The translations under genes were made by a program, and so were the position numbers. A stretch of 64,000 bases of DNA from positions 248,001-312,000 of the forward strand of contig NZ_LFQU01000001.1 of the NCBI RefSeq assembly GCF_001275135.1, written 5' to 3'. Source of the stretch: Xylanibacter rarus. GTDB taxonomy: Bacteria; Bacteroidota; Bacteroidia; Bacteroidales; Bacteroidaceae. Below are positions 1 through 64,000 of the stretch, piece by piece (positions within the stretch are counted from its first letter, which is position 1; every line of letters begins with the position of its first letter). The notes under the pieces were generated by a model that was not told where the DNA came from, searched no databases, and worked only from the letters and a program-made list of their open reading frames with translations.

Positions 1-1284
1 ATTGGCGTCGGTCCGGAGATAAGCCGTTGTGCCGATGAGATAATGATAGAAGAGAAGTACTTCTTTGACGACTGCAACTCGTTTATCGGAAGCACCGTGT
101 TCAGATCGCTGCGCGACGAGGTGATACTGCTCAAAGGCTCGCGCAAGTTCTCGTTCGACAGACTTACAGAGCTGCTTGAGCAGAAAGTGCATGAAACGAT
201 ACTGGAGGTGAACCTCAATTCTGTTGTAAAGAACCTGAATTACTACCGTTCTTACATGAAGCCTACCACCAAGCTGGTGTGCATGGTTAAGGCTGATGCC
301 TACGGCGCAGGATCAGTAGAGGTGGCAAAGACCCTGCAGGACCATCGCGTTGACTATCTTGCCGTTGCCGTTGCCGACGAAGGCGTGACGCTGAGAAAGA
401 ACGGCATAACGTGCAACATAATGATAATGAACCCGGAGATGACGGCCTTCAAGACAATGTTCGACTATAAACTTGAGCCTGAGGTCTACAGCTTCCGCCT
501 TCTTGATGCCCTTGTAAAGGCTGCACAGAAAGAGGGAATAACCGGATATCCGGTACACATAAAGCTCGACACAGGTATGCACCGCCTTGGCTTCGACCCG
601 CGTTGCGACATGGACGAGCTTATCAGTCGCCTGAAGCATCAGAACGCAATAATACCGCGCTCGGTGTTCTCACACTTTGTTGGTTCAGACAGCGACGACT
701 TCGACAACTTCTCTGCCATGCAGTTTAAGCTGTTCGATGAAGGCAGCAAGAAACTTCAGTCGGCATTCAGCCACAAGATATTGCGCCACATGGACAACTC
801 AGCCGGCATAGAGCACTTCCCGGAGCGGCAGATGGACATGTGCCGCCTGGGTCTAGGCCTGTACGGCATCGACAGCCGCGACAATTCTGTATTGAATACG
901 GTCAGCACGCTGAAGACCACCATACTGCAGATACACCATGTGCCGAAGGAAGATACAGTGGGCTACAGCCGTAAGGGTGTGCTCACCCGCGACAGCGTTA
1001 TCGGTGCCATACCTATCGGATATGCCGACGGACTTAACCGCCGCCTGGGTTGCGGCCATTGCTACTGCCTTGTCAATGGCCAGAAAGCGCCTTATGTGGG
1101 CAACATCTGTATGGACGTGGCCATGATAGACCTTACAGGAATAGACTGTAAGGAGGGCGACACCGTGGAGATATTCGGCGAGCATCTGCCTGTAACGGTG
1201 CTGTCGGACGTGCTTGGGACAATACCTTACGAGGTGCTTACAAGCATAAGCAACCGCGTAAAGAGAGTTTATTTTCAAGATTAG
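1..1284 (+). CDS. murF-alr: MurF-Alr bifunctional enzyme, 3' part (alanine racemase domain)
   Basis: The frame is open from base 1, so the start lies outside the window; 427 residues are visible. The first ~55 residues look like the tail of MurF (ending near LLKGSRKFSF), and the rest is a PLP-dependent alanine racemase. Visible racemase marks are the PLP lysine in MVKADAYGAG (Lys codon 289-291), the catalytic tyrosine in VGYSRKG, and the IGYADGLNR and GNICMD blocks. In Bacteroidetes MurF (UDP-MurNAc-tripeptide:D-Ala-D-Ala ligase) is commonly fused to Alr, so one cytoplasmic protein makes D-alanine and adds D-Ala-D-Ala to the peptidoglycan precursor. Calling it the fusion rather than Alr alone is an inference from the upstream residues. 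No clear terminator follows; the next gene has its own promoter. Confidence 0.9.
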   Translation: MGVGPEISRCADEIMIEEKYFFDDCNSFIGSTVFRSLRDEVILLKGSRKFSFDRLTELLEQKVHETILEVNLNSVVKNLNYYRSYMKPTTKLVCMVKADAYGAGSVEVAKTLQDHRVDYLAVAVADEGVTLRKNGITCNIMIMNPEMTAFKTMFDYKLEPEVYSFRLLDALVKAAQKEGITGYPVHIKLDTGMHRLGFDPRCDMDELISRLKHQNAIIPRSVFSHFVGSDSDDFDNFSAMQFKLFDEGSKKLQSAFSHKILRHMDNSAGIEHFPERQMDMCRLGLGLYGIDSRDNSVLNTVSTLKTTILQIHHVPKEDTVGYSRKGVLTRDSVIGAIPIGYADGLNRRLGCGHCYCLVNGQKAPYVGNICMDVAMIDLTGIDCKEGDTVEIFGEHLPVTVLSDVLGTIPYEVLTSISNRVKRVYFQD

Positions 1285-1366
1285 GCTTTATTTTAAAGCC
1301 TTTTCTTGTTTATGGTGTTTATACTATTTTAACAAATACGGCTGTATCGGTTAAGAAAAAAAGTGT

Positions 1367-1374
1367 TACCTTTG
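1367..1374 (+). promoter_or_regulatory. -7 promoter box for the MFS gene
   Basis: TACCTTTG fits the Bacteroidetes -7 consensus TAnnTTTG and lies 43 bp before the chosen ATG. No good TTTG was seen at -33. Confidence 0.55.
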
Positions 1375-1417
1375 CACAAACTATTGCTTGAAACAAAATA
1401 CTATTAATCAAATAAAA

Positions 1418-2866
1418 ATGAATCCTATTCAAACTACTAAAATGACCAACTTCCGTTGGGTAATTTGTGCTTTGCTTTTCTGCGCTACGACAGTCAATTA
1501 TCTTGACCGTCAGGTGCTGTCGCTTACGTGGAAAGACTTTATAGCACCCGAGTTCCACTGGAATGATGCTCATTATGGCATGATTACCGGTTTCTTCTCT
1601 GTCTTTTATGCTGTGGCTTGTCTGTTTGCAGGTAAGTTTGTCGACTGGATGGGCATAAAGAAAGGATATCTTTGGGCTATCTTTATATGGTCGCTCGGTG
1701 CATGTATGCACGCAGGATGCGGCTGGGTTACTATGGAGGTTGAGGGCCTCGACTCAATAGAAGCTCTCCGTGCCGTTGAGGCTGGAAGCACAATGGCCGT
1801 TGCCATTGCAACGCTCAGCGTATGGCTCTTCCTCGTTTGCCGTGCCATCCTTGCTCTCGGTGAAGCAGGAAACTTCCCCGCAGCCATCAAGGTTACGGCT
1901 GAATACTTCCCTAAGAAAGACCGCGCTTTTGCAACTTCAATCTTTAATTCAGGTGCGTCTGTCGGTGCTTTGGCAGCTCCGCTTACCATCCCTGTCCTTG
2001 CCAAGCATTTCGGTTGGGAGATGGCGTTCATCATCATCGGTGCGATTGGTTTCGTGTGGATGTTCTTCTGGGCACATCTTTATGAGAAACCTGAAAACTC
2101 TAAGAGAGTAAACAAGGCAGAGCTTATATATATCAATCAGGACGAAAAAGAGGAGCCTGCTTCAGCTGAGGCTAAAGAGGAAAAGACTATTCCGTTCATG
2201 CAGTGCTTCAAGTATAAGCAGACATGGTCGTTCGTAGTAGGTAAGTTCTTCACCGACGGTGTTTGGTGGTTCTATCTGTTCTGGGCTCCGGCTTATTTCT
2301 CAGACCAGTTCGGTTATGAGTCTTCTTCAACAATGGGTATGGCTCTTATCTTTGTGCTTTATCTCATTGTTACCATATTGTCAATCTACGGCGGTTACCT
2401 GCCTAAACTGTTTGTTGAGAAGAAGGGCATGGGTCCTTATGCAGGCCGTATGCGCGCTATGCTTATCTTTGCATTCTTCCCGCTGTTCGCGCTGTTCGCT
2501 CAGCCGCTTGGTGCAAATTCTGCATGGTTCCCCGCAATCATCATCGGTCTTGCCGGTGCAGGTCATCAGGCTTGGTCTGCCAACCTGTTCTCTACAATCG
2601 GTGATATGTTCCCCAAATCAACTATCGCAACCATTACAGGTATAGGCGCTATGGCCGGTGGTATCGGTTCACTGCTTATCAACCTCGGTGCAGGTGAGCT
2701 GTTCACTTATGCTGAGGGCATGGGTTCAGCCTTCTCGTTCCTCGGTATGGAAGGCAAACCGGGTGCATATATGATTGTATTCTGCATCTGCGCCGTTGCT
2801 TATCTGCTGGCTTGGGTTATAATGAAGGCCCTGGTTCCGAAGTATAAGCCAATCGTTGTTGAATAA
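1418..2866 (+). CDS. MFS transporter, hexuronate (ExuT-like) family
   Basis: The 482-residue protein has about twelve hydrophobic segments. Its N-terminus, with NYLDRQVLS just after the first membrane segment, and the GEAGNFPAAIK block in the fourth to fifth segments are typical of the anion:cation symporter branch of the major facilitator superfamily (ExuT, galactonate and glucarate permeases). The likely role is proton-coupled import of a hexuronate or similar sugar acid across the inner membrane; the substrate is inferred from the family only. The frame also has a TTG ten codons upstream (1388), but the ATG at 1418 leaves a normal N-terminus and lies after the promoter. The gene stands alone, with its own promoter and a strong terminator. 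Confidence 0.85.
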   Translation: MNPIQTTKMTNFRWVICALLFCATTVNYLDRQVLSLTWKDFIAPEFHWNDAHYGMITGFFSVFYAVACLFAGKFVDWMGIKKGYLWAIFIWSLGACMHAGCGWVTMEVEGLDSIEALRAVEAGSTMAVAIATLSVWLFLVCRAILALGEAGNFPAAIKVTAEYFPKKDRAFATSIFNSGASVGALAAPLTIPVLAKHFGWEMAFIIIGAIGFVWMFFWAHLYEKPENSKRVNKAELIYINQDEKEEPASAEAKEEKTIPFMQCFKYKQTWSFVVGKFFTDGVWWFYLFWAPAYFSDQFGYESSSTMGMALIFVLYLIVTILSIYGGYLPKLFVEKKGMGPYAGRMRAMLIFAFFPLFALFAQPLGANSAWFPAIIIGLAGAGHQAWSANLFSTIGDMFPKSTIATITGIGAMAGGIGSLLINLGAGELFTYAEGMGSAFSFLGMEGKPGAYMIVFCICAVAYLLAWVIMKALVPKYKPIVVE

Positions 2867-2890
2867 TAATCTTATTTAAGATAAATCCAA

Positions 2891-2923
2891 AGAGGAGAAT
2901 GCGTAGGCGTTCTCCTCTTTTTT
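2891..2923 (+). terminator. Intrinsic terminator after the MFS gene
   Basis: A 9-bp stem (AGAGGAGAA with TTCTCCTCT) around a 10-base loop runs straight into a T tract. Confidence 0.9.
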
Positions 2924-3071
2924 CGTATGTATATATATCCTTATTCTTTAGTTCCTGAAAAGCAGAAAACAGGTTAACGGCAAACTAATGATATTTTAAC
3001 ATTACAGAATAGGGGTATTTCCTGCCTTGCGTGTTAAATGATAAATTAATTATCTTAATACATATTTTAGT

Positions 3072-3734
3072 ATGAAGAAGATTTTATTCACATCGCTTTT
3101 ATTTTTGTCATTTTGTATGGTGGCAAAAGCGCAAGATTTCAGAGTGGGAGCAACGGCAGGTTATAATCTCAGTTCTCCGAGTGGTTATAATGCTCAGTCA
3201 GGTTTTCATGCCGGCCTAAAGGGTGAACTTGGCCTTCCGCAGGTTACAAAAGGACTTTATTTGGACTTTGGACTGATGCTGTCTTCTTATGGATGGAAGT
3301 CACCCAGTTATTATTACAGCGGATATAACATTTCCCGGTTAGATGAAACAACTAATAATAACACTTTTGATTATAAGTTCAGTCCTTATTATTTGAATAT
3401 TCCGGTTCATATTGGATATAAGTTTTCCGTTGGGCGTAATGTAAGCCTGTTTGTTAATGCCGGACCATATTTTAACATCGGTTTGTTTGGCAAATCTACA
3501 ATGACTGTTACAGATGGCAAGGGCACTTCTACGACGAAAAATGCATCAGACAATTTGTTCAGTGACAAAGTCTTAGACCGTTTCGACTGGGGACTGGGCT
3601 TCCGTGCCGGAGCAGAAATAGCCCGCCATGTTCAGCTTTCCGTTGGATATGATTGGGGAATGAAGAATGTTAATAAGACAGGCACAGACTGCAAGAACAG
3701 AACATTCACGGCATCTTTTGCTTATTTATTCTGA
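3072..3734 (+). CDS. Outer membrane beta-barrel protein (porin family)
   Basis: The 220-residue product starts with a clear signal peptide (about residues 1-20, ending AKA before QDF). Alternating hydrophobic strands rich in Tyr and Gly follow, with the strand patterns VGATAGYNLS and WGLGFRAGAEIA, and the protein ends in an aromatic residue (TASFAYLF), as expected for insertion into the outer membrane. The length fits the small eight-stranded barrels of the PF13568-type family, common in Bacteroidetes and mostly without a known function. It has its own terminator and no obvious operon partner. The barrel fold is well supported; nothing indicates a specific ligand. Confidence 0.8.
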   Translation: MKKILFTSLLFLSFCMVAKAQDFRVGATAGYNLSSPSGYNAQSGFHAGLKGELGLPQVTKGLYLDFGLMLSSYGWKSPSYYYSGYNISRLDETTNNNTFDYKFSPYYLNIPVHIGYKFSVGRNVSLFVNAGPYFNIGLFGKSTMTVTDGKGTSTTKNASDNLFSDKVLDRFDWGLGFRAGAEIARHVQLSVGYDWGMKNVNKTGTDCKNRTFTASFAYLF

Positions 3735-3742
3735 AAAGTATA

Positions 3743-3773
3743 TAAGTTCACTTAACGAGTGAACTTATTTTTT
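3743..3773 (+). terminator. Intrinsic terminator after the barrel gene
   Basis: A perfect 10-bp stem (TAAGTTCACT with AGTGAACTTA) with a 5-base loop is followed by six T. Confidence 0.9.
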
Positions 3774-3804
3774 GCTGCCCTTATCAAAGGGCAGTTTGCG
3801 GTTT

Positions 3805-4021
3805 GGTAATAAAAATAAAACAAGTTTTATTTTGTATTGCTCTCACATTTCGCTGTCTTTAGACAAGACAGGATGCGGCTCGGAAATAAAAATAAAACTT
3901 ATTTTATTTTGTATTGCACTCACCTTTCTTTATCTTTAGATAAGATAGGATGCGGCTCGGTAATAAAAATAAAACAAGTTTTATTTTGTATTACTCTCGC
4001 CTTTCACTATCTTTGCGGACG
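3805..4021 (+). repeat. Tandem array of 77-bp promoter-bearing repeats (array A)
   Basis: Two full 77-bp units (3805-3881 and 3882-3958) and a third, gene-proximal unit (3959-4021) lie head to tail. Each unit holds an AT-rich dyad (AAAATAAAAC with GTTTTATTTT in units 1 and 3) whose right arm contains a TTTG -33 box, and a -7 position 19 bp downstream. The -7 position reads TGTCTTTA, TATCTTTA and TATCTTTG in units 1, 2 and 3, so only the last is a full consensus. In units 1 and 2 a second dyad covers the -7 box. A related array lies at 8600-8785. Confidence 0.85.
3985..4015 (+). promoter_or_regulatory. Promoter of the BtuB-like receptor gene
   Basis: TTTG at 3985-3988 and TATCTTTG at 4008-4015 are 19 bp apart, the full Bacteroidetes promoter form. 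It lies in the last unit of repeat array A. Confidence 0.8.
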
Positions 4022-4050
4022 TTTCGCGTAGGCGAAACGTTAATTTTTTA
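4019..4050 (+). promoter_or_regulatory. Hairpin with T-rich tail at the transcript 5' end
   Basis: A perfect 9-bp stem (ACGTTTCGC at 4019-4027 with GCGAAACGT at 4032-4040) with a 4-base loop is followed by TAATTTTTTA. It starts 4 bp after the -7 box, so the start of the RNA would fall in or just before it. It could act as an attenuator or as a stabilising 5' hairpin; which one cannot be told from sequence. Confidence 0.5.
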
Positions 4051-4065
4051 ATTATATCAAATTTT

Positions 4066-6135
4066 ATGTACAAAACAATTTTCAACAAGCGTGAAAGCTT
4101 TAAGTTCTCTCGTTTCGGCAACAAGGGCTATTCGCTCTTTTCTTGCCTGGGCAGAGAGGTGCTTATCGGCACGCTTAGTGTTGCCACTCTTACCTATGCC
4201 AAGGCCGACGGCATAAGCACCAGGGTAGAGAAGGTGGACAGCACTATGCAGACGACCGGTGAGACCGTGATGCTCGACGAGGTGGACGTTACGGCTTCGC
4301 GCGCGCCGCTGACAGGAGGCCATGCGGCGAGAATTGTAAACGTACTCGGGCGCGACGAGATTGCCGCTGCCCCTGTGCAAAGTGTTAACGACTTGCTCAA
4401 GTATGCCGCAGGCGTGGATGTCAGGCAGCGAGGCCCTATCGGGGCACAGACCGACATCAGCATACGCGGAGGCACCAGCGAGCACATCGCCGTCTTGCTT
4501 AACGGCATAAACATCTGCGACCCGCAGACTGGGCACAACGCCTTAGACCTGCCCGTGGATATAAGCGAGATTGAGCGGATTGAAGTGCTTGAGGGACCTG
4601 CCGGAAGAGCCTACGGAACATCGTCGCTTGTGGGCGTAATCAACATTGTTACAAAGCTCGGAGCAAAAAGCAGTGCCGATGTTCATGCCGAAGGAGGATC
4701 GTTTGGCTATCTGGCTGCCGGAGGACGTGTTAATCTGAAGCAAGACAAGTGGAACAATCAGCTGAGCGCGGGCTATACGCGCAGCGACGGCTGGCTGCGA
4801 AGCAAGAGCGGACGCCTCAACGCCGACTATGAAGGCGCGAGGGCATTCTATCAGGGACGTTATGATGACGACCACCTCACGATAGGATGGCACGCCGGAG
4901 TTAGCGACAAGGGATGGGGCAGCAATACGTTCTACAGTCTTCTGTCCGACGAGCAGTATGAGCATACCACAAAATATTTCACGGCCGTTCAGGCCGAGAC
5001 GAAAGGAGGCAAGTTCCACTTCCGGCCGTCTATTTACTGGAACCGTTTTCAAGACCGTTATGAGTTTTACAGAGGAGCGCCCGACAAGTCGCCCTTCAAC
5101 TATAACCGCACCGATGTGTTCGGATTTAACCTCAACAGCTGGTTCGACTGGATTTTGGGGCGCACAGCCTTCGGAGCCGAATTCCGCAACGAAGACCTTG
5201 TGAGCGGAAACCTCGGCGAGCCGCTCGACAATCCGATACACATCCACGGCACCGACCGCAACTATGCCTACGGTCTTAACCGAAGCAACCTCAGTTTTTA
5301 TCTTGAACACAACGTCATCCTTAAGCGTTTCACTCTTTCCGCCGGCTTTACGGCCGTTAAGAACACATGGAACGAGATGCCGTTCAAAATTTATCCCGGC
5401 GTTGACGTCAGCTACAGGATAGGGCAGAACTGGAAGGTGTTTGCATCTTACAACATATCGTTGCGCATGCCGTCGTTCACCGAACTTTATTATTCGGTAG
5501 ATGGACACAAGGCCGATAAATATCTGAAACCCGAGGAGATGAGTGCCGTTGAGGGAGGCGTCAGGTATGTTTCAGAAGGAATAACCGGTACACTGTCGGT
5601 TTATCATCATCATGGAACAAACATGATCGACTGGATAATGGACACCTCGCTTGGCGAGGACGCTGTGTGGACATCGGTTAATCATGCCGAGATTAACTCA
5701 ACGGGCTTCGAGGCTTCGCTGAAGTTCCGCTTCGCCAGTCTGCTGCCACGTCAGGATGTGCTGCGCACGTTAAATGTGTCCTACAGCTACATCGACCAGA
5801 GTCAGAACAAGGAGCCGGGCGTGCAGTCGCTTTATGCCCTCGAGTATCTAAGGCATAAGCTCGTGGCAGGTCTCGGCCTGCACATAGTGAGCGCCCTTAA
5901 CCTAAATGTCAACTATCGCTATCAGTATCGCGTAGGGTCATACACCGACCCGCAGGGTGTGTCTGTCACTTATAAGCCCTATTCGCTTGTAGACGCACGT
6001 CTGTCGTGGGACAAGTCGCACTACAGCGTCTATGTAGAGGCCAACAACCTGTTTGATGCCACCTATGTCGACTATGGCAACGTGCCTCAGCCCGGCTTGT
6101 GGGTTATGGCAGGAGTAAGATGGAACGTTTGGTGA
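4066..6135 (+). CDS. TonB-dependent receptor, BtuB-like
   Basis: The 689-residue protein has a TonB-box-like DEVDVTA near residue 72, a plug domain (about 75-185; RGGTSEHIAVLLNG and IERIEVLEGPAGRAYG) and a 22-strand-type barrel ending in aromatic WNVW. Single-plug receptors of this size without a carboxypeptidase-like N-terminal domain resemble the vitamin B12 receptor BtuB. The first ~47 residues form an unusually long leader: a polar stretch with FSRFGNKGYSLFSCLGRE comes before the hydrophobic core, as in several Bacteroidetes BtuB-type receptors. It would import a scarce ligand through the outer membrane using TonB energy. B12 or cobinamide is a guess supported by the B12-dependent reductase nearby, but no cobalamin riboswitch was found upstream. 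Confidence 0.82.
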   Translation: MYKTIFNKRESFKFSRFGNKGYSLFSCLGREVLIGTLSVATLTYAKADGISTRVEKVDSTMQTTGETVMLDEVDVTASRAPLTGGHAARIVNVLGRDEIAAAPVQSVNDLLKYAAGVDVRQRGPIGAQTDISIRGGTSEHIAVLLNGINICDPQTGHNALDLPVDISEIERIEVLEGPAGRAYGTSSLVGVINIVTKLGAKSSADVHAEGGSFGYLAAGGRVNLKQDKWNNQLSAGYTRSDGWLRSKSGRLNADYEGARAFYQGRYDDDHLTIGWHAGVSDKGWGSNTFYSLLSDEQYEHTTKYFTAVQAETKGGKFHFRPSIYWNRFQDRYEFYRGAPDKSPFNYNRTDVFGFNLNSWFDWILGRTAFGAEFRNEDLVSGNLGEPLDNPIHIHGTDRNYAYGLNRSNLSFYLEHNVILKRFTLSAGFTAVKNTWNEMPFKIYPGVDVSYRIGQNWKVFASYNISLRMPSFTELYYSVDGHKADKYLKPEEMSAVEGGVRYVSEGITGTLSVYHHHGTNMIDWIMDTSLGEDAVWTSVNHAEINSTGFEASLKFRFASLLPRQDVLRTLNVSYSYIDQSQNKEPGVQSLYALEYLRHKLVAGLGLHIVSALNLNVNYRYQYRVGSYTDPQGVSVTYKPYSLVDARLSWDKSHYSVYVEANNLFDATYVDYGNVPQPGLWVMAGVRWNVW

Positions 6136-6217
6136 CATCAATAGACCTTTCAGCGTGTCTGTCTCCGTCTGCATCAATAATGCATTGCTGTTGACAGCAT
6201 GTTGAAAAACATAAAAT

Positions 6218-6252
6218 AAGTGGGCTGTTTGCGTATCGTAAACGGCCCACTT
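6218..6252 (+). terminator. Terminator-like hairpin after the BtuB-like gene
   Basis: A 13-bp stem with one G-U pair (AAGTGGGCTGTTT with AAACGGCCCACTT) lies 83 bp after the stop codon. Its T tail is short. Confidence 0.6.
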
Positions 6253-6261
6253 TCGTATCAA

Positions 6262-6395
6262 AACTCGGCCACTTTTGCATCGTAACTCTATCGGTTTCAG
6301 TCCGAAAGCAAACAGCTTGCTTTTGCTTAATGTATTTCTTTTTTGTGATGTCGGCGTTTCGTAAGTGTAATTATTTTCTGATGTTTTGCTTACAA
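6262..6395 (+). repeat. Degenerate copy of the dispersed 95-bp hairpin element
   Basis: Bases 6262-6280 match the left arm and loop of the hairpin at 21059 and 38134 (AACTCGGCCACTTTTGCAT), but the right arm is missing. Weak matches to the element's flank follow, including TTTTGCTTACA near 6384. It lies downstream of the receptor gene in the same direction. Confidence 0.5.
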
Positions 6396-6452
6396 TTTTC
6401 GGAGATGTTTTTGTCTGTCATTTGTTTTTAATAAATAAATCCCCTTTAATTG

Positions 6453-6484
6453 TTTGTCTATTTATTAATTTTTGTATATTTTTG
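6453..6484 (+). promoter_or_regulatory. Promoter of the 6641 lipoprotein gene
   Basis: TTTG at 6453-6456 and TATTTTTG at 6477-6484 are 20 bp apart. This leaves a leader of about 150 bases. Between 6136 and 6640 I otherwise see only the terminator hairpin and the degenerate repeat. Confidence 0.65.
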
Positions 6485-6640
6485 CAAAAACTCCAAGCTA
6501 AACAGACATTTAGCAGAGATATTTGCCTGGAGTGTAGAACAGGGGGATAAAACTCGTAAATCTGGTGTTGAGAATGATGTCAGCTGTTTCAGACAGCATA
6601 AGTGTATAATGAGAATGAAAACTGTGACAAAACAAAAACT

Positions 6641-8323
6641 ATGAAGAAAATCTATTACATTCTGCCAATCGTACTATTGGTTATGAACGTTCTGTCAGGC
6701 TGTACTGACAGCGAAGAGGAACAAGGTCCTGTGGTTGTTGAAGTTGATGACGAAGAGATGCTTCGTCAAGGTTGGAAATGGGCTGTAGCCTTGGACAATG
6801 ACTTGCGGATGCAGTGCTCTCCAGATATTGTCAACGGAGGGTATGTCATGCAGATGACCGACATGGACAGTTATGATGCCGTATTTGTTTTCGACGACAA
6901 ATGCCGTGTCAGAGAAGCGTGCATCAACTCTGTGTGGTATTATTTCTTTGTTCGTGACAACACTCTGAACGTCTCTTATTTAGGAGATTCTTGGATGCAT
7001 GAGTCTTTCGACTTCAATGTGCAAGAACCAATTTTGGGAAATCCTTTTGAGAAAATGACCGAAAACCTTAAAACCGTTTATAAGACAGTGTCTTTGCTGC
7101 CCATGCCTGTAAAGACAAACATCAACGACTTGTTTGCAGCCGTTGATAGAGGCGAATATAACACATCTTCTGCGCCTGACGATGACGCGGACATCAAAAA
7201 CTTCTGTGAAGTTGTATATTATTACGAAGCGTGGAACCAAGACTTGCGTGACGACCTTTTCGGAAAAGGGCTGTTGCTGCATTATAAACATGAGCGTACA
7301 ACATACAGCAATAAAATAGGAATAGCATTAGATCCTGTAAACAATAAAACGTTCAACCGCGGCTATGGCTCAGGCCGTTATGGAGAGGAGATGGATAACA
7401 AAGTATACTGCGGTCTGGTTTTCGGCAGCTCGCCTGATGTGGCGTTGGGTAACTACGAATGTAAGACTAACCTGGTGCCGGCGGAGCCAGAGGACGGTTA
7501 TGTTTGGGTGGATGTTCCGGAGAATATGGAGAGCAAAGCCTATTATGTCCGTGCTTTCATGGTGTCAGAGCAGGAAAAGGATAAGGTGGAGCGCGGCGAA
7601 TACATACCTCCTCATCTTGTGCGCTTTGAAAAAGACGGTCCAGACAATTTGAAGATTTTTTATGGAGGCGAGATCGTGATGGATAATTTTGTGGTTGTCA
7701 ACGAGCCTGTCGTAGATGGCGCGCTTAAAGTCAATCTGTCTGGCCATCTCTCTGTTCCTGACTATCTTGCGGAATATGGATTTGAGCTGAATTTTAGATT
7801 GGTGGGAGACCATAGCGGTGAATATGTAAATATAGTCTCACCGGGCAAGATAGACGAACATATCAGTATATGGAAAAATTATTTCAAAGAGTTTGACACA
7901 GAGAACTTCATAGCCCGTGGCTACTTTGAACTTTCAGTAAATGTAGGCTGGGTGTGCCTTGGCGTTGTTCCTTTTACGGTAGTATATGACAAGAAACCGT
8001 ATATCCGTTATACAGGTCTTACGCATGACGGCATGTCTGTAAAGATAAAAAGAAAAATAGACGGGGCATTATGGTTTGACGATGATGTGAATATAATGTG
8101 GGAAACCCCTAAAGGTCCTGTAGAATGTTCGTCTTATTTTGCCAGCGAGGGTGAGAGCGAATATAGCGAAGATATAGACGACACAAACCTTATCTCATAT
8201 CAGAGGAAGGCTTCCGGCGAGTATATGGAAGTCACCATAGACGGTAAGACGTTAAGGAGCAACCGCCTGATATTTGAGAGGGATGCTGACGGCATACGTA
8301 CAAATATATATTTAGAGGAATAA
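6641..8323 (+). CDS. Predicted lipoprotein of unknown function
   Basis: The 560-residue product begins MKKIYYILPIVLLVM with a lipobox ending LSGC, so it should be lipidated and attached to a membrane, probably the outer one. An acidic stretch follows the cysteine (DSEEE...EVDDEE). The rest is soluble, rich in aromatic residues and beta-type sequence, with no motif I recognise. The frame has a GTG 13 codons upstream (6602), but the ATG at 6641 gives a correct lipoprotein signal. It stands alone between its own promoter and a strong terminator. The function is unknown. Confidence 0.75.
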   Translation: MKKIYYILPIVLLVMNVLSGCTDSEEEQGPVVVEVDDEEMLRQGWKWAVALDNDLRMQCSPDIVNGGYVMQMTDMDSYDAVFVFDDKCRVREACINSVWYYFFVRDNTLNVSYLGDSWMHESFDFNVQEPILGNPFEKMTENLKTVYKTVSLLPMPVKTNINDLFAAVDRGEYNTSSAPDDDADIKNFCEVVYYYEAWNQDLRDDLFGKGLLLHYKHERTTYSNKIGIALDPVNNKTFNRGYGSGRYGEEMDNKVYCGLVFGSSPDVALGNYECKTNLVPAEPEDGYVWVDVPENMESKAYYVRAFMVSEQEKDKVERGEYIPPHLVRFEKDGPDNLKIFYGGEIVMDNFVVVNEPVVDGALKVNLSGHLSVPDYLAEYGFELNFRLVGDHSGEYVNIVSPGKIDEHISIWKNYFKEFDTENFIARGYFELSVNVGWVCLGVVPFTVVYDKKPYIRYTGLTHDGMSVKIKRKIDGALWFDDDVNIMWETPKGPVECSSYFASEGESEYSEDIDDTNLISYQRKASGEYMEVTIDGKTLRSNRLIFERDADGIRTNIYLEE

Positions 8324-8380
8324 TGAGAATAAACTGTGTCGTGTTCAAATGTGAACATAGATAATAATAATTATAAATTA

Positions 8381-8430
8381 AAAACAGCCTTATCAGATTC
8401 TTTTAGAGAAGTGATAAGGCTGTTTTTGTC
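8381..8430 (+). terminator. Terminator after the lipoprotein gene
   Basis: A perfect 15-bp stem (8381-8395 with 8412-8426; core ACAGCCTTATCA) has T residues after it and A residues before it, so it could work on both strands. Confidence 0.85.
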
Positions 8431-8672
8431 TGATAATTTAAACCTAAACCTGTCGTTATTCCGTATATGTGTTTAAATGAATCCTTATTCCTTATTATAT
8501 TGTTATGCAGGAAAAATAGCAAGTGGCAATCCGTTTAATATATCAGGATTCGGTCTTAATCCTAATGATTTAGGGCTAAGTTGGTTTTTCCATGGCTTTC
8601 TTCGTGTGTTTCTCATTTTTAATAAGATAGGATGCGGCACGGCGCTTCAAAATAAAAAACTGCGTTTATAAT

Positions 8673-8703
8673 TTTGTACTGCTCTCACCTTTCACTATCT
8701 TTG
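8673..8703 (+). promoter_or_regulatory. Upstream promoter in repeat array B
   Basis: TTTG at 8673-8676 and TATCTTTG at 8696-8703 with a 19-bp spacer. It reads towards the 8803 gene, so that gene may have two promoters 77 bp apart. Confidence 0.6.
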
Positions 8704-8749
8704 AATAAGATAGGCTGCGGCTCGGTAATAAAAAATAAGCAAGCTTCTT

Positions 8750-8780
8750 TTTGTATTTCTCTCACCTTTCACTATCTTTG
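8750..8780 (+). promoter_or_regulatory. Proximal promoter of the DUF1593 gene
   Basis: TTTG at 8750-8753 and TATCTTTG at 8773-8780 with a 19-bp spacer, 22 bp before the ATG at 8803. The leader would be very short. Confidence 0.75.
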
Positions 8781-8802
8781 CAGATGATTATTAGCCAAGG
8801 AA

Positions 8803-10095
8803 ATGAAGAAACATAATATAACAGTCTTACTATTACTATTGTCGATGTTTTCTCTTTTTGCGCATGCTCAAAAGCCGAGACCGGAGAGGCCGAGGATTAT
8901 CGTGAGCAGCGATATTGGAGGCACTGACCCTGACGACAACCAGTCGATGATTCACCTGCTTATGTATAACGACATGTTCGACATAGAAGGACTTGTCTCG
9001 TCGCCGTCGTTCGGCAGCGGCTCGGCAGACGAAATAAGGCGCATGATCGGCATATATGAGAAAGACTATGACAGACTGAAGAAACATGCTGCCGGACTTA
9101 TGCCTCCCGACTCGCTGCGCCGTATCTGCAAGCAGGGAAGGCGCGGGCTGGCGCCTTTCAAAGGCTACGATGAGCCTACGGAAGGTTCAGAATGGATAGT
9201 GAGACAGGCGCGCCGGCAGAGCGACCGCCCGCTGTGGATACTTGTGTGGGGCACGCTCGAGGATGTGGCTCAGGCCTTGCACGATGCGCCCGACATAAAG
9301 GACAAAATAAGAATATATTATATAGGCGGACCAAACAAAAAGTGGGGCGTAAACAGCTATGCCTATATAGCAGAAAATTTTCCGGATGTGTGGATGATAG
9401 AAAATAATGCCACATACCGCGGACTGATAGCCGACGGCAAAAGGGACGGAGAGGCCGACAGCCGTTATTATGAACGCGTGATGAGCGGGGCAGGACACAT
9501 GGGTGCCGACTTTATAAACTATTATAAAGGTAGGGTAAAGATGGGCGACACGCCTTCGCTGTTGTATATGATGGACGGCAATCCTGATGACCCGGAAAAG
9601 GAAAGCTGCTGGGGAGGAAGTTTTAGACGCACGGCATATACGTCGCGCAGAGTGTTTGAGCGTGCAACAACGCTTAACGACACCGTACCGGTTTATTCAG
9701 TGATTGAGCTGCGCATGAAGGGACCTGAACTCGACATTGATCAGGATTCAGTGTGCTTCACCGCAACTATCGACCGCCAGGCATGGCCTGGATATTATTT
9801 GGGCAACGGGCTTTATGCCGTGAGATATTCGCCAAAGGCTCCTGCAGTGCTTAGTTACACTGTGAGTTCTGGTATAAAAGAACTTGACGGACAACATGGC
9901 ACATTCGTTGTTGACAGAATGTGGCCGGGCAAGCGTTGTAAGGACGACTATACCGTTGGCGGCAACTGGTTCACTGACCGTGGCGATAAAGAGTATTTTG
10001 AAGGTCCGTGGCAAGGAGCCGGACTGATAAGACTGTTGCGCCACGAAATACTTGAAGACTGGACAGAGAGATGGAACTGGCTGAAAGACAGGTGA
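8803..10095 (+). CDS. Secreted DUF1593 / nucleoside-hydrolase-like protein
   Basis: The 430-residue protein has a signal peptide (about 1-22, ending AHA before QKPRPERP). The block RIIVSSDIGGTDPDDNQSM follows, with clustered aspartates like the calcium-binding DTDxGxDD motif of nucleoside hydrolases. IEGLVSSP and later YIGGPNKKWGVNSY match the PF07632 (DUF1593) family. The C-terminal ~100 residues look like a separate beta-sandwich. The family is often found in polysaccharide-degrading Bacteroidetes, but no reaction is firmly known. The protein should act in the periplasm or outside. It shares its unusual promoter array with the BtuB-like receptor gene, which hints at shared control. No terminator is evident before the next promoter. 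Confidence 0.82.
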   Translation: MKKHNITVLLLLLSMFSLFAHAQKPRPERPRIIVSSDIGGTDPDDNQSMIHLLMYNDMFDIEGLVSSPSFGSGSADEIRRMIGIYEKDYDRLKKHAAGLMPPDSLRRICKQGRRGLAPFKGYDEPTEGSEWIVRQARRQSDRPLWILVWGTLEDVAQALHDAPDIKDKIRIYYIGGPNKKWGVNSYAYIAENFPDVWMIENNATYRGLIADGKRDGEADSRYYERVMSGAGHMGADFINYYKGRVKMGDTPSLLYMMDGNPDDPEKESCWGGSFRRTAYTSRRVFERATTLNDTVPVYSVIELRMKGPELDIDQDSVCFTATIDRQAWPGYYLGNGLYAVRYSPKAPAVLSYTVSSGIKELDGQHGTFVVDRMWPGKRCKDDYTVGGNWFTDRGDKEYFEGPWQGAGLIRLLRHEILEDWTERWNWLKDR

Positions 10096-10316
10096 TTACA
10101 TCCTGTTCGCTGAAAAAGCTCCCTCTTGTAAGACGTGAAAATCAGCCAGTTAAACATTCTGTGGTAAAGAATATGTTTCATCAACGTGCTGAATCTCTCT
10201 ATTATTCAACTAGTTGCGAAAAATAAGATTCTGAGTTGACTTTTTTGGTGAACTTTTTAGAGCTTTAAACGGGAAAAATATTCCGAAAAGTATTTCTTTT
10301 TATGAAAAAATGTTCG

Positions 10317-10324
10317 TAGATTTG
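10317..10324 (+). promoter_or_regulatory. -7 box for the ribonucleotide reductase gene
   Basis: TAGATTTG lies 25 bp before the ATG. No clear TTTG at -33. Confidence 0.5.
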
Positions 10325-10349
10325 CACCACTCAAATTACTTCTGCCATC

Positions 10350-12911
10350 ATGGAAAATAATAAAATTTACTCTTTTGAAGAGGCCTATCAGGCTTCTTTG
10401 GCCTATTTTGGCGGTGACGAACTCGCTGCCAGAGTGTGGGTAAACAAGTATGCACTGAAAGACAGTTTTGGCAACATCTTTGAAAAGTCGCCCGCCGACA
10501 TGCACTGGCGTATAGCCAACGAAGTGGCCAGAATTGAAAATAAATATAAAAATCCGATTAGTGCCGAGGAAGTGTTCGAACTGCTCGACCATTTTAAGTA
10601 TATCGTTCCGGCAGGAAGCCCCATGACGGGTATAGGCAACCATCATCAGGTGGCATCTTTGTCAAACTGCTTTGTTATCGGTCTTGACGGCGATGCTGAC
10701 TCTTATGGAGCCATACTGCGTGTTGACGAGGAGCAGGTGCAGCTGATGAAGCGCCGCGGAGGCGTTGGCCACGACCTGTCTCACCTGCGTCCGAAAGGTT
10801 CGCCAGTGAACAATTCGGCACTGACATCTACCGGACTTGTGCCTTTCATGGAGCGCTACAGCAATTCTACACGCGAGGTGGCACAAGACGGACGCCGCGG
10901 AGCTCTCATGCTCTCAGTGAGCATAAAGCATCCCGACAGCGAGGCTTTCATCGACGCCAAGATGACCGAAGGCAAGATAACAGGTGCTAACGTGTCGGTA
11001 AAGATTGACGACGAGTTTATGCGCTGTGCCACGGAAGACAGAGAGTATGTTCAGCAGTTCCCCATCGACAGCGCCACACCGCAGGTGACAAAAGACATCA
11101 GCGCGCGCAAGCTGTGGGAGAAGATTGTACACAACGCATGGAAGAGCGCCGAGCCCGGCGTGCTGTTCTGGGATACGATAATACGCGAGAGCATACCTGA
11201 CTGCTACGCCGATTTGGGCTTCCGCACCGTATCTACCAATCCGTGCGGTGAGATTCCTCTCTGTCCTTACGACTCATGCCGTCTGCTGTCTATCAACCTT
11301 TATTCTTATGTGGTTAATCCTTTCACAGACAAGGCATATTTCAATTATGAACTGTTCCGCAAGCATGTAGCCCTGGCTCAGCGCATAATGGACGACATTG
11401 TGGACATGGAGCTTGAGAAGATAGACCAGATAATGGCTAAGATAAAGACCGACCCGCAGAGCGACGAGGTGAAGAGCACAGAGTATCACCTGTGGGAGAA
11501 GATAAAGAGAAAGAGCGGAATGGGCCGCCGTACAGGTGTGGGCATCACGGCCGAGGGCGACATGATAGCTGCCATGGGTCTGCGCTATGGTACGCAGGAG
11601 GCAACCGACTTCTCTGTTGAGGTGCACAAGACATTGGCGCTTGCTGCTTACCGTTCGTCAGTGGAAATGGCCAAGGAGCGCGGTGCTTTTGAAATTTATG
11701 ATACTAAGCGCGAGGAGAACAATCCGTTCATCAACCGTATAAAGGAGGCCGACCCGCAACTATATGAGGATATGGCTAAATATGGCCGCCGCAACATAGC
11801 CTGTCTGACCATTGCGCCTACAGGCACAACCAGTCTGATGACGCAGACAACAAGCGGTATCGAGCCTGTATTCATGCCTGTTTATAAGCGTCGCCGCAAG
11901 GTTAACCCGAATGATGCCGATGTGCATGTTGACTTTGTCGACGAGGTAGGCGACTCGTTTGAAGAGTATATCGTTTATCACCGCAAGTTTATCGAATGGA
12001 TGAGGATAAACGGCATTGACACTGAGAAGAAATATACTCAGGAAGAACTTGACGAACTGGTGGCCAAGTCACCTTATTATAAAGCAACAGCCAATGATGT
12101 CGACTGGCTGATGAAGGTGCGCATGCAGGGTGCAATACAGAAATGGGTAGACCACAGCATCAGCGTAACCATAAACCTGCCCAATAATGTAGACGAGGCT
12201 TTGGTAAACCGTCTTTACGTTGAGGCCTGGAAGTCAGGATGCAAGGGCTGCACCGTATATCGCGACGGTTCGCGTTCAGGCGTGATGATAGCCGTAGAAA
12301 AGAAGAAAAAGAACAACGACGACAATCAGAAGAAGCAAGCTCCGCTGTGCCGTCATCCCGAAGTTACCGAGGTAAGGCCTGCCGTGCTCGAGTGTGATGT
12401 CGTGCGTTTCCAGAATAACAAGGAGAAATGGGTTGCGTTCGTAGGCCTTCTCAACGGATATCCATACGAGATATTCACAGGTCTGCAGGACGACGAGGAA
12501 GGCATCGTTCTGCCGAAGACTGTCACAAAGGGTAAGATTATCAAGCATAAGGACGAAACCGGCAAGAGCCGCTACGACTTCCAGTTTGAGAACAAGCGCG
12601 GATATAAGACCACTGTTGAAGGTCTGAGCGAGAAGTTCAACCCTGAATACTGGAACTATGCAAAGCTTATTTCAGGCGTATTGCGCTATCGTATGCCTAT
12701 AGAGCATGTAATCAAGCTCGTTGGTTCGCTGCAGCTTAAGAGCGAGAGCATCAACACATGGAAGAACGGTGTTGAGCGTGCCCTGAAGAAGTATATTGTT
12801 GACGGCACAGAGGCCAAGGGACAGAAATGTCCGGTGTGCGGTCAGGAAACTCTCGTTTATCAGGAGGGATGTCTTATCTGTAAAAACTGCGGCGCATCAC
12901 GCTGTGGATAA
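10350..12911 (+). CDS. nrdJ: Adenosylcobalamin-dependent (class II) ribonucleotide reductase
   Basis: This 853-residue cytoplasmic enzyme reduces ribonucleotides to deoxyribonucleotides using a radical made from coenzyme B12. Visible marks are the N-terminal ATP-cone-like start, the substrate-site cysteine region SLSNCFVIGLDGD, the NPCGEIPLCPYDSC block of the catalytic barrel, LTIAPTGTTSLMTQTTSGIEP, and a C-terminal zinc-ribbon-like tail with CPVCGQ and CKNCGASRCG (about residues 828-852). Length and tail fit the long bacterial class II form. It depends on corrinoid, which gives a reason for a BtuB-like receptor 4 kb upstream. folB follows after 14 bp and is probably co-transcribed. Confidence 0.93.
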   Translation: MENNKIYSFEEAYQASLAYFGGDELAARVWVNKYALKDSFGNIFEKSPADMHWRIANEVARIENKYKNPISAEEVFELLDHFKYIVPAGSPMTGIGNHHQVASLSNCFVIGLDGDADSYGAILRVDEEQVQLMKRRGGVGHDLSHLRPKGSPVNNSALTSTGLVPFMERYSNSTREVAQDGRRGALMLSVSIKHPDSEAFIDAKMTEGKITGANVSVKIDDEFMRCATEDREYVQQFPIDSATPQVTKDISARKLWEKIVHNAWKSAEPGVLFWDTIIRESIPDCYADLGFRTVSTNPCGEIPLCPYDSCRLLSINLYSYVVNPFTDKAYFNYELFRKHVALAQRIMDDIVDMELEKIDQIMAKIKTDPQSDEVKSTEYHLWEKIKRKSGMGRRTGVGITAEGDMIAAMGLRYGTQEATDFSVEVHKTLALAAYRSSVEMAKERGAFEIYDTKREENNPFINRIKEADPQLYEDMAKYGRRNIACLTIAPTGTTSLMTQTTSGIEPVFMPVYKRRRKVNPNDADVHVDFVDEVGDSFEEYIVYHRKFIEWMRINGIDTEKKYTQEELDELVAKSPYYKATANDVDWLMKVRMQGAIQKWVDHSISVTINLPNNVDEALVNRLYVEAWKSGCKGCTVYRDGSRSGVMIAVEKKKKNNDDNQKKQAPLCRHPEVTEVRPAVLECDVVRFQNNKEKWVAFVGLLNGYPYEIFTGLQDDEEGIVLPKTVTKGKIIKHKDETGKSRYDFQFENKRGYKTTVEGLSEKFNPEYWNYAKLISGVLRYRMPIEHVIKLVGSLQLKSESINTWKNGVERALKKYIVDGTEAKGQKCPVCGQETLVYQEGCLICKNCGASRCG

Positions 12912-12925
12912 ATCATAAGCTGATT

Positions 12926-13306
12926 ATGAAACTGGTCTCAGGTTTTATATGTCTTAACGACTTGCGCTTTTTTGCCCGTCACGGTGTGCTCCCGCAAGAG
13001 CGCGAGACGGGCGGCGAGTATGTCGTCAATCTTCGCGCAAAGTATCCGCTCGACAATTCGCTTGAGAGCGACGACGTAGCCGACACGCTTAATTATGCTG
13101 AGATTTTTGAAATCATAAATAAGGAGATGCAAAAGCCTTCCTGCCTGCTCGAACATGTGGCGGGCAGGATAGGCAGGCGCATATTCAGTCAGCTACCTCT
13201 TGTTGAGGCCATAGACATATCTGTGGCAAAGATAAATCCGCCGATGGGGGCTGATATTGGCAGCGCGTCGGTTGAATTACACTTAATAAATGATAAAACT
13301 ATTTGA
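12926..13306 (+). CDS. folB: Dihydroneopterin aldolase
   Basis: The 126-residue protein has the full length of FolB, which converts dihydroneopterin to hydroxymethyl-dihydropterin and glycolaldehyde in folate synthesis. Typical features are the start FFARHGVLPQERETG (substrate-loop region), DTLNYAEIFEII, and SCLLEHVAGRI with the catalytic region before the last strand (VAKINPPMGADI). It begins 14 bp after nrdJ and probably shares its transcript; both serve nucleotide and cofactor supply. The next gene's promoter overlaps its end. Confidence 0.9.
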   Translation: MKLVSGFICLNDLRFFARHGVLPQERETGGEYVVNLRAKYPLDNSLESDDVADTLNYAEIFEIINKEMQKPSCLLEHVAGRIGRRIFSQLPLVEAIDISVAKINPPMGADIGSASVELHLINDKTI

Positions 13307-13335
13307 CTTATTGCAGTTTTTCTGCAATTTATAAC

Positions 13336-13343
13336 TACCTTTG
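13336..13343 (+). promoter_or_regulatory. -7 box for the amidase gene
   Basis: TACCTTTG lies 20 bp before the ATG at 13363. TTG at 13311-13313, 22 bp upstream, could serve as -33. A small dyad (TTGCAG with CTGCAA) lies between the boxes. Confidence 0.55.
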
Positions 13344-13362
13344 TATCTGTAATAAAGCACTC

Positions 13363-14604
13363 ATGATAAAAAAGATAATATTCTTTCTGTTGGTGTTAGT
13401 GTCTTTCTCCGCAGCTGTATTCGGCGCGGACAAACCTTTCACGCTTGTTATCGACGCAGGGCACGGAGGACATGACTCGGGTGCAAAGGGTTCTTTCTCT
13501 TACGAAAAAGACATTAATCTTAATGTGGCTTTGGCCTTTGGCCGATACGTTGAGCGCAACTGTCCCGACGTAAAGGTTATTTACACGCGCAAGACCGACG
13601 TGTTTGTTCCGTTGCACAAGCGTGCCGACATAGCAAACAAGAACAAGGCCGACGTATTTATCTCTATACACACAAATGCGCTGCCGGCAGGACACATAGC
13701 CCGCGGACTTGAAACGTATACGATGGGTATGAGGCGTTCGGACGAAAAGTTGAGTGCGGCAAAGCGTGAGAACTCTGTCATCATGATAGAGAAGGACTAT
13801 AAGGAACGCTATGAAGGCTACGATCCTAATTCTCCCGAAAGCACAATCATGTTTGAGTTCATACACGACCGTAATATGTCGAAGAGCGTAGAGTTGGCCA
13901 AGTATGTGCAGAGCAACGTTTGTTCAACTGCCGGACGACAGAATAAGGGCGTTAAGCAGGACGTGTTCCTGGTGTTGCGAGAGACTTCCATGCCGGCGTG
14001 TCTTATTGAACTTGGCTTCATAACAACGCCCGACGAGGAGCGCTTCCTCAATGACAAAAACAACATAGACAAAATGGCAAAGGGCATATATCAGGCCTTT
14101 GTTAAATATAAGGACAAATACAATAAAGGCTTTACTGTTCCTTACAGCTCACCTAAAGATAATAGTATAAATATCCCGTCCATTGTGCCTGATGACGGCA
14201 ATGATGAAAAGCCCAAAACATGCAAGCAGACAAGGCGCAGGACAGAAACGCCGCGTCCTCGTGTAGAGGAGCAGCCGAAGGAAAAGGCGGACAGTGACAG
14301 CAAGGAAAAAACACAAGAGGTTGCCGACGAACCTGTTGATAAGCCTGTGTTTAAGGTGCAGATATTGGCAAGCAGCCGTATGCTGCGTCCCGGCAGCAGC
14401 CAGTTTAAAGGGCTTGAGAATGTAGAATCTTATAAGGAGAACGACCTTGTGAAATACACCTATGGTTCGTCGACCGATTATAATGAGATTTATCGTCTGC
14501 GTAAAACGATTCTCGACAAGTTTCCCGAAGCGTTTATCATAGCATTCAAAAACGGAAAGAAAATGAACGTCAATCAAGCAATACGTGAGTTTAAGTCTAA
14601 ATAG
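13363..14604 (+). CDS. N-acetylmuramoyl-L-alanine amidase with C-terminal SPOR-like domain
   Basis: The 413-residue protein has a signal peptide (MIKKIIFFLLVLVSFSAAVFG) and an Amidase_3 domain (about residues 25-235). The zinc ligands are visible as the His of DAGHGGHDSG, the Glu of SYEKDIN and the His of SIHTNA, and the catalytic Glu in CLIELGF. A charged linker of about 60 residues (Lys, Glu, Arg and Pro rich) leads to a ~85-residue C-terminal domain (FKVQILASSRML to the end) that resembles a SPOR peptidoglycan-binding fold. It cuts the bond between MurNAc and the stem peptide in the periplasm, probably at division. The frame is open 20 codons upstream (13303), but the ATG at 13363 lies after the promoter and gives the signal peptide. 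Confidence 0.9.
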   Translation: MIKKIIFFLLVLVSFSAAVFGADKPFTLVIDAGHGGHDSGAKGSFSYEKDINLNVALAFGRYVERNCPDVKVIYTRKTDVFVPLHKRADIANKNKADVFISIHTNALPAGHIARGLETYTMGMRRSDEKLSAAKRENSVIMIEKDYKERYEGYDPNSPESTIMFEFIHDRNMSKSVELAKYVQSNVCSTAGRQNKGVKQDVFLVLRETSMPACLIELGFITTPDEERFLNDKNNIDKMAKGIYQAFVKYKDKYNKGFTVPYSSPKDNSINIPSIVPDDGNDEKPKTCKQTRRRTETPRPRVEEQPKEKADSDSKEKTQEVADEPVDKPVFKVQILASSRMLRPGSSQFKGLENVESYKENDLVKYTYGSSTDYNEIYRLRKTILDKFPEAFIIAFKNGKKMNVNQAIREFKSK

Positions 14605-14619
14605 AAAGGAGATTAAATT

Positions 14620-15522
14620 ATGAAGTTTTTAACAAAAGAAATAAAGATTGCCTTAGTAGCCGTGTGCGGACTGGTGATACTTTTTTTCGGAATGAATTTT
14701 CTTAAAGGACTGAATCTGTTTTCATCAGCCAACAAATATTATATCTCGTTCAAGAATATCAGCGGACTATCTTCTTCAAGTCCGATTTATGCCGACGGAT
14801 ATAAGGTGGGTGTGGTGAAAAACATAAAATATGATTACAACAAGTCGGGCGAGATAATGGTCGAGGCCGACATCGATCAGGAACTGCGCATACCTAAGGG
14901 CAGTAGTGCTGAGATCGTTAGTGATATGCTCGGCAACGTAAAAGTAAACTTGCTGTTGGCTACAAATCCGAGAGAACGCGTGATGCCAGGTGAGACAATT
15001 ATGGGCGGAATTAACGATGGCGCACTGGGAAAGATGAAGGATATGGTGCCGGTGGTTATGGGTATGTTGCCAAAGCTCGACTCTATCGTTACCACTCTCA
15101 ACATCTTGCTGGCTGATCCTGCCATAGCACAGTCGCTGCATAATGTGAATACCATAACTGGTAATCTTACTGTAACCACTACACGCATAAACACTCTCCT
15201 TGCCGGACTCAACCGAAGTGTTCCCGGTGTGGTTAGCCGTGCAGACAGTACACTATACAATGCCAACCTTCTTGCAAAGAAACTCAACAATATCGATGTT
15301 GAAGGCACTATGGCTAAAGTTGACGCAACACTGGCTAATGTAGAAGAACTTACAGCCAAGCTTAACAGTAATGAGGGTACGATAGGACTGCTGATGCGTG
15401 ATCCGTCATTATATAACAATCTAAACAGCACTATGCGCTCGGCCGACTCTTTGCTTATTGACCTCAAGGCTCATCCCAAGCGCTATGTTCACTTCTCACT
15501 TTTTGGAAGAAAGGACAATTAA
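14620..15522 (+). CDS. MCE/MlaD-family lipid transport protein
   Basis: The 300-residue protein has one N-terminal membrane anchor (about 7-27) and then a single MCE domain (about 38-115; YYISFKNISGLSSSSPIYADGYKVG, with the typical G-x-V-x-x-I at VGVVKNIKY). A long helical tail rich in Asn, Thr and Leu follows (about 150-280). MlaD-type proteins form the substrate-binding ring of an ABC system that moves phospholipids between the membranes. No ATPase or permease partner is next to it here. It begins 15 bp after the amidase gene behind an unusually clear ribosome-binding site (AAAGGAG), so the two are probably one operon. Confidence 0.85.
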   Translation: MKFLTKEIKIALVAVCGLVILFFGMNFLKGLNLFSSANKYYISFKNISGLSSSSPIYADGYKVGVVKNIKYDYNKSGEIMVEADIDQELRIPKGSSAEIVSDMLGNVKVNLLLATNPRERVMPGETIMGGINDGALGKMKDMVPVVMGMLPKLDSIVTTLNILLADPAIAQSLHNVNTITGNLTVTTTRINTLLAGLNRSVPGVVSRADSTLYNANLLAKKLNNIDVEGTMAKVDATLANVEELTAKLNSNEGTIGLLMRDPSLYNNLNSTMRSADSLLIDLKAHPKRYVHFSLFGRKDN

Positions 15523-15631
15523 TAAGGATGTAAAAGCTTGTCTATAGCCATGGCAGAGACAACGTTTGCAGGGATTTGCTGTTAAATTATCATCTTGCTT
15601 TGAGCTAATTTAAAATTTGTCTAAATAATAA

Positions 15632-15672
15632 AATATGTTCCGAAACGATTGACAAATCTTTCGGAACATATT
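15632..15672. repeat. 12-bp inverted repeat between the MCE gene and dnaA
   Basis: AATATGTTCCGA (15632-15643) and TCGGAACATATT (15661-15672) are perfect arms around 17 bases. There is no T tract after it on the plus strand; on the minus strand the following bases are only moderately T-rich. It may be a weak terminator or a protein site. The rest of 15523-15952 is AT-rich with no gene and no DnaA boxes that I can see. Confidence 0.5.
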
Positions 15673-15872
15673 AGTATATACCACTTTCTGACTTTTCCCG
15701 CCTTATATGCATCGACATTGCCTGCGCCTTTTCTGTAGTGTGCAAGTCGCTATTTTTCAGGTACTTATAAATATGCAAGTGGCAATATTACATTAATGTT
15801 TCAAAATACGCCATAAAATGCCTTATTCCCGACATTTACAATAAATCATTTAAAATGAATTAAATCGGCATA

Positions 15873-15904
15873 TTTGTGTATTTCAATAAAAATTACGAAA
15901 TTTG
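15873..15904 (+). promoter_or_regulatory. Possible dnaA promoter
   Basis: TTTG at 15873-15876 and GAAATTTG at 15897-15904 with a 20-bp spacer. The first base of the -7 box is off consensus. The ATG lies 48 bp downstream. Confidence 0.45.
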
Positions 15905-15952
15905 CAGACGCTTAAAAAGGCGTCGAAAGACATAATAATCTGATCTTAATAT

Positions 15953-17365
15953 ATGAGTAATAATCCCCGTGCGCTCTGGGATAACTGCCTTTTGCTGATA
16001 AAGGAAAATGTCTCGGAACAGCAGTTTAACACATGGTTCAAGCCTATTGTTTTCGAATCGTTCAACGAGTCGAACAGAACGCTTTTGCTTCAAGTATCGA
16101 GCCAGTTTGTCGCCGAATACATTGAAGAAAACTATGCAGGACTGCTGAACAAGGTGCTTGTACGGATTTATGGAAAAGGCATACGTCTTAACTACCGCGT
16201 GATGGTGGATAAGACTAACAATATATCACAGCAGATTCAGGCCGACCCGGTGGTGAACATCGAGCAGACAGTTACACGCAGAACACGTGTAAACCAGTCG
16301 CCTACTACGCTTGATGCGGCACAGCCCCAGCAGATAGACTCACAGCTGAATCCCCGACATACTTTTGCAAACTATATTGAAGGTGACAGCAACAAGTTGC
16401 CGAGAGCTGTCGGACTGTCTATAGCGGAACATCCTAACACCACTCAGTTTAACCCGATGTTTATTTACGGTCCGTCCGGATGCGGTAAGACACACCTTAT
16501 CAATGCCATCGGTGTGCGCACCAAGGAGATTTATCCGCAGAAAAGGGTGCTGTATATCAGCGCCAGACTGTTTCAGGTGCAGTATACCAATGCCGTATTG
16601 AACAACAGAACTAACGATTTCATCAACTTCTATCAGACGATAGACATGCTTATTGTTGATGATATTCAGGAGTGGGTGTCGGCTGCAAAGACACAGGAAA
16701 CATTCTTCCATATATTTAATCACTTGTTCCGTAACGGCAAGAGAATAATTCTCGCGTGCGACCGTCCTCCTGTTGATCTTCAGGGCATGAGCGACCGCCT
16801 GCTGACACGTTTCAGCTGCGGACTCATAGCAGAGCTTGAGAAACCTAACATTCAGCTTTGTGTGGACATTCTTAACAGCAAGATCAAGCGCGACGGACTG
16901 ACCATCCCCGAAGACGTGGTTTATTTCATTGCGCAGACGGCTAACTACAGCGTGCGCGGACTTGAGGGTGTCATCAACTCCCTGTTGGCTTTCTCTGTGG
17001 TTTACAACTGCAAGATTGACATGCGCCTTGCGGAGAGAGTGATAAAGAGGGCTGTTAAGATAGATAATGAGCCGTTGACGATAGACGACATTCTTGATAC
17101 GGTTTGCAATCATTTCAACGTTACCACCGCAGCAGTGGCCAGCCGCAGCCGTAAGCGTGATTATGTAACTGCACGTCAGGTGTCGATGTATCTTGCACAG
17201 AAGTACACCAAGATGCCGGCATCACGTATTGGCAAGCTTATTGGAGGTCGCGACCATTCTACAGTAATACACAGCTGCACACAGATAGAGCAGCGCATAA
17301 AGACAGATAAGCTGTTCAGCGATGAAATTGCAAGCATTGAAAATTCATTTAAACTTAAGAAATAA
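15953..17365 (+). CDS. dnaA: Chromosomal replication initiator DnaA
   Basis: The 470-residue protein carries all DnaA domains. Domain I (about 1-85) starts with ALWDNCLLLIKENVSEQQFNTWF. A Gln- and Thr-rich linker follows. The AAA+ domain has Walker A GPSGCGKT (173-180) and Walker B MLIVDDIQE (232-240). The C-terminal DNA-binding domain has the signature GGRDHSTVIHSC. It opens the chromosome origin in its ATP form. Genes beside it here are not the usual dnaN/recF set, as is common in Bacteroidales, and no DnaA-box cluster is visible around it, so the origin may be elsewhere. Confidence 0.96.
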   Translation: MSNNPRALWDNCLLLIKENVSEQQFNTWFKPIVFESFNESNRTLLLQVSSQFVAEYIEENYAGLLNKVLVRIYGKGIRLNYRVMVDKTNNISQQIQADPVVNIEQTVTRRTRVNQSPTTLDAAQPQQIDSQLNPRHTFANYIEGDSNKLPRAVGLSIAEHPNTTQFNPMFIYGPSGCGKTHLINAIGVRTKEIYPQKRVLYISARLFQVQYTNAVLNNRTNDFINFYQTIDMLIVDDIQEWVSAAKTQETFFHIFNHLFRNGKRIILACDRPPVDLQGMSDRLLTRFSCGLIAELEKPNIQLCVDILNSKIKRDGLTIPEDVVYFIAQTANYSVRGLEGVINSLLAFSVVYNCKIDMRLAERVIKRAVKIDNEPLTIDDILDTVCNHFNVTTAAVASRSRKRDYVTARQVSMYLAQKYTKMPASRIGKLIGGRDHSTVIHSCTQIEQRIKTDKLFSDEIASIENSFKLKK

Positions 17366-17371
17366 TTAAAG

Positions 17372-17398
17372 AGGGGATATTTGTTTATCCCCTTTTTT
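17372..17398 (+). terminator. dnaA terminator
   Basis: An 8-bp stem (AGGGGATA with TATCCCCT) and 6-base loop lead into six T. The 220 bp from here to the next gene hold nothing else I can name. Confidence 0.88.
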
Positions 17399-17618
17399 CG
17401 TTTTGTTTCTGTGCTTCAATAAAACGAAATATTTCCTTTTGCATGTTATTAGCCGCCATTTGACTATTTCTGCTGCTATGCTGTTGCTATTGTTGGTCAT
17501 TTCCCTTCTTTTCGTCTTGCCTTCTGTTTCTCATTGCATAGTCTGTCGTGTGTGCAGAAGTGATAATCAGTTCAACGTTTGTCAGGATTCCTGCTGAGTG
17601 ATAACAGCTAAGTTGAAC

Positions 17619-18923
17619 TTAATTCTCTATCCAGTTTTTAAGCTCGTTTGCGGCATTTGGCCAAGTGCTGTTGACTAAGTTGATGAAGTCAGAATATTTC
17701 AGATTCGGCTTTCCTGCATACTTTTGATAAAATGAAGATATTAGGCTTATGCAGTTTTCGTATCCAATTTCTTTTGCGAAACGGTCTAATATCAGCGGCC
17801 CTTTTCTGTAAACAACAGTATTGTTGTTATTTTCTACGAGATTGACAACCGGTTCGTCCTGTGGCGTATTTATGATTTTCTGATATTCAGCGTTATATTT
17901 TTCAATCAGCGACAGATACAAACCGTTGCCAAAATGATGTCTTAGAAACATCAGCGTCATAAACTCATTCAGCGACTCTTTAATAAAATACGCTCCGGGC
18001 TGTCCGTCTCGAATGAGCAGTGTCCATTCGCCAAGCCATCTGTGGCCTATCTCGTGCACAAGCGGATAGATGTCGGGGTATGTTGAGAATTTCTCCTGTG
18101 AGGCAGAGATAAAGCCTATGTTGTATCTGTTGCTGAAGCCTTTTCCGTTATGAAACACGAAAGCGGGATATTGTGTTATGCCCCTTTGCGGGCATAAATA
18201 TTCATCGCCATATATTTTGCCGAAATATGATATGCTTGCACGGGCAAGTTCGAGCAGCTCGTCGTATCGCCTTTTGCTGCATTGCATGCCTGCAATCTGA
18301 TATATGTCCATGTCGTAAGGTTCGCCGGCCGTTGTGCGGATGTATGCACTTTTCTGTAATAACGCGAGCGATAACGACTGTTGCAGCATGCCATTAATCC
18401 GGCAGCCGTACTTGCCGCTGCCGGTATGTTTAAGGGGATAAGAGCATAAGGGAAAGATAGAGTCAGGCAACTCCAGATTTAATGTGATGTCTGCATAGCA
18501 GTCTGGCAGGTAAGGATAATAATGCTCGTTGAAGCTTGTCTCCCACAACTCTGCCGTTCCGCCTCCATAGATAAAGAAAGCCGAGAGGTTTGTGTAGTTG
18601 TAGTTCATCTTTACACCAATGCTTCGGCCTTGAATCTTTTTGAACACAAGTTTCCTTGCATCAGGCTGATAGCTGTATTTCAGTGAGGATGTGTCTGTCT
18701 GAATGGTAAGGTTTTCAACAGAAAGCTTGCCGTCGCCGCCGAAATTCATTACAACACTGTCTGATTTCTGAAAATCTATAACGAACGAACAGCTGACGTG
18801 CATGTTGCCCTCGTCCTGATTTATTTTGCTTATGTTCAAGACATAATCGCCAATATGCTGTGCCCGGCACGCCAAAACAGAAAGGAAAAAGCAGACCGAA
18901 AGCAATAAAACCTTATTGTTCAT
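17619..18923 (-). CDS. Secreted M1-like zinc peptidase (gluzincin)
   Basis: The 434-residue product has a signal peptide (MNNKVLLLSVCFFLSVLACRA) and an N-terminal beta-rich half. The zinc site HEIGHRWLGEW comes next, with a downstream ESLNEF supplying the third ligand; this is the HExxH-x18-E pattern of the M1 aminopeptidase family. A helical C-terminus follows. At ~435 residues it is shorter than classical M1 enzymes (600-900), and the usual GxMEN substrate motif was not found, so the specificity is unclear. An alternative start eight codons upstream (18947) is possible; I prefer the one that gives the signal peptide. It is last in a three-gene group with an XRE regulator and a membrane protein. 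Confidence 0.75.
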   Translation of the reverse strand: MNNKVLLLSVCFFLSVLACRAQHIGDYVLNISKINQDEGNMHVSCSFVIDFQKSDSVVMNFGGDGKLSVENLTIQTDTSSLKYSYQPDARKLVFKKIQGRSIGVKMNYNYTNLSAFFIYGGGTAELWETSFNEHYYPYLPDCYADITLNLELPDSIFPLCSYPLKHTGSGKYGCRINGMLQQSLSLALLQKSAYIRTTAGEPYDMDIYQIAGMQCSKRRYDELLELARASISYFGKIYGDEYLCPQRGITQYPAFVFHNGKGFSNRYNIGFISASQEKFSTYPDIYPLVHEIGHRWLGEWTLLIRDGQPGAYFIKESLNEFMTLMFLRHHFGNGLYLSLIEKYNAEYQKIINTPQDEPVVNLVENNNNTVVYRKGPLILDRFAKEIGYENCISLISSFYQKYAGKPNLKYSDFINLVNSTWPNAANELKNWIEN

Positions 18924-18983
18924 ATCCCTATTCTTGTTTATTTCCATTCAATATCGCTTTTCAAAACAGAATAATAAAGCTGT

Positions 18984-19184
18984 TCAGTCGCCGTCTTCAA
19001 GCTGAAAAATGTCGTTCACCGTTTTGCCGAAATATGCAGCAATCTTCAGTGCCAGCAATGTTGAAGGCACATATCTGCCCGATTCTATAGAGTTTATAGT
19101 CTGACGGCTGACTCCTATCGCCACGGCCAAATCCTGTTGGGTGATATCTTTTATGGCGCGTTCTACCTTTATTGTATTTTTCAT
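18984..19184 (-). CDS. XRE-family helix-turn-helix regulator
   Basis: This 66-residue protein is essentially one Cro/CI-type DNA-binding domain: ITQQDLAVAIGVSRQTINSIESGRYVPS contains the two helices of the HTH, and KTVNDIFQLEDGD closes the fold. Small regulators of this form are usually encoded beside a membrane protein of the kind found 13 bp upstream. It probably controls its own operon. Confidence 0.88.
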   Translation of the reverse strand: MKNTIKVERAIKDITQQDLAVAIGVSRQTINSIESGRYVPSTLLALKIAAYFGKTVNDIFQLEDGD

Positions 19185-19197
19185 TTTTGTTTTTAAG

Positions 19198-19647
19198 CTA
19201 TTTAAGTTGATGAATTTCGTAACGGAACTTTATGATAAAGACAATCAGCAATACATAAAGAGTGGCCCAAAGACTGTAGGCATAGGCAATGTTGAAAAAG
19301 AACAAAGTTTCTACAACAAACAAGACAGACGTAAACCAAAGTGAGAAAAACACCGATTTGAGTCTTATCTGCATTATCATTTCGTCTTCGGTCTTTTCCT
19401 TGCTCATGGCGATAAACAGCAGCGAAATGAAAATGCCGAGCATCCATATCTCCATATACATATCCTCGGAAGGTAGTATTCCGAACCATGCGTTTTCACC
19501 AATGATTTCATTAACAATATATGGCATGGGTACCTTAATTTTAGGTGCAGCTCCTGCCAAGTCTATGCCAAACATTATTAAAAACAATACCATAAGACAA
19601 AGGCCTGTCTTAGCATAGCAATGAGGCAACAAAAAATACTTCTTCAT
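19198..19647 (-). CDS. Small integral membrane protein (partner of the XRE regulator)
   Basis: The 149-residue protein has four predicted membrane segments (about 13-33, 67-82, 92-113 and 118-138) joined by short polar loops, with KEKTEDEMIMQIRLKS between segments two and three. That loop resembles DUF2178-like proteins which sit next to small XRE regulators in many bacteria. The function is unknown. It is the first gene of the group 19647 to 17619 and has a promoter just upstream. Confidence 0.7.
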   Translation of the reverse strand: MKKYFLLPHCYAKTGLCLMVLFLIMFGIDLAGAAPKIKVPMPYIVNEIIGENAWFGILPSEDMYMEIWMLGIFISLLFIAMSKEKTEDEMIMQIRLKSVFFSLWFTSVLFVVETLFFFNIAYAYSLWATLYVLLIVFIIKFRYEIHQLK

Positions 19648-19709
19648 AATCGTAAAATTTTAAGGTTATTCATTCAGATGCTTCAAATATATGAGTATTA
19701 TTCTCATCG

Positions 19710-19740
19710 CAAAGATAGCCAAACTTTCCATAAAGACAAG
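19710..19740 (-). promoter_or_regulatory. Promoter of the membrane protein/XRE/peptidase group
   Basis: On the minus strand TATCTTTG (19710-19717) lies 20 bp downstream of a TTG (19738-19740 region). Just after it is a small inverted repeat, ATGAG at 19691-19695 with CTCAT at 19703-19707, which could be an operator. Confidence 0.6.
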
Positions 19741-19902
19741 TATACTTTACATTAAATCATGTTAATTTTACATTTTTGCTTACTCAAACCATACGCCCGA
19801 CAATATTCAACGATTGAACTGAACATCATAAGATATGTTGACCTGGCTGTTTTAAAATAATATAATTGAAAAGGCAAGACAGCATAATACGGGAAATTTG
19901 AT

Positions 19903-19910
19903 TAACTTTG
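19903..19910 (+). promoter_or_regulatory. -7 box for the nitroreductase gene
   Basis: TAACTTTG lies 93 bp before the ATG. No convincing -33 box. Confidence 0.5.
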
Positions 19911-20003
19911 CACATGGCAGACGCCGCACCTTAAGGCAAAGCCGCATCACACAGACTGCCGACAAGAGGCGCAGCAACATAAGACATTAAATATTAAGAA
20001 TAT

Positions 20004-20744
20004 ATGAAGACAATAAACACAAGGCGTAGCATACGCAAATATTCAGACAAGGAAGTAAGTGAAGAACTGCTCAGCCGCCTGCTGACAGAGGCTGCACGCA
20101 CGCAGACTATGGGCAACATGCAGCTCTACAGCGTGGTGATTACACGCTCTGACGAGATGAAGGCCAAGCTTGCCCCGGCTCACTTCAACCAGCCCATGGT
20201 TACTCAGGCTCCCGTGGTGCTCACGATATGTGCCGACTTCAACCGCGCAAGCACATGGTGCCGCTGCCGCAAGGCCGAGCCGGGATACGACAATTTTCTG
20301 TCGTTCATCAACGCAGCATCAGACGCACTGCTCTACACACAGACCTTCTGCAACCTTGCAGAGGAAGAAGGACTCGGCCTGTGCTATCTTGGCACAACCG
20401 TATATATGCCGCAGATGATTATCGACGTGCTCGGTCTGCCAAAGCTCGTCATGCCTGTGGCTACGATAACACTGGGCTGGCCCGACGAAAATCCGCCGCT
20501 CACCGACCGCCTGCCGCTCGCTTCGTTTGTACACAGCGAGACATACCACGACTATACTCCTGCCGACATCGACCGCTATTATGCCGAAAAAGAGGCGCTT
20601 GAGGAAAACCGCGAGTTCGTAAAGATAAACAACAAGGAAACTCTTGCGCAGATATTCACCGACATACGCTATACAAAGAAAGACAACGAGGCTATGTCGG
20701 CTGGTATGATGGAGGCTCTTAAACGTCAGGGCTTCATCGGATAA
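20004..20744 (+). CDS. Nitroreductase-family FMN oxidoreductase
   Basis: The 246-residue protein begins with the FMN phosphate-binding signature TRRSIRKYSDKEVSEELL. It continues with the family pattern (NMQLYSVVITR, then ALLYTQTFCNLAEEEGLGLCYLGTTVY and TITLGWPDENPP). Its length matches NfsA/FRP-like members that reduce nitro compounds or flavins with NAD(P)H in the cytoplasm. Two adjacent cysteines (WCRCRK) lie in the middle. No partner genes are nearby, so the physiological substrate cannot be inferred. Confidence 0.87.
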   Translation: MKTINTRRSIRKYSDKEVSEELLSRLLTEAARTQTMGNMQLYSVVITRSDEMKAKLAPAHFNQPMVTQAPVVLTICADFNRASTWCRCRKAEPGYDNFLSFINAASDALLYTQTFCNLAEEEGLGLCYLGTTVYMPQMIIDVLGLPKLVMPVATITLGWPDENPPLTDRLPLASFVHSETYHDYTPADIDRYYAEKEALEENREFVKINNKETLAQIFTDIRYTKKDNEAMSAGMMEALKRQGFIG

Positions 20745-20843
20745 GACATTTTTTGCCGGCCTTGCAGGTCGGAGCAGAGTGAGATATGGCACGCCTGTAA
20801 CGTCAGATGCCGTCTCTCTGCGTTTAGCAAAATACATTATACG

Positions 20844-20886
20844 GCCCATGATACGCTTGGCAATTCCATGTGTGTCATGGGCTTTT
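20844..20886 (+). terminator. Possible terminator after the nitroreductase gene
   Basis: GCCCATGA (20844-20851) and TCATGGGC (20875-20882) form an 8-bp stem with a long 23-base loop, followed by TTTT. Confidence 0.5.
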
Positions 20887-21056
20887 ATGATAATCTAGAG
20901 AGATATTGCAGCAAAACCGCGCGGCCTTTGCAGCCGACCCAAACAGGTATAATTTAGCAGTATGAAGGTAGGGTCGGCAGCCAAAATATTAAACTCATGC
21001 TGTTGAAATATCTTGAGACTCAGGATTAGCAGTTATAACTCATTTGTTTTCGATAA

Positions 21057-21150
21057 AAAACTCGGCCACTTTTGCATCAAAAGTGGCCGAGTTTTGACCC
21101 GTAAACGATAGGTTAATGATTTGAAACCAATACATCTTGTTTTGCTTACA
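21057..21150 (+). repeat. Dispersed 95-bp hairpin element, copy 2
   Basis: A perfect 15-bp stem (21059-21073 with 21079-21093, 5-base loop, extended by A-T pairs) is identical over 35 bp to 38134-38168. A flank with ACGATAGGTTAA, TTTGAAAC and TTTTGCTTACA follows. The same flank parts occur in the other copy in inverted direction relative to the plus strand. Confidence 0.8.
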
Positions 21151-21499
21151 GTCAGTGCAGAAATTGTGCTTGTTTTGAACGTTTGTTAATGTTAGGTGCC
21201 TGTTTCGCTTATGATTTTTTGCCCCTTTAAAATTATTCGCCTTTTGATGCCTTTAAACCGAGCCCTGTCATTAGGCACATTGGGCTGACCATTACAAGAA
21301 TATTGATGCATTCTGCCGTCATTTTGTTTTATATTGAACGGATTTTCGTTAGCTTTTTTGCTGGCATGGGAGCAATTTCAATAAAAAAACAGCGACAGCA
21401 GAAAACGGCTATCCTGCCTGACGGAAATGACCAATTTGGATAAAGACCCGCTTAACTTTTGCCAATTTAATGCTAAACAGTCAGTACGTCATGCCTTTG

Positions 21500-21531
21500 T
21501 TTGGCTGTATGAAACTAAAAGACTATATTTG
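21500..21531 (+). promoter_or_regulatory. Promoter of the RND efflux operon
   Basis: TTTG (21500-21503) and TATATTTG (21524-21531) with a 20-bp spacer. It leaves a leader of about 215 bases before the first ATG. Confidence 0.7.
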
Positions 21532-21753
21532 CAGATGATAAAGACACGAAATATACAATAATGACAGGAAACCATCGAGACAATGCAAGTAAAGGAACTG
21601 CATGGCCCTGTCTTTGAATGAATGCTGAACGTTGCAAAAACAGCTCATAGCAAGATGCTGCCTGCGGGCATTAAACCATAAATGAGCGAACAATATTGAA
21701 ACAAGAAATTATTAGTTACAAATAATCCTAAAGTATCAACATACTGACAATCC

Positions 21754-22959
21754 ATGATGAAAATAAAACAATTTTTCGCCAAGAAAGAATTAAAGTTGCG
21801 CAAAAAACGCCTGATTCTGATGTCCTGTTGCATCGTAGCCGTAATAGCAGGATACGTTATCCTAACATGGCCTAAGAAAAAGGCACCTGAGATACCCGTC
21901 GTTTCTGTAGAGAAAGTCGGCGTGGAAGACGTCAAGATTTACGGCGACTATGTGGGCCGCATACGTGCACATCAGTTTGTAGAGGTGCGCGCCAGGGTGG
22001 AAGGCTTTCTTGAACGAATGGCTTTCGCAGAAGGAACATACGTGAAAAAAGACCAGATACTCTTCGTAATCGACCAGCGCCAGTATAAGGCAAAGGTAGA
22101 CAAGGCGCGCGCGCAGCTGCGCAAGGACTCGGCCCTGGTGCTGAAGACCAGACGCGACCTTGAGCGCATACGCCCCTTGTTTGAGCAGAACGCTGCCAGC
22201 CGCCTTGACCTTGACAACGCCACAGCAGCGTATGAGACGGCCGTTGCAAGCATGGGCATGAGCCGTGCCGACCTTGTTCAGGCTGAGCAGGAACTGAGCT
22301 ACACCTACGTGCGTTCGCCTATATCAGGATATATCAGCGAAAGACTTGTAGACCTTGGCACACTTGTCGGCACGGGCGGCAAGTCGCTGCTTGCCACCGT
22401 TGTGAAGAGCGACACCGTGCTGATAGACTTCAGCATGACCGCGCTCGACTATCTTAAGAGCAAGGAGAGAAACATTAACCTCGGACAGCGCGACTCGTCG
22501 CGCTCATGGCAGCCGTATGTAACAATAACGCTGCCCGATAACAGCACATATCCATATAAGGGACTCGTCGACTTTGCCGAACCGCAGGTAAGTCCGAAGA
22601 CAGGAACATTCTCTGTACGTGCAGAGATGCCCAACCCTGACCACGTGCTGCTTCCGGGACAGTTTACGAAAGTGCACGCATTGCTCGATGTCCGCGAAAA
22701 CGCAACTGTTGTACCGCAGAAGGCACTCATCATAGAGAAGGGTGGAGCCTATGTCTTCGTAATGAGGCGCGACTCTACGGCCGAACGCCGCTTTATCGAG
22801 CTTGGCCCTGAGTTCGGCAACAAGGTTGTGGTGGAGAGAGGACTCGCCCCCGGCGAAACCATAATCAGCGAGGGATACCACAAGCTTACCCCAGGAATGA
22901 AAGTACGCGTAGCCAACAGAAAGAAGACTGCGGTCCGTCCGCAAGCGAAAACCAATTAA
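21754..22959 (+). CDS. RND efflux periplasmic adaptor (membrane fusion protein)
   Basis: The 401-residue protein has an N-terminal membrane anchor (about 21-38). The biotinyl-lipoyl-like first half (VRARVEGFLERMAFAEGTYVKKDQILFVID) comes next, then a helical hairpin (about 100-170), the second lipoyl half (YVRSPISGYISERLVDLGTLV) and the barrel and membrane-proximal domains (DFAEPQVSPKTGTFSVRAEMPNP). It links the inner-membrane pump to the outer-membrane channel in an AcrA-type tripartite exporter. The pump gene starts 19 bp downstream. ATG codons at 21754 and 21757 are equally possible starts. Confidence 0.93.
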   Translation: MMKIKQFFAKKELKLRKKRLILMSCCIVAVIAGYVILTWPKKKAPEIPVVSVEKVGVEDVKIYGDYVGRIRAHQFVEVRARVEGFLERMAFAEGTYVKKDQILFVIDQRQYKAKVDKARAQLRKDSALVLKTRRDLERIRPLFEQNAASRLDLDNATAAYETAVASMGMSRADLVQAEQELSYTYVRSPISGYISERLVDLGTLVGTGGKSLLATVVKSDTVLIDFSMTALDYLKSKERNINLGQRDSSRSWQPYVTITLPDNSTYPYKGLVDFAEPQVSPKTGTFSVRAEMPNPDHVLLPGQFTKVHALLDVRENATVVPQKALIIEKGGAYVFVMRRDSTAERRFIELGPEFGNKVVVERGLAPGETIISEGYHKLTPGMKVRVANRKKTAVRPQAKTN

Positions 22960-22978
22960 AATAAAAGCTTCCGAATAG

Positions 22979-25900
22979 ATGAAAGTAAACTTCTTCATAG
23001 ACAGACCGGTCTTTTCGATAGTAATATCAGTCCTCATAGTCATTGTTGGACTTATCGGACTTACAATGCTGCCCATAGACCAGTATCCGCAAATAACGCC
23101 TCCGGTGGTAAAGATCAGCGCCTCCTATCCGGGAGCCAGCGCGCTCACGGTGTCGCAGGCTGTGGCAACGCCTATAGAGCAGGAGCTGAACGGAACTCCG
23201 GGCATGATTTACATGGAGTCAAACAGCTCCAATTCAGGCTCGTTCTCGGCGACAGTTACGTTTGACATTTCTGCCGACCCCGACCTGTCGGCTGTGGAAA
23301 TACAGAACCGCATAAAACTGGCAGAGTCGCGTCTGCCGGCCGAGGTGGTGCAGAACGGCATCGAGATAGAAAAGCAGGCAGCAAGCCAGCTGATGACTAT
23401 CTGTCTGACATCAAACGATGAAAAGTTTGACGAAATATATCTCAGCAACTTTGCCACACTCAACGTGGTCGACCTGTTGAGGCGAATACCGGGAGTGGGG
23501 CGCGTGTCTAACGTGGGCAGCCGCTACTATGCCATGCAGATATGGCTTGACCCCGCGCGACTGGCAAGCTTCGGCCTTACGGTGCAGGACGTGCAGAACG
23601 CCCTGAAAGACCAGAACCGCGAGTCGGCGGCCGGCGTATTGGGCCAGCAGCCCGTAAAGGGACTCGACTTCACGATACCCATCACGGCACAAGGACGTCT
23701 GTCTTCCGTTGGCCAGTTTGAGGAAATCGTGCTGAGGGCCAATGCCGACGGTTCGTTCATACGCCTGAGAGACGTAGCCCGCGTTTCTCTCGAGGCGCAG
23801 TCGTACAATACCGAAAGTGGAATAAACGGCGGCAATGCTGCCGTGCTCGGCATATACATGCTCCCCGGTGCAAACGCAATGGAAGTGGCAGAAAACGTGA
23901 AGAAGGCAATGGAGGAGATAAGCCACAACTTCCCTGAGGGTGTAAAATACGAGATACCGTTCGATATGACGACATACATATCGGAGTCGATCCACGAGGT
24001 ATACAAGACTCTGTTTGAAGCACTTGTACTCGTTATCGTCGTCGTGTTCCTCTTCCTTCAGAGCTGGCGTGCCACACTCATCCCGCTTGTGGCCGTGCCG
24101 ATCTCACTGATAGGAACGTTCGGCTTCATGTTGATTCTGGGCTTCTCGCTCAACATGCTCACCCTGCTTGGCCTTGTGCTTGCCATAGGCCTTGTGGTAG
24201 ACGATGCCATTGTCGTTGTGGAGAATGTGGAGCGCATAATGGAAGAGGAGCATCTCAGTCCGTATGAAGCCACCAAGAAGGCCATGAACGGACTTACGGG
24301 AGCGCTTGTTGCCACGTCGCTTGTCCTGGCAGCCGTGTTCGTGCCGGTTAGTTTCCTGTCGGGCATAACAGGACAGCTGTACCGCCAGTTCAGCGTAACG
24401 ATCGTAATCTCTGTGCTGCTTTCCACGGTAGTGGCGCTCACGCTCAGCCCTGTGATGTGCTCTCTGATACTCAAGCCCACGGACAAAAACAAGCCTAAGA
24501 ACAAGGTGTTCACGGCTATCAACAGGTGGCTCGACCTTGGCAATAACAAATATTTAGCCGGAATATCAAGAATAATCAAGAATCCCCGTCGCGTTGGCAT
24601 AGGGTTCTGCATGATTCTGATTGCCATATTCATATTCAACAAGCTTACGCCTACCAGCTTCCTGCCGTCGGAAGACCAGGGATACTTCACCGTGGAACTG
24701 GAAATGCCTGAAGGAACAACCCTCGAACGCACACGTGCCGTAACCGAAAGGGCGGTTAGCTTCCTGATGAAGAATCCTGCTGTGGAGTATGTGCAGAACG
24801 TAACAGGATCGAGCCCGCGCGTCGGAACAAGCCAGACAAGGGCACAGCTCACCGTTATATTGAAAGAATGGAAAGAGCGTGACGATAATACAATAGAAGA
24901 CATTATGGCCGGCGTGGGCCGTGAACTGTCGGAATATCCCGAGTGTAAGTTTTATCTGTCCACTCCTCCTGTAATTCCCGGCCTTGGTACGTCGGGAGGA
25001 TTCGAGATGCAGCTCGAAGCTCACGGCGATGCAACTTATGACGACCTGGTGAACGCTGCCGACACGCTGATGCACTATGCCTCAATGCGTAAGGAACTGT
25101 CAGGTCTGTCGTCATCGCTGCAGGCAGAGATTCCGCAACTTTACTTTGACGTCGACAGAGACAAGGTGAAGATGCTCGGTGTGCCTATGGCCGACGTGTT
25201 CTCAACAATGAAAGCCTACACGGGATCGGTGTATGTCAACGACTTCAACATGTTCAACCGCATTTACCGAGTCTACATACAGGCAGAAGCCCCATACAGA
25301 GAGCACCGCGACAACATAAGCCTCTACTTCGTCCGCGGCTCAAACGGCGACATGATTCCGCTGACTGCGCTGGGCAACACCGAATATACCACTGGCCCCG
25401 GCAGCATAAAGCGCTTTAACATGTTCAACACGGCAATAATACGAGGCACGGCCGCACAGGGCTACAGTTCAGGACAGGCTATGGAGATAATGGAGGAACT
25501 TGTCAAGGAGCATCTGCCCGACAATATCGGACTGGAGTGGAGCGGACTGTCATATCAGGAGAAACAGGCCGGAGGACAGACCGGAATAATACTCTCGCTG
25601 GTATTCATTTTCGTCTTCTTGTTCCTCGCCGCACTGTATGAAAGCTGGAGCATACCTATTGCGGTGCTGCTCTCGCTGCCTGTAGCTGCATTGGGAGCCT
25701 ACATCGGAATTGCAGTCTGCGGACTTGAAAACGACACATACTTCCAGATCGGACTTGTGATGCTTATGGGACTTGCGGCTAAGAATGCCATACTTATTGT
25801 GGAGTTTGCCAAGGATGAAACCGACGCGGGCGTCAATGTCCTCAAAGCCACGCTGCACGCAGCTAGACTGCGCTTCCGCCCGATACTTATGACTTCGTTC

Positions 25901-26119
25901 GCATTCATATTGGGCATACTCCCAATGGTGCTTGCCTCAGGACCGGGATCTGCCAGCCGAAAGGCTATCGGTACGGGTGTGTTCTTCGGAATGCTGGCTG
26001 CCGTATTCATAGGAATACAGCTCATTCCATTCTTCTTCATTACAATATATAAAGCCAAAAACAGATTGCAGGCTAAGAAAGGGAACAAGGAACAAAAAGC
26101 GATAGCACAGCAACAATAA
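22979..26119 (+). CDS. RND multidrug efflux pump, inner-membrane subunit (AcrB/HAE1 type)
   Basis: The 1046-residue protein has the full length of AcrB-type pumps: twelve membrane segments and two large periplasmic loops. The start FIDRPVFSIVISVLIVIVGL and the fourth-segment proton-relay pair in LAIGLVVDDAIVVVENVERIMEE are the family marks; GGQTGIILSL and GLAAKNAILIVEFA are also present. It exports hydrophobic compounds such as drugs or bile salts by proton exchange, together with the adaptor before it and the channel after it. The substrate range cannot be read from sequence. Confidence 0.95.
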   Translation: MKVNFFIDRPVFSIVISVLIVIVGLIGLTMLPIDQYPQITPPVVKISASYPGASALTVSQAVATPIEQELNGTPGMIYMESNSSNSGSFSATVTFDISADPDLSAVEIQNRIKLAESRLPAEVVQNGIEIEKQAASQLMTICLTSNDEKFDEIYLSNFATLNVVDLLRRIPGVGRVSNVGSRYYAMQIWLDPARLASFGLTVQDVQNALKDQNRESAAGVLGQQPVKGLDFTIPITAQGRLSSVGQFEEIVLRANADGSFIRLRDVARVSLEAQSYNTESGINGGNAAVLGIYMLPGANAMEVAENVKKAMEEISHNFPEGVKYEIPFDMTTYISESIHEVYKTLFEALVLVIVVVFLFLQSWRATLIPLVAVPISLIGTFGFMLILGFSLNMLTLLGLVLAIGLVVDDAIVVVENVERIMEEEHLSPYEATKKAMNGLTGALVATSLVLAAVFVPVSFLSGITGQLYRQFSVTIVISVLLSTVVALTLSPVMCSLILKPTDKNKPKNKVFTAINRWLDLGNNKYLAGISRIIKNPRRVGIGFCMILIAIFIFNKLTPTSFLPSEDQGYFTVELEMPEGTTLERTRAVTERAVSFLMKNPAVEYVQNVTGSSPRVGTSQTRAQLTVILKEWKERDDNTIEDIMAGVGRELSEYPECKFYLSTPPVIPGLGTSGGFEMQLEAHGDATYDDLVNAADTLMHYASMRKELSGLSSSLQAEIPQLYFDVDRDKVKMLGVPMADVFSTMKAYTGSVYVNDFNMFNRIYRVYIQAEAPYREHRDNISLYFVRGSNGDMIPLTALGNTEYTTGPGSIKRFNMFNTAIIRGTAAQGYSSGQAMEIMEELVKEHLPDNIGLEWSGLSYQEKQAGGQTGIILSLVFIFVFLFLAALYESWSIPIAVLLSLPVAALGAYIGIAVCGLENDTYFQIGLVMLMGLAAKNAILIVEFAKDETDAGVNVLKATLHAARLRFRPILMTSFAFILGILPMVLASGPGSASRKAIGTGVFFGMLAAVFIGIQLIPFFFITIYKAKNRLQAKKGNKEQKAIAQQQ

Positions 26120-26122
26120 ATT

Positions 26123-27490
26123 ATGAGACACGGATTAAAATACATAATACATGCGCTGATATTAACGGCCGCAATAAGTCTGTCTGCCTGTCAGATAGGC
26201 AGAAAATACACACGTCCGAATATAGAACTGCCGGCAGCACTGTCTGATGAAGAAAACACAGACTCGACATCCATGGCCGACATCTCGTGGAAAGAGGTTT
26301 ACACGGATACAATCCTGCAAAACCTCATATCCAAGTCTCTTGTCTACAACAAGGACATGCAGATGGCGGCAGCCAGGATAAAAGAGCTGGCAGAGATGAA
26401 GCGTATAAACTATGCTAATATGTTTCCTGCGTTCGGAGCTAAGATCTACGCCGAGAAGGAAAGAGAACATCACGGCAACAGCAACCAGTTTGACCTGAAG
26501 GCTGCAATGTCATGGGAACTCGACTTCTGGGGAAAACTGCGCTGGGCACATGATGAAAGCATAGCCGAACTCATGGCCTCTGTAGAAAACCGGCGCGCAC
26601 TGCAGATAAGCCTCATTGCGCAGGTGGCACAGACATATTATGAACTTGTGGCGCTCGACAACGAACTGTCAATCGTACATCAGACCGTAACGGCACGCCG
26701 GGAAAGCGAACATCTTGCGCGCATACGATATGAAGGCGGACTGACGTCTGAGGTTACATACCGACAGGCTCAGGTGGAATTGTCAAGGACGGAGACACTC
26801 GTGCCCGACCTTGAACTGCAGATAACTACAAAGGAAAACGAACTGGCATTGCTGACGGGCGAATATCCGCATCGCATAGAGCGCTCGACGCTGCCTCAGG
26901 AAGTTATCTTTCCTGATAGTCTGCCTGTAGGATTACCTTCATCGCTGCTGGAACGGCGTCCTGACGTGCGCGAAGCCGAGCAGCAGCTTATTGCGGCAAA
27001 CGCAAAAGTGGGCGTTGCATACACAAGCATGTTCCCGAACATAACGCTGACGGGATATCTCGGAACTGAAAGCGACGACTTGAAAGGAGTGTTAAGCTCG
27101 CCTTACCACTTCTTGAGCGCCAATCTGCTTCAGCCGATTTTTGCCATGGGCAAGAACAAGGCTCGCCACAGAGCAGCAAAAGCTGCATACGAGCGTGCTA
27201 CTTATGCATACGAAAAAGCTGTTCTGACGGCTTTCAAGGATGCATATAATGCCATAGCCAACTTTAATAAGGTGAAGGAAATATACAAGACACGCTACGA
27301 CCTGGAGAACTCGTCGAAGACGGCATTGTCGCTTGCTCTTGTCCAATATGTAAACGGAGCCATCGGCTATATGGACTTGCTTGATGCCCAGCGTACTTAC
27401 CTCGATGCTCAGATCGGACTCAGCAATGCCTTGTTGGACAGTCAGTTGGCAAAGGTGAACCTGTATAAGGCTCTGGGCGGCGGATGGTAA
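26123..27490 (+). CDS. Outer-membrane efflux channel lipoprotein (OprM/TolC type)
   Basis: The 455-residue protein starts with a lipoprotein signal whose lipobox is LSAC (near residue 22), followed by CQIGRKYTRPNIELP, typical of the OprM/NodT branch. Two similar outer-membrane-factor halves follow with long helices (LAEMKRINYANMFPAF; ERRPDVREAEQQLIAANAKVGVAYTSMFPNITL). It forms the trimeric exit duct of the RND system. It starts only 3 bp after the pump's stop codon, so the three genes are one operon. Confidence 0.93.
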   Translation: MRHGLKYIIHALILTAAISLSACQIGRKYTRPNIELPAALSDEENTDSTSMADISWKEVYTDTILQNLISKSLVYNKDMQMAAARIKELAEMKRINYANMFPAFGAKIYAEKEREHHGNSNQFDLKAAMSWELDFWGKLRWAHDESIAELMASVENRRALQISLIAQVAQTYYELVALDNELSIVHQTVTARRESEHLARIRYEGGLTSEVTYRQAQVELSRTETLVPDLELQITTKENELALLTGEYPHRIERSTLPQEVIFPDSLPVGLPSSLLERRPDVREAEQQLIAANAKVGVAYTSMFPNITLTGYLGTESDDLKGVLSSPYHFLSANLLQPIFAMGKNKARHRAAKAAYERATYAYEKAVLTAFKDAYNAIANFNKVKEIYKTRYDLENSSKTALSLALVQYVNGAIGYMDLLDAQRTYLDAQIGLSNALLDSQLAKVNLYKALGGGW

Positions 27491-27556
27491 GGATATGTGT
27501 TTGAACACATGGCAGGCACAGACAGGAATGTCTTGGTTGCCGACTCTATAAAAAAT

Positions 27557-27596
27557 ACAGCGGGCGGACAGTCATTATCGACTGTCCGCCCGCTGT
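27557..27596. terminator. Shared terminator between efflux operon and thiamine operon
   Basis: A perfect 16-bp GC-rich stem (27557-27572 with 27581-27596; core GCGGGCGGACAGT). The T tract is better on the minus strand, where the flank reads ATTTTTTATA, so it best ends the thiamine operon; the convergent efflux operon may use it too. Confidence 0.8.
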
Positions 27597-27650
27597 GTTC
27601 ATATCCACATAAATGAAACAGAAGTTCCGTTCTTATCCGTTAAGCCTATG

Positions 27651-28301
27651 TTAAATCTTTCCCTTGTAAGTGCGGAACACCAGATAGCGGCCATCTGCAC
27701 AGAACTTTACGCTGTTGTCTGTGGCCTCGTTGAGAGTGCCCTGCCACCAGCTGCCGTATGCGTAAGAGTTCCATTTCAGTCCGCTGCTTTCTATCCTGCT
27801 GCAAGAAAAGTTGAATATGCTGACTTGTTGACCGGCGAAAGTCTCAAACTCAGCATCGCCTTCGGCAGCGACAAAGTAGCCGTGGTCTGTTAGCATCACC
27901 GCGTCTATGCCCATTTCGTTCCTGTAGCGTTCTATCAGACTGATGTTGCCCAATGTGTGGTCTTCTCGCTTTCCCGTTGCTCCCACGTATGCAATACTTC
28001 TGAAACCCATGCTTAGGCAGTGGCGTGTGGCTTTGGTCTGGTCGTTGTCGTCCTGTTCATCTATGATGTGAAGTATGTCGCGGTATTTCTCCTTGAACAC
28101 TTCGTCCAGTGAGTCGCCGTCTCCTACTATCGCGTCGGGCACGAAGCCGCGTGAGATATAGCTGGCAGCCGCACCGTCGCAGCAGCATATATAACGTGCA
28201 TTACTTATGGCCGCAAGCGGAATTTCGGCAGTGGGAAAGTCGCCGTTGCCGATAATCACGGCATCAGGGGCGAAGGATGTTGTTATCAGAAGGTTCTGCA
28301 T
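27651..28301 (-). CDS. Thiamine pyrophosphokinase
   Basis: The 216-residue protein matches thiamine pyrophosphokinase, which moves pyrophosphate from ATP to thiamine in the cytoplasm. Visible marks are ICCCDGAAASY, the ATP/Mg block PDAIVGDGDSLD, DQDD-type acidic residues in DEQDDNDQTKA, and GATGKREDHTLGNISLI; the C-terminal beta-sandwich carries the thiamine site. It is the last gene of a minus-strand group under a TPP riboswitch, after a PnuT-like transporter and a TonB receptor, which confirms its role in salvage of imported thiamine. Confidence 0.93.
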   Translation of the reverse strand: MQNLLITTSFAPDAVIIGNGDFPTAEIPLAAISNARYICCCDGAAASYISRGFVPDAIVGDGDSLDEVFKEKYRDILHIIDEQDDNDQTKATRHCLSMGFRSIAYVGATGKREDHTLGNISLIERYRNEMGIDAVMLTDHGYFVAAEGDAEFETFAGQQVSIFNFSCSRIESSGLKWNSYAYGSWWQGTLNEATDNSVKFCADGRYLVFRTYKGKI

Positions 28302-28379
28302 TGCTGTTTCTTTTGAATGGGAGTTATGGGAAAATGGGATGGATGAGACAAATATGAGGTAGGGTGATGTAGCCTGAAC

Positions 28380-28988
28380 TTATGCCGGCTGTGACTGCTG
28401 CTGCATCATCCGCTTCCACTTAAAGTAGCCCATTACGGCTATTACCACATAGAGAGCGTAGAGCGAAGCCTTGAAGGGTATGCCCTTACCGATGTAGAGA
28501 TATGCGCACACGGCATCAACGGCAATCCAGAAAAGCCATTGTTCGATGTATTTTCTTGACAAAGCCCACAGGCCTACAAAGCTCAGGGCATTGGTAAAGG
28601 CGTCGGTAACGGGCACGGTGCTGTTGGTGTAGGTTACTAACACCCACCACGTTAATGCCCATGCTGCGAAGAAAAACAGCGTTACAGGCAGGATTAATGA
28701 GCGCCTGAAATGAGTGATAGGCATATCTTCGCCTTCTTTCTGACCCTTCTTGCGCCCGAATTTCCATACCGCATAGCCGTAGATTGCTGCAACGGTGTAG
28801 TAGACAGCCATGCCTGCGTCGCCATACAGTCCGTGAGTCCAGTAGAGCCACACGTCGAGAGCCGGCATGACTATGCCTACAATCCAAAGGGCTATGCTGG
28901 CCTTGTATTCGAGCCAGATGTATATAAGGCCCAACACCGTTGTTACGATGTCGAGCCAATATTGTGACATAAACTGATTGAAGTCCAT
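28380..28988 (-). CDS. pnuT: PnuC/PnuT-family thiamine transporter
   Basis: The 202-residue protein has six to seven membrane segments. The start FNQFMSQYWLDIVTTVLGLIYIWLEYKAS and motifs such as WALSRKYIEQWLFWIAVDAVCAYLYIGKG are those of the PnuC family (facilitated uptake of nicotinamide riboside; PnuT members carry thiamine). The position between a TonB receptor and thiamine pyrophosphokinase, all under a TPP riboswitch, argues for thiamine rather than nicotinamide riboside. Transport is driven by trapping: the kinase downstream phosphorylates the vitamin. Confidence 0.9.
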   Translation of the reverse strand: MDFNQFMSQYWLDIVTTVLGLIYIWLEYKASIALWIVGIVMPALDVWLYWTHGLYGDAGMAVYYTVAAIYGYAVWKFGRKKGQKEGEDMPITHFRRSLILPVTLFFFAAWALTWWVLVTYTNSTVPVTDAFTNALSFVGLWALSRKYIEQWLFWIAVDAVCAYLYIGKGIPFKASLYALYVVIAVMGYFKWKRMMQQQSQPA

Positions 28989-29004
28989 CTTGCAGCTGCT
29001 GTTG

Positions 29005-31275
29005 TTAGAACGTCAGGCTGAGATGAGCCATAAAGTTTATCGGGGCCTGTGCGGCATATCCCGTTTCGTATTCGTCGTCTTCAGTGTAGGCTATTACCTT
29101 GCCGTCAGCATTCTTCTTGTAGCCTGGGGCAGACCATCCGTTGTTCATGTATTTCTCGCTGAACAGATTGTATACAGTGCAGCCGAGGGTTATGCTCTTC
29201 AGACCTTTCAGCTTGAATGTATATGAAAGGTCAAGATTGGTTACAAAGTAGCTGTCAATCATCATGCTGACCTCGTTGCCTCCGTTATCGTTCTCGCTGA
29301 TGTAGCTCTTTATGCCGGTGTTGGTGAGATACTGCTCGCCGATATACTGACTCTGGAGCGATGCGCTAAGTCCTTTCCAGTTGAACGTAAAGATGTTGTT
29401 GAAGATGAAGTCGGGCGAGAATGACAGCGGTGTGTCGCCGAGCGTTACGCTTTCGCCCGTGTCGCTCAGTGTTATGTGCCAGTCTTTAGCGCGGTTGCGG
29501 CTCCATGTTGCGTTGGCGTCCCAGCGCAGCCAGTCGACAGGTTGCCATGCTGCCTGCAGCTCAACGCCCATACGGTAGCTCTCGCCCACGTTGCGTGCTA
29601 TCATTTCGCCTATGTTGTTAAGTTCTCCGGTCAGCACAAATTGGTCGTTGTAAGTCATGTAGTAGAAGTTGACTCCGGCAGAGAATCTGTTCGTGGTGAA
29701 CTTATAGCCAAGTTCCCAGTCGTAGAGCCTTTCTGCCTTGAGGTCTTCGCCAAGGTTGTCCTCGTAGTCGTTACGTGTCGGCTCGCGGTGAGATATGGCA
29801 AACGAGGCGTAGGCCTGGTGGTTGTTGTTCATCTGCCAGAATATTCCGGCTTTCGGGTTGAAGAAGTCGAACGAGTTGTCTTCGTTGAACACAATCTGCT
29901 TGTATGTGTCGTAGTCGAATGCGTCGCACGGTCCGCTCATCTTGTAGTTTACATGGCGGTACTGCAGGTCAACGTATGCACTGAGTCCCTTTATGAACTC
30001 GTAGTTTACCTTTCCGTAAATATTGCCGTCAGTCTTTTTGGCGTTGTTGTCATAATATTTGTGGTTAGGCTCTATGTCTTCGTCGAAGTTTTTCACCCAG
30101 AGCACGTTGCCGTAGTGATCGCCGTCATATTTGTTCCAGCCTCCGCCGATGGTGGCTTTCAGACCCTTACGGTTGTTGTAGTTGAGCGATGCTATGGCTC
30201 CGTAGAAGTCGTTGTCCATCTGCTTGCGGCGCACCAGGTCGCTCGTCTTGCTCCAGTCGTTGGTCAGAGTATATTCGGCCAGTGTTCTTCCGTCCTTGTA
30301 TTCTTCGTAGTAGCCGAAGCCTTTTGTGTAATGCAGGGCCACGTTGAGGCTCAGTTCACGTGACAGAATCTGGTTCCAGAGCAACTGGTAGTGCTGCTGA
30401 TGATAATAGTCAATCTGGTTGTCGTAGAAGTGCATGTTGCCGTCTTCGTCGGTATACATATATCCGCAGGAGTTGTATCTGCGGCCGTAGAGGTTCATCT
30501 CGTAGAGCGAAGCATAGTTCCATGCATGATATGTCTCTTCCTTTCCGTTGAAGGTGATAAACTTCACTACGGTGTTGTCTGAGAAATATCCGCCCTGCAA
30601 GAAATAAGAGTCGAGCTTCGACGATGCACGATCGATGTAGCCGTCGCTGCCAACGTTGGAAAGGCGTCCCTGGAAGCCCCAGTGACCGTTGATAAGTCCT
30701 GTGCCGAAGCGGAACGTTTCCTTGTGTGAGCCGTAACTTCCGGCAGAGAGGTCTATTCCGCCGAAAGGCTTCACGCCGATGTTTTCGGTCTGCATGTTTA
30801 TCGTGGCGCCGAATGCACCCGCACCGTTGGTTGATGTGCCCACACCGCGCTGAATCTGCATGCTCTCAACGCTCGATGCAAAGTCGGGCATGTTGGTCCA
30901 GTAGACGTTGCTGCTCTCTGCGTCGTTGATTGGAACGCCGTTGGCTGTTATGTTTATTCGTGTAGGATCGGTACCGCGCACTCTTATACTGGTGTATCCG
31001 ATGCCGTTTCCTGCGTCAGAAGTTGTCGTTACCGAAGGTGTCAGTGATAGGATAAATGGTACGTCCTTGCCGTAGTTCATCGACTTTATCTGTGACTTGC
31101 TGATGTCGGTGTGCGTGATAGGCGTTGTCTCGCCTGCACGTGTAGACAATACTTGAACTTCCTGCAGTGCAACGGTCTTTACCGAGTCTGCCTTTGTCTT
31201 TCCTGTTTCGTTAGCTGCTGTTGCGTTGGTTAATGCCAATGACAATGTTGCCGCAACAAAAAAATGACGTTTCAT
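29005..31275 (-). CDS. TonB-dependent receptor, probable thiamine importer
   Basis: The protein (756 residues from the chosen start) has a signal peptide (MKRHFFVAATLSLALTNATAA), a TonB-box-like ALQEVQVLSTR, a plug domain (SIRVRGTDPTRINITANGVPIND and VESMQIQRGVGTSTNGAGAFG) and a large barrel ending FMAHLSLTF. It lacks an N-terminal carboxypeptidase-like domain. Being the first gene behind a TPP riboswitch, it most likely carries thiamine or its phosphates over the outer membrane. The frame continues 12 codons upstream (31311), but the ATG at 31275 gives a proper signal peptide. pnuT starts 16 bp downstream. Confidence 0.9.
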   Translation of the reverse strand: MKRHFFVAATLSLALTNATAANETGKTKADSVKTVALQEVQVLSTRAGETTPITHTDISKSQIKSMNYGKDVPFILSLTPSVTTTSDAGNGIGYTSIRVRGTDPTRINITANGVPINDAESSNVYWTNMPDFASSVESMQIQRGVGTSTNGAGAFGATINMQTENIGVKPFGGIDLSAGSYGSHKETFRFGTGLINGHWGFQGRLSNVGSDGYIDRASSKLDSYFLQGGYFSDNTVVKFITFNGKEETYHAWNYASLYEMNLYGRRYNSCGYMYTDEDGNMHFYDNQIDYYHQQHYQLLWNQILSRELSLNVALHYTKGFGYYEEYKDGRTLAEYTLTNDWSKTSDLVRRKQMDNDFYGAIASLNYNNRKGLKATIGGGWNKYDGDHYGNVLWVKNFDEDIEPNHKYYDNNAKKTDGNIYGKVNYEFIKGLSAYVDLQYRHVNYKMSGPCDAFDYDTYKQIVFNEDNSFDFFNPKAGIFWQMNNNHQAYASFAISHREPTRNDYEDNLGEDLKAERLYDWELGYKFTTNRFSAGVNFYYMTYNDQFVLTGELNNIGEMIARNVGESYRMGVELQAAWQPVDWLRWDANATWSRNRAKDWHITLSDTGESVTLGDTPLSFSPDFIFNNIFTFNWKGLSASLQSQYIGEQYLTNTGIKSYISENDNGGNEVSMMIDSYFVTNLDLSYTFKLKGLKSITLGCTVYNLFSEKYMNNGWSAPGYKKNADGKVIAYTEDDEYETGYAAQAPINFMAHLSLTF

Positions 31276-31361
31276 TAAAAAACTAATAATTAAATACACA
31301 AAAAGGGGCATACTTTCTTATGCTTAAATCCTTTAGACCAAAAACAAATTAGTTCGGCCGT

Positions 31362-31437
31362 TTATCCCTACGCCGGAATTACCCGTATCAGGTTCCAGGG
31401 TTTAATCTCAGCCTGCAATTTATCAGGCACCCCTTAA
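31362..31437 (-). ncRNA. TPP (THI-box) riboswitch
   Basis: Read on the minus strand, the conserved parts come in order: GGGGTGCC, GCTGAGA, ACCCTGGAACCTGAT, GGGTAATTCCGGCGTAGGGA. These are the two sensor arms of the thiamine pyrophosphate riboswitch. It ends about 90 bp before the receptor start and should repress the operon when TPP is plentiful. No clear terminator hairpin follows, so translational control is more likely. Confidence 0.95.
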
Positions 31438-31459
31438 TCTACCGTTTGTAAACCGGCGG

Positions 31460-31490
31460 CAAAGTTAAGGCTTTTTTAACTAACATGCAA
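31460..31490 (-). promoter_or_regulatory. Promoter of the thiamine operon
   Basis: On the minus strand TTG (31488-31490) and TAACTTTG (31460-31467) are 20 bp apart, placed so that transcription begins just before the riboswitch. Confidence 0.7.
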
Positions 31491-31874
31491 CTCTATTGTA
31501 ATGTTTTTGTTTCAAAAATGTAAATAATCATGATATTTTGACGGCTGAATGGATAAAAAATAAAAAATAGCAATTTTTCAAGCGTAAAATTTTGTGATAT
31601 GAAATTTTATTCGTATATTTATGGCAGAAAAAGAACAGATACAAATAGTTATCTGGCGGTCTCAAAAATATGCAACAATCAGAGCAATCTGATAAAGTAA
31701 GAAAAAAGATGATTTGTGATAATTGCCCTTAAAGTGATGAGGAGTCTGTTGAAGATGTAAGCACTTGATTTGAGATTGATGTTTTTTATTTAAGATGAAA
31801 GGGGAAAGAAAGTAAATGCAGTTTGTTGATACGGATGTTTTTTATAATTACTCCTTATCGCTTTTGCTAAAGGG

Positions 31875-31905
31875 AATGGCGGCTAACATTTAGCCGCCAT
31901 TTTTT
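31875..31905 (+). terminator. Orphan intrinsic terminator
   Basis: A perfect 11-bp stem (AATGGCGGCTA with TAGCCGCCATT), 5-base loop and five T. No plus-strand gene ends here; it may mark the end of a small RNA. Confidence 0.75.
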
Positions 31906-32154
31906 GTGGCTAAAAAGCGTGTCTCTCTTTTGTCATATCTTCGTTATTCTGTCGCTTTTGTGGCTCAGAATTCATGTTTTCTTTGGTGCGCCAATGTGTC
32001 TTTGACTTTTATCATACTTAGTGTTTCTTGCTGTTTGTGCATATTGCGTGTTATATTATTACGGATAAAGTGAAAATGTATTCAGTCTGTTGTAGGATGT
32101 TCTTTTGGTAAAATAAAGTGGTTTAAAAGTTGCATTGTTTTAAAAAGTTTTTAT

Positions 32155-32162
32155 TAAATTTG
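32155..32162 (+). promoter_or_regulatory. Possible -7 box for the 32317 gene
   Basis: TAAATTTG, 155 bp before the ATG. TTG lies 17 bp upstream, a little close for -33. Confidence 0.4.
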
Positions 32163-32316
32163 CACATCTTTTATAACAAACGCTGTTTATAGGTATTAAA
32201 AAATAGGTATGAAATAATTTTGTCGGTAAAAAGCAGGCATATTTTGCATTAATATTGAGAATGTTAATTGTTTCCAAATAAATTGATAAGAAGAAATAAA
32301 CCAATAAAAAGAACTA

Positions 32317-34092
32317 ATGAGAAAAAGAACTTTTTCATCTAAGCTGTTCCTTCTTTTAGGAACGGCCGCAATCTTAGGATTTTCCGCATGTACGGACAAT
32401 GACTATGATTTTAATGAGATTGACTCAACAATAGGTATAGGAGGCGATGGTCTCGAGATACCTTCGATGTCAACAGAGATTATCCCGTTGAAGGATGTTT
32501 TGGAACTGGAAGAGAATGGTAGTGTTATTGAAGACGAACTGACCGGCGACTACGTATTCCGTCAGGATGGTGCCGATGTAGCCCCGGTTCATCCTTTTAT
32601 TGATAAGATTACTGTTGCCGAGCAGACGTCGACTTCTAATGATGTTGAACTTGTGTTCTCTACGCCTTCTGGTTCGCGCCGTCGCAGCCGTGCAACACGT
32701 GCCGGAGGCGAAAGTCTTGTGGCTGACGGATGGCTTCAGGCATTTACTTATGAAGGCAAGCAGCCAGAAGAGGTGGTGGATTTGTCTGACGCTGAGGTAA
32801 GCTCTTCGGTAAATCTTCAGATAAACTTCAGCGACGTAAGGTCTGTTGTAAGCCAGTTTGACCAGATTGTCATTGCCCTTCCGGCGTTTATGACATTGTC
32901 TGACGTTAATTGCGGCGGTCATGCATATACGATGTCTGGATCAGAGCTGACGCTTAAGAATGTTTCAACTTCGTCGAACCTTACTATAACAGCAAACGTA
33001 ACTTCTCTTGACTTTAAGGAGAAAGACACCACATACGGCTCGCTTAAACTTTCTGGCGGCAAGATTATGATGGACGGAAAAGTCTATATCAAGGCCGTGG
33101 CCACAAGTATCAATGCAGGTGCAGGCAGCACTACAGGCAAGAAGATAAGCAGCACAATGACTATGAGCAGCTTTGTTGTTAATGCAGCTACGGGTAAGTT
33201 TAACCCTGAGATTGCGCTTAACGACCTCGGCAGCGTAACCGTTAGCGGCATTCCAGACTTCCTGCTTGGCGGCAATGTGGTTGTCGACCTGTATAATCCG
33301 CAGATAAAGCTCACCATGACAAGCGACATGAGCGTGCCCGGCAAGCTTGACGGCGTGATTAAGTCGTTTAAGGACGGTCAGCTCCTGGCTACGGTGAACG
33401 TAAATGATATTCCGATTGATGCCAACAGAACCTCAACCGTATGCATATGCCGCAGGGCTGAAGGCGTTACCGGCTTCGACCATGTCATTGTAAACGAGAG
33501 TCTGTCTAAACTTATCGAGACTATACCTGACAACATCACTTTCTCTGCCAATGCAACGGCAGACAGCAAGAACGACTATCGCTTTGAACTCGGACGCAAC
33601 TACACGGTGCAGCCGGTTTACAAGGTAGACGCTCCTATCGCCTTTGGCGAGAATGCCAATATAGAATATCGCGACACGCTTGACGGATGGAACGACGACA
33701 TTGAGGACTTTGAACTTGCTGAAGGTTCGTATATCAATCTTGATGCAAGCATAAAGAGCTGCGTGCCTGCTTATATGTCTATCACAGCAGTGCCTGTTGA
33801 CGCCGACGGCAATGCCATCAGTTCAGACGAGCTTTCTGTTGAAGTAGAGGGTACAGTAGAGGCATCTAAAGACGGAGTGACTGAAACAGTTTCGCCTGTT
33901 AATATAAAGATTAGCCAGAGCAAGAGAGGCGCAATGAAGAAGCTCGACGGTATCGTGTTTGTCGTGTCGGGCAAGGCCAACGGCGCCAGCGGAGCCGTTA
34001 CGGGCATTACGCTCAACGCACAGAAGCACTCGCTTAAGGTTGACGAGATTAAAATCAAACTTGTGGGAAAACTGATAGGCAACTTTAATTAA
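32317..34092 (+). CDS. Predicted lipoprotein, partner of a DUF5723 protein
   Basis: The 591-residue product begins MRKRTFSSKLFLLLGTAAILGF with the lipobox FSAC, so it should be a lipid-anchored surface or periplasmic protein. The mature part is rich in Ser, Thr, Val, Asp and Gly with repeated short beta-strand patterns (for example LTISANVT-like and MSSFVVNAATGKFNPEIALNDLGSVTVSG), suggesting several beta-sandwich domains. A polybasic RRRSRATR occurs near residue 125. I recognise no catalytic motif. The 19-bp gap to the DUF5723 gene suggests one operon and a joint envelope function. The function is unknown. Confidence 0.8.
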   Translation: MRKRTFSSKLFLLLGTAAILGFSACTDNDYDFNEIDSTIGIGGDGLEIPSMSTEIIPLKDVLELEENGSVIEDELTGDYVFRQDGADVAPVHPFIDKITVAEQTSTSNDVELVFSTPSGSRRRSRATRAGGESLVADGWLQAFTYEGKQPEEVVDLSDAEVSSSVNLQINFSDVRSVVSQFDQIVIALPAFMTLSDVNCGGHAYTMSGSELTLKNVSTSSNLTITANVTSLDFKEKDTTYGSLKLSGGKIMMDGKVYIKAVATSINAGAGSTTGKKISSTMTMSSFVVNAATGKFNPEIALNDLGSVTVSGIPDFLLGGNVVVDLYNPQIKLTMTSDMSVPGKLDGVIKSFKDGQLLATVNVNDIPIDANRTSTVCICRRAEGVTGFDHVIVNESLSKLIETIPDNITFSANATADSKNDYRFELGRNYTVQPVYKVDAPIAFGENANIEYRDTLDGWNDDIEDFELAEGSYINLDASIKSCVPAYMSITAVPVDADGNAISSDELSVEVEGTVEASKDGVTETVSPVNIKISQSKRGAMKKLDGIVFVVSGKANGASGAVTGITLNAQKHSLKVDEIKIKLVGKLIGNFN

Positions 34093-34111
34093 TAAAAAAC
34101 AACAGGCAAAA

Positions 34112-35521
34112 ATGAAATCAATATATAATAAGGCTATCGTTGCAGCCTCAATGCTTATGGCATGCAGCGGCGCCATGGCCCAGGAACTTAACTCGGCCTA
34201 CTATACAGAAGACTATAATTTCCGTCATGAAATGAACCCTGCCTACGGCAACGAGCAGAACTATGTGTCTATCCCTGCACTCGGAAACATCAACGTCGGA
34301 CTGCACGGAAACTTCGGCTATCAGGATGTTGTGCTGCATAATCCTATGTATGGCATCGAGGGCGGAAAGAAGATGACAACATTCATGAACCCTTATATCT
34401 CTGCTTCAGAAGCTCTCGACGGCTTCAGCACAGGCAACAACCGCATTGTCGGCGATGTAGGCGTAACGCTGCTTTCTGCCGGATTTAAGGCTTTCGGTGG
34501 ATATAACACCATCACGCTGTCGTCTAAGACATCGTTTGGCGTGTCGCTGCCTTACGAACTGTTTGAGTTTGCTAAAAACACAGGAAACAAGACTTATAAC
34601 ATCGGCGACATCAACGTAGGCGCCAAGTCGTATGTCGAGCTCGGCCTTGGCCACTCTCGTCAGATTAACGACAAGCTGCGTGTGGGCGCCAAGCTGAAGT
34701 TCCTGTTGGGCGTAGCCAGTGCCGACTTCCTGTTCAAGGATGTTAAGGCCGACCTGGCTTCAAACGACAAGTGGATAATATCAGGAACGGCTACTGCCGA
34801 TGTATCGATGAAAGGATTCACTTATGAGTCGGAGACAGCAGAGTATAACGACCCGTCGAAGGGTGAATATGAGAAGATAAACAGCGCTAATGTTGACGGT
34901 GCAGGCATCGGAGGCTTCGGTATGGCCATCGATCTCGGAGGTGTTTACAAGATAAACGACGACTGGACTGTCAATGCTGCTGTGCTCGATCTCGGTTTTA
35001 TCAACTGGAGCAACGACATGCAGGCCGTTAACAGAGCCGACAAGTTTGAGTTCAGCGGTTTCCGCGATTTGTCTGTCAAGAGCGACCACGGGTCAACCAT
35101 CGACGACCAGCTCGACAGCTATGGCGACCAGATTACAGACTTTGTAAACCTCAGAGACAACGGCGACCAGGGCGGACGTACAACCGGAATAGGTGCAACC
35201 GTAAACGTCGGTGCTGAATATAACTTGCCTGTTTACCGCAAAATAACATTCGGAGCACTGAGCAGCACGCGCATCAACGGGGCCTACACATGGACAGAAG
35301 GACGCATCAGCGCCAACTGGACTCCGCTGAGCTGGCTCGACGGCGGCGTAAACTTTGCTGTCAACAGCTTCACAACAAGCATGGGCTGGGTGCTCAACAT
35401 TCATCCCAAAGGCTATAACTTCTTTATCGGAATGGACCATGTCCTCGGCAAGAACAGCAAGGAGGGCATTCCGCTCAGCTCTAATGCAAGCCTTGCGCTT
35501 GGCATGAGCATTGCGTGGTAA
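34112..35521 (+). CDS. DUF5723-family outer-membrane protein
   Basis: The 469-residue protein has a signal peptide (about 1-23, ending AMA before QELNSAYY). It is made of alternating beta-strands with many Gly, Asn and aromatic residues (FRHEMNPAYGNEQNYVSIPALGNINVGLHG) and ends in a strand with a terminal Trp (SLALGMSIAW). The early NPA-x-x-x block and length fit the DUF5723 family of predicted outer-membrane barrels of Bacteroidetes, related in form to PorV/FadL-like proteins. No substrate can be inferred. It follows a lipoprotein gene in the same operon. Confidence 0.8.
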   Translation: MKSIYNKAIVAASMLMACSGAMAQELNSAYYTEDYNFRHEMNPAYGNEQNYVSIPALGNINVGLHGNFGYQDVVLHNPMYGIEGGKKMTTFMNPYISASEALDGFSTGNNRIVGDVGVTLLSAGFKAFGGYNTITLSSKTSFGVSLPYELFEFAKNTGNKTYNIGDINVGAKSYVELGLGHSRQINDKLRVGAKLKFLLGVASADFLFKDVKADLASNDKWIISGTATADVSMKGFTYESETAEYNDPSKGEYEKINSANVDGAGIGGFGMAIDLGGVYKINDDWTVNAAVLDLGFINWSNDMQAVNRADKFEFSGFRDLSVKSDHGSTIDDQLDSYGDQITDFVNLRDNGDQGGRTTGIGATVNVGAEYNLPVYRKITFGALSSTRINGAYTWTEGRISANWTPLSWLDGGVNFAVNSFTTSMGWVLNIHPKGYNFFIGMDHVLGKNSKEGIPLSSNASLALGMSIAW

Positions 35522-35548
35522 ACTTTTTTTACTTACAATAAAATAATA

Positions 35549-35589
35549 GAGGCTGCTTCGGATTCGTTCCGGGCAGCCTCTTGTTTTTT
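35549..35589 (+). terminator. Terminator of the lipoprotein/DUF5723 operon
   Basis: GAGGCTGC with GCAGCCTC, a 16-base loop, then TTGTTTTTT. Confidence 0.8.
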
Positions 35590-35884
35590 GCATTCTCATC
35601 ATCTTAAGCTGTTCTTTTGCCTATTGCGCTTATGCGTGTGGCGCAGTTTTCTTGCCTTAATCCTATATCTGTTATTGGCATTCTGCTGTATTGTCGTTGC
35701 CTATTTTCCGGCATATCAGGCTATATTCTGAAACAACAGCCGGTAGGAAGAAAATAGAAAAACTGCAGCCTGCTGAATGTATCTGCATTCTTGTGGAATT
35801 AAGCTATATGCGGACTAATCGTCGTTTTGGCTTACAATATTGCTGCGTGTGGCTCCGCTGCAGCCATGCATGCCATGAACACGC

Positions 35885-35922
35885 AAAAAAAGGCAGACCG
35901 GACATCACGTCCAATCTGCCTT
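35885..35922 (-). terminator. Fumarase terminator
   Basis: On the minus strand a stem of AAGGCAGA with TCTGCCTT plus an inner GGAC/GTCC pair is followed by seven T. Between 35590 and 35885 nothing else was seen. Confidence 0.85.
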
Positions 35923-35951
35923 GAAAATGAAAAATATATTAGAAAAAATTA

Positions 35952-37598
35952 TTATTTACATGAAGGAGTCCACGGCTTCAGCTGCTTGAAGAAGTCGTTG
36001 CCCTTGTCGTCAACGAGGATGAAAGCAGGGAAGTCTTCAACCTGAATCTTCCATATAGCCTCCATGCCGAGTTCTGGATACTCAACACACTCGATGCTCT
36101 TGATGCTGTTCATAGACAGAACTGCTGCAGGACCGCCGATGCTTCCAAGATAGAAACCGCCGTGCTTCTTGCAGGCGTCGGTAACAACCTGTGTGCGGTT
36201 GCCCTTTGCTATCATTACCATAGAGCCTCCGTGATCCTGGAACTCGTCTACATACGGGTCCATACGGTTGGCTGTTGTCGGGCCCATTGAGCCGCAAGGC
36301 ATTCCTTCCGGAGTCTTTGCCGGACCGGCATAGAGTACGGGGTGATCCTTGAAATACTGCGGCAGATCCTCGCCTGCGTCAAGACGTGCCTTCAGTTTGG
36401 CATGTGCTATGTCGCGTGCAACGATTATTGTGCCGTTGAGGCTGAGACGTGTAGATACAGGATACTGTGACAGAATCTTGCAAACCTCGCTCATAGGCTG
36501 GTTGAGGTCTATCTTAACGGCGTTGCCTTCGCCAGCCTTGCGCAGCTCTTCAGGTATCAGCTCGCCGGGGTTGTCGTCAAGTTTCTCAATCCATATACCG
36601 TCCTTGTTGATCTTAGCCTTGATGTTACGGTCGGCAGAGCAGCTTACACCCAGACCGATGGGGCATGATGCGCCGTGGCGCGGCAGACGGATGACGCGGA
36701 TGTCGTGAGCAAAGTATTTGCCGCCGAACTGAGCTCCGAGTCCAATCTTGTGAGCCTCCTCGAGCAGCTCTTTCTCCAGTTCTACGTCGCGGAATGCGCG
36801 TCCTGTCTCGTCGCCTGTTGTAGGCAGGTTGTCATAATAGTGAGTAGAAGCCAGCTTAACTGTCAGCAGGTTCTTCTCGGCTGATGTACCGCCGATAACG
36901 AAAGCTATGTGATAAGGAGGACAAGCAGCTGTGCCGAGAGTCTTCATCTTCTCAACCAGGAACGGAACCAGCGTGCCCGGGTTCTGTATTCTTGCCTTTG
37001 TCTCCTGATAGAAATATGTCTTGTTGGCAGAGCCTCCGCCCTTAACCACGCACAGGAACTTATACTCGCAGCCCTCTGTAGCCTCGATATCTATCTGTGC
37101 AGGCAGGTTGCAGCGTGTGTTAACCTCCTCATACATGCTCAGCGGAGCATTCTGAGAGTAACGCAGGTTCTCTTCTGTATATGTCTTGTATACGCCTTTC
37201 GACAGAGCCTCCTCGTCGCAGAAGCCAGTCCATACCTGCTGTCCCTTCTCGCCGTGGATGATGGCAGTACCTGTGTCTTGGCAGAAAGGCAGCTTGCCCT
37301 TGCATGCCACTTCGGCGTTGCGCAGGAAAGTCAGAGCCACATACTTGTCGTTGTCGCTTGCTTCGGGGTCGTTAAGTATCTTGGCCACCTGCTCGTTGTG
37401 AGAGCGGCGCAGCAGGAAGTTAACGTCGCGGAAGGCAGCGTTTGTGAGCATGGTCAGTGCTTCGGGGCTTACCTTCAGTATAGGCTTGCCTTCAAACTCG
37501 CCTAATGACACTCCCTCTTTCGTGAGGAGATAGTACTCTGTGTCGTCCTTGCCCATCTGGAACATCGGGGCGTACTTGAATTCTGGTGTTGTTGCCAT
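35952..37598 (-). CDS. Fumarate hydratase, class I (iron-sulfur)
   Basis: The 548-residue protein matches the single-chain class I fumarases (FumA/FumB type), cytoplasmic enzymes with an oxygen-sensitive 4Fe-4S cluster that interconvert fumarate and malate. Visible are [14 protein letters not shown] with a cluster cysteine, [33 protein letters not shown] with further cysteines, and the beta-domain part [35 protein letters not shown]. In anaerobic Bacteroidales it works in the reductive branch from oxaloacetate to succinate. It is a single gene with its own promoter and terminator. Confidence 0.95.
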
Positions 37599-37731
37599 AA
37601 TGTTTTTATTTTATATAACAGTTGTTCGTAAGTCGCTTTTGTGGCCGTCTTGCGGTCTTTCCGGCTAAGGCTGCCGTATGTGTTTTCATGCCGTGTCAGC
37701 AGCGACGGTGTCGCGGCATGGTGTTTGACTG

Positions 37732-37739
37732 CAAAGTTA
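37732..37739 (-). promoter_or_regulatory. -7 box for the fumarase gene
   Basis: TAACTTTG on the minus strand, 134 bp before the start. In the leader, 37687-37695 and 37712-37720 form a 9-bp stem (CATGCCGTG with CGCGGCATG, one G-U pair). Confidence 0.55.
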
Positions 37740-38076
37740 TATAATTTTTTTGAAACCCCATTCTTTATTTCTGCTTTATTAAGTCCAAAACGTTCATTCC
37801 GGCGCAATGTTCACATTATTAAATCTTTTTACCCTTTTTTCAGTTTTATCCCTTTCCGGCGTGCCGTAGCATCGTCTTTCTAAAGGAGTCTCTTGCGCAG
37901 GAGTATGCCTGCGTATGTTCGCATGAGCACACTTGCCAAGCGTAGCGTAATGACATATTTAGGCTATATGAGAATCTTTAAAATAAGACAGTTAAATTGT
38001 AAGGGCGAAAAATTGAAAGCAAAATATATTCTTATGCTTAATGTCTGCGTAAAAGAGATGTCTTGTCGACGCTGAT

Positions 38077-38170
38077 TGTAAGCAAAAGATGCTATGCAAG
38101 TTTCAAACTGTTAACCTATCGTTTTTGAGTCGTAACTCGGCCACTTTTGCATCAAAAGTGGCCGAGTTTT
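38077..38170 (-). repeat. Dispersed 95-bp hairpin element, copy 3
   Basis: The hairpin (38134-38148 with 38154-38168) is identical over 35 bp to 21059-21093. On the minus strand it is followed by AAACGATAGGTTAA, TTTGAAAC and TTTTGCTTACA, the same order as copy 2 on the plus strand. It lies about 125 bp past the end of the 38296 gene, in that gene's direction. The rest of 37740-38295 shows nothing I can name. Confidence 0.8.
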
Positions 38171-38295
38171 TAGTCGTAAATAAGTGAGTTTTTGAAGGCG
38201 GATTGGCCATTTTGTGACTGTCCAATTTTTGCCCACAAGTTTGATTTTTATATTTTTCGGTAATATGGTACAGAACTGTTCGGTGGTTTGACTTT

Positions 38296-39315
38296 TTACA
38301 TATTCCTCACTCTTTCTTGCAACTCCCTTATTTTCTGCATGAGCGCATCAAACTCTAAGGATTCACCATAAATGAAGAAACGCCTCATGTCTGCATAGTC
38401 ATTTTTCCATGCCCCTATAACCGATTCTGGTATCGTGAAATTGATGGTTGATGGATCATGTGAATCATAGTTTACATACTTCAAAGCATAATAAGTCTTA
38501 CGATGTTCAACAATAGCATCATATAGTTTTCGATTTGACAAAGCTTCTTTTCCATATTCTGTATCCATCAGTTTTTCTAAATCATACAGATGTCGTGACA
38601 TTCGTACGCTACGTGGTTTTTCTTTTTGGAATTCTTCCGCTAAAAGAAATAGCTTCTCAAGGAATGTACGAGTAGGAATTACGGTTCTGGCTGAACTATC
38701 TGCATCGGTATCTTCGCCATCAAAACTTTCACCTATTAAGGAACGGATTGGTCTTAATTCCGTAGGCTCATTCATAGAGAGACAACTTATTTCAATCTTA
38801 ACACGTGGAGGTATATAATTTATCGTATCTTCAAGAATTGATGGATAGTGTAATAGAATTACAGTAGGATCTTTGTCCGAATCTATTGGCCTACATTCCC
38901 CATTTTTATCTTGCACTTGAGATACATTCTCTATATTGTAACCAGAAACTCCCATTTCTTTCAAACGGGCATCTAATTGTGCAGAAAGGGTCTCGTGAAT
39001 ATATGCCCGTGCCTTTTTGCGTAATCTTTCCCGCTGACTTTTACTTGTTTTCTCAATACCAAAGAATGAATGATTGATTGCCAAATCAATGTCTTCAGAG
39101 AAACGCTCTATGATATTAAAACCTTTTGACAACGATGTTCCGCCTTTGAATATCAAAGAATCACGGCAATCTGTTTGAAATAATGCCTTCAGCGTAACTG
39201 TTACCCACCAGTCCTTTTCTATTGCTATCTGATTAATGCCAGGATGTTCAATCTCCGTCTGCTGTAACATTGCTAAACGGTCCACTATTTCATTGTTTAA
39301 CCACAGCTTTCCCAT
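38296..39315 (-). CDS. AbiEii-type nucleotidyltransferase toxin
   Basis: The 339-residue protein has the PF08843 nucleotidyltransferase core: FKGGTSLSKGF (motif I, residues 57-66), RFSEDIDLAI (metal-binding acidic pair, 71-80), RVKIEIS (third acidic residue, 171-177) and PTRTFLEKLFLLAEE (214-228). AbiEii toxins act in the cytoplasm, and characterised relatives add nucleotides to tRNA ends. The gene follows a smaller AbiEi-like gene by 14 bp, the usual antitoxin-toxin order of type IV-like phage-defence modules. Its AT content is higher than that of the neighbouring fumarase gene, which suggests transfer. Confidence 0.85.
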   Translation of the reverse strand: MGKLWLNNEIVDRLAMLQQTEIEHPGINQIAIEKDWWVTVTLKALFQTDCRDSLIFKGGTSLSKGFNIIERFSEDIDLAINHSFFGIEKTSKSQRERLRKKARAYIHETLSAQLDARLKEMGVSGYNIENVSQVQDKNGECRPIDSDKDPTVILLHYPSILEDTINYIPPRVKIEISCLSMNEPTELRPIRSLIGESFDGEDTDADSSARTVIPTRTFLEKLFLLAEEFQKEKPRSVRMSRHLYDLEKLMDTEYGKEALSNRKLYDAIVEHRKTYYALKYVNYDSHDPSTINFTIPESVIGAWKNDYADMRRFFIYGESLEFDALMQKIRELQERVRNM

Positions 39316-39329
39316 AATTTAAGTTCATT

Positions 39330-39938
39330 TTAAGCGGTTACCATTGGTTTTATAATTCGTTTCATCCATGCAGGCATCATATCTACATCTTTGATTAAAG
39401 CCTCCTTATCTGTTTCTTTTGATACCAATTGTCGAATTATATTCAATTCGCGTTCTCCTATATTCTCCTTTTTCAGAGCCTTAAGAGCTTGAACAAGTAG
39501 TGAAATAAGGCGAGTACTATAACAGAAGTTTTTAGGGACACCTCGTTTTAATATTACTTTCCTGTTTGATATAATTACTGTTCTTTCACTACCTGTAGTC
39601 AGAAATGTATAATTCATCGGTACTTGAGTTGATAGCCCTAATGAATTCAATGCAGTCATACCTGATGGTAACACCTTTGCTTTATCTCGTACAGCAATTG
39701 CTTGTACGATTTTATCTACCGAAGGAAGTACATTACCGAATCGACTTTTTCTTGGCTTGGCATATATTCCATGTGCAATTTTAACAAGTGTACCTTCATT
39801 TGTCAATTCAGTTAAAATACTGCCAACAAATTCTGTGTGATATTCAGGGAAGTCTGAACGAAACAGGATACAATCTTCAGGCATCGCTTCTATACGTTGC
39901 TTGAGAGTAGTACTATTTATAGAATATTCATTAGTCAT
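39330..39938 (-). CDS. AbiEi-like antitoxin (DUF6088-type winged helix)
   Basis: The 202-residue protein has an N-terminal winged-helix part (STTLKQRIEAMPEDCILFRSDF, then LTELTNEGTLVKIAHGIYAKPRKSRFG) and a C-terminal part like DUF6088 proteins encoded next to AbiEii toxins (LPSGMTALNSLGLSTQVP). It should bind its promoter and counter the toxin gene that follows. The frame runs 12 codons further upstream (39974), but the -7 box at 39972-39979 overlaps that start, so the ATG at 39938 is the usable one. AT-rich like the rest of the island. Confidence 0.78.
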   Translation of the reverse strand: MTNEYSINSTTLKQRIEAMPEDCILFRSDFPEYHTEFVGSILTELTNEGTLVKIAHGIYAKPRKSRFGNVLPSVDKIVQAIAVRDKAKVLPSGMTALNSLGLSTQVPMNYTFLTTGSERTVIISNRKVILKRGVPKNFCYSTRLISLLVQALKALKKENIGERELNIIRQLVSKETDKEALIKDVDMMPAWMKRIIKPMVTA

Positions 39939-39971
39939 ATCACCTTTGAAATTTTGATGATTTTTCAAATG

Positions 39972-39979
39972 CAAAGATA
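39972..39979 (-). promoter_or_regulatory. -7 box of the AbiE pair
   Basis: TATCTTTG on the minus strand, 33 bp before the chosen ATG. It rules out the more distal start. No clear -33 box. From here to 40190 nothing else was seen. Confidence 0.6.
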
Positions 39980-40194
39980 CAGAAAGGATTCAAATAAATG
40001 GTAAATTACCAAGTAATTTTTGTTTTGTGTCGATTTTCCAATGTCTTTCCGTAACTTTTGCAAGAAAAGATAACTTGCTTAGAATAGCTCGATTGGTAGG
40101 ATTGTTTGAACTTTAAAAAACGAAAGATCTACTGTTCCTATTTCTGAGTTCTTAATTATTATGCTTCAATGGATAACTCTTGATGCTACAAAGG

Positions 40195-40246
40195 TAAAAA
40201 ATAAATGCAGACGAAAAGAAGATGATAATAATTCTCTTTCGTCTGC
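40195..40246 (-). terminator. Terminator of the aspartyl protease gene
   Basis: On the minus strand a 10-bp stem (GCAGACGAAA with TTTCGTCTGC) leads into ATTTATTTTTTA. Confidence 0.75.
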
Positions 40247-40304
40247 ATAATAGATAATTATTGTTCCTATATTTGAAGTCTTTTCTTATTTGCAGAATTT
40301 GCTC

Positions 40305-41631
40305 TTATTCAAATGTTGTTAATACAAAATCAACCAAATTGAATCGTACTTTTCTAAAAAGCATCAATGATTTTAGCCCCAAATTACATTGATAAGAATA
40401 TAATACACCACCTGTATTATTTTCCAATAAAACAACCATTTCAGGTACAGATAATTTACTATTTCCTAATTCGAGTTCTATGTTTTGTATTCGGTAACAC
40501 TTCGATATGTGTACACCTCCAATTCCTGCACCTCTGATAGTATCTAATTTACAATGAGTAGTGATGTATTCTTTGTTATTCTCAAAGAATCTTTTGTCTA
40601 ATGAACCATATGAAGCATCACCGGTATCAATATTCATTAACATTTTATTACCTTGTACGATACCCTTGCTCAACAAATTCATATTGGATGAAAAACACAT
40701 GTTTGGAGACGCTTGGCTTCGTTTTGGAGCAACTGATGGAACTGTAATTTTATTATTAACAAAATCAATGGTTAGGTCTTTGAGTTGTAACATCAGTTCG
40801 CTGCCCACAACAATATTGAAACAGTCAATATATTTGTCTGCCTCTTCGTTATTGGTTGTTATATCTATGACGTAAAAAGGAACATCAGTAACAATCATAT
40901 CCCCAATTTTTAATTCCTTTGCTATTGCGTATTTCCCATTTTGTATGCCTACTCCGCCAACTGTGCTTGATGCTTCAAGTGGAATTAAATTATATTTAAG
41001 GGCTAATGATTCTGAAATAATATTTACTCCTGCTCCTGTGTCAAAAGTAATATCTGCTTCAGCTCCATTAATATAACTGTCCTTTAGATGTATTAATACT
41101 GAATTATTCTTTTCCGGGCCAACAGGAACAATCTTAAATGGAATAGTTCCTGACGAATTTTTAAATGTGATTTTATATGGATTGTATTTAGATTAAAGCT
41201 TTGTATTGATTGATAAATTGCTGAACACCAGCAATGGTTGTGCTGTCAAGATGAGTGCGTATTGAGTCAAGAGTTGAAGATAACATTTTTGCGGCAGTCT
41301 TATTATCTCCAATCCTGCTTAAGTCCATTGCAAACATCATGGACGAATTGAGCATATTGCCAAAATCAAGATTTTCTGACTGAGTGTTGAATAATTCCGT
41401 AAACGCAGGAATTGAAACATCTGGACGATTTAGCCTATTTCCTATAAGGCAACGGGAAAATATTTCAAAGAAATCGCTGATTGAATCTTTTGGTTCTGTT
41501 TGATATAAAGAATCCAATGCAAACCAGTCTGAATTATTCATTGCATCAGCTATTTTTTCATCTGAACTTTGGCTATATCCAAATGAAAATGAACCTAAAC
41601 ATATCCATAATGTAAGAATGAGTTTTTTCAT
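40305..41631 (-). pseudogene. Frameshifted two-lobed retropepsin-like aspartyl protease
   Basis: Two adjacent frames make one gene. The 5' frame (41631-41188) gives a signal peptide (MKKLILTLWICLGSFSFGYS) and a helical ~125-residue domain ending INQYKALI and stop. The other frame is open from 41192 but has no ATG, GTG or TTG until 40898; it begins SKYNPYKITFKNSS and carries the first active-site motif FDTGAGVN, then a second NIDTGDASYG. Removing one A at about 41193-41194 joins them as QYKALSKYNPY; the whole span is 1327 bp, one more than a multiple of three, and would give 441 residues with DTG at about 197 and 335. Related Bacteroidetes exported proteases have this layout. A real mutation, a sequencing error or recoding cannot be told apart here. 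Confidence 0.75.
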
Positions 41632-41686
41632 AATCTGTCGTATTGTTGTTTAACATTAATCATTACTACCGTAATCTAATTTATAA

Positions 41687-41854
41687 AGAAGCGTGGAACT
41701 GCACAGCTACGTCTTTATTCGGAGGTCGTAGGAAACCTTGCATACAGATGTAGTGATAACAGCCCACGCTATAGCGTGAGAACCACTATGCCATCTGAGT
41801 ATGCAATTTGAAAATTTCCTACGTTTCCAAATACTTGATGCGCATAACGCTTCT
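41687..41854. other. 168-bp nested palindromic element (structured RNA or mobile element remnant)
   Basis: A series of arms pair in nested order around 41771: AGAAGCGT (41687) with ACGCTTCT (41847-41854), CGTAGGAAA (41727-41735) with TTTCCTACG (41815-41823), TTGCATAC (41738-41745) with GTATGCAA (41799-41806), AGATG with CATCT, AGTG with CACT, and the central palindrome CACGCTATAGCGTG (41765-41778). It lies in the leader of the broken protease gene and between two divergent promoters. The family is not recognised. Confidence 0.7.
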
Positions 41855-41895
41855 TCTTTCTAACATGTCTTGGATAGAGTTTTCTCAATCCGATG

Positions 41896-41903
41896 CAAAT
41901 TTA
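41896..41903 (-). promoter_or_regulatory. -7 box on the minus strand before the palindromic element
   Basis: TAAATTTG on the minus strand would transcribe the whole palindromic element as a ~250-base leader of the protease gene. No clear -33 box. Confidence 0.45.
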
Positions 41904-41956
41904 CAAAAAAATAATAATCATTCTATTATTATGGAAATTTTTTCAATGTTTTTCCG

Positions 41957-41964
41957 TAACTTTG
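41957..41964 (+). promoter_or_regulatory. -7 box for nhaA
   Basis: TAACTTTG, 77 bp before the ATG. No clear -33 box. Confidence 0.5.
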
Positions 41965-42041
41965 CCCGCATGGATAACAGCCTCTTTTGCGTCCTGCAGC
42001 GTATAGCCGCGGCAGCGTGAAGAGATAAACATTTTTTAGTT

Positions 42042-43370
42042 ATGATGAGACAATATCAAGACACAATTAACCACAGACTGATAATGCCTTTACAGCATTT
42101 CATCAATCAGGAAAAGTCGGGCGGAATAGTGCTCGGCATCAGTATTGTTATTGCCCTTGTGCTGGCAAACTCTCCTTGGAGCGACAGCTATTTTCATTTC
42201 TTTGAACATAAGCTCGGCTTTGTGTTCAACGGCGACAACTATCTTTATTACAGTCTTCACCACTGGATTAACGACGGACTGATGTCCATGTTCTTCTTTG
42301 TGGTAGGTCTGGAACTTAAACGCGAGTTTATTGGCGGCGAACTTGCCGACGTGCGCAACACCATATTGCCAATCGGTGCGGCCGTGTTCGGCATGATAGT
42401 GCCTGCCCTTATATATTTCTCTCTTAATGCCGGAGGCGACACGGCGAGCGGGTGGGGCATACCGATGGCTACGGACATAGCCTTCTCGTTGGCCATTCTT
42501 TATGTGCTTGGCAGCAGGGTGCCGCTGTCTATCAAGGTTTTCCTTACTACACTGGCCATTGTCGACGACCTCGGGGCGGTGCTTGTCATAGCGCTGTTTT
42601 ATACTTCTGAGATTTCGTTCGCGAGCATAGCCGTCGGCGTGGTGTTCCTTCTCGCCATGTTCATTGCCAACAAGCTGGGCGTTAAGAACGTTATATTCTA
42701 TGGCGTGCTGGGCATCGGCGGCGTGTGGATAGCCTTCCTCATGTCGGGCATACATGCCACTATCGCTGCCGTGCTGGCGGCATTTATGATACCGGCCGAC
42801 GCACGCATATCAGAGCCTGTGTATCTGGCGCGCGCCTCAAAGCTTATCAACCGGTTCAGAGAGGCAAAGCCTAACGACGTGTCAACGCTCGAGCATGAGC
42901 AGGTGGAGATAATAGACCGCATGATGAGCGACTCGCGCGACGCCATTCCGCCGCTTCAGCGTCTAGAGCATTCTATGCATCCGCTCGTGTCGTTTGTCAT
43001 AATGCCGATATTCGCGCTTGCCAACGCCGGCATATCTTTCGAGGGCATAAGCTTCGATGCCGTTATGGCCAACAACGTTGCGCTGGGCGTAATGCTCGGT
43101 CTGCTGATAGGCAAGCCCGTGGGCATTGTGCTGTCAACCGTGCTGCTTACGCGCCTTAAGATAGCAAAGGCGTCAGACACGATGACCATGCGCCGCCTTG
43201 TGGGCGTGGGCTTCCTTGCCTCGATAGGCTTCACAATGTCTATGTTCATATCTACTCTCGCCTTTGTAGACGAAACTTTCCTCATTCAGGCAAAGCTCGG
43301 AATATTTGCCGCCTCGATACTTGGCGGAGTGCTTGGCTACATACTGCTCAGAGGCGGGGAGCAGAAGTGA
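42042..43370 (+). CDS. nhaA: Na+/H+ antiporter NhaA
   Basis: The 442-residue inner-membrane protein has about twelve membrane segments. The start LQHFINQEKSGGIVLGISIVIALVLANSPW, the block GLMSMFFFVVGLELKREF, the GIPMATDIAFSLAI segment and the paired aspartates in TTLAIVDDLGAVLVIALFY (the ion-binding site) are all typical of NhaA. It expels sodium in exchange for protons to control pH and salt. Somewhat longer than the E. coli protein (388 residues), mainly by a loop near residues 250-310. ATG codons at 42042 and 42045 are both possible. Single gene with a strong terminator. Confidence 0.95.
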   Translation: MMRQYQDTINHRLIMPLQHFINQEKSGGIVLGISIVIALVLANSPWSDSYFHFFEHKLGFVFNGDNYLYYSLHHWINDGLMSMFFFVVGLELKREFIGGELADVRNTILPIGAAVFGMIVPALIYFSLNAGGDTASGWGIPMATDIAFSLAILYVLGSRVPLSIKVFLTTLAIVDDLGAVLVIALFYTSEISFASIAVGVVFLLAMFIANKLGVKNVIFYGVLGIGGVWIAFLMSGIHATIAAVLAAFMIPADARISEPVYLARASKLINRFREAKPNDVSTLEHEQVEIIDRMMSDSRDAIPPLQRLEHSMHPLVSFVIMPIFALANAGISFEGISFDAVMANNVALGVMLGLLIGKPVGIVLSTVLLTRLKIAKASDTMTMRRLVGVGFLASIGFTMSMFISTLAFVDETFLIQAKLGIFAASILGGVLGYILLRGGEQK

Positions 43371-43388
43371 TGTTTATATTACGGATAA

Positions 43389-43434
43389 AACGATGGGGCG
43401 CGCTGCATAGATACAGCGCGCCCCATCGTTTTTT
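43389..43434 (+). terminator. nhaA terminator
   Basis: A perfect 17-bp stem (43389-43405 with 43414-43430; core GATGGGGCGCGCTG), 8-base loop, then six T. Confidence 0.93.
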
Positions 43435-43576
43435 GTTAATCCTAAGTTTGTTTGTAGTGTATATAATTTTGCCGTCTTGGGCGTAACGTTATGAGCCCTT
43501 TTGTCGGTATATGAGCCGCCTGTTGACGGTTGCTCTTGATTTATGCAAATAAGTAATCTTACAGTCAGTCTGGTTA

Positions 43577-43612
43577 TGAAACAAAACCGCCCGGAACGTG
43601 TGTCCCGGGCGG
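43577..43612 (-). terminator. Terminator of the M16 peptidase gene
   Basis: On the minus strand a GC-rich stem (CCGCCCGG with CCGGGCGG, extended with one mismatch) is followed by TTTTGTTTC. It lies 11 bp after the stop codon. Confidence 0.8.
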
Positions 43613-43622
43613 CCGTTGTGTA

Positions 43623-46529
43623 TTAATATCCGAAGATTTCTTCAGTTGTAAGTCTCTTAACAGGACCAATCTTCTCAAGAGCCTTCATGTCGAGCTGTTT
43701 CTCATCGCCGAGAATCATGTAGCGGTAAGGCTTGTTTGCCATGTTCTCTTTTTCAAACTTAGCAACATCCTCAAGTGTCAGTGAGGGCACAGCCTCATAA
43801 ATCTTCTTGTTGATGTCGTAGTCGATGCCGAGGTTTTCTGCGTTGATGTATGCGTTGAGAATGCCGGTCTTGGTTGTGCGTGATGTGGCAAGACGCTTCA
43901 TCAGTGCCTGCTTTGACAGCTCAAATGCCTTTTCAGACTGCGGCATGGTGTCCAAAATGCTGTTGAACGTGTTGATGCAGTCCATCATCTTGTCGTTCTG
44001 TGAGATGATGTATGTATAGGCAAATTCAGTGTCGTCCTTGTAACTTGGTGTGCCGTACATTGCGAAAGCGCTGTAGGCAAGGCCGCGTGCCTCACGCAGC
44101 TCCTGGAATACAACGGTGTTCATGCCTCCTCCGTAATATTCGTTGAACAGTGCTGCTATCGGCTCCTGCTCTGCGTTCCATGTATTGCCCTCATTGTGAT
44201 ACTGAATCATGTATATGTTCTTTGCGTCATAAGGAGCGATGAGCACTTCGTTCTGAGCAGTCTGCTGCAGCTTATAAGGCTTGTTCTGCGGCACGTCGGC
44301 AAGCTTCTTGGCTGTCTTGTGTTTCTTGTTGATTGTGGCAGTAAGAGTCTTCAGATCCATCGGGCCATAGTACAGAATGCTGTGCTTGTAGTTCTTCAAG
44401 TCTTTTATCATGTCTACAAGTTTCTGCGGATCCATCTCCTTCAGTTCTGTTGACGACGGCATGTTGCGTGCACCATTGTAAGGACCGTACATTCCGTACT
44501 GCTGCAGTCTGTTGAAGTTCACTCTTTGGTCGAGTTTATTGTCGGCGCGCGACTTTTCAACAATGCCTACATATTTGTCATAAGCCTCCTTGTCAACCTT
44601 CGCGTTGGCAATGAAGTCTTCCATGAGTGTCATGGCTTCGGTCATATTCTCTGCCAGACCGCTGATGCTTACCTGCAGGGTTCTTGAGCCTACGTTGATG
44701 CTGTAAGAGCAAGCCAGCTCGTAGAACTTCTGTTTCAGCTGCTCGGCTGTCATCTTGTCTGTGCCTAGATAGTTGAAGTATTCAGTAGCGTAAGGCAGCC
44801 ACTTGTTGCTTGTCTCGCCGAATTTGTAGTAATAGTTCAGCATGAAGCGGCCATTCTCGGTGTTCTTTACGTAGAGCACTGGCAGGCCTTTCTTAGTCTC
44901 GCCCTTTGTAAGATCCTTGTTGAAGTCAACAAATTTAGGCTGTATGGGCTCTGTCTTAGAGTTTACGATTTCTGTAACAAATGCACTCTGCAGGTCGCGG
45001 TTGGTAGGTATCGCGGTGATATGCGGCTTGTCGATCTTCTTGATAGATGTGTCTTCGCCTATACGTTTGTAAACGGCGATGTAATTATCTTTGAAGTATT
45101 TGTTTGCAAAGTCTACAATCTGCTGCTTTGTTATTTTTGAAATTCTGTCGAGTCTGCCTACCACGTCGCTCCATTTCTGGCGGTTGATGAAGGCGTCTAC
45201 ATACATATTGGCACGTCCCTCGTTGCTTTCAAGAGTGTTGTAGAACTGCAGTTTCTTGTTGTTGATGACGGCCTTCAGCAGGTTCTCGCTGAACTCGCCC
45301 TTCTTTATCTTCTCAATCTCACCCAGGAGCAGACCCTTGACGTCGTCGAGAGACTGACCCTCCTTGGGGAATCCTGCCATTACGAATCCTGAATATTCAG
45401 CCAGCGGATAAGTGAAAGCACCGCCGCCGAGCCATTTCATCTGCTGGTCGAGGTCGAGGTCCATCAGTCCGGCCTTGCCGTTAGACATCATGTCGCAGAT
45501 AACGTCGAGAGTGTCGTTCTGGAAAGATGCAGCCTTGTCGAATCTCCATGCCATGTATATGCGCTCAGACTCCTGGCCTACAACGGTTGTGTCTGCCGGT
45601 GCTGTGCGTTCAGGTATAGGCGCATATTCGGGCTGTGAGAGGTTGGGGTTGGGCTTCCATGTGCCGAAATACTTGTCGATTATGGCTATGGCCTTGTCTG
45701 GATCGAAGTCGCCGGCCATGCAGATAGCCGTGTTGTTTGGCACATAATAGCGGCTGAAGTAATTCTTGATGTTTACTATCGACGGATTCTTCAGGTGCTC
45801 CTGTGTACCGATAGTGGTCTGTGTTCCGTAGGGGTGTCCGGGGAAGAGCATGGCGTTTAAGGCTGCAAACAGCTTGCGGTTGTCGTTTCCGAGGCTGATG
45901 TTGTATTCCTCGTATACGGCTTCAAGCTCGGTGTGGAATCCGCGTATTACCATGTTCTGGAAACGGTCAGACTCTATCTTAGCCCAGTTTTCAAGCTCGT
46001 TGGCAGGTATGTCTTCAACGTAGCATGTAACGTCGTTGCTCGTATAGGCGTTGGTTCCCTCAGCACCGATAGACGACATCAGCTTGTCATACTCGTTGGG
46101 GATGAAGTATTTGGCTGCAAGCTGCGACAGACTGTCAATCTGCTGATAGTAGGCGCGGCGCTGAAGAGAGTCTTTCAGAGTGCGGTAAACCTCAAAGCGG
46201 TTCTGTATAGAGTCGAGCAGCACGGCCTCTTTAGCAGCGTCGATGGTACCGAAGTTGCGTGTACCCTTGAACATGATGTGTTCAAGATAATGGGCCAGAC
46301 CTGTCGTCTCAGGCGGGTCGTTGCGGCTTCCGGTACGCACGGCGATATACGTCTGTATACGCGGTTTCTCGTTGTTTACTGACAGATACACCGTCAGACC
46401 ATTGTCGAGGGTGTAAATTCTTGTGTTCATCAAATCGCCCTTGACGGTTTGATACTTGTATTCCTTGGCTGCGGCCGATAGTCCGCACATGAGAAGAAAT
46501 ACATAAATGAATACCTTAAAATTTTTCAT
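43623..46529 (-). CDS. M16-family zinc metallopeptidase (two-domain, pitrilysin type)
   Basis: The 968-residue protein has a signal peptide (about 1-21) and two M16 halves. The first carries the inverted zinc motif HYLEH (His80, Glu83, His84) in TTGLAHYLEHIMFKGTRN, with the third ligand in ELEAVYEEYN; the second half (from about 530) has the related fold without the motif. Such full-length M16 enzymes form a clamshell that degrades peptides in the periplasm or at the cell surface. It begins 68 bp after the DUF4954 gene with no promoter visible between, so it is probably the last gene of the hflX group. Confidence 0.92.
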   Translation of the reverse strand: MKNFKVFIYVFLLMCGLSAAAKEYKYQTVKGDLMNTRIYTLDNGLTVYLSVNNEKPRIQTYIAVRTGSRNDPPETTGLAHYLEHIMFKGTRNFGTIDAAKEAVLLDSIQNRFEVYRTLKDSLQRRAYYQQIDSLSQLAAKYFIPNEYDKLMSSIGAEGTNAYTSNDVTCYVEDIPANELENWAKIESDRFQNMVIRGFHTELEAVYEEYNISLGNDNRKLFAALNAMLFPGHPYGTQTTIGTQEHLKNPSIVNIKNYFSRYYVPNNTAICMAGDFDPDKAIAIIDKYFGTWKPNPNLSQPEYAPIPERTAPADTTVVGQESERIYMAWRFDKAASFQNDTLDVICDMMSNGKAGLMDLDLDQQMKWLGGGAFTYPLAEYSGFVMAGFPKEGQSLDDVKGLLLGEIEKIKKGEFSENLLKAVINNKKLQFYNTLESNEGRANMYVDAFINRQKWSDVVGRLDRISKITKQQIVDFANKYFKDNYIAVYKRIGEDTSIKKIDKPHITAIPTNRDLQSAFVTEIVNSKTEPIQPKFVDFNKDLTKGETKKGLPVLYVKNTENGRFMLNYYYKFGETSNKWLPYATEYFNYLGTDKMTAEQLKQKFYELACSYSINVGSRTLQVSISGLAENMTEAMTLMEDFIANAKVDKEAYDKYVGIVEKSRADNKLDQRVNFNRLQQYGMYGPYNGARNMPSSTELKEMDPQKLVDMIKDLKNYKHSILYYGPMDLKTLTATINKKHKTAKKLADVPQNKPYKLQQTAQNEVLIAPYDAKNIYMIQYHNEGNTWNAEQEPIAALFNEYYGGGMNTVVFQELREARGLAYSAFAMYGTPSYKDDTEFAYTYIISQNDKMMDCINTFNSILDTMPQSEKAFELSKQALMKRLATSRTTKTGILNAYINAENLGIDYDINKKIYEAVPSLTLEDVAKFEKENMANKPYRYMILGDEKQLDMKALEKIGPVKRLTTEEIFGY

Positions 46530-46597
46530 TGCTGTTGTTATAATTCAGTTTTTCCTTTATTAGATTTTTTCTTCCGTTATTGTCCGCGCCTTCTCCG

Positions 46598-48424
46598 TTA
46601 TTCTTCTTCAAGCTGCGTGATAAACTTTTCGAGCACGGCATGCTCCACGTCGCCCATGCTGTATTCCTTTTCGGCGTCTTTGCGTATCTCGCTTATCCAT
46701 GCCTCCTTGGCAGCCCTTCCTTGCTGTATAATCTGCTCTATACCGCTTTCGGTAAGGTCGTCGGTGCCGAGTTGTGATGCAATGATGTTGCGTGTGAATG
46801 TTATGAGATATTCGCCGTAGCGCTCGTTTACGTTTTTCATGAACATGTCTATGTCGGCAGTGCTGCGCAGATAGCCGTTGCTTATGGCGTTCACTATGTT
46901 GCGCTCTTCCTGTTCGGGCAGCAGCATGCCTGCCAGGTCGCCCCATTCGCCCGTGCCGCAGTCGCGTCCTTCAGCCGTAAGGTCGTATCCCGCTGCGACG
47001 TCGCCGGCAAACAGCTTTATTGCCATGTCGTAGAGCCGGATGCCGCGTTCGAGCGAGTTGCGGCTTATCTTGCATCCTCCGCAGGTGTAGAAGGCCGTGT
47101 CTTCACCCTGAGACTCACGCATCTGTTCAAGAGTCTTCTTGCCCGCGATAATCTCGTTTATGGTCAGCGGACTCAGCCAGTCGTGGTTTATCAGGCTCTT
47201 GCGGCTGCTCTGTATTCTCACGTCGCGCCGCGGCCACTTGCGTATGTCGCGGTATAGGCCTACGGTGGTGATGTTTATTCCGGGCACGACGAAGGTCTCC
47301 CTTCCGTCTGATATGATATACGAGAACGGCAGGTTCCTCGTGTCGGGATGGTTGGTTATCTTGCCCAGGCACACCGAGAAGGCGCCAATGTTGGCCGGCA
47401 GCAGCAGATGAGAGCCGCTTGCCGTCTTTGTTCCGCGTTCAAGGCATCCGTAGTGTATAGGTCCCATCTTGTAGGCATGGTTGCTGAAGTTGGTTGCAGA
47501 GCCTGCATTATAGAACGAGAGCATGCAGCCTATGAGCAGCGTGCTCTTGTGATGGCTTGCCGAGAACGGGCCGCAGAAGGCGGCGCACGCCTCGCCGTTG
47601 CTCATGTAGCAGTTGGCGAAAAACAGGCTGCTTTCGGCCGTAAATCCGTTTGTTATCTGGCATGCCTCGCCCACAAAGCAGTTGGTTATGTTGGCGCCGT
47701 TGAGTACGGCAGAGCCGTCGGTGACGATAGAGTTTTCGCATATAACGCCCGAACCAATGAACACGTTGTCCTCGAGACCCGATGCCAGGGTGCAGTCGCT
47801 TATGCGGCTTGCCCCGTTAATCTCGCAGTTGTCGCTGATGTGCGTGTTGGTTATCTCGGCCGTGTTCACTATTTTCACGTTGTTGCCCACAGTGCTTTTC
47901 TCTCTCGCCCTGCGCTCAATGTCGTCTCTCACGATGCCCCTTATTGCCGCCGTAAACTCCTTGTCGGCTGCGTTGCGTATCATCAGCGCCGCCAGGTTGC
48001 TCGTCAGTCCGCTGAACAGTATGACGTTGCCGTTTCCGGCCTCGTTAAGCACGGATATGGTGTTGCCTTCGCCGTAGGTGGCTTCGGCCGTTGTCTCCAT
48101 GGTGCACACGTTGCAGATGCAGCATTCTTCGCCTATGGCGTAGTTGTTGATATAGTTGCCGATATTCTCTATCAGGCAGTTGTCGCCTATATATGCGTTG
48201 CGCAGCGTGGCGTTTCTTATACCTGAGTGCCTGACAAATCCGTTAGACACCTCAATGTTCTTTTCGAATACACCCATAAAGATTTCGCCATAGAAGTTGA
48301 CGTTCTTTATGTAAGTAGGCTGAAAGTCGTCGGCCACATTAATGTTTGTCCAGTCTTCAGCCGTACATCCGTTCTCTTCAAGAATGTTAATCTCTTCGTT
48401 GGTCAGAAGTCTGTATTCGTCCAT
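46598..48424 (-). CDS. DUF4954 hexapeptide-repeat protein
   Basis: The 608-residue protein has no signal peptide. Residues ~55-290 show irregular hexapeptide-like repeats of a left-handed beta-helix (IGDNCLIENIGNYINNYAIGEECCI, VGNNVKIVNTAEITNTHISDNCEI, LEDNVFIGSGVICENSIV), as in acyl- and nucleotidyl-transferases. A conserved non-repeat region (SATNFSNHAYKMGPIHYGCLERGTKTASGSHLLLPANIGAFS) and a helical C-terminus follow. This matches DUF4954, a Bacteroidetes-typical family possibly related to sugar-nucleotide enzymes; the reaction is unknown. A decayed copy of its first 24 codons lies upstream at 48847-48920. Confidence 0.87.
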   Translation of the reverse strand: MDEYRLLTNEEINILEENGCTAEDWTNINVADDFQPTYIKNVNFYGEIFMGVFEKNIEVSNGFVRHSGIRNATLRNAYIGDNCLIENIGNYINNYAIGEECCICNVCTMETTAEATYGEGNTISVLNEAGNGNVILFSGLTSNLAALMIRNAADKEFTAAIRGIVRDDIERRAREKSTVGNNVKIVNTAEITNTHISDNCEINGASRISDCTLASGLEDNVFIGSGVICENSIVTDGSAVLNGANITNCFVGEACQITNGFTAESSLFFANCYMSNGEACAAFCGPFSASHHKSTLLIGCMLSFYNAGSATNFSNHAYKMGPIHYGCLERGTKTASGSHLLLPANIGAFSVCLGKITNHPDTRNLPFSYIISDGRETFVVPGINITTVGLYRDIRKWPRRDVRIQSSRKSLINHDWLSPLTINEIIAGKKTLEQMRESQGEDTAFYTCGGCKISRNSLERGIRLYDMAIKLFAGDVAAGYDLTAEGRDCGTGEWGDLAGMLLPEQEERNIVNAISNGYLRSTADIDMFMKNVNERYGEYLITFTRNIIASQLGTDDLTESGIEQIIQQGRAAKEAWISEIRKDAEKEYSMGDVEHAVLEKFITQLEEE

Positions 48425-48438
48425 AGCATAAAGTTTTA

Positions 48439-48720
48439 TTAGATTAAATCATTGTAGGGACACTTCAGTACGTGCAGTTCGCGCACTGTCTTATGCAGAG
48501 TGTCTCCCAGTTCTTCAATGTTAATCTTGTTTTTTGCCGAGATAAACAGGCAGTTGTCGTTCAGCTTGGCCATCCACGTCTTTTTCAGTCCGTCGAGCGT
48601 TAGTATTACATTCTGAGTAATATCTTCAGTTTCGTCAATACTCATGGAGAGAGCGCGGGCTGTTGCCACAGCTTTTGCTCTTGTTGATTTTGCTATTTGT
48701 TCGAACCCGGTCTGCTCCAT
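48439..48720 (-). CDS. Chimeric ORF: sigma-factor region 2 start fused to HflX C-terminus
   Basis: The 93-residue frame has two origins. Residues 1-41 (FEQIAKSTRAKAVATARALS, then IDETEDITQNVIL) look like the start of sigma-70 region 2 of an ECF-type sigma factor. Residues 43-93 (DGLKKTWMAKLNDNCLFISA, then INIEELGDTL and VRELHVLKCPYNDL) match the last 52 residues of the intact HflX upstream at roughly three in four positions. The join at about 48595 is in frame and keeps a short stretch shared by both (ACGCTCGAC). It lacks sigma regions 3-4 and all GTPase motifs, so it can have neither parent's full activity. It is a recombination remnant that may or may not be expressed. Confidence 0.7.
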   Translation of the reverse strand: MEQTGFEQIAKSTRAKAVATARALSMSIDETEDITQNVILTLDGLKKTWMAKLNDNCLFISAKNKINIEELGDTLHKTVRELHVLKCPYNDLI

Positions 48721-48846
48721 ATTTTGCTTTGTTTACTGTTATAACGTATTGATGTGGATATTATAAACTGCAATTAACATTTATTATAAAAGTCCTTCTT
48801 TTATTTTATGTCATATAATAATATGACTTTTTGATTTTCTGTTTGC

Positions 48847-48920
48847 TGAACTTCAGCCGTACATCCTTTCTACTCGAAAATGTCAATCTCTTCGTTGGTC
48901 AGGAGTCGGTATCCGTCCAT
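48847..48920 (-). pseudogene. Decayed 5' fragment of a DUF4954 gene copy
   Basis: From an ATG at 48920 the frame reads MDGYRLLTNEEIDIFE and stop, then continues KGCTAE; the intact protein starts MDEYRLLTNEEINILEENGCTAED. It sits just after hflX, where the intact DUF4954 gene sits after the hflX-like fragment. Offset between the copies is 496 bp at CCGTACATCC (48361 and 48857). Confidence 0.85.
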
Positions 48921-48933
48921 GGCGTAAAGTCTT

Positions 48934-50178
48934 TTATTCGATTGGATACAGAAAATCGTTGTAGGGATACTTCTGTACATGCAGTTCGCGCACCTTATTA
49001 TATAGCGTCTCTCTCAGCTCGTCAATGTTAGTCTTGTTTTTTGCCGAGATAAACAGACAGCTGTCGTTAAGTTTTGCCATCCACGTCTTCTTCAGTTCGT
49101 CGAGCGTAACGTTCTCCTTCGTTGCCGGAGTGAGGTCGTCAGGGTCTTTCTCCACCCATGTGTATGAGTCTATCTTGTTGAAGATTATCATCGACGGCTT
49201 GTCGGCGCATCCGAGATCCTTCAGCGTGTTGTCTACAACCTTTATCTGCTCCTCAAAGTCGGGGTGTGATATGTCTACCACATGCAGCAGCAGGTCGGCC
49301 TCGCGCACCTCGTCGAGCGTGCTCTTGAACGAGTCTACAAGGTCGGTTGGCAGCTTGCGTATGAATCCCACTGTGTCGGCGAGCAGGAACGGCAGATTCT
49401 CAATGACCACCTTGCGCACCGTGGTGTCGAGCGTTGCGAACAGCTTGTTCTCGGCAAACACGTCGCTCTTGGCCAGAAGGTTCATCGTGGTCGACTTGCC
49501 CACGTTGGTATATCCCACGAGAGCCACGCGTATAAGCCTGCCCCTGTTCTTGCGCTGTGTGGTCTTCTGCTTGTCTATTTCGGCGAGCCTCTGCTTCAGC
49601 AGCGACATGCGCTGAAGGATTATTCGGCGGTCCATCTCAAGCTGAGTCTCACCCGGTCCGCGCAGTCCCACAGAACCTTTTCCGCCGCCCGAGCCGCTTC
49701 CGCCTCCCTGGCGCTCAAGGTGAGTCCACAGTCGCTGCAGTCGCGGCAGCATGTATCTGTATTGTGCCAGCTCCACCTGCGTCTTGGCGTTGGCTGTCTG
49801 TGCGCGCATGGCAAATATGTCGAGGATGAGCGAAGTGCGGTCAAGAATCTTCACCTTAAGTTCGTTTTCGATGTTGCGTATCTGCTTGGCCGACAGCTCA
49901 TCGTCGAATATCACCATTCCGATTTCGCGTTCGGCGTCTTCCTCATCCTTTATATATTGTTTTATTTCTTCAAGTTTTCCTTTGCCTACATACGTGGTCT
50001 GGTTAGGGCCGCCCACTTTCTGCGTAAACCGCTTTACGGTTACGGCGCCTGCAGTATCTGCCAGAAACTCCAGTTCGTCGAGATACTCTTTTGTCTTGGC
50101 TTCGTTCTGTTCTTGGGTTATCAGTCCTACCAGTATGGCCGTTTCGGCTTTTACTTCAGAGATTACAAATTCTTTCAT
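48934..50178 (-). CDS. hflX: GTPase HflX
   Basis: The 414-residue protein has the HflX layout: an N-terminal domain (LVGLITQEQNEAKTKEYLDELEFLADTAGA), a coiled linker with the glycine-rich segment GGGSGSGGGKGSVGLRGPGETQLE, then the G domain with GYTNVGKST (G1), LLADTVGFIRKLP (G3) and IIFNKIDS (G4), and a short C-terminal domain. HflX binds 50S subunits and splits or rescues stalled ribosomes under stress. Its last ~50 codons are duplicated in the chimera at 48439-48720. It is the first gene of the minus-strand group, with its own promoter. Confidence 0.95.
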   Translation of the reverse strand: MKEFVISEVKAETAILVGLITQEQNEAKTKEYLDELEFLADTAGAVTVKRFTQKVGGPNQTTYVGKGKLEEIKQYIKDEEDAEREIGMVIFDDELSAKQIRNIENELKVKILDRTSLILDIFAMRAQTANAKTQVELAQYRYMLPRLQRLWTHLERQGGGSGSGGGKGSVGLRGPGETQLEMDRRIILQRMSLLKQRLAEIDKQKTTQRKNRGRLIRVALVGYTNVGKSTTMNLLAKSDVFAENKLFATLDTTVRKVVIENLPFLLADTVGFIRKLPTDLVDSFKSTLDEVREADLLLHVVDISHPDFEEQIKVVDNTLKDLGCADKPSMIIFNKIDSYTWVEKDPDDLTPATKENVTLDELKKTWMAKLNDSCLFISAKNKTNIDELRETLYNKVRELHVQKYPYNDFLYPIE

Positions 50179-50211
50179 CAGTTGATTTCAATCTTTGATA
50201 CATAATAAATA

Positions 50212-50242
50212 CAAAGTTACATTTTTTATGTTGAAATACAAA
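50212..50242 (-). promoter_or_regulatory. hflX promoter
   Basis: On the minus strand TTTG (50239-50242) and TAACTTTG (50212-50219) with a 19-bp spacer, 33 bp before the ATG. Confidence 0.75.
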
Positions 50243-50388
50243 ATAAAACGAAACTCTTAACTCTTGCTTAACGTTACGGGCTGTTTAGCGGTGCTGACAA
50301 ATTGTTTTTATTTTCGTCTAAAAAGTTATAAAATATAATCATATTCCGTAAACGTTTACGTAGTTTTTTTGACTAAACTACATATATT

Positions 50389-50421
50389 TTTGATTTGTGT
50401 CAATTTTTTTGCCTACCTTTG
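50389..50421 (+). promoter_or_regulatory. Orphan promoter of a probable small RNA
   Basis: TTTG (50389-50392) and TACCTTTG (50414-50421) with a 21-bp spacer. No coding frame follows; a terminator ends 104 bp downstream. Confidence 0.65.
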
Positions 50422-50427
50422 CTCACG

Positions 50428-50525
50428 ATAATAAAGATTTTCAGAATTACATGCTACATTAATACTAAAGACTAAGACATTCAAACAGAAAGAATTTGCT
50501 CCGATGTGGTATCGGGGCATTTTTT
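50428..50525 (+). ncRNA. Probable small RNA of about 100 bases
   Basis: It is defined by the promoter at 50389-50421 and an intrinsic terminator at 50497-50525. The body (about 50428-50496) is AT-rich, with no start codon leading to a useful frame. No known RNA family was recognised. The exact 5' end is inferred from the usual distance to the -7 box. Confidence 0.6.
50497..50525 (+). terminator. Terminator of the probable small RNA
   Basis: A 9-bp stem with one G-U pair (TGCTCCGAT with ATCGGGGCA), 5-base loop, then six T. Confidence 0.85.
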
Positions 50526-50620
50526 CGTTTATGCCCCTTTGTGATTTTTTCCGTTTCAGTATAGCCGTGCGACATTCATTGCGGTCTGTCTTGACGCTAT
50601 GGCGATAAAAGTTTTTTTGT

Positions 50621-50884
50621 AAAAACTCATCACTCGTCACAAGTGATGTTAATATCCTGACTGTCAGCTTTTTATAGTGTGATGAGTTGCATTTTCAACT
50701 CATCACGGCTCATCATGCAACATGTTTTTCGGCCGGTTTTTCATATAATTCAAGTATGATTTACGCCAAAATCAGCCCGTAATGGCAGGCTGTGACGAGT
50801 TGAAAATGCAACTCATTACATCATAAGGCGTTGACATACAGTGTCTTATATGCCGATGTGATGAGTGATGAGTCTGTTGAAAAA
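50621..50884. repeat. MITE-like element with ~90-bp inverted arms
   Basis: The left arm (50621-50706) and right arm (50792-50884) are imperfect inverted copies. Both outer ends carry ACTCATCACTC-type sequence, and both inner ends carry GAGTTGCATTTTCAACTC, itself a palindrome. About 85 bp of unrelated sequence lie between. No ORF of useful size is inside. Confidence 0.65.
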
Positions 50885-51198
50885 TCTTTTTATCCAAAAT
50901 AGTTATTAAGATTTTTCCTCATTGTTGTTTCCTGTTGCCGGTTGACAGCGTCTGCGTGCAGAATTAAGACGCATGCGGTTTGATAGTCATATTCTGACTA
51001 TGTTTTTATGCCTCTGCAAAAGCATGCCTTTTACGTTGCGATATGTGGCCTTTTGGCATGCAAAAGGTATGCTTTCAGACGCTGATTTGCCACCTTTTGC
51101 AGACAGGGAGATGGATGGCGCAGCGTAGGGTAGACACAGCCGGGGCTTCCGGCAGCGAGGCAATGTTTTTTATCTGTATAAATTATGTCGATTACGTG
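50885..51198. other. Gene-free stretch before the GH97 gene
   Basis: No coding frame, terminator or repeat is convincing. A short inverted repeat, CCTTTTG with CAAAAGG around GCATG (about 51049-51067), is the only structure seen. Confidence 0.5.
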
Positions 51199-51230
51199 TT
51201 GTCGCGTTTGCAAATATTTTTGTAATTTTG
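51199..51230 (+). promoter_or_regulatory. Possible promoter of the GH97 gene
   Basis: TTG (51199-51201) and TAATTTTG (51223-51230) with a 21-bp spacer; the leader would be about 150 bases. Confidence 0.45.
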
Positions 51231-51384
51231 TGGTGTCTTGTCTGCCGTTCCGCTTCTGTAGTGCAGCGTGGCAGCAGACCCTCTGGCCTTGTGTTATAGA
51301 CTTGCTGCTGAGGACATAGGGGCAGGGGTGAAGCTGAATGTGGCTTAATATGATTGAAACTGAGAATAAAAAATATAGAGAAAA

Positions 51385-53349
51385 ATGAAAAACCTGTTTA
51401 TTTTATCATTCGTCTTATTGGCTTCCTTGGGCGCAGATGCAGCCAAAGTGGATGTGAAGTCGCCCGACGGCAAACTCGTTGTCAGCATATCTGATGACGG
51501 CGGAAAGCCTGAGTATGAGGTGAATTACGACGGTACTGCCATGCTCGGCAGGTCGGCCCTCGGACTGAAAACTGATGTTGCCGACTTCACTTCGGGACTG
51601 ACAATCGTAGATTCTGAAGAAAGCAAGATAGACAAGAAGTATGATATAACGAGGACAAAGACATCGTCTGTGCATTATGTGGCCAACAGGCTCGACGTGG
51701 TTTTCAGAAAAGAAGACGGCAAGAAGATAAAGGTTACGTTCTGTGTGTCGGACAACGACCTTGCATATCGCTACACCCTGCTGCCTATAGAGGGCAGCGA
51801 CTGCCGCTGCGCCGTGGTATACAGTGAGGCGAGCAGCTTCACCTTCCCCGAAAACACCACCACGTTTCTGTGTCCGCAGATAGGTCCCATGACCGGATGG
51901 ATGCGCACAAAGCCGAGCTATGAGGAAGACTATACGGCAGACGCACCAATGAACGTGAAGTCGGCTTTTGGCCGTGGATACACCTTTCCGTGCCTGTTCC
52001 GCATCGGCAACGACGGATGGGCGCTGGTGAGCGAGACCGGTGTTGACGCCGGCTACTGCGGCTCACATCTCAGCGACTATGCCGAGGGCCGTGGCTACAC
52101 GGTGGCTTTTCCAGACAAGGGCGAGAACAACGGATTCGGGAGCGAGTTTGCCGCCATTCCCGTGCCTGGCTCAACGCCGTGGCGCACCGTTACCGTTGGC
52201 AGGACGCTGAAGCCTATTGTTGAGACAACGGTGCCCTTTGATGTGGTTGAACCGAAGTATGAGGCTTCAACCGACTATAAGCCCGGCCGCTACACATGGA
52301 GCTGGCTGCTGTGGCAGGACAACTCGATCAACTACGACGACCAGGTGGCTTTCATCGATCTTGCTGCCGAGATGGGCTACGAGTATACGCTTGTTGATGC
52401 CGCATGGGACGTAAACATAGGGCGCGACCGCATGGCTGAGCTGAGCCGCTACGCGCAGTCAAAGGGCGTTAGTCTGCTGCTTTGGTATAACTCCAACGGC
52501 TTTGCCAACGACGCTCCGCAGTCGCCGCGCCACTGTATGAATACGGCCGTGGCCCGCGAGCGCGAGATGAAGTGGCTAAAGAGCATTGGCGTGAAAGGCA
52601 TAAAGGTAGACTTCTTCGGCGGCGACAAGCAGGAGACGATGCGTCTTTATGAAGACATACTGAGCGATGCCAACCGCTACGGGCTGCAGGTGATATTCCA
52701 CGGATGCACCATTCCGCGCGGCTGGGAGCGCATGTATCCCAATTATGTGGGCAGCGAGGCCGTGCTCGCATCAGAGAATGTATATTTCTCGCAGAGACAC
52801 TGCGACCTCGAAGGCTTCGAGCTAACCATGCACCCCTTCTCGCGCAACGCCATTGGAAGCATGGACTGGGGTGGAGTGATAATGAAGCACCGCATGGGGC
52901 GCGGCACCGACAGCGGCAACTATCGCCGCACGACCGACGTGTTTGAGATGGCTACGGCCATAACCAATCAGGCCAGCGTGCAGTGTATAGCCGTTCAGCC
53001 CGACAACATAGCCGAACTGCCGCAGTTTGAGAAAGACTTTCTGAAGACCGTGCCTGCTGCATGGGACGAGACACGCTTTATCGACGGATATCCGACAAAA
53101 TATGTCGTTATGGCCCGCCGCCACGGCAACGACTGGTATGTAGGCGGACTCAACGGCACCGGCAAGCCGATGACCTTGACCGTCTGTCTGCCCATGTTTG
53201 CCGGGCAGAAGGTGAAACTTTATGCCGACAACAAGAAGAAAAAGGGCGAGGCCATAGCTTCGTCTGCGCTTAAGACCGTGAAGGTTGACTCTAAAGGCAT
53301 GCTCAAAGTTACCATGCAGCCTTTAGGAGGCATCATCGTAACTAAATAA
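51385..53349 (+). CDS. Glycoside hydrolase family 97, retaining alpha-galactosidase type
   Basis: The 654-residue protein has a signal peptide (about 1-19), an N-terminal beta-sandwich (about 21-285), a TIM barrel (about 300-560; YTWSWLLWQDNSINYDDQVAFIDLAAEMGYEYTLVDAAWD) and a C-terminal beta-sheet domain. GIKVDFFGGDKQ places an Asp (409) where retaining GH97 members have their nucleophile; inverting SusB-type members lack it. The family therefore suggests a calcium-dependent retaining enzyme acting on alpha-galactosides in the periplasm. The substrate is inferred from that residue. It is a single gene, not in an obvious polysaccharide utilisation locus. Confidence 0.9.
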   Translation: MKNLFILSFVLLASLGADAAKVDVKSPDGKLVVSISDDGGKPEYEVNYDGTAMLGRSALGLKTDVADFTSGLTIVDSEESKIDKKYDITRTKTSSVHYVANRLDVVFRKEDGKKIKVTFCVSDNDLAYRYTLLPIEGSDCRCAVVYSEASSFTFPENTTTFLCPQIGPMTGWMRTKPSYEEDYTADAPMNVKSAFGRGYTFPCLFRIGNDGWALVSETGVDAGYCGSHLSDYAEGRGYTVAFPDKGENNGFGSEFAAIPVPGSTPWRTVTVGRTLKPIVETTVPFDVVEPKYEASTDYKPGRYTWSWLLWQDNSINYDDQVAFIDLAAEMGYEYTLVDAAWDVNIGRDRMAELSRYAQSKGVSLLLWYNSNGFANDAPQSPRHCMNTAVAREREMKWLKSIGVKGIKVDFFGGDKQETMRLYEDILSDANRYGLQVIFHGCTIPRGWERMYPNYVGSEAVLASENVYFSQRHCDLEGFELTMHPFSRNAIGSMDWGGVIMKHRMGRGTDSGNYRRTTDVFEMATAITNQASVQCIAVQPDNIAELPQFEKDFLKTVPAAWDETRFIDGYPTKYVVMARRHGNDWYVGGLNGTGKPMTLTVCLPMFAGQKVKLYADNKKKKGEAIASSALKTVKVDSKGMLKVTMQPLGGIIVTK

Positions 53350-53382
53350 GAGTTATTAAATCCGCCGCCGTGCGGCTCTCTG

Positions 53383-53419
53383 TGCCTGCCCAGACATTGT
53401 CCGAGGCAGGCAGTTTTTT
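53383..53419 (+). terminator. GH97 terminator
   Basis: TGCCTGCC with GGCAGGCA, a 14-base loop, then six T. Confidence 0.85.
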
Positions 53420-53562
53420 ATGTTCAGACGGCATAAGGCGAAATGTTATGCTAATTAAGTAATGTTGCGGTTTGCCTTTCATGCTGCCTTGTGAAAGGTT
53501 GTGAAAATTACCCATGTAAAGTTATAAATGTATTATCACACGCAATAATAAAATAAATTTCG

Positions 53563-53570
53563 TAACTTTG
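53563..53570 (+). promoter_or_regulatory. -7 box for fucO
   Basis: TAACTTTG, 47 bp before the ATG. No clear -33 box. Confidence 0.55.
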
Positions 53571-53617
53571 CAAATGAGATTATTAATTACTAACCAATAT
53601 TCTTTTTATTAAAAAAC

Positions 53618-54772
53618 ATGATTAACAGATTTATTCTCAACGAAGTTTCTTACTTCGGAGCCGGTGCACGCAAGCAGTTGCCGGAAGTATTGGCGCGTCT
53701 TAATCTTCACAAGGCATTAGTTGCAACAGATAAAGGACTGTTGAAAGTTGGTACAGCAAAGATGGTTACCGACGTTCTTGATGAGGCCGGATTTGCATAC
53801 GACATATACAGCGAGATAAAGCCCAACCCTACGGTTACTAACGTTAAGCAGGGCGTTGACGCATTCAAGGCGTCTGGTGCCGACTGCATCATCGCCATCG
53901 GCGGAGGCTCGTCTATGGACACAGCCAAGGGCATAGGCATCGTTGTTGCCAATCCTGAGTTTGCCGATGTTGTTTCGCTCGAGGGATGTGCACCTACAAA
54001 GAACAAGTCGGTGCCAATCATCGCGCTGCCTACAACAGCAGGTACAGGTGCCGAGGTTACCATCAACTATGTTATTATTGACGAAGAAAATCAGAAAAAG
54101 ATGGTCTGTGTAGACCCCAACGACATTCCTGCCGTTGCCATTGTTGACCCCGAACTGATGTATTCTCTGCCGAAGGGACTCACCGCCGCAACGGGTATGG
54201 ATGCTCTGACACATGCCATTGAGGGATATATCACAAAGGGCGCATGGGTTATGTCTGACATGTATGAGCTGCAGGCCATAAAGATGATAGCCGAGAATCT
54301 GCCTATAGCCGTTGAGAAACCGCAGAATCCTGTAGGACGTGAGGGCATGGCTCTGGCTCAGTATATCGCCGCTCAGGCATTCTCTAACGTAGGTCTTGGC
54401 CTTGTTCACGGCATGGCTCACCCGATGGGCTCGCTCTTTGATGTTCCCCACGGAGTTGCCAACGCGCTGCTTCTGCCCACGATTATGGAGTTCAACATGC
54501 CTTGCTGCATAGAGAAATATGGTGTCATTGCACGTACAATGGGGGTTGACACTACGGGCATGACCGCCGAGGAGGCTGCACAGGCTGCATGCGATGCTGT
54601 CAAGGCATTGGCCATCCGTGTGGGCATACCTCAGCATCTGTCTGACCTTGGCATTAAGGAGAGCGACATTCCCGCCCTCGCCGCTCAGGCCATTGCCGAC
54701 GTATGTACTCCGGGTAACCCGCGTGACGTTACGGAGGAGCAGATCGTTGAACTGTACAAGAAGGTGCTTTAA
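53618..54772 (+). CDS. fucO: Lactaldehyde reductase (iron-containing alcohol dehydrogenase)
   Basis: The 384-residue protein follows the E. coli FucO sequence closely from its start (MINRFILNEVSYFGAGA) to its end (DVCTPGNPRDVTEEQIVELY). The NAD-binding GGGSSMDTAKG and the metal-binding histidines in MDALTHAIEGYITKGAW and GLVHGMAHPMGSLFDVPHGVANA are present. It reduces L-lactaldehyde from fucose or rhamnose breakdown to 1,2-propanediol with NADH in the cytoplasm. No fucose or rhamnose isomerase or aldolase gene lies within the window, so it may also serve other aldehydes. Confidence 0.92.
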   Translation: MINRFILNEVSYFGAGARKQLPEVLARLNLHKALVATDKGLLKVGTAKMVTDVLDEAGFAYDIYSEIKPNPTVTNVKQGVDAFKASGADCIIAIGGGSSMDTAKGIGIVVANPEFADVVSLEGCAPTKNKSVPIIALPTTAGTGAEVTINYVIIDEENQKKMVCVDPNDIPAVAIVDPELMYSLPKGLTAATGMDALTHAIEGYITKGAWVMSDMYELQAIKMIAENLPIAVEKPQNPVGREGMALAQYIAAQAFSNVGLGLVHGMAHPMGSLFDVPHGVANALLLPTIMEFNMPCCIEKYGVIARTMGVDTTGMTAEEAAQAACDAVKALAIRVGIPQHLSDLGIKESDIPALAAQAIADVCTPGNPRDVTEEQIVELYKKVL

Positions 54773-54794
54773 TTAGAAAAGTATCATAATAATA

Positions 54795-54830
54795 AAAGGA
54801 ACACCAGGCGCCTGGTGTTCCTTTATTTTG
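54795..54830. terminator. Bidirectional terminator between fucO and the flavoprotein gene
   Basis: Perfect 15-bp inverted arms (54795-54809 with 54810-54824; core GGAACACCAGGC) with T-rich sequence after and A-rich sequence before. Confidence 0.85.
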
Positions 54831-54863
54831 TTTTTTATACAGCCTGCATTTGTCTGACTGAAA

Positions 54864-56132
54864 CTATAGTGTCCCGTATTTTTCAGCAACAGACTTTGCC
54901 GCAACATATCCCATTGTCCATGCCGCCTGAAGGTTGAAGCCTCCTGTTACGGCGTCAACGTCGAGCACTTCGCCTGCAAAATACAGTCCTTCGTGGCTTT
55001 TGCATTCAAGAGTCTTTGCGCTGATGTTGCCCAGGGCAACGCCGCCACAGGTAACAAACTCTTCCTTAAACTTGTTCTTGCCGTCTATTCTGTATCTGTC
55101 GTTTGTCAGTGTTGCCACAAGGCGGTTGCGGCCCTTGCTGCCCAGTTCGGCCCATCTCATTTCGGGTTTCAGTCCGCTCTGTGTCAGCAGATGCTCCCAA
55201 AGGCGGCTGTTTAGGTGTGCAGGGTATATGTTCGAAATCTGTTTCTGCTTGTTTTCGGCAGCCATCTCGCTTATCATGTCTGCCACCTCCGGCTCATTCA
55301 TGTCGCCAAACCAGTTTATCCACAGCTCCGCCTTGTATTCGGCATCATGCAGAATGCGTGCGGCGTATGACGAAAGACGCAGAATGGCAGGTCCGCTCAT
55401 GCCCCAATGGGTAATCAGCAGCGGTCCGGTGGCTCTCAGCTTGGTGCCGGTGAGGCCTGCGGTAACGTCGTTTACGACGGTGCCCATCAGTTTGGTGACA
55501 TTGTTTTTCGGCAGACACACGCTGAACAGCGACGGTACAGGCTGCACGATGTCGAGGTTGAGGCCCCGCAGAAAATCAAGTCCGCTTGTCTTCGGGCTGC
55601 CTCCTGTTGTTACCAACACTATGTCAGCATGTTCTTCCGGCGCGTCGCTGCCGCTGAAACTTATGCTGAAATGGCAGCCGTCATTGTTGTTTATTTCATT
55701 CTCGGAGATGTGTTCAATCTTGCTTACCCTGTGCCGTGTCTTTATCTTTACGCCTCTATGGTGCATCAGCCGTGTTAGTGTGCCGACAATTTCCATGGCG
55801 TCCTGTGATACAGGAAACACGCACTGGTCGTCTTGCGTTACGAGTCTTACCCCATTGCTCTCAAACCATTTAAAGGCGTCAACATTACTAAACTCGCGCA
55901 GCAGGCGTTTCATCAGTCGTGAGCCGCGCGGATAAACAGCCTCGATGCTCCTCACATCCCTGAACGAGTTGGTCAGGTTGCAGCGTCCGCCGCCCGTTAC
56001 GGCCACCTTTGCCAGCAGCTTGTTTCCGCTCTCATATACGGTTACGCATGCTTCGGGCATGCGCTCTTTCAGGCATATTGCGGCAAAGCATCCCGCCGCT
56101 CCGCCGCCTATTATGGCAATCCTTGTTGTCAT
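54864..56132 (-). CDS. HI0933/BaiN-like FAD flavoprotein
   Basis: The 422-residue protein starts with the FAD-binding IAIIGGGAAGCFAAICLKE and has VAVTGGGRCNLTNS and the late GLYFAGEVLDVDAVTGGFNLQAAWTMGYVAAKS, the marks of the PF03486 family (HI0933, YhiN, BaiN). These cytoplasmic NAD(P)/FAD oxidoreductases are widespread; some bile-acid reducers belong here, but most have no known substrate. The gene begins 14 bp after the GH43 gene and is probably co-transcribed with it, although no functional link is obvious. Confidence 0.9.
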   Translation of the reverse strand: MTTRIAIIGGGAAGCFAAICLKERMPEACVTVYESGNKLLAKVAVTGGGRCNLTNSFRDVRSIEAVYPRGSRLMKRLLREFSNVDAFKWFESNGVRLVTQDDQCVFPVSQDAMEIVGTLTRLMHHRGVKIKTRHRVSKIEHISENEINNNDGCHFSISFSGSDAPEEHADIVLVTTGGSPKTSGLDFLRGLNLDIVQPVPSLFSVCLPKNNVTKLMGTVVNDVTAGLTGTKLRATGPLLITHWGMSGPAILRLSSYAARILHDAEYKAELWINWFGDMNEPEVADMISEMAAENKQKQISNIYPAHLNSRLWEHLLTQSGLKPEMRWAELGSKGRNRLVATLTNDRYRIDGKNKFKEEFVTCGGVALGNISAKTLECKSHEGLYFAGEVLDVDAVTGGFNLQAAWTMGYVAAKSVAEKYGTL

Positions 56133-56146
56133 TATGGGCTTATGTC

Positions 56147-57718
56147 TTATTTTTCTTCTTTCTTATATACAAATTTTTCTATGTCTACGTGTCCTCCCGG
56201 CTGTTTCGTGGCATAGTTAAACAGGGCATATCTTGTGCCCATGAACAGGCGGCGGTAGTCGAATTTCATCTTAAATTCTCCGCCTATAGCCGTCCATTTC
56301 TTTCCGTCGGTGCTGTAATAGAATGTGGCTATGTCGCGTCCGAGGTTGAAGTCGCCGTCGATGCGCAGGAAAATCCTGTTGCCTGTTATGCTTATGCGTG
56401 CCTTCTCCTGCGTGTCAACACTGCTCACGAGATGCTCCTTCTCTGTAAGGTTCACCTGAGTCTGCGTTACGGTCAGCCATGTCTTGCTGTTGTCCTTCTC
56501 TATTGCCATTATGCCCGAGTGGCCGTTGAATGCGGCAAGTCCGGCGCGGTCGCCGTCTCTCATGCCGCTGAAGTCAATCTCTATATATGCGCTGCATTTA
56601 GGCCCTTCCATGCGCTGTGTCAGCGTGTTGGGTGCCATATACAGATTGTCGACCACTCTACATGTGGTCAAACGCAGGCGTCCGTCGGATAACTTCCAAA
56701 AATCATTGGCCGGATTATGGTTCCATTGCCAGTGCTTAAGGTCGAGCGTGTCGCCGTTGAAGTCGTCGCTCACCACCATGTCTATGTCTTTAAAGCCCTG
56801 CACAGGCTTGTTCATCACGAAAGGCACCTTGCCGTTCACGTTGCCGAGCATAGGCCATCCGTCGGTCCAGCGGCACGGCATGAGCAGCGGCACACGGCCT
56901 ACGGCTCCGCGGTCCTGGAAGATGAAGCCATACCAGTTGCCGTGTCCGTCGTCAACGATGGTGCCCTGTCCGGCATAGGGGAAGCCGGCAAAGTTGTCTT
57001 CAAGTATCACCTTCTTCTCATAAGGTCCGGTTATCTTGTCGGCACGGTAGCACAGCTGTCGGCGCGGCTTGTCCTTCGGCCATGAAATCATGAGCAGATA
57101 ATAGCGTCCGTCGTGCTTTATCACGCGACTGCCTTCGAGCAGATTGTTCTCCTCTTCGTCGCGCACGTTGATCGTGATGTCCACGCCGCCCTCCTTCTTG
57201 GCCGTAAGGTCGGCGTTGAGTTCGGTCAGTTTGCCTGTTCCGCTGAACACATACACGCGCCCGTCATCGTCGAAGAACAGCGATGCGTCGTGAAAGTGGG
57301 GCAGGCGAGAGTGCAATGTCCATCCCTTGCGCGGGTCTTTTGTTGTGTAGACAAATGAGCGGAACGGCTCGTCGTTGGGCGAGAACAGGGCATAGAATGT
57401 ACCGTTGTGGTATCTTATCGACGTGGCCCATTGTCCGCGTCCGTAAACAGTTCCGCCTTGCATATTATATTTTGGCGTTTCGTCGAGCCTGTCGAAGAGA
57501 TAGCTCACCGTCTCCCAGTTTACAAGATCCTTAGAGTGCATTATCGGTGCGCCCGGCATGAGGTGCATTGTGGTTGTTACAAGCCAGAAGTCGTCGCCGG
57601 TGCGTATCACGTCAGGGTCGGGCATATCCGCCCACACCACGGGATTCTTGAACGTCTCTTGTGCATAGGCCAGTGTGGCGGCAAGCATTATGGTCAGCGA
57701 TATAAATAGTTTTTTCAT
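56147..57718 (-). CDS. Glycoside hydrolase family 43 with C-terminal beta-sandwich
   Basis: The 523-residue protein has a signal peptide (about 1-19) and a five-bladed propeller (about 24-320). The three GH43 acidic residues are visible: Asp34 in MPDPDVIR (base), Asp144 in HFHDASLFFDDD (modulator) and Glu195 in NNLLEGSRVI (acid). A ~190-residue C-terminal beta-sandwich (from SDDFNGDTLDLKHWQWNHNP) is of the GH43_C2 type found in beta-xylosidase and arabinofuranosidase subfamilies. It likely trims xylan or arabinan side chains in the periplasm. It shares a transcript with the flavoprotein gene. Confidence 0.92.
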   Translation of the reverse strand: MKKLFISLTIMLAATLAYAQETFKNPVVWADMPDPDVIRTGDDFWLVTTTMHLMPGAPIMHSKDLVNWETVSYLFDRLDETPKYNMQGGTVYGRGQWATSIRYHNGTFYALFSPNDEPFRSFVYTTKDPRKGWTLHSRLPHFHDASLFFDDDGRVYVFSGTGKLTELNADLTAKKEGGVDITINVRDEEENNLLEGSRVIKHDGRYYLLMISWPKDKPRRQLCYRADKITGPYEKKVILEDNFAGFPYAGQGTIVDDGHGNWYGFIFQDRGAVGRVPLLMPCRWTDGWPMLGNVNGKVPFVMNKPVQGFKDIDMVVSDDFNGDTLDLKHWQWNHNPANDFWKLSDGRLRLTTCRVVDNLYMAPNTLTQRMEGPKCSAYIEIDFSGMRDGDRAGLAAFNGHSGIMAIEKDNSKTWLTVTQTQVNLTEKEHLVSSVDTQEKARISITGNRIFLRIDGDFNLGRDIATFYYSTDGKKWTAIGGEFKMKFDYRRLFMGTRYALFNYATKQPGGHVDIEKFVYKKEEK

Positions 57719-57834
57719 GGTATTTGTCTTTTTCCGTTTTGTTTCCCTATATCTTGTCAGGCATATTATTTAATTGTATTTCTCATCAGAGTGGCTTAAA
57801 TGCTATGTAAGGTCATTCTGATGTTACGTTTCTG

Positions 57835-57842
57835 CAAAGTTA
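57835..57842 (-). promoter_or_regulatory. -7 box for the GH43 gene
   Basis: TAACTTTG on the minus strand, 117 bp before the start. A second overlapping match (TAAATTTG) begins just upstream. From 57850 to 58100 nothing else was seen. Confidence 0.5.
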
Positions 57843-58099
57843 CAAATTTAATTTTACATTATTGCTGTTAATGTCTTTATTCTGTTTCAAAGTGTTGCAT
57901 TGCATGCAGCTAATGTTTCTGTTTTTTGCTTTTTGGCGCAAAAATAGATGCCTTTAATCTTGTGTAACATTGATAAAAATGTAGGAACCTACCCCGGGTA
58001 CGTCCACGTAAAGGTATTGTCGCTTTCATAATAATTTGAATGCTTGTCGCACCTGGGGTGCCTTCCTGCGTTATTGATAGTTATGTTGATAATTATAAA

Positions 58100-58140
58100 A
58101 GAAAAGGGGCGGATAAAATTACTTATCCGTCCCTTCTTTT
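58100..58140 (-). terminator. clpB terminator
   Basis: A 13-bp stem with one mismatch (58104-58116 with 58123-58135; core GGATAA/TTATCC) with T-rich sequence following on the minus strand, 30 bp past the clpB stop. Confidence 0.75.
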
Positions 58141-58169
58141 AAGAAATGTTCGATTATGCATATTTATCC

Positions 58170-60758
58170 TTAGTTTCTGAACACCAGTCCTGCGCCGTTG
58201 GCGTCGATTATTATCGGCTTCTCGCGGCTAACCTCCTCAGCAAGAAGTTTCTTTGAGAGGTCGTTGAGCACATATTCCTGTATGGCTCTCTTTACAGGAC
58301 GGGCACCGAACTCAGGGTCGAAGCCTGCGTCGGCAAGCCAGTTGATGGCTGCGTCGGTGTATTCGAGAGTGAAGCCTTGCGGTTCAAGCATCTTCCTGAT
58401 GGCATTCATCTGCAACTTAACCACTCCGGCAATCTGCTCCTTAGTCAGCGGCAGGAACATTATTATGTCGTCGATACGGTTGAGGAACTCAGGACGTATG
58501 GTCTTCTTCAACAGCGTCATCAGCTGGTTGTTGAGCATCGACTGCTCATGGCTGTCGAGTTTTCCGCCGTGCTTCTCCAAGTCTTCACGTATCAGCTGGC
58601 TTCCAAGGTTAGAAGTCATGATGATGATAGTGTTCTTGAAGTTTACGGTACGTCCCTTGTTGTCGGTCAGACGGCCGTCGTCGAGCACCTGAAGCAGGAT
58701 GTTGAACACATCCGGGTGAGCCTTCTCAATCTCGTCGAAGAGCACAACCGAATAAGGCTTGCGCCTTACTGCCTCGGTGAGCTGTCCGCCCTCGTCGTAG
58801 CCTACGTATCCCGGAGGCGCTCCGATAAGACGGCTGACGCTGAACTTTTCCTGATATTCGCTCATGTCTATTCGCGTCATCATGGTCTCATCGTTGAACA
58901 GATATTCGGCCAACGCCTTTGCAAGCTCTGTCTTACCTACACCGGTAGTACCGAGGAAGATGAACGAAGCTATCGGGCGCTTCGGGTCTTGCAGTCCGGC
59001 ACGGCTACGGCGAACAGCGTCGCTCACTGCCGTTATGGCCTCTTCCTGACCTATAACACGTTTGTGCAACTCCTCTTCCAAGTGCAGCAGCTTCTCGCGC
59101 TCGCTCTGCATCATTCGCGTTACGGGTATTCCCGTCCAGCGGCTTACCACCTCAGCTATATCGTCGGCAGTAACTTCCTCGCGCACCATTGCCTCGCCGC
59201 CCTGCGTGTTGCGCAGCTGATCCTGAATGTTCTTGATGTCGTCTTCGAGTTTCTTCAGGCTGCTGTAGCGTATCTCGGCCACACGCTCATAGTTGCCTTC
59301 ACGCTCGGCGCGCTCAGCCTCAAACTTCAGCTGCTCTATCTGCTGTTTGTCCTGCTGAATCTTGTTGACGAGAGCCTTCTCGCCTTCCCATTTGGCACGG
59401 AACACCTTTTCCTGATCTTTCAGTTCGGCAATCTCTTTGTCGAGCTGTTCAATCTTCGGCTGGTCGTTCTCACGCTTGATAGCCTCGCGCTCAATCTCGA
59501 GCTGTTTCAGCTTACGCGTAATCTCGTCGAGTTCCTCAGGCACAGAGTCGCGTTCCATTCTCAGCTTAGCCGCAGCCTCGTCCATAAGATCGATTGCCTT
59601 ATCAGGCAAGAAACGGTCGCTGATGTAACGCTCCGACAGTTTTACGGCTGCTATGCAGGCATCATCCTGAATACGCACCTTGTGGTGGTTTTCGTAGCGC
59701 TCCTTAAGACCACGCAGTATGCTTATTGCGCTAAGCTCGTCAGGCTCGTCAACCATGACGGTCTGGAATCTCCTTTCAAGAGCCTTGTCCTTCTCAAAAT
59801 ACTTCTGATATTCGTTAAGTGTCGTTGCACCTATGCTGCGCAGCTCGCCACGCGCAAGCGCAGGCTTCAGAATGTTGGCTGCATCCATTGCGCCTTCGCC
59901 TCCTCCGGCACCAACCAGCGTGTGGATCTCATCTATGAACAGGATGATACGGCCGTTGCTGTTGGTAACCTCTTTGACGACGCTCTTCAGACGCTCCTCA
60001 AACTCTCCTTTATATTTAGCTCCGGCAACCAGCGCACCCATGTCGAGCGAGTAGAGCTGCTTGTCTTTCAGGTTCTCCGGCACGTCGCCGCGGACTATAC
60101 GTTCAGCCAGTCCTTCAACGATGGCTGTCTTACCGGTTCCCGGCTCACCTATCAGTATAGGGTTGTTCTTTGTACGGCGTGACAGAATCTGAAGTACACG
60201 ACGAATTTCATCGTCACGGCCAATCACAGGGTCGAGTTTGCCCTGACGTGCCTCCTCAACCAGGTTCTTGGCATATTTTTCCAGGCTCTGATAGTTTTCG
60301 TCAGCCGACTGCGACTGCACCTTCTGTCCCTGCCTCAGCTCGTTTATGGCTGCGCGCATCTCCTTCTCGGTGCATCCTGCATCCTTCATTATGCGGCTTG
60401 CCGTAGAGTTTACATCAAGCAATGCCAGCATTACAGGTTCAACGCTGACGAACTCGTCGCCCATTTTCTGCGATATGTCTACGGCCTTCTGAAGCACGCT
60501 GTTGCTCTCGTTACTGAGATAAGGCTGTCCGCCCTGAACCCGTGGCAAGCGGCTAATCTCACGGTCAACCACTGTCTCAACCTGCATGGCGTTTACACCG
60601 AGCTTCTGAAACAGGAAGTTGGTGACGTCTTTAGCCTTGTTCATAAGGCCCTTGAGCAGGTGGACCGGCTCAATCGACTGCTGTCCTGAGCGTTGTGCGG
60701 TGTTAACTGCCTCCTGAACAGCCTCTTGCGCTTTGATTGTGAATTTGTCGAATGTCAT
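58170..60758 (-). CDS. clpB: ATP-dependent chaperone ClpB
   Basis: The 862-residue protein has the full ClpB layout: N-terminal Clp repeat domain (1-145), first AAA+ module (Walker A GEPGTGKT near 205), a long coiled-coil middle domain (about 410-530; [22 protein letters not shown]) that ClpA lacks, a second AAA+ module (Walker A GTTGVGKT near 610; [15 protein letters not shown]-like Walker B), and a C-terminal cap ([17 protein letters not shown]). It pulls apart protein aggregates together with DnaK in the cytoplasm. No IGL-type ClpP loop was seen, in line with ClpB. An imperfect dyad lies about 110 bp upstream. Confidence 0.96.
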
Positions 60759-60865
60759 ATAATAGTCTCCTTTCTTTTCTTTTTCTTATTTGTTATTCCT
60801 GAATACAATCTTTTTACGATTGTCTGCTATCAGAGAATCAAAATACATGCCCGCAGCCGAGTTCT

Positions 60866-60902
60866 GACATTTTGTCTTGTTTGTATGACAAATTTTCAGT
60901 CT
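60866..60902. promoter_or_regulatory. Imperfect dyad upstream of clpB
   Basis: CTGACATTTTGTC and GACAAATTTTCAG pair with two mismatches around 10 bases. It is not a CIRCE element. It could be a stress operator; no clear -7 box was seen for clpB. Confidence 0.35.
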
Positions 60903-61450
60903 GATTGATTCTCTGTTGCTGTATACATAATTAATATATAATGCCGGCTTCGTTCTGTTTGGCATATTGTCGCCCTTTGATGCTATGGCCTTACACTTTG
61001 ATTTCTGTTGAGGCTCTCATACTGAGATATTTGAAAATTATAATCATTTGGCTATGAAAATGCCCAGAAAACGTGTGCAAACGTAAGTAGGTGTGTTACA
61101 TGTTGTTATGCAGGTAGCGCCGTATATGTGCAATGTTTTTTGTCCGAAATGGGACAAAAAAGCCTTTATTTCAATAAAAAACAGGTTGGTTTTCATGCTG
61201 AAAGCTGCCCGTTTCCGGGTAAAAAGTTGCCGAGTTGTTTTATAAAAGCTTACCTTTTATGTCCGGATGTAAATATTCTTTATCATCATATGGCGCATAG
61301 CCTGTCTGATTTTTCTATTTCATAAGAAAATCATGACAAAACTAAAGTGACATAATGATGCGGCTTTTGTGAATATGCTTTCATATTGGTTGATGTTGCA
61401 TGTGCGCTTTCTGCTTGTTCGTGCGTACAGATGTGATTGGTTTGGGATAA
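60903..61450. other. Gene-free stretch between clpB and the third TonB receptor
   Basis: No coding frame is convincing. The only structure is a 10-bp inverted repeat, TTTTTTGTCC at 61136-61145 with GGACAAAAAA at 61152-61161. Confidence 0.5.
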
Positions 61451-61505
61451 ATAAAAACGCAGAAGTTATCAACAGACAATATCGAAACTGTTGATAACTT
61501 CTGCG
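61451..61505 (-). terminator. Terminator of the third TonB receptor gene
   Basis: A perfect 18-bp stem (61458-61475 with 61488-61505; core AGAAGTTATCAACAG), 12-base loop, then TTTTTATTTA on the minus strand. Confidence 0.9.
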
Positions 61506-61527
61506 TGAATGTATGTTTCTGTATATG

Positions 61528-63927
61528 TCAGAAGCGCACTGTTATGCCGATGCTGGGCAGCAGAGTGCCGCTGTCCTGACTGATATACTTCATCTTGTAG
61601 CGCTGTTCGGCTGCCGGAGCGTCAGGATTTTCAATGACGCCAGTGCTCATCAGCACGTCTGGCTGGCTCAGAACGCTTTTTGTTATGTTCTGTATGTCGA
61701 GATAAAAGCCGAGCATCCAGCCTTTGAAGTAATAGTTCTTGTCTACGCGGATGTCAAGTTGGGCAAAGGCGTCAAGACGTTCGGTGTTAAACTTCGAATA
61801 GTCGTAATACGGTCGTCCCTGTGCGTCCCATGCCTCCACGAGCGACGATTTGTCAACGTCATACGGCGTATACGGACTGCCGCCTATCGCACTCAGCTTG
61901 GCTCCTATGCTCCAGTTGCGCGGCAGTTCGTAGGTGGCGCTCACGTTGGCTATGAACCGGTTGTCCCATGCCGAGTTGATGTATCCGGCATCAGAGTTGT
62001 TCTTGTATTGACTCTTGAATAATGTGAACGACGCCATAGACACCAGTTTGCCCGGTATCTGCCAGCGCATGGTGGCTTCGAGGCCGTAAGCCCTGCCCTT
62101 GGCCGACGAAACGAGCAGCTCGTTGCCCACAACGCCATAGTCGTTGCCCTTGCATGAGAGCGGAATGTTGTCGGCAACGGAGAGCGGAATGTCAGTGTAA
62201 TGCTTGTAGAAACCTTCCAGACTCACCGTTATCTGCTTGCCCGGTGTCCATTCAACGCCCAGCGCCGCGTTCTTTACGCGCATATATTCGAGCGACTTGT
62301 TGGCCAGTTGCCCATTTTCGTCCTTATATCCCAGGGCTGTGTATGGCGGCAGCTGATGATACATTCCGGCGCCGATGTTGACGGCCCACGACGGCAGAAA
62401 CTTGTAAGACAATGATAATGTGGGCGAGATGTGCTCCCAGAAGCGCGCTGTCAGGTCAGAATAAGAACATCCGTCGAGGCGCAGGCCCATGTTGGCCGTA
62501 AGTCTTCCGTTTTCACTCGTATAGCGCGCCGAACCGTAGGCTGCCCATCCTGCAAAGCTGATGTCGGTTGAGTATTGCGATATTGAGCTTTCGTTGTGAT
62601 AAACTCTTTGGTATGTGTGGTCGTTGTAGAAGGCATACCATGCTTCAACGCCCTCGCGCCATGTCCAGCGGTCGTTGTATGTGCGGTTTTCGGCTCTCAG
62701 CGACAGCTTCTGTTCGCGTGAACTGAGGTCGAGCGTAAGGTTTTCGGGAGCCGAATCGTCGTTATTGCGGTATTTAAGATTTTGGTTGCCCAAATAGTTA
62801 TAGCCGAGCGAAACCGTTGTTACGTTCTTTCCGGCATAATGTTTATAAGATGCGCCGAGCGTAAACGTCTGCTGCGTTATGCGGGGCAGGTAGCTCAGCA
62901 TGTATTCGGCGTCCTCTCCTTCTTGGTCAGTATTTAGTTTCATGTTGTCGATGCCCGTAAGCCCGAGGAAAGTTATTTCGTCTTTCTTTCCCAATTTGGT
63001 CTTTATTTTAAACTGTCCGTCTATGTAGTTTGGCAGGAAGGGCAGGCCGATCATCTTGAAGAGCAGTTGCAGATACGACTGGCGCACAGAGAACAGATAT
63101 GTTGTGTTGTTGCCGAAGTGGCCCATGCCGCTGAGCGACACTTCCGATGCGCCGAGAGTGGCCTTGAAAGAGTTTTCGTCGGTGTTGCCGTCGAGCAGAC
63201 TTATGTCCATCACCGAACTCAATGCGCCGCCGCGGTCAGCCGGAAATGCGCCTGTATAGAACTGCACTTCGCGTATAAGGTCGGCGTTTAGTATGCTCAC
63301 CGGGCCGCCCGACGCACCCTGAGTGGCAAAGTGGTTGATGTTAGGTATCTCTATGCCGTCCATGAAGAAACGGTTTTCCGACGGCGAGCCGCCCCTTACG
63401 ATAAGGTCGTTGCGATAGCCGATAGGAGAGAACGATACGCCCGGCACCGACCTCACAATGCGCGAGATGTCGCGGTTGCCGCCCGGACTCTTCTCTATCT
63501 CGCCGAGTCCTATTATCTGCATGCTCACCGGGCTTGGCTTTACGCGTCTTATCACGGGCACGCTAACCGTAACTTCGTTGAGATTCTTTGAGTCTTCGTC
63601 GAGTTCAATCTCTATCGTAGGCATCTTTGCCGACACGAAATATTCGGCAGACAGCACGCTCTTGTAGCCTATGCACGTAACGTAGAGCCGGCAGATGCCG
63701 GGGTTGACGCCGCTTATGACGAACACTCCGGTGGTGTCGGTGGCTGCTCCAACGCCCTGCAGACCCTGCACCGATACGCTTGCGCCTATGACAGGCTCGC
63801 GCGACAGTCTGTCTACGATGCGTCCGCGCACCGTAAACTTCTCTGATTCGGCATGCATGGCCGTTATCTGGAAGATGCAAATAAGGATGAATGCTATTCG
63901 CTGAAATGTGTGTAGAATGTATTTCAT
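61528..63927 (-). CDS. TonB-dependent receptor with N-terminal carboxypeptidase-like domain
   Basis: The 799-residue protein has a signal peptide (about 1-26, ending MHA), a CarboxypepD_reg-like beta-sandwich (about 31-110; TVRGRIVDRLSREPVIGASVSVQG and YVTCIGYKSV), a TonB-box-like NEVTVSVPV, a plug (about 130-250; IVRSVPGVSFSPIGYRNDLIVRGGSPSENRFFMDGIEIPNINHF) and a barrel ending GITVRF. It is of the single-receptor type: no SusD gene lies beside it within the window. The ligand is unknown. The bases after its start (63928-64000) show no clear promoter. Confidence 0.9.
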   Translation of the reverse strand: MKYILHTFQRIAFILICIFQITAMHAESEKFTVRGRIVDRLSREPVIGASVSVQGLQGVGAATDTTGVFVISGVNPGICRLYVTCIGYKSVLSAEYFVSAKMPTIEIELDEDSKNLNEVTVSVPVIRRVKPSPVSMQIIGLGEIEKSPGGNRDISRIVRSVPGVSFSPIGYRNDLIVRGGSPSENRFFMDGIEIPNINHFATQGASGGPVSILNADLIREVQFYTGAFPADRGGALSSVMDISLLDGNTDENSFKATLGASEVSLSGMGHFGNNTTYLFSVRQSYLQLLFKMIGLPFLPNYIDGQFKIKTKLGKKDEITFLGLTGIDNMKLNTDQEGEDAEYMLSYLPRITQQTFTLGASYKHYAGKNVTTVSLGYNYLGNQNLKYRNNDDSAPENLTLDLSSREQKLSLRAENRTYNDRWTWREGVEAWYAFYNDHTYQRVYHNESSISQYSTDISFAGWAAYGSARYTSENGRLTANMGLRLDGCSYSDLTARFWEHISPTLSLSYKFLPSWAVNIGAGMYHQLPPYTALGYKDENGQLANKSLEYMRVKNAALGVEWTPGKQITVSLEGFYKHYTDIPLSVADNIPLSCKGNDYGVVGNELLVSSAKGRAYGLEATMRWQIPGKLVSMASFTLFKSQYKNNSDAGYINSAWDNRFIANVSATYELPRNWSIGAKLSAIGGSPYTPYDVDKSSLVEAWDAQGRPYYDYSKFNTERLDAFAQLDIRVDKNYYFKGWMLGFYLDIQNITKSVLSQPDVLMSTGVIENPDAPAAEQRYKMKYISQDSGTLLPSIGITVRF

Positions 63928-64000
63928 ATAAATAATACAGAAGTTTTAAAAATGTAGTCGTGTCTGTTGATGCGTTCTGCGAAAGGCATCTGGCACTGTA

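Follow-up and report, generated by a model that had tools for sequence, protein, structure and literature searches.

The three promoter-like repeats that precede a TonB-dependent receptor gene of Xylanibacter rarus belong to a repeat family, and we think that this is probably a family of mobile promoter hairpins, which enters at existing promoters and stacks there in tandem while the gene-proximal copy is kept intact. Each unit would be a small mobile promoter of ~63 to 86 bp in the form of an imperfect hairpin, in which the 3' arm would be a complete Bacteroidales-type promoter (TTTG - 19 - TAnnTTTG) and the 5' arm (typically AAGnTAG...) would be complementary to the unit's own -7 box. A copy would enter immediately 3' of a pre-existing promoter's -7 box, pointing into the gene, so that its own -7 would now be nearest to the gene. 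Arrays would grow through fresh entries or tandem duplication, with units of the same or another subfamily; the copy closest to the gene would be kept as the working promoter while older upstream copies drift.

The repeats lie in the window, by which we mean the whole 64,000-nucleotide stretch of DNA analysed. A first-pass annotation of this DNA had described three 77-bp units with an exact period (array A), each with a TTTG and a -7 box 19 bp apart. This layout was upheld: the spacings are 77 and 77, the gap is 19 bp in all three units, and only the last unit has the full TAnnTTTG. Tandem Repeats Finder gave array A a score of 324, with 84% matches and no indels. A second array (array B, 8624-8780) was found ~4.6 kb downstream of array A, before a nucleoside-hydrolase-like gene. 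The features are as follows.

3788..3861, + strand: promoter-hairpin unit 1 of array A, the most degenerate (model R1, 50.6 bits)
3831-3834 and 3854-3861, + strand: boxes of unit 1, -33 TTTG and -7 TGTCTTTA (sequence)
3865..3938, + strand: promoter-hairpin unit 2 of array A (model R1, 72.0 bits; ssDNA fold z -2.36)
3908-3911 and 3931-3938, + strand: boxes of unit 2, -33 TTTG and -7 TATCTTTA (sequence)
3942..4015, + strand: promoter-hairpin unit 3 of array A, gene-proximal, full consensus (model R1, 90.6 bits)
3985-3988 and 4008-4015, + strand: boxes of unit 3, -33 TTTG and -7 TATCTTTG (sequence)
4066..6135, + strand: TonB-dependent receptor gene (Plug and beta-barrel) behind array A (PF00593, 9.3e-32; PF07715, 5.9e-20)
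8624..8703, + strand: unit 1 of array B (model R1, 81.2 bits; ssDNA fold ordinary, z -0.36)
8707..8780, + strand: unit 2 of array B, gene-proximal, -7 TATCTTTG (model R1, 77.9 bits)
8803..10095, + strand: nucleoside-hydrolase-like (Sde182_NH-like) gene behind array B (PF07632, 2.5e-54)

The annotation had proposed a search for further copies in the genome, and such copies were found, with 29 BLAST matches to a 234-bp query. The covariance model used for genome searches, built on 37 units, gave 58 matches in the source genome at E<=0.001, and a core pattern with at most 3 mismatches occurred there at 29 places versus 0 for a reversed control pattern. Across the source's genus the family was present in 179 of 200 sampled genomes, the source included (77 of 86 good genomes). 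Beyond the genus, 118 further genomes of the order were sampled and 8 had the family; these 8 represent eight genera, each from a different family, and 5 of them had at least 30 matches. Copy numbers per genome in the genus and order surveys are lower bounds, at most 23 and 39 candidates, respectively, having been scored per genome. An exact pattern was found in 31 stretches of public genomes, including four Prevotella records; its carriers include Barnesiella sp. An22 and An55, Phocaeicola plebeius DSM 17135, Mediterranea massiliensis, and Bacteroides ndongoniae. The P. plebeius strain has a two-unit array at L185:1146-1315. The family is patchy across the order and dense in one genus.

A search for a plasmid vehicle gave 0 matches in 72,556 plasmid records. 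Among 50,697 phage records, 8 matched, all of them faecal "Bacteriophage sp." contigs that lack annotation and could be DNA of the host, and an exact pattern was without a match in IMG/VR. Considered as a known RNA, the units overlapped no family of Rfam 15 in 11 loci and window positions 2800-9200. The palindromic Bacteroidetes RNA candidates HMP2_4205, HMP2_1065, and HMP2_1032, taken here from their description in the accessible part of PMC8040213, could overlap with the hairpin units.

For locus-level comparisons, 261 units in 157 arrays were tabulated from 267 model matches (145, 65, and 57); the loci studied are a part of the model matches, chosen from those listed. The table leaves out one unit of locus L105 at a contig end, four antisense palindromic copies, and one more, and the true last unit of L105 is absent from the counts of gene-proximal and upstream -7 boxes. 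Units are mostly 63 nt long in genomes G010 and G012, mostly 85 nt in G004, and 69 to 77 nt in G006, and the better-aligned units of the source genome measure 73 to 86 nt. A typical layout reads [TAnnTTTG] - [CAT, AAT, or a small hairpin] - AAGnTAG...CTAnnTTTG.

Comparison of the copies indicates that the whole unit is an imperfect palindrome, with the -7 box in its 3' arm. In a structure-free covariation scan of all column pairs in 37 units, the diagonal i+j=88 stood out with a score of 4.35, the runner-up reaching 0.92. These 37 units came from a set of 48, and because the omitted 11 (9 first units and 2 solo units) had a poor 5' arm, the 37-unit results favour pairing; the scan was therefore rerun without arm selection. 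Two neighbouring palindromic diagonals then scored 2.92 and 2.77 in all 53 source-genome units (next, 0.99), 4.68 and 4.39 in 41 units of G009 (next, 1.32), and 2.29 and 1.62 in 48 units of G010 (next, 0.92). For the named structure, 89.4% of the cells in the 37 units were paired versus 79.2% in shuffles, and covariation was 0.275 versus 0.103 shuffled (0/500); sliding the partners by 1 to 3 columns reduced it to 0.054 or less. In three alignments covering 16 genomes, 4529/5152 pair cells were Watson-Crick, a count that leans towards the model to which the alignments were fitted (antisense rows are in, and identical rows count once). One pair read CG 55 times, GC 50, TA 43, and AT 13 across the 16 genomes. 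Folded as single-stranded DNA, 9 of the 10 units tried had z scores of -2.35 to -5.69, the exception being window positions 8624-8703 (-0.36); for unit 3 of array A (z -5.12), 0/200 shuffles folded equally well.

Among 97 units whose upstream and own -7 boxes differ, the 5' arm is the better match to its own box in 82 and to the upstream box in 11 (4 ties), a count biased to an unknown extent by the model that found the units, which rewards own-box pairing. The annotation had seen a kept, covarying dyad around the -7 box of the two upstream units as selection on a palindrome. The palindrome is real and covaries, but the pairing mainly kept is that of the whole unit rather than the junction dyad. 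Both the covariation diagonals and the own-box fit (82/97) speak against the junction dyad as the main conserved unit, yet it fits units 1 and 2 of array A better. The units have terminal inverted repeats, which is a mark of DDE-type MITEs, and they combine inverted hairpin arms with many intergenic copies, as is expected of REPIN/RAYT systems. At L045:1644-1741, a small second hairpin sits in the loop of a unit, which is 98 nt long versus ~78.

Each unit has the form of a whole promoter (TTTG, 19 bp, -7 box), as the annotation had read it. In the accessible part of PMC7366714, the sigma-ABfr promoter of Bacteroides fragilis is TAnnTTTG / TTTG, which the -33 and -7 boxes of the units fit; the 19-bp gap was checked against that consensus within the window. 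What that text describes is a promoter only, whereas the repeated hairpin is the feature here. A perfect TAnnTTTG formed the last 8 bases of 140 of the 157 gene-proximal or solo units, and the first ATG followed the -7 box at a median of 31 nt, counted from the end of the box. Among the 154 of 157 arrays with enough flank, the downstream side was a gene start in 145 and a gene end in 9; on the upstream side of the 157 arrays there were 70 gene starts and 79 gene ends, with 8 flanks too short, all of these counts resting on a simple, crude ORF caller. The units would be expected to fire as promoters. The sequence comparisons show a family of units, a whole-unit palindrome with compensatory changes, an orientation towards genes, and a frequent position 3' of -7 boxes.

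A perfect -7 was present in 83/91 solo units, 57/66 gene-proximal units, and 58/104 upstream units (proximal versus upstream, Fisher p 2.4e-5). Since a perfect -7 is commoner in the gene-proximal copy than in upstream units, selection seems to maintain that copy as a promoter and to leave the upstream ones freer. Expression tuned by copy number, which the annotation had raised, is at most a possibility here; it is the upstream units that decay more. In genome G002 (L103, L107, and others), a perfect -7 was absent from all 12 upstream units counted; several of these boxes end in TTTC or TTTT or have lost a part, and the proximal units of L103 and L107 are intact. The inner promoters of G002 look as if they had been silenced.

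The annotation had also tied the repeats to a receptor gene, and this tie did not hold. The 131 downstream proteins hit 237 Pfam families, none of which occurred in more than 5 of them, and include aminoacyl-tRNA synthetases, RuvB, transporters, and hydrolases; the scan took 131 of the 145 downstream genes, the other 14 being paralogs, repeats, and mostly short ones. These unrelated genes speak against a regulon of receptor genes. Similar promoters before non-homologous genes of one genome, which is one mark of mobile promoters, were found here. Loci L004, L016, and L017 have similar AAA-ATPase-like genes, each behind units, and L004 and L016 are 88% alike from the unit into the gene; PF09820 matches 3 of the 131 proteins scanned, its 3 members not shown by name.

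First units often stand behind another -7 box. A perfect TAnnTTTG lay within 30 nt upstream of the first unit in 58 of 157 arrays, versus 2.2% of shuffles and 2.4% of 622 control windows, and its spacing to the unit was exactly 3 nt in 36 of the 58. By genome, the perfect upstream box was found in 21/23 arrays of G010, 6/6 of G012, and 7/27 of the source genome, in which 13/27 first units scored only 4/6 for an upstream -7 box. Array A itself scored 5/6, with a T run and no clear box. The G010 figure counts against fresh insertion in so far as selection on a double promoter explains it equally well.

The comparisons also show unit-less homologous sites, copy-number differences between similar sites, mixed arrays, and decay of upstream copies. 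The TonB receptor gene has three units in the source genome and none at 11 of 11 best-matching orthologs (61-73% protein identity). At three of these, L150, L151, and L152, the preceding gene is by eye the transporter that also precedes the array in the window. A leader hairpin resembling the one behind unit 3 follows a plain -7 there (TATCTTTG, TACCTTTG, and TATCTTTG, respectively), and the -7 and leader of unit 3 align by eye with this plain promoter. The exact junctions are unreadable at the TonB orthologs, with their 61-73% protein identity and an extra upstream gene in the source genome. In G012, G176, G162, and G382 (L096, L195, L196, and L197), a homologous flank is followed by a unit directly after TATATTTGCAG or TATATTTGCAT. 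The same flank in G077 (L201) runs from TATTTTTGCAG into AAAATAGGAGGC, a ribosome-binding-site-like stretch, and ATG, with no unit. The stretch AAAATAGGAGGC resembles the unit start AAAATTGGCGGC, and the match extends 12 bases into the unit. L201 would be either a never-filled site or a deletion remnant, the latter because these 12 bases after the box resemble a unit start. Presence and absence at homologous sites, another mark of mobile promoters, was found here, with L201 as a possible remnant. We infer that insertion, rather than loss in the other species, explains the unit-less sites; that they could be losses counts against the mobile-promoter reading.

The flank around L195, L196, L197, and L201 (~1400-1600) and L096:1460-1550 is conserved and common to the promoters of different genes in several genomes. 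Several of its copies contain CTCGCTCTTTGACATACTG, and it may mark mobile gene cassettes.

Copy number differs between otherwise similar stretches. Within one genome, L096 has one unit and L097 has two, in aligned stretches that are 92% and 99% alike. L002 (contig C60) has one and five units behind ~50 shared bases, the added units differing in the inner stem. The tandem multiplication of promoters that the annotation had suggested is supported by these arrays, and adjacent tandem copies had a median identity of 0.93. Some neighbours were less than 75% identical in 13 of 66 multi-unit arrays; some of these low identities come from units that have decayed or are partial, such as a 51-nt match in L043, and by eye L045, L091, and L120 hold different subfamilies within one array. 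Since some arrays hold different subfamilies, array growth is not all tandem duplication. Arrays of a single unit made up 91 of the 157. Orthologous genes of two species sometimes both have units, as at L113 and L116, which is compatible with old inherited copies and counts against the mobile-promoter reading. In the Rikenellaceae loci L170:2565-2939 and L161:3157-3374, two unit types alternate as a higher-order repeat.

The dyads at the junctions of array A are present as the annotation had claimed, CTGTCTT at 3853-3859 with AAGACAG at 3865-3871 and TATCTT at 3931-3936 with AAGATA at 3942-3947. A third dyad, missing from that description, lies 5' of unit 1.

3775..3794, + strand: upstream dyad, CTGCCCTT 3775-3782 / AAGGGCAG 3787-3794 (sequence)
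3853..3871, + strand: junction dyad of unit 1/unit 2, CTGTCTT - AAGACAG (sequence)
3931..3947, + strand: junction dyad of unit 2/unit 3, TATCTT - AAGATA (sequence)

The arm of unit 1 matches the upstream dyad CTGCCCTT/AAGGGCAG at 7/7 bases, and this dyad is perhaps a decayed -7 box before unit 1. In units 1 and 2 the arm matches the dyad upstream of it at 7/7 bases versus 5/7 for the unit's own -7 box, and in unit 3 it matches its own box at 7 and the upstream box at 6. Along array A, the stretch 3775-3871 included, the three dyads form a graded series in which pairing is kept while the box drifts from consensus going upstream, where the units' own long pairing is poorer. The junction dyads are real and incompletely explained; one possible cause is that a short hairpin was repaired by template switching. 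The better pairing of units 1 and 2 over the junction than inside the unit counts against the mobile-promoter reading.

The main alternative is an enzyme-free process, possible if on the unlikely side, in which replication switches template or slips from one short -7 box to another of identical sequence (TATCTTTGCA microhomology), the units multiply without a dedicated transposase, and selection keeps good promoters. The hairpin would promote switching and correct itself by quasi-palindrome repair, so that the arms covary. Units have TTTG as their last bases and frequently start 3 nt behind another TTTG, tandem copies are often near-identical (median adjacent identity, 0.93), and the paired changes in the window are clustered at junctions, all of which such switching would lead one to expect; the enzyme search (PF01797), moreover, turned up none tied to the family, a result that also counts against the mobile-promoter reading. 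Template switching accounts less well for the patchy, often high-copy presence in eight further genera of the sample, all from different families, and for some arrays of mixed subfamilies, which look more like an active mobile family. Movement by a Y1 transposase (RAYT/TnpA), as for REPINs or IS200/IS605-type elements, with the arm guiding to the -7 target, is very improbable. The hairpin form and the similar boxes at the left flank and right end do recall IS200/IS605 ends as given in the accessible part of PMC6006769, and the arm matched the upstream box in 49/90 cases versus 36.7 when permuted within species (0/5000). The source genome, however, has no PF01797 match, and the domain (E<=1e-8), found in 73 of 200 genus genomes, bears no visible relation to carriage, being present in 8 of the 20 non-carriers listed. 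Six Y1 loci had no unit nearby, only one of them (L145) coming from a carrier genome. Machinery of the Y1/RAYT (PF01797) kind is mostly refuted by its absence from the source genome and its lack of relation to carriage in the genus; an unrecognised Y1 or other HUH enzyme is possible. Guide pairing to the target, as in IS608/ISDra2, would be suggested by the permutation excess (49/90) and is weakened by the arm's following its own box in 82 cases versus the upstream box in 11.

Two readings give the units a function in place. As a fixed cis-regulatory operator for one regulator, they would mark a regulon whose expression is tuned by copy number; conserved position, orientation, and promoter form would suit this, as would the perfect upstream -7 of G010 (21/23). 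We consider it improbable, with 131 genes of 237 Pfam families showing no theme, 11 of 11 receptor orthologs fetched lacking a unit, and arm sequences that vary by locus and genome while pairing is kept, which a regulator that reads sequence would not readily allow. About as little weight goes to an RNA element, in which transcripts of an upstream promoter would start at the base of the next unit, fold, and act on stability or termination. Array A folds well as RNA (z -4.84), and an excess of G-T + T-G pairs (145) over A-C + C-A pairs (92) in 5152 cells slightly favours folding of the sense strand, but this excess is small and the rows are related. Moreover, 91/157 arrays are single-unit, where the hairpin would be transcribed only from an often-decayed upstream box, and no Rfam family lies over the units in the 11 loci and the part of the window scanned.

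A bolder form of the mobile-promoter reading, which we regard as rather doubtful, is that a selfish single-strand hairpin promoter homes to promoters, integrating at the -7 melted by polymerase. Its landing site would be an expressed gene and each copy a new site, and this alone would give the orientation, the stacks, and a spread that needs no selection by the host. For the mobile-promoter reading in general, the hairpin would presumably be the form handled during copying. If that reading is true, the promoters of many genes in a large genus have been replaced and stacked by a mobile hairpin, a rapid and countable route of regulatory change; it would call for caution in promoter prediction and with tools taken from native Bacteroidales promoters, and it would offer a test case for a mobile element that uses transcription-opened DNA as its target.

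Among known systems, the closest concept is that of mobile promoters (Matus-Garcia, Nijveen and van Passel 2012; van Passel et al. 2014), as cited in the accessible parts of PMC8049555 and PMC4596501. Putative mobile promoters are, in those accounts, likewise short promoter-bearing repeats before unrelated genes; unlike them, the units here have the promoter as an arm of a covarying whole-unit hairpin and are often behind another -7 box and stacked in tandem. With REPINs and REP sequences of RAYT, as described in the accessible parts of PMC8049555 and PMC6006769, the units share short hairpin repeats, variable stems, species-specific sequence, and local amplification, but they are without a Y1 association, carry a promoter, and are strongly oriented to genes. 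In the spacers listed, where CAT, AAT, or a small hairpin prevailed, the REPIN-type GTAG tetranucleotide 5' of the hairpin foot was not found by eye. The Correia elements (CREE) of Neisseria and the BOX elements of pneumococci are promoter-bearing or tandem intergenic palindromic elements. They belong to other phyla than these units and are likened to them by description. BrickBuilt, a MITE described from Porphyromonas gingivalis with strong hits in P. gulae (PMC4596501, accessible part), is likewise a Bacteroidales intergenic element with tandem repeats, inverted-repeat ends, and reported promoter activity; as described there, it differs in being bidirectional and in that its tandem repeat, of 23 nt, lies within a MITE that has a leader and a tail. 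No description of the promoter-hairpin family was found in the literature searched, most subscription papers and supplements being outside reach, and the family would be a variant of "mobile promoters" undescribed in that literature.

Directly 3' of the last -7 of array A, in the leader of the TonB receptor gene, lies a terminator-like hairpin with a T run (4018-4041). By eye, orthologs L150-L153 and L158 have similar leader hairpins at the same place with changed stems. The hairpin at 4018-4041 is a possible attenuator of the receptor gene.
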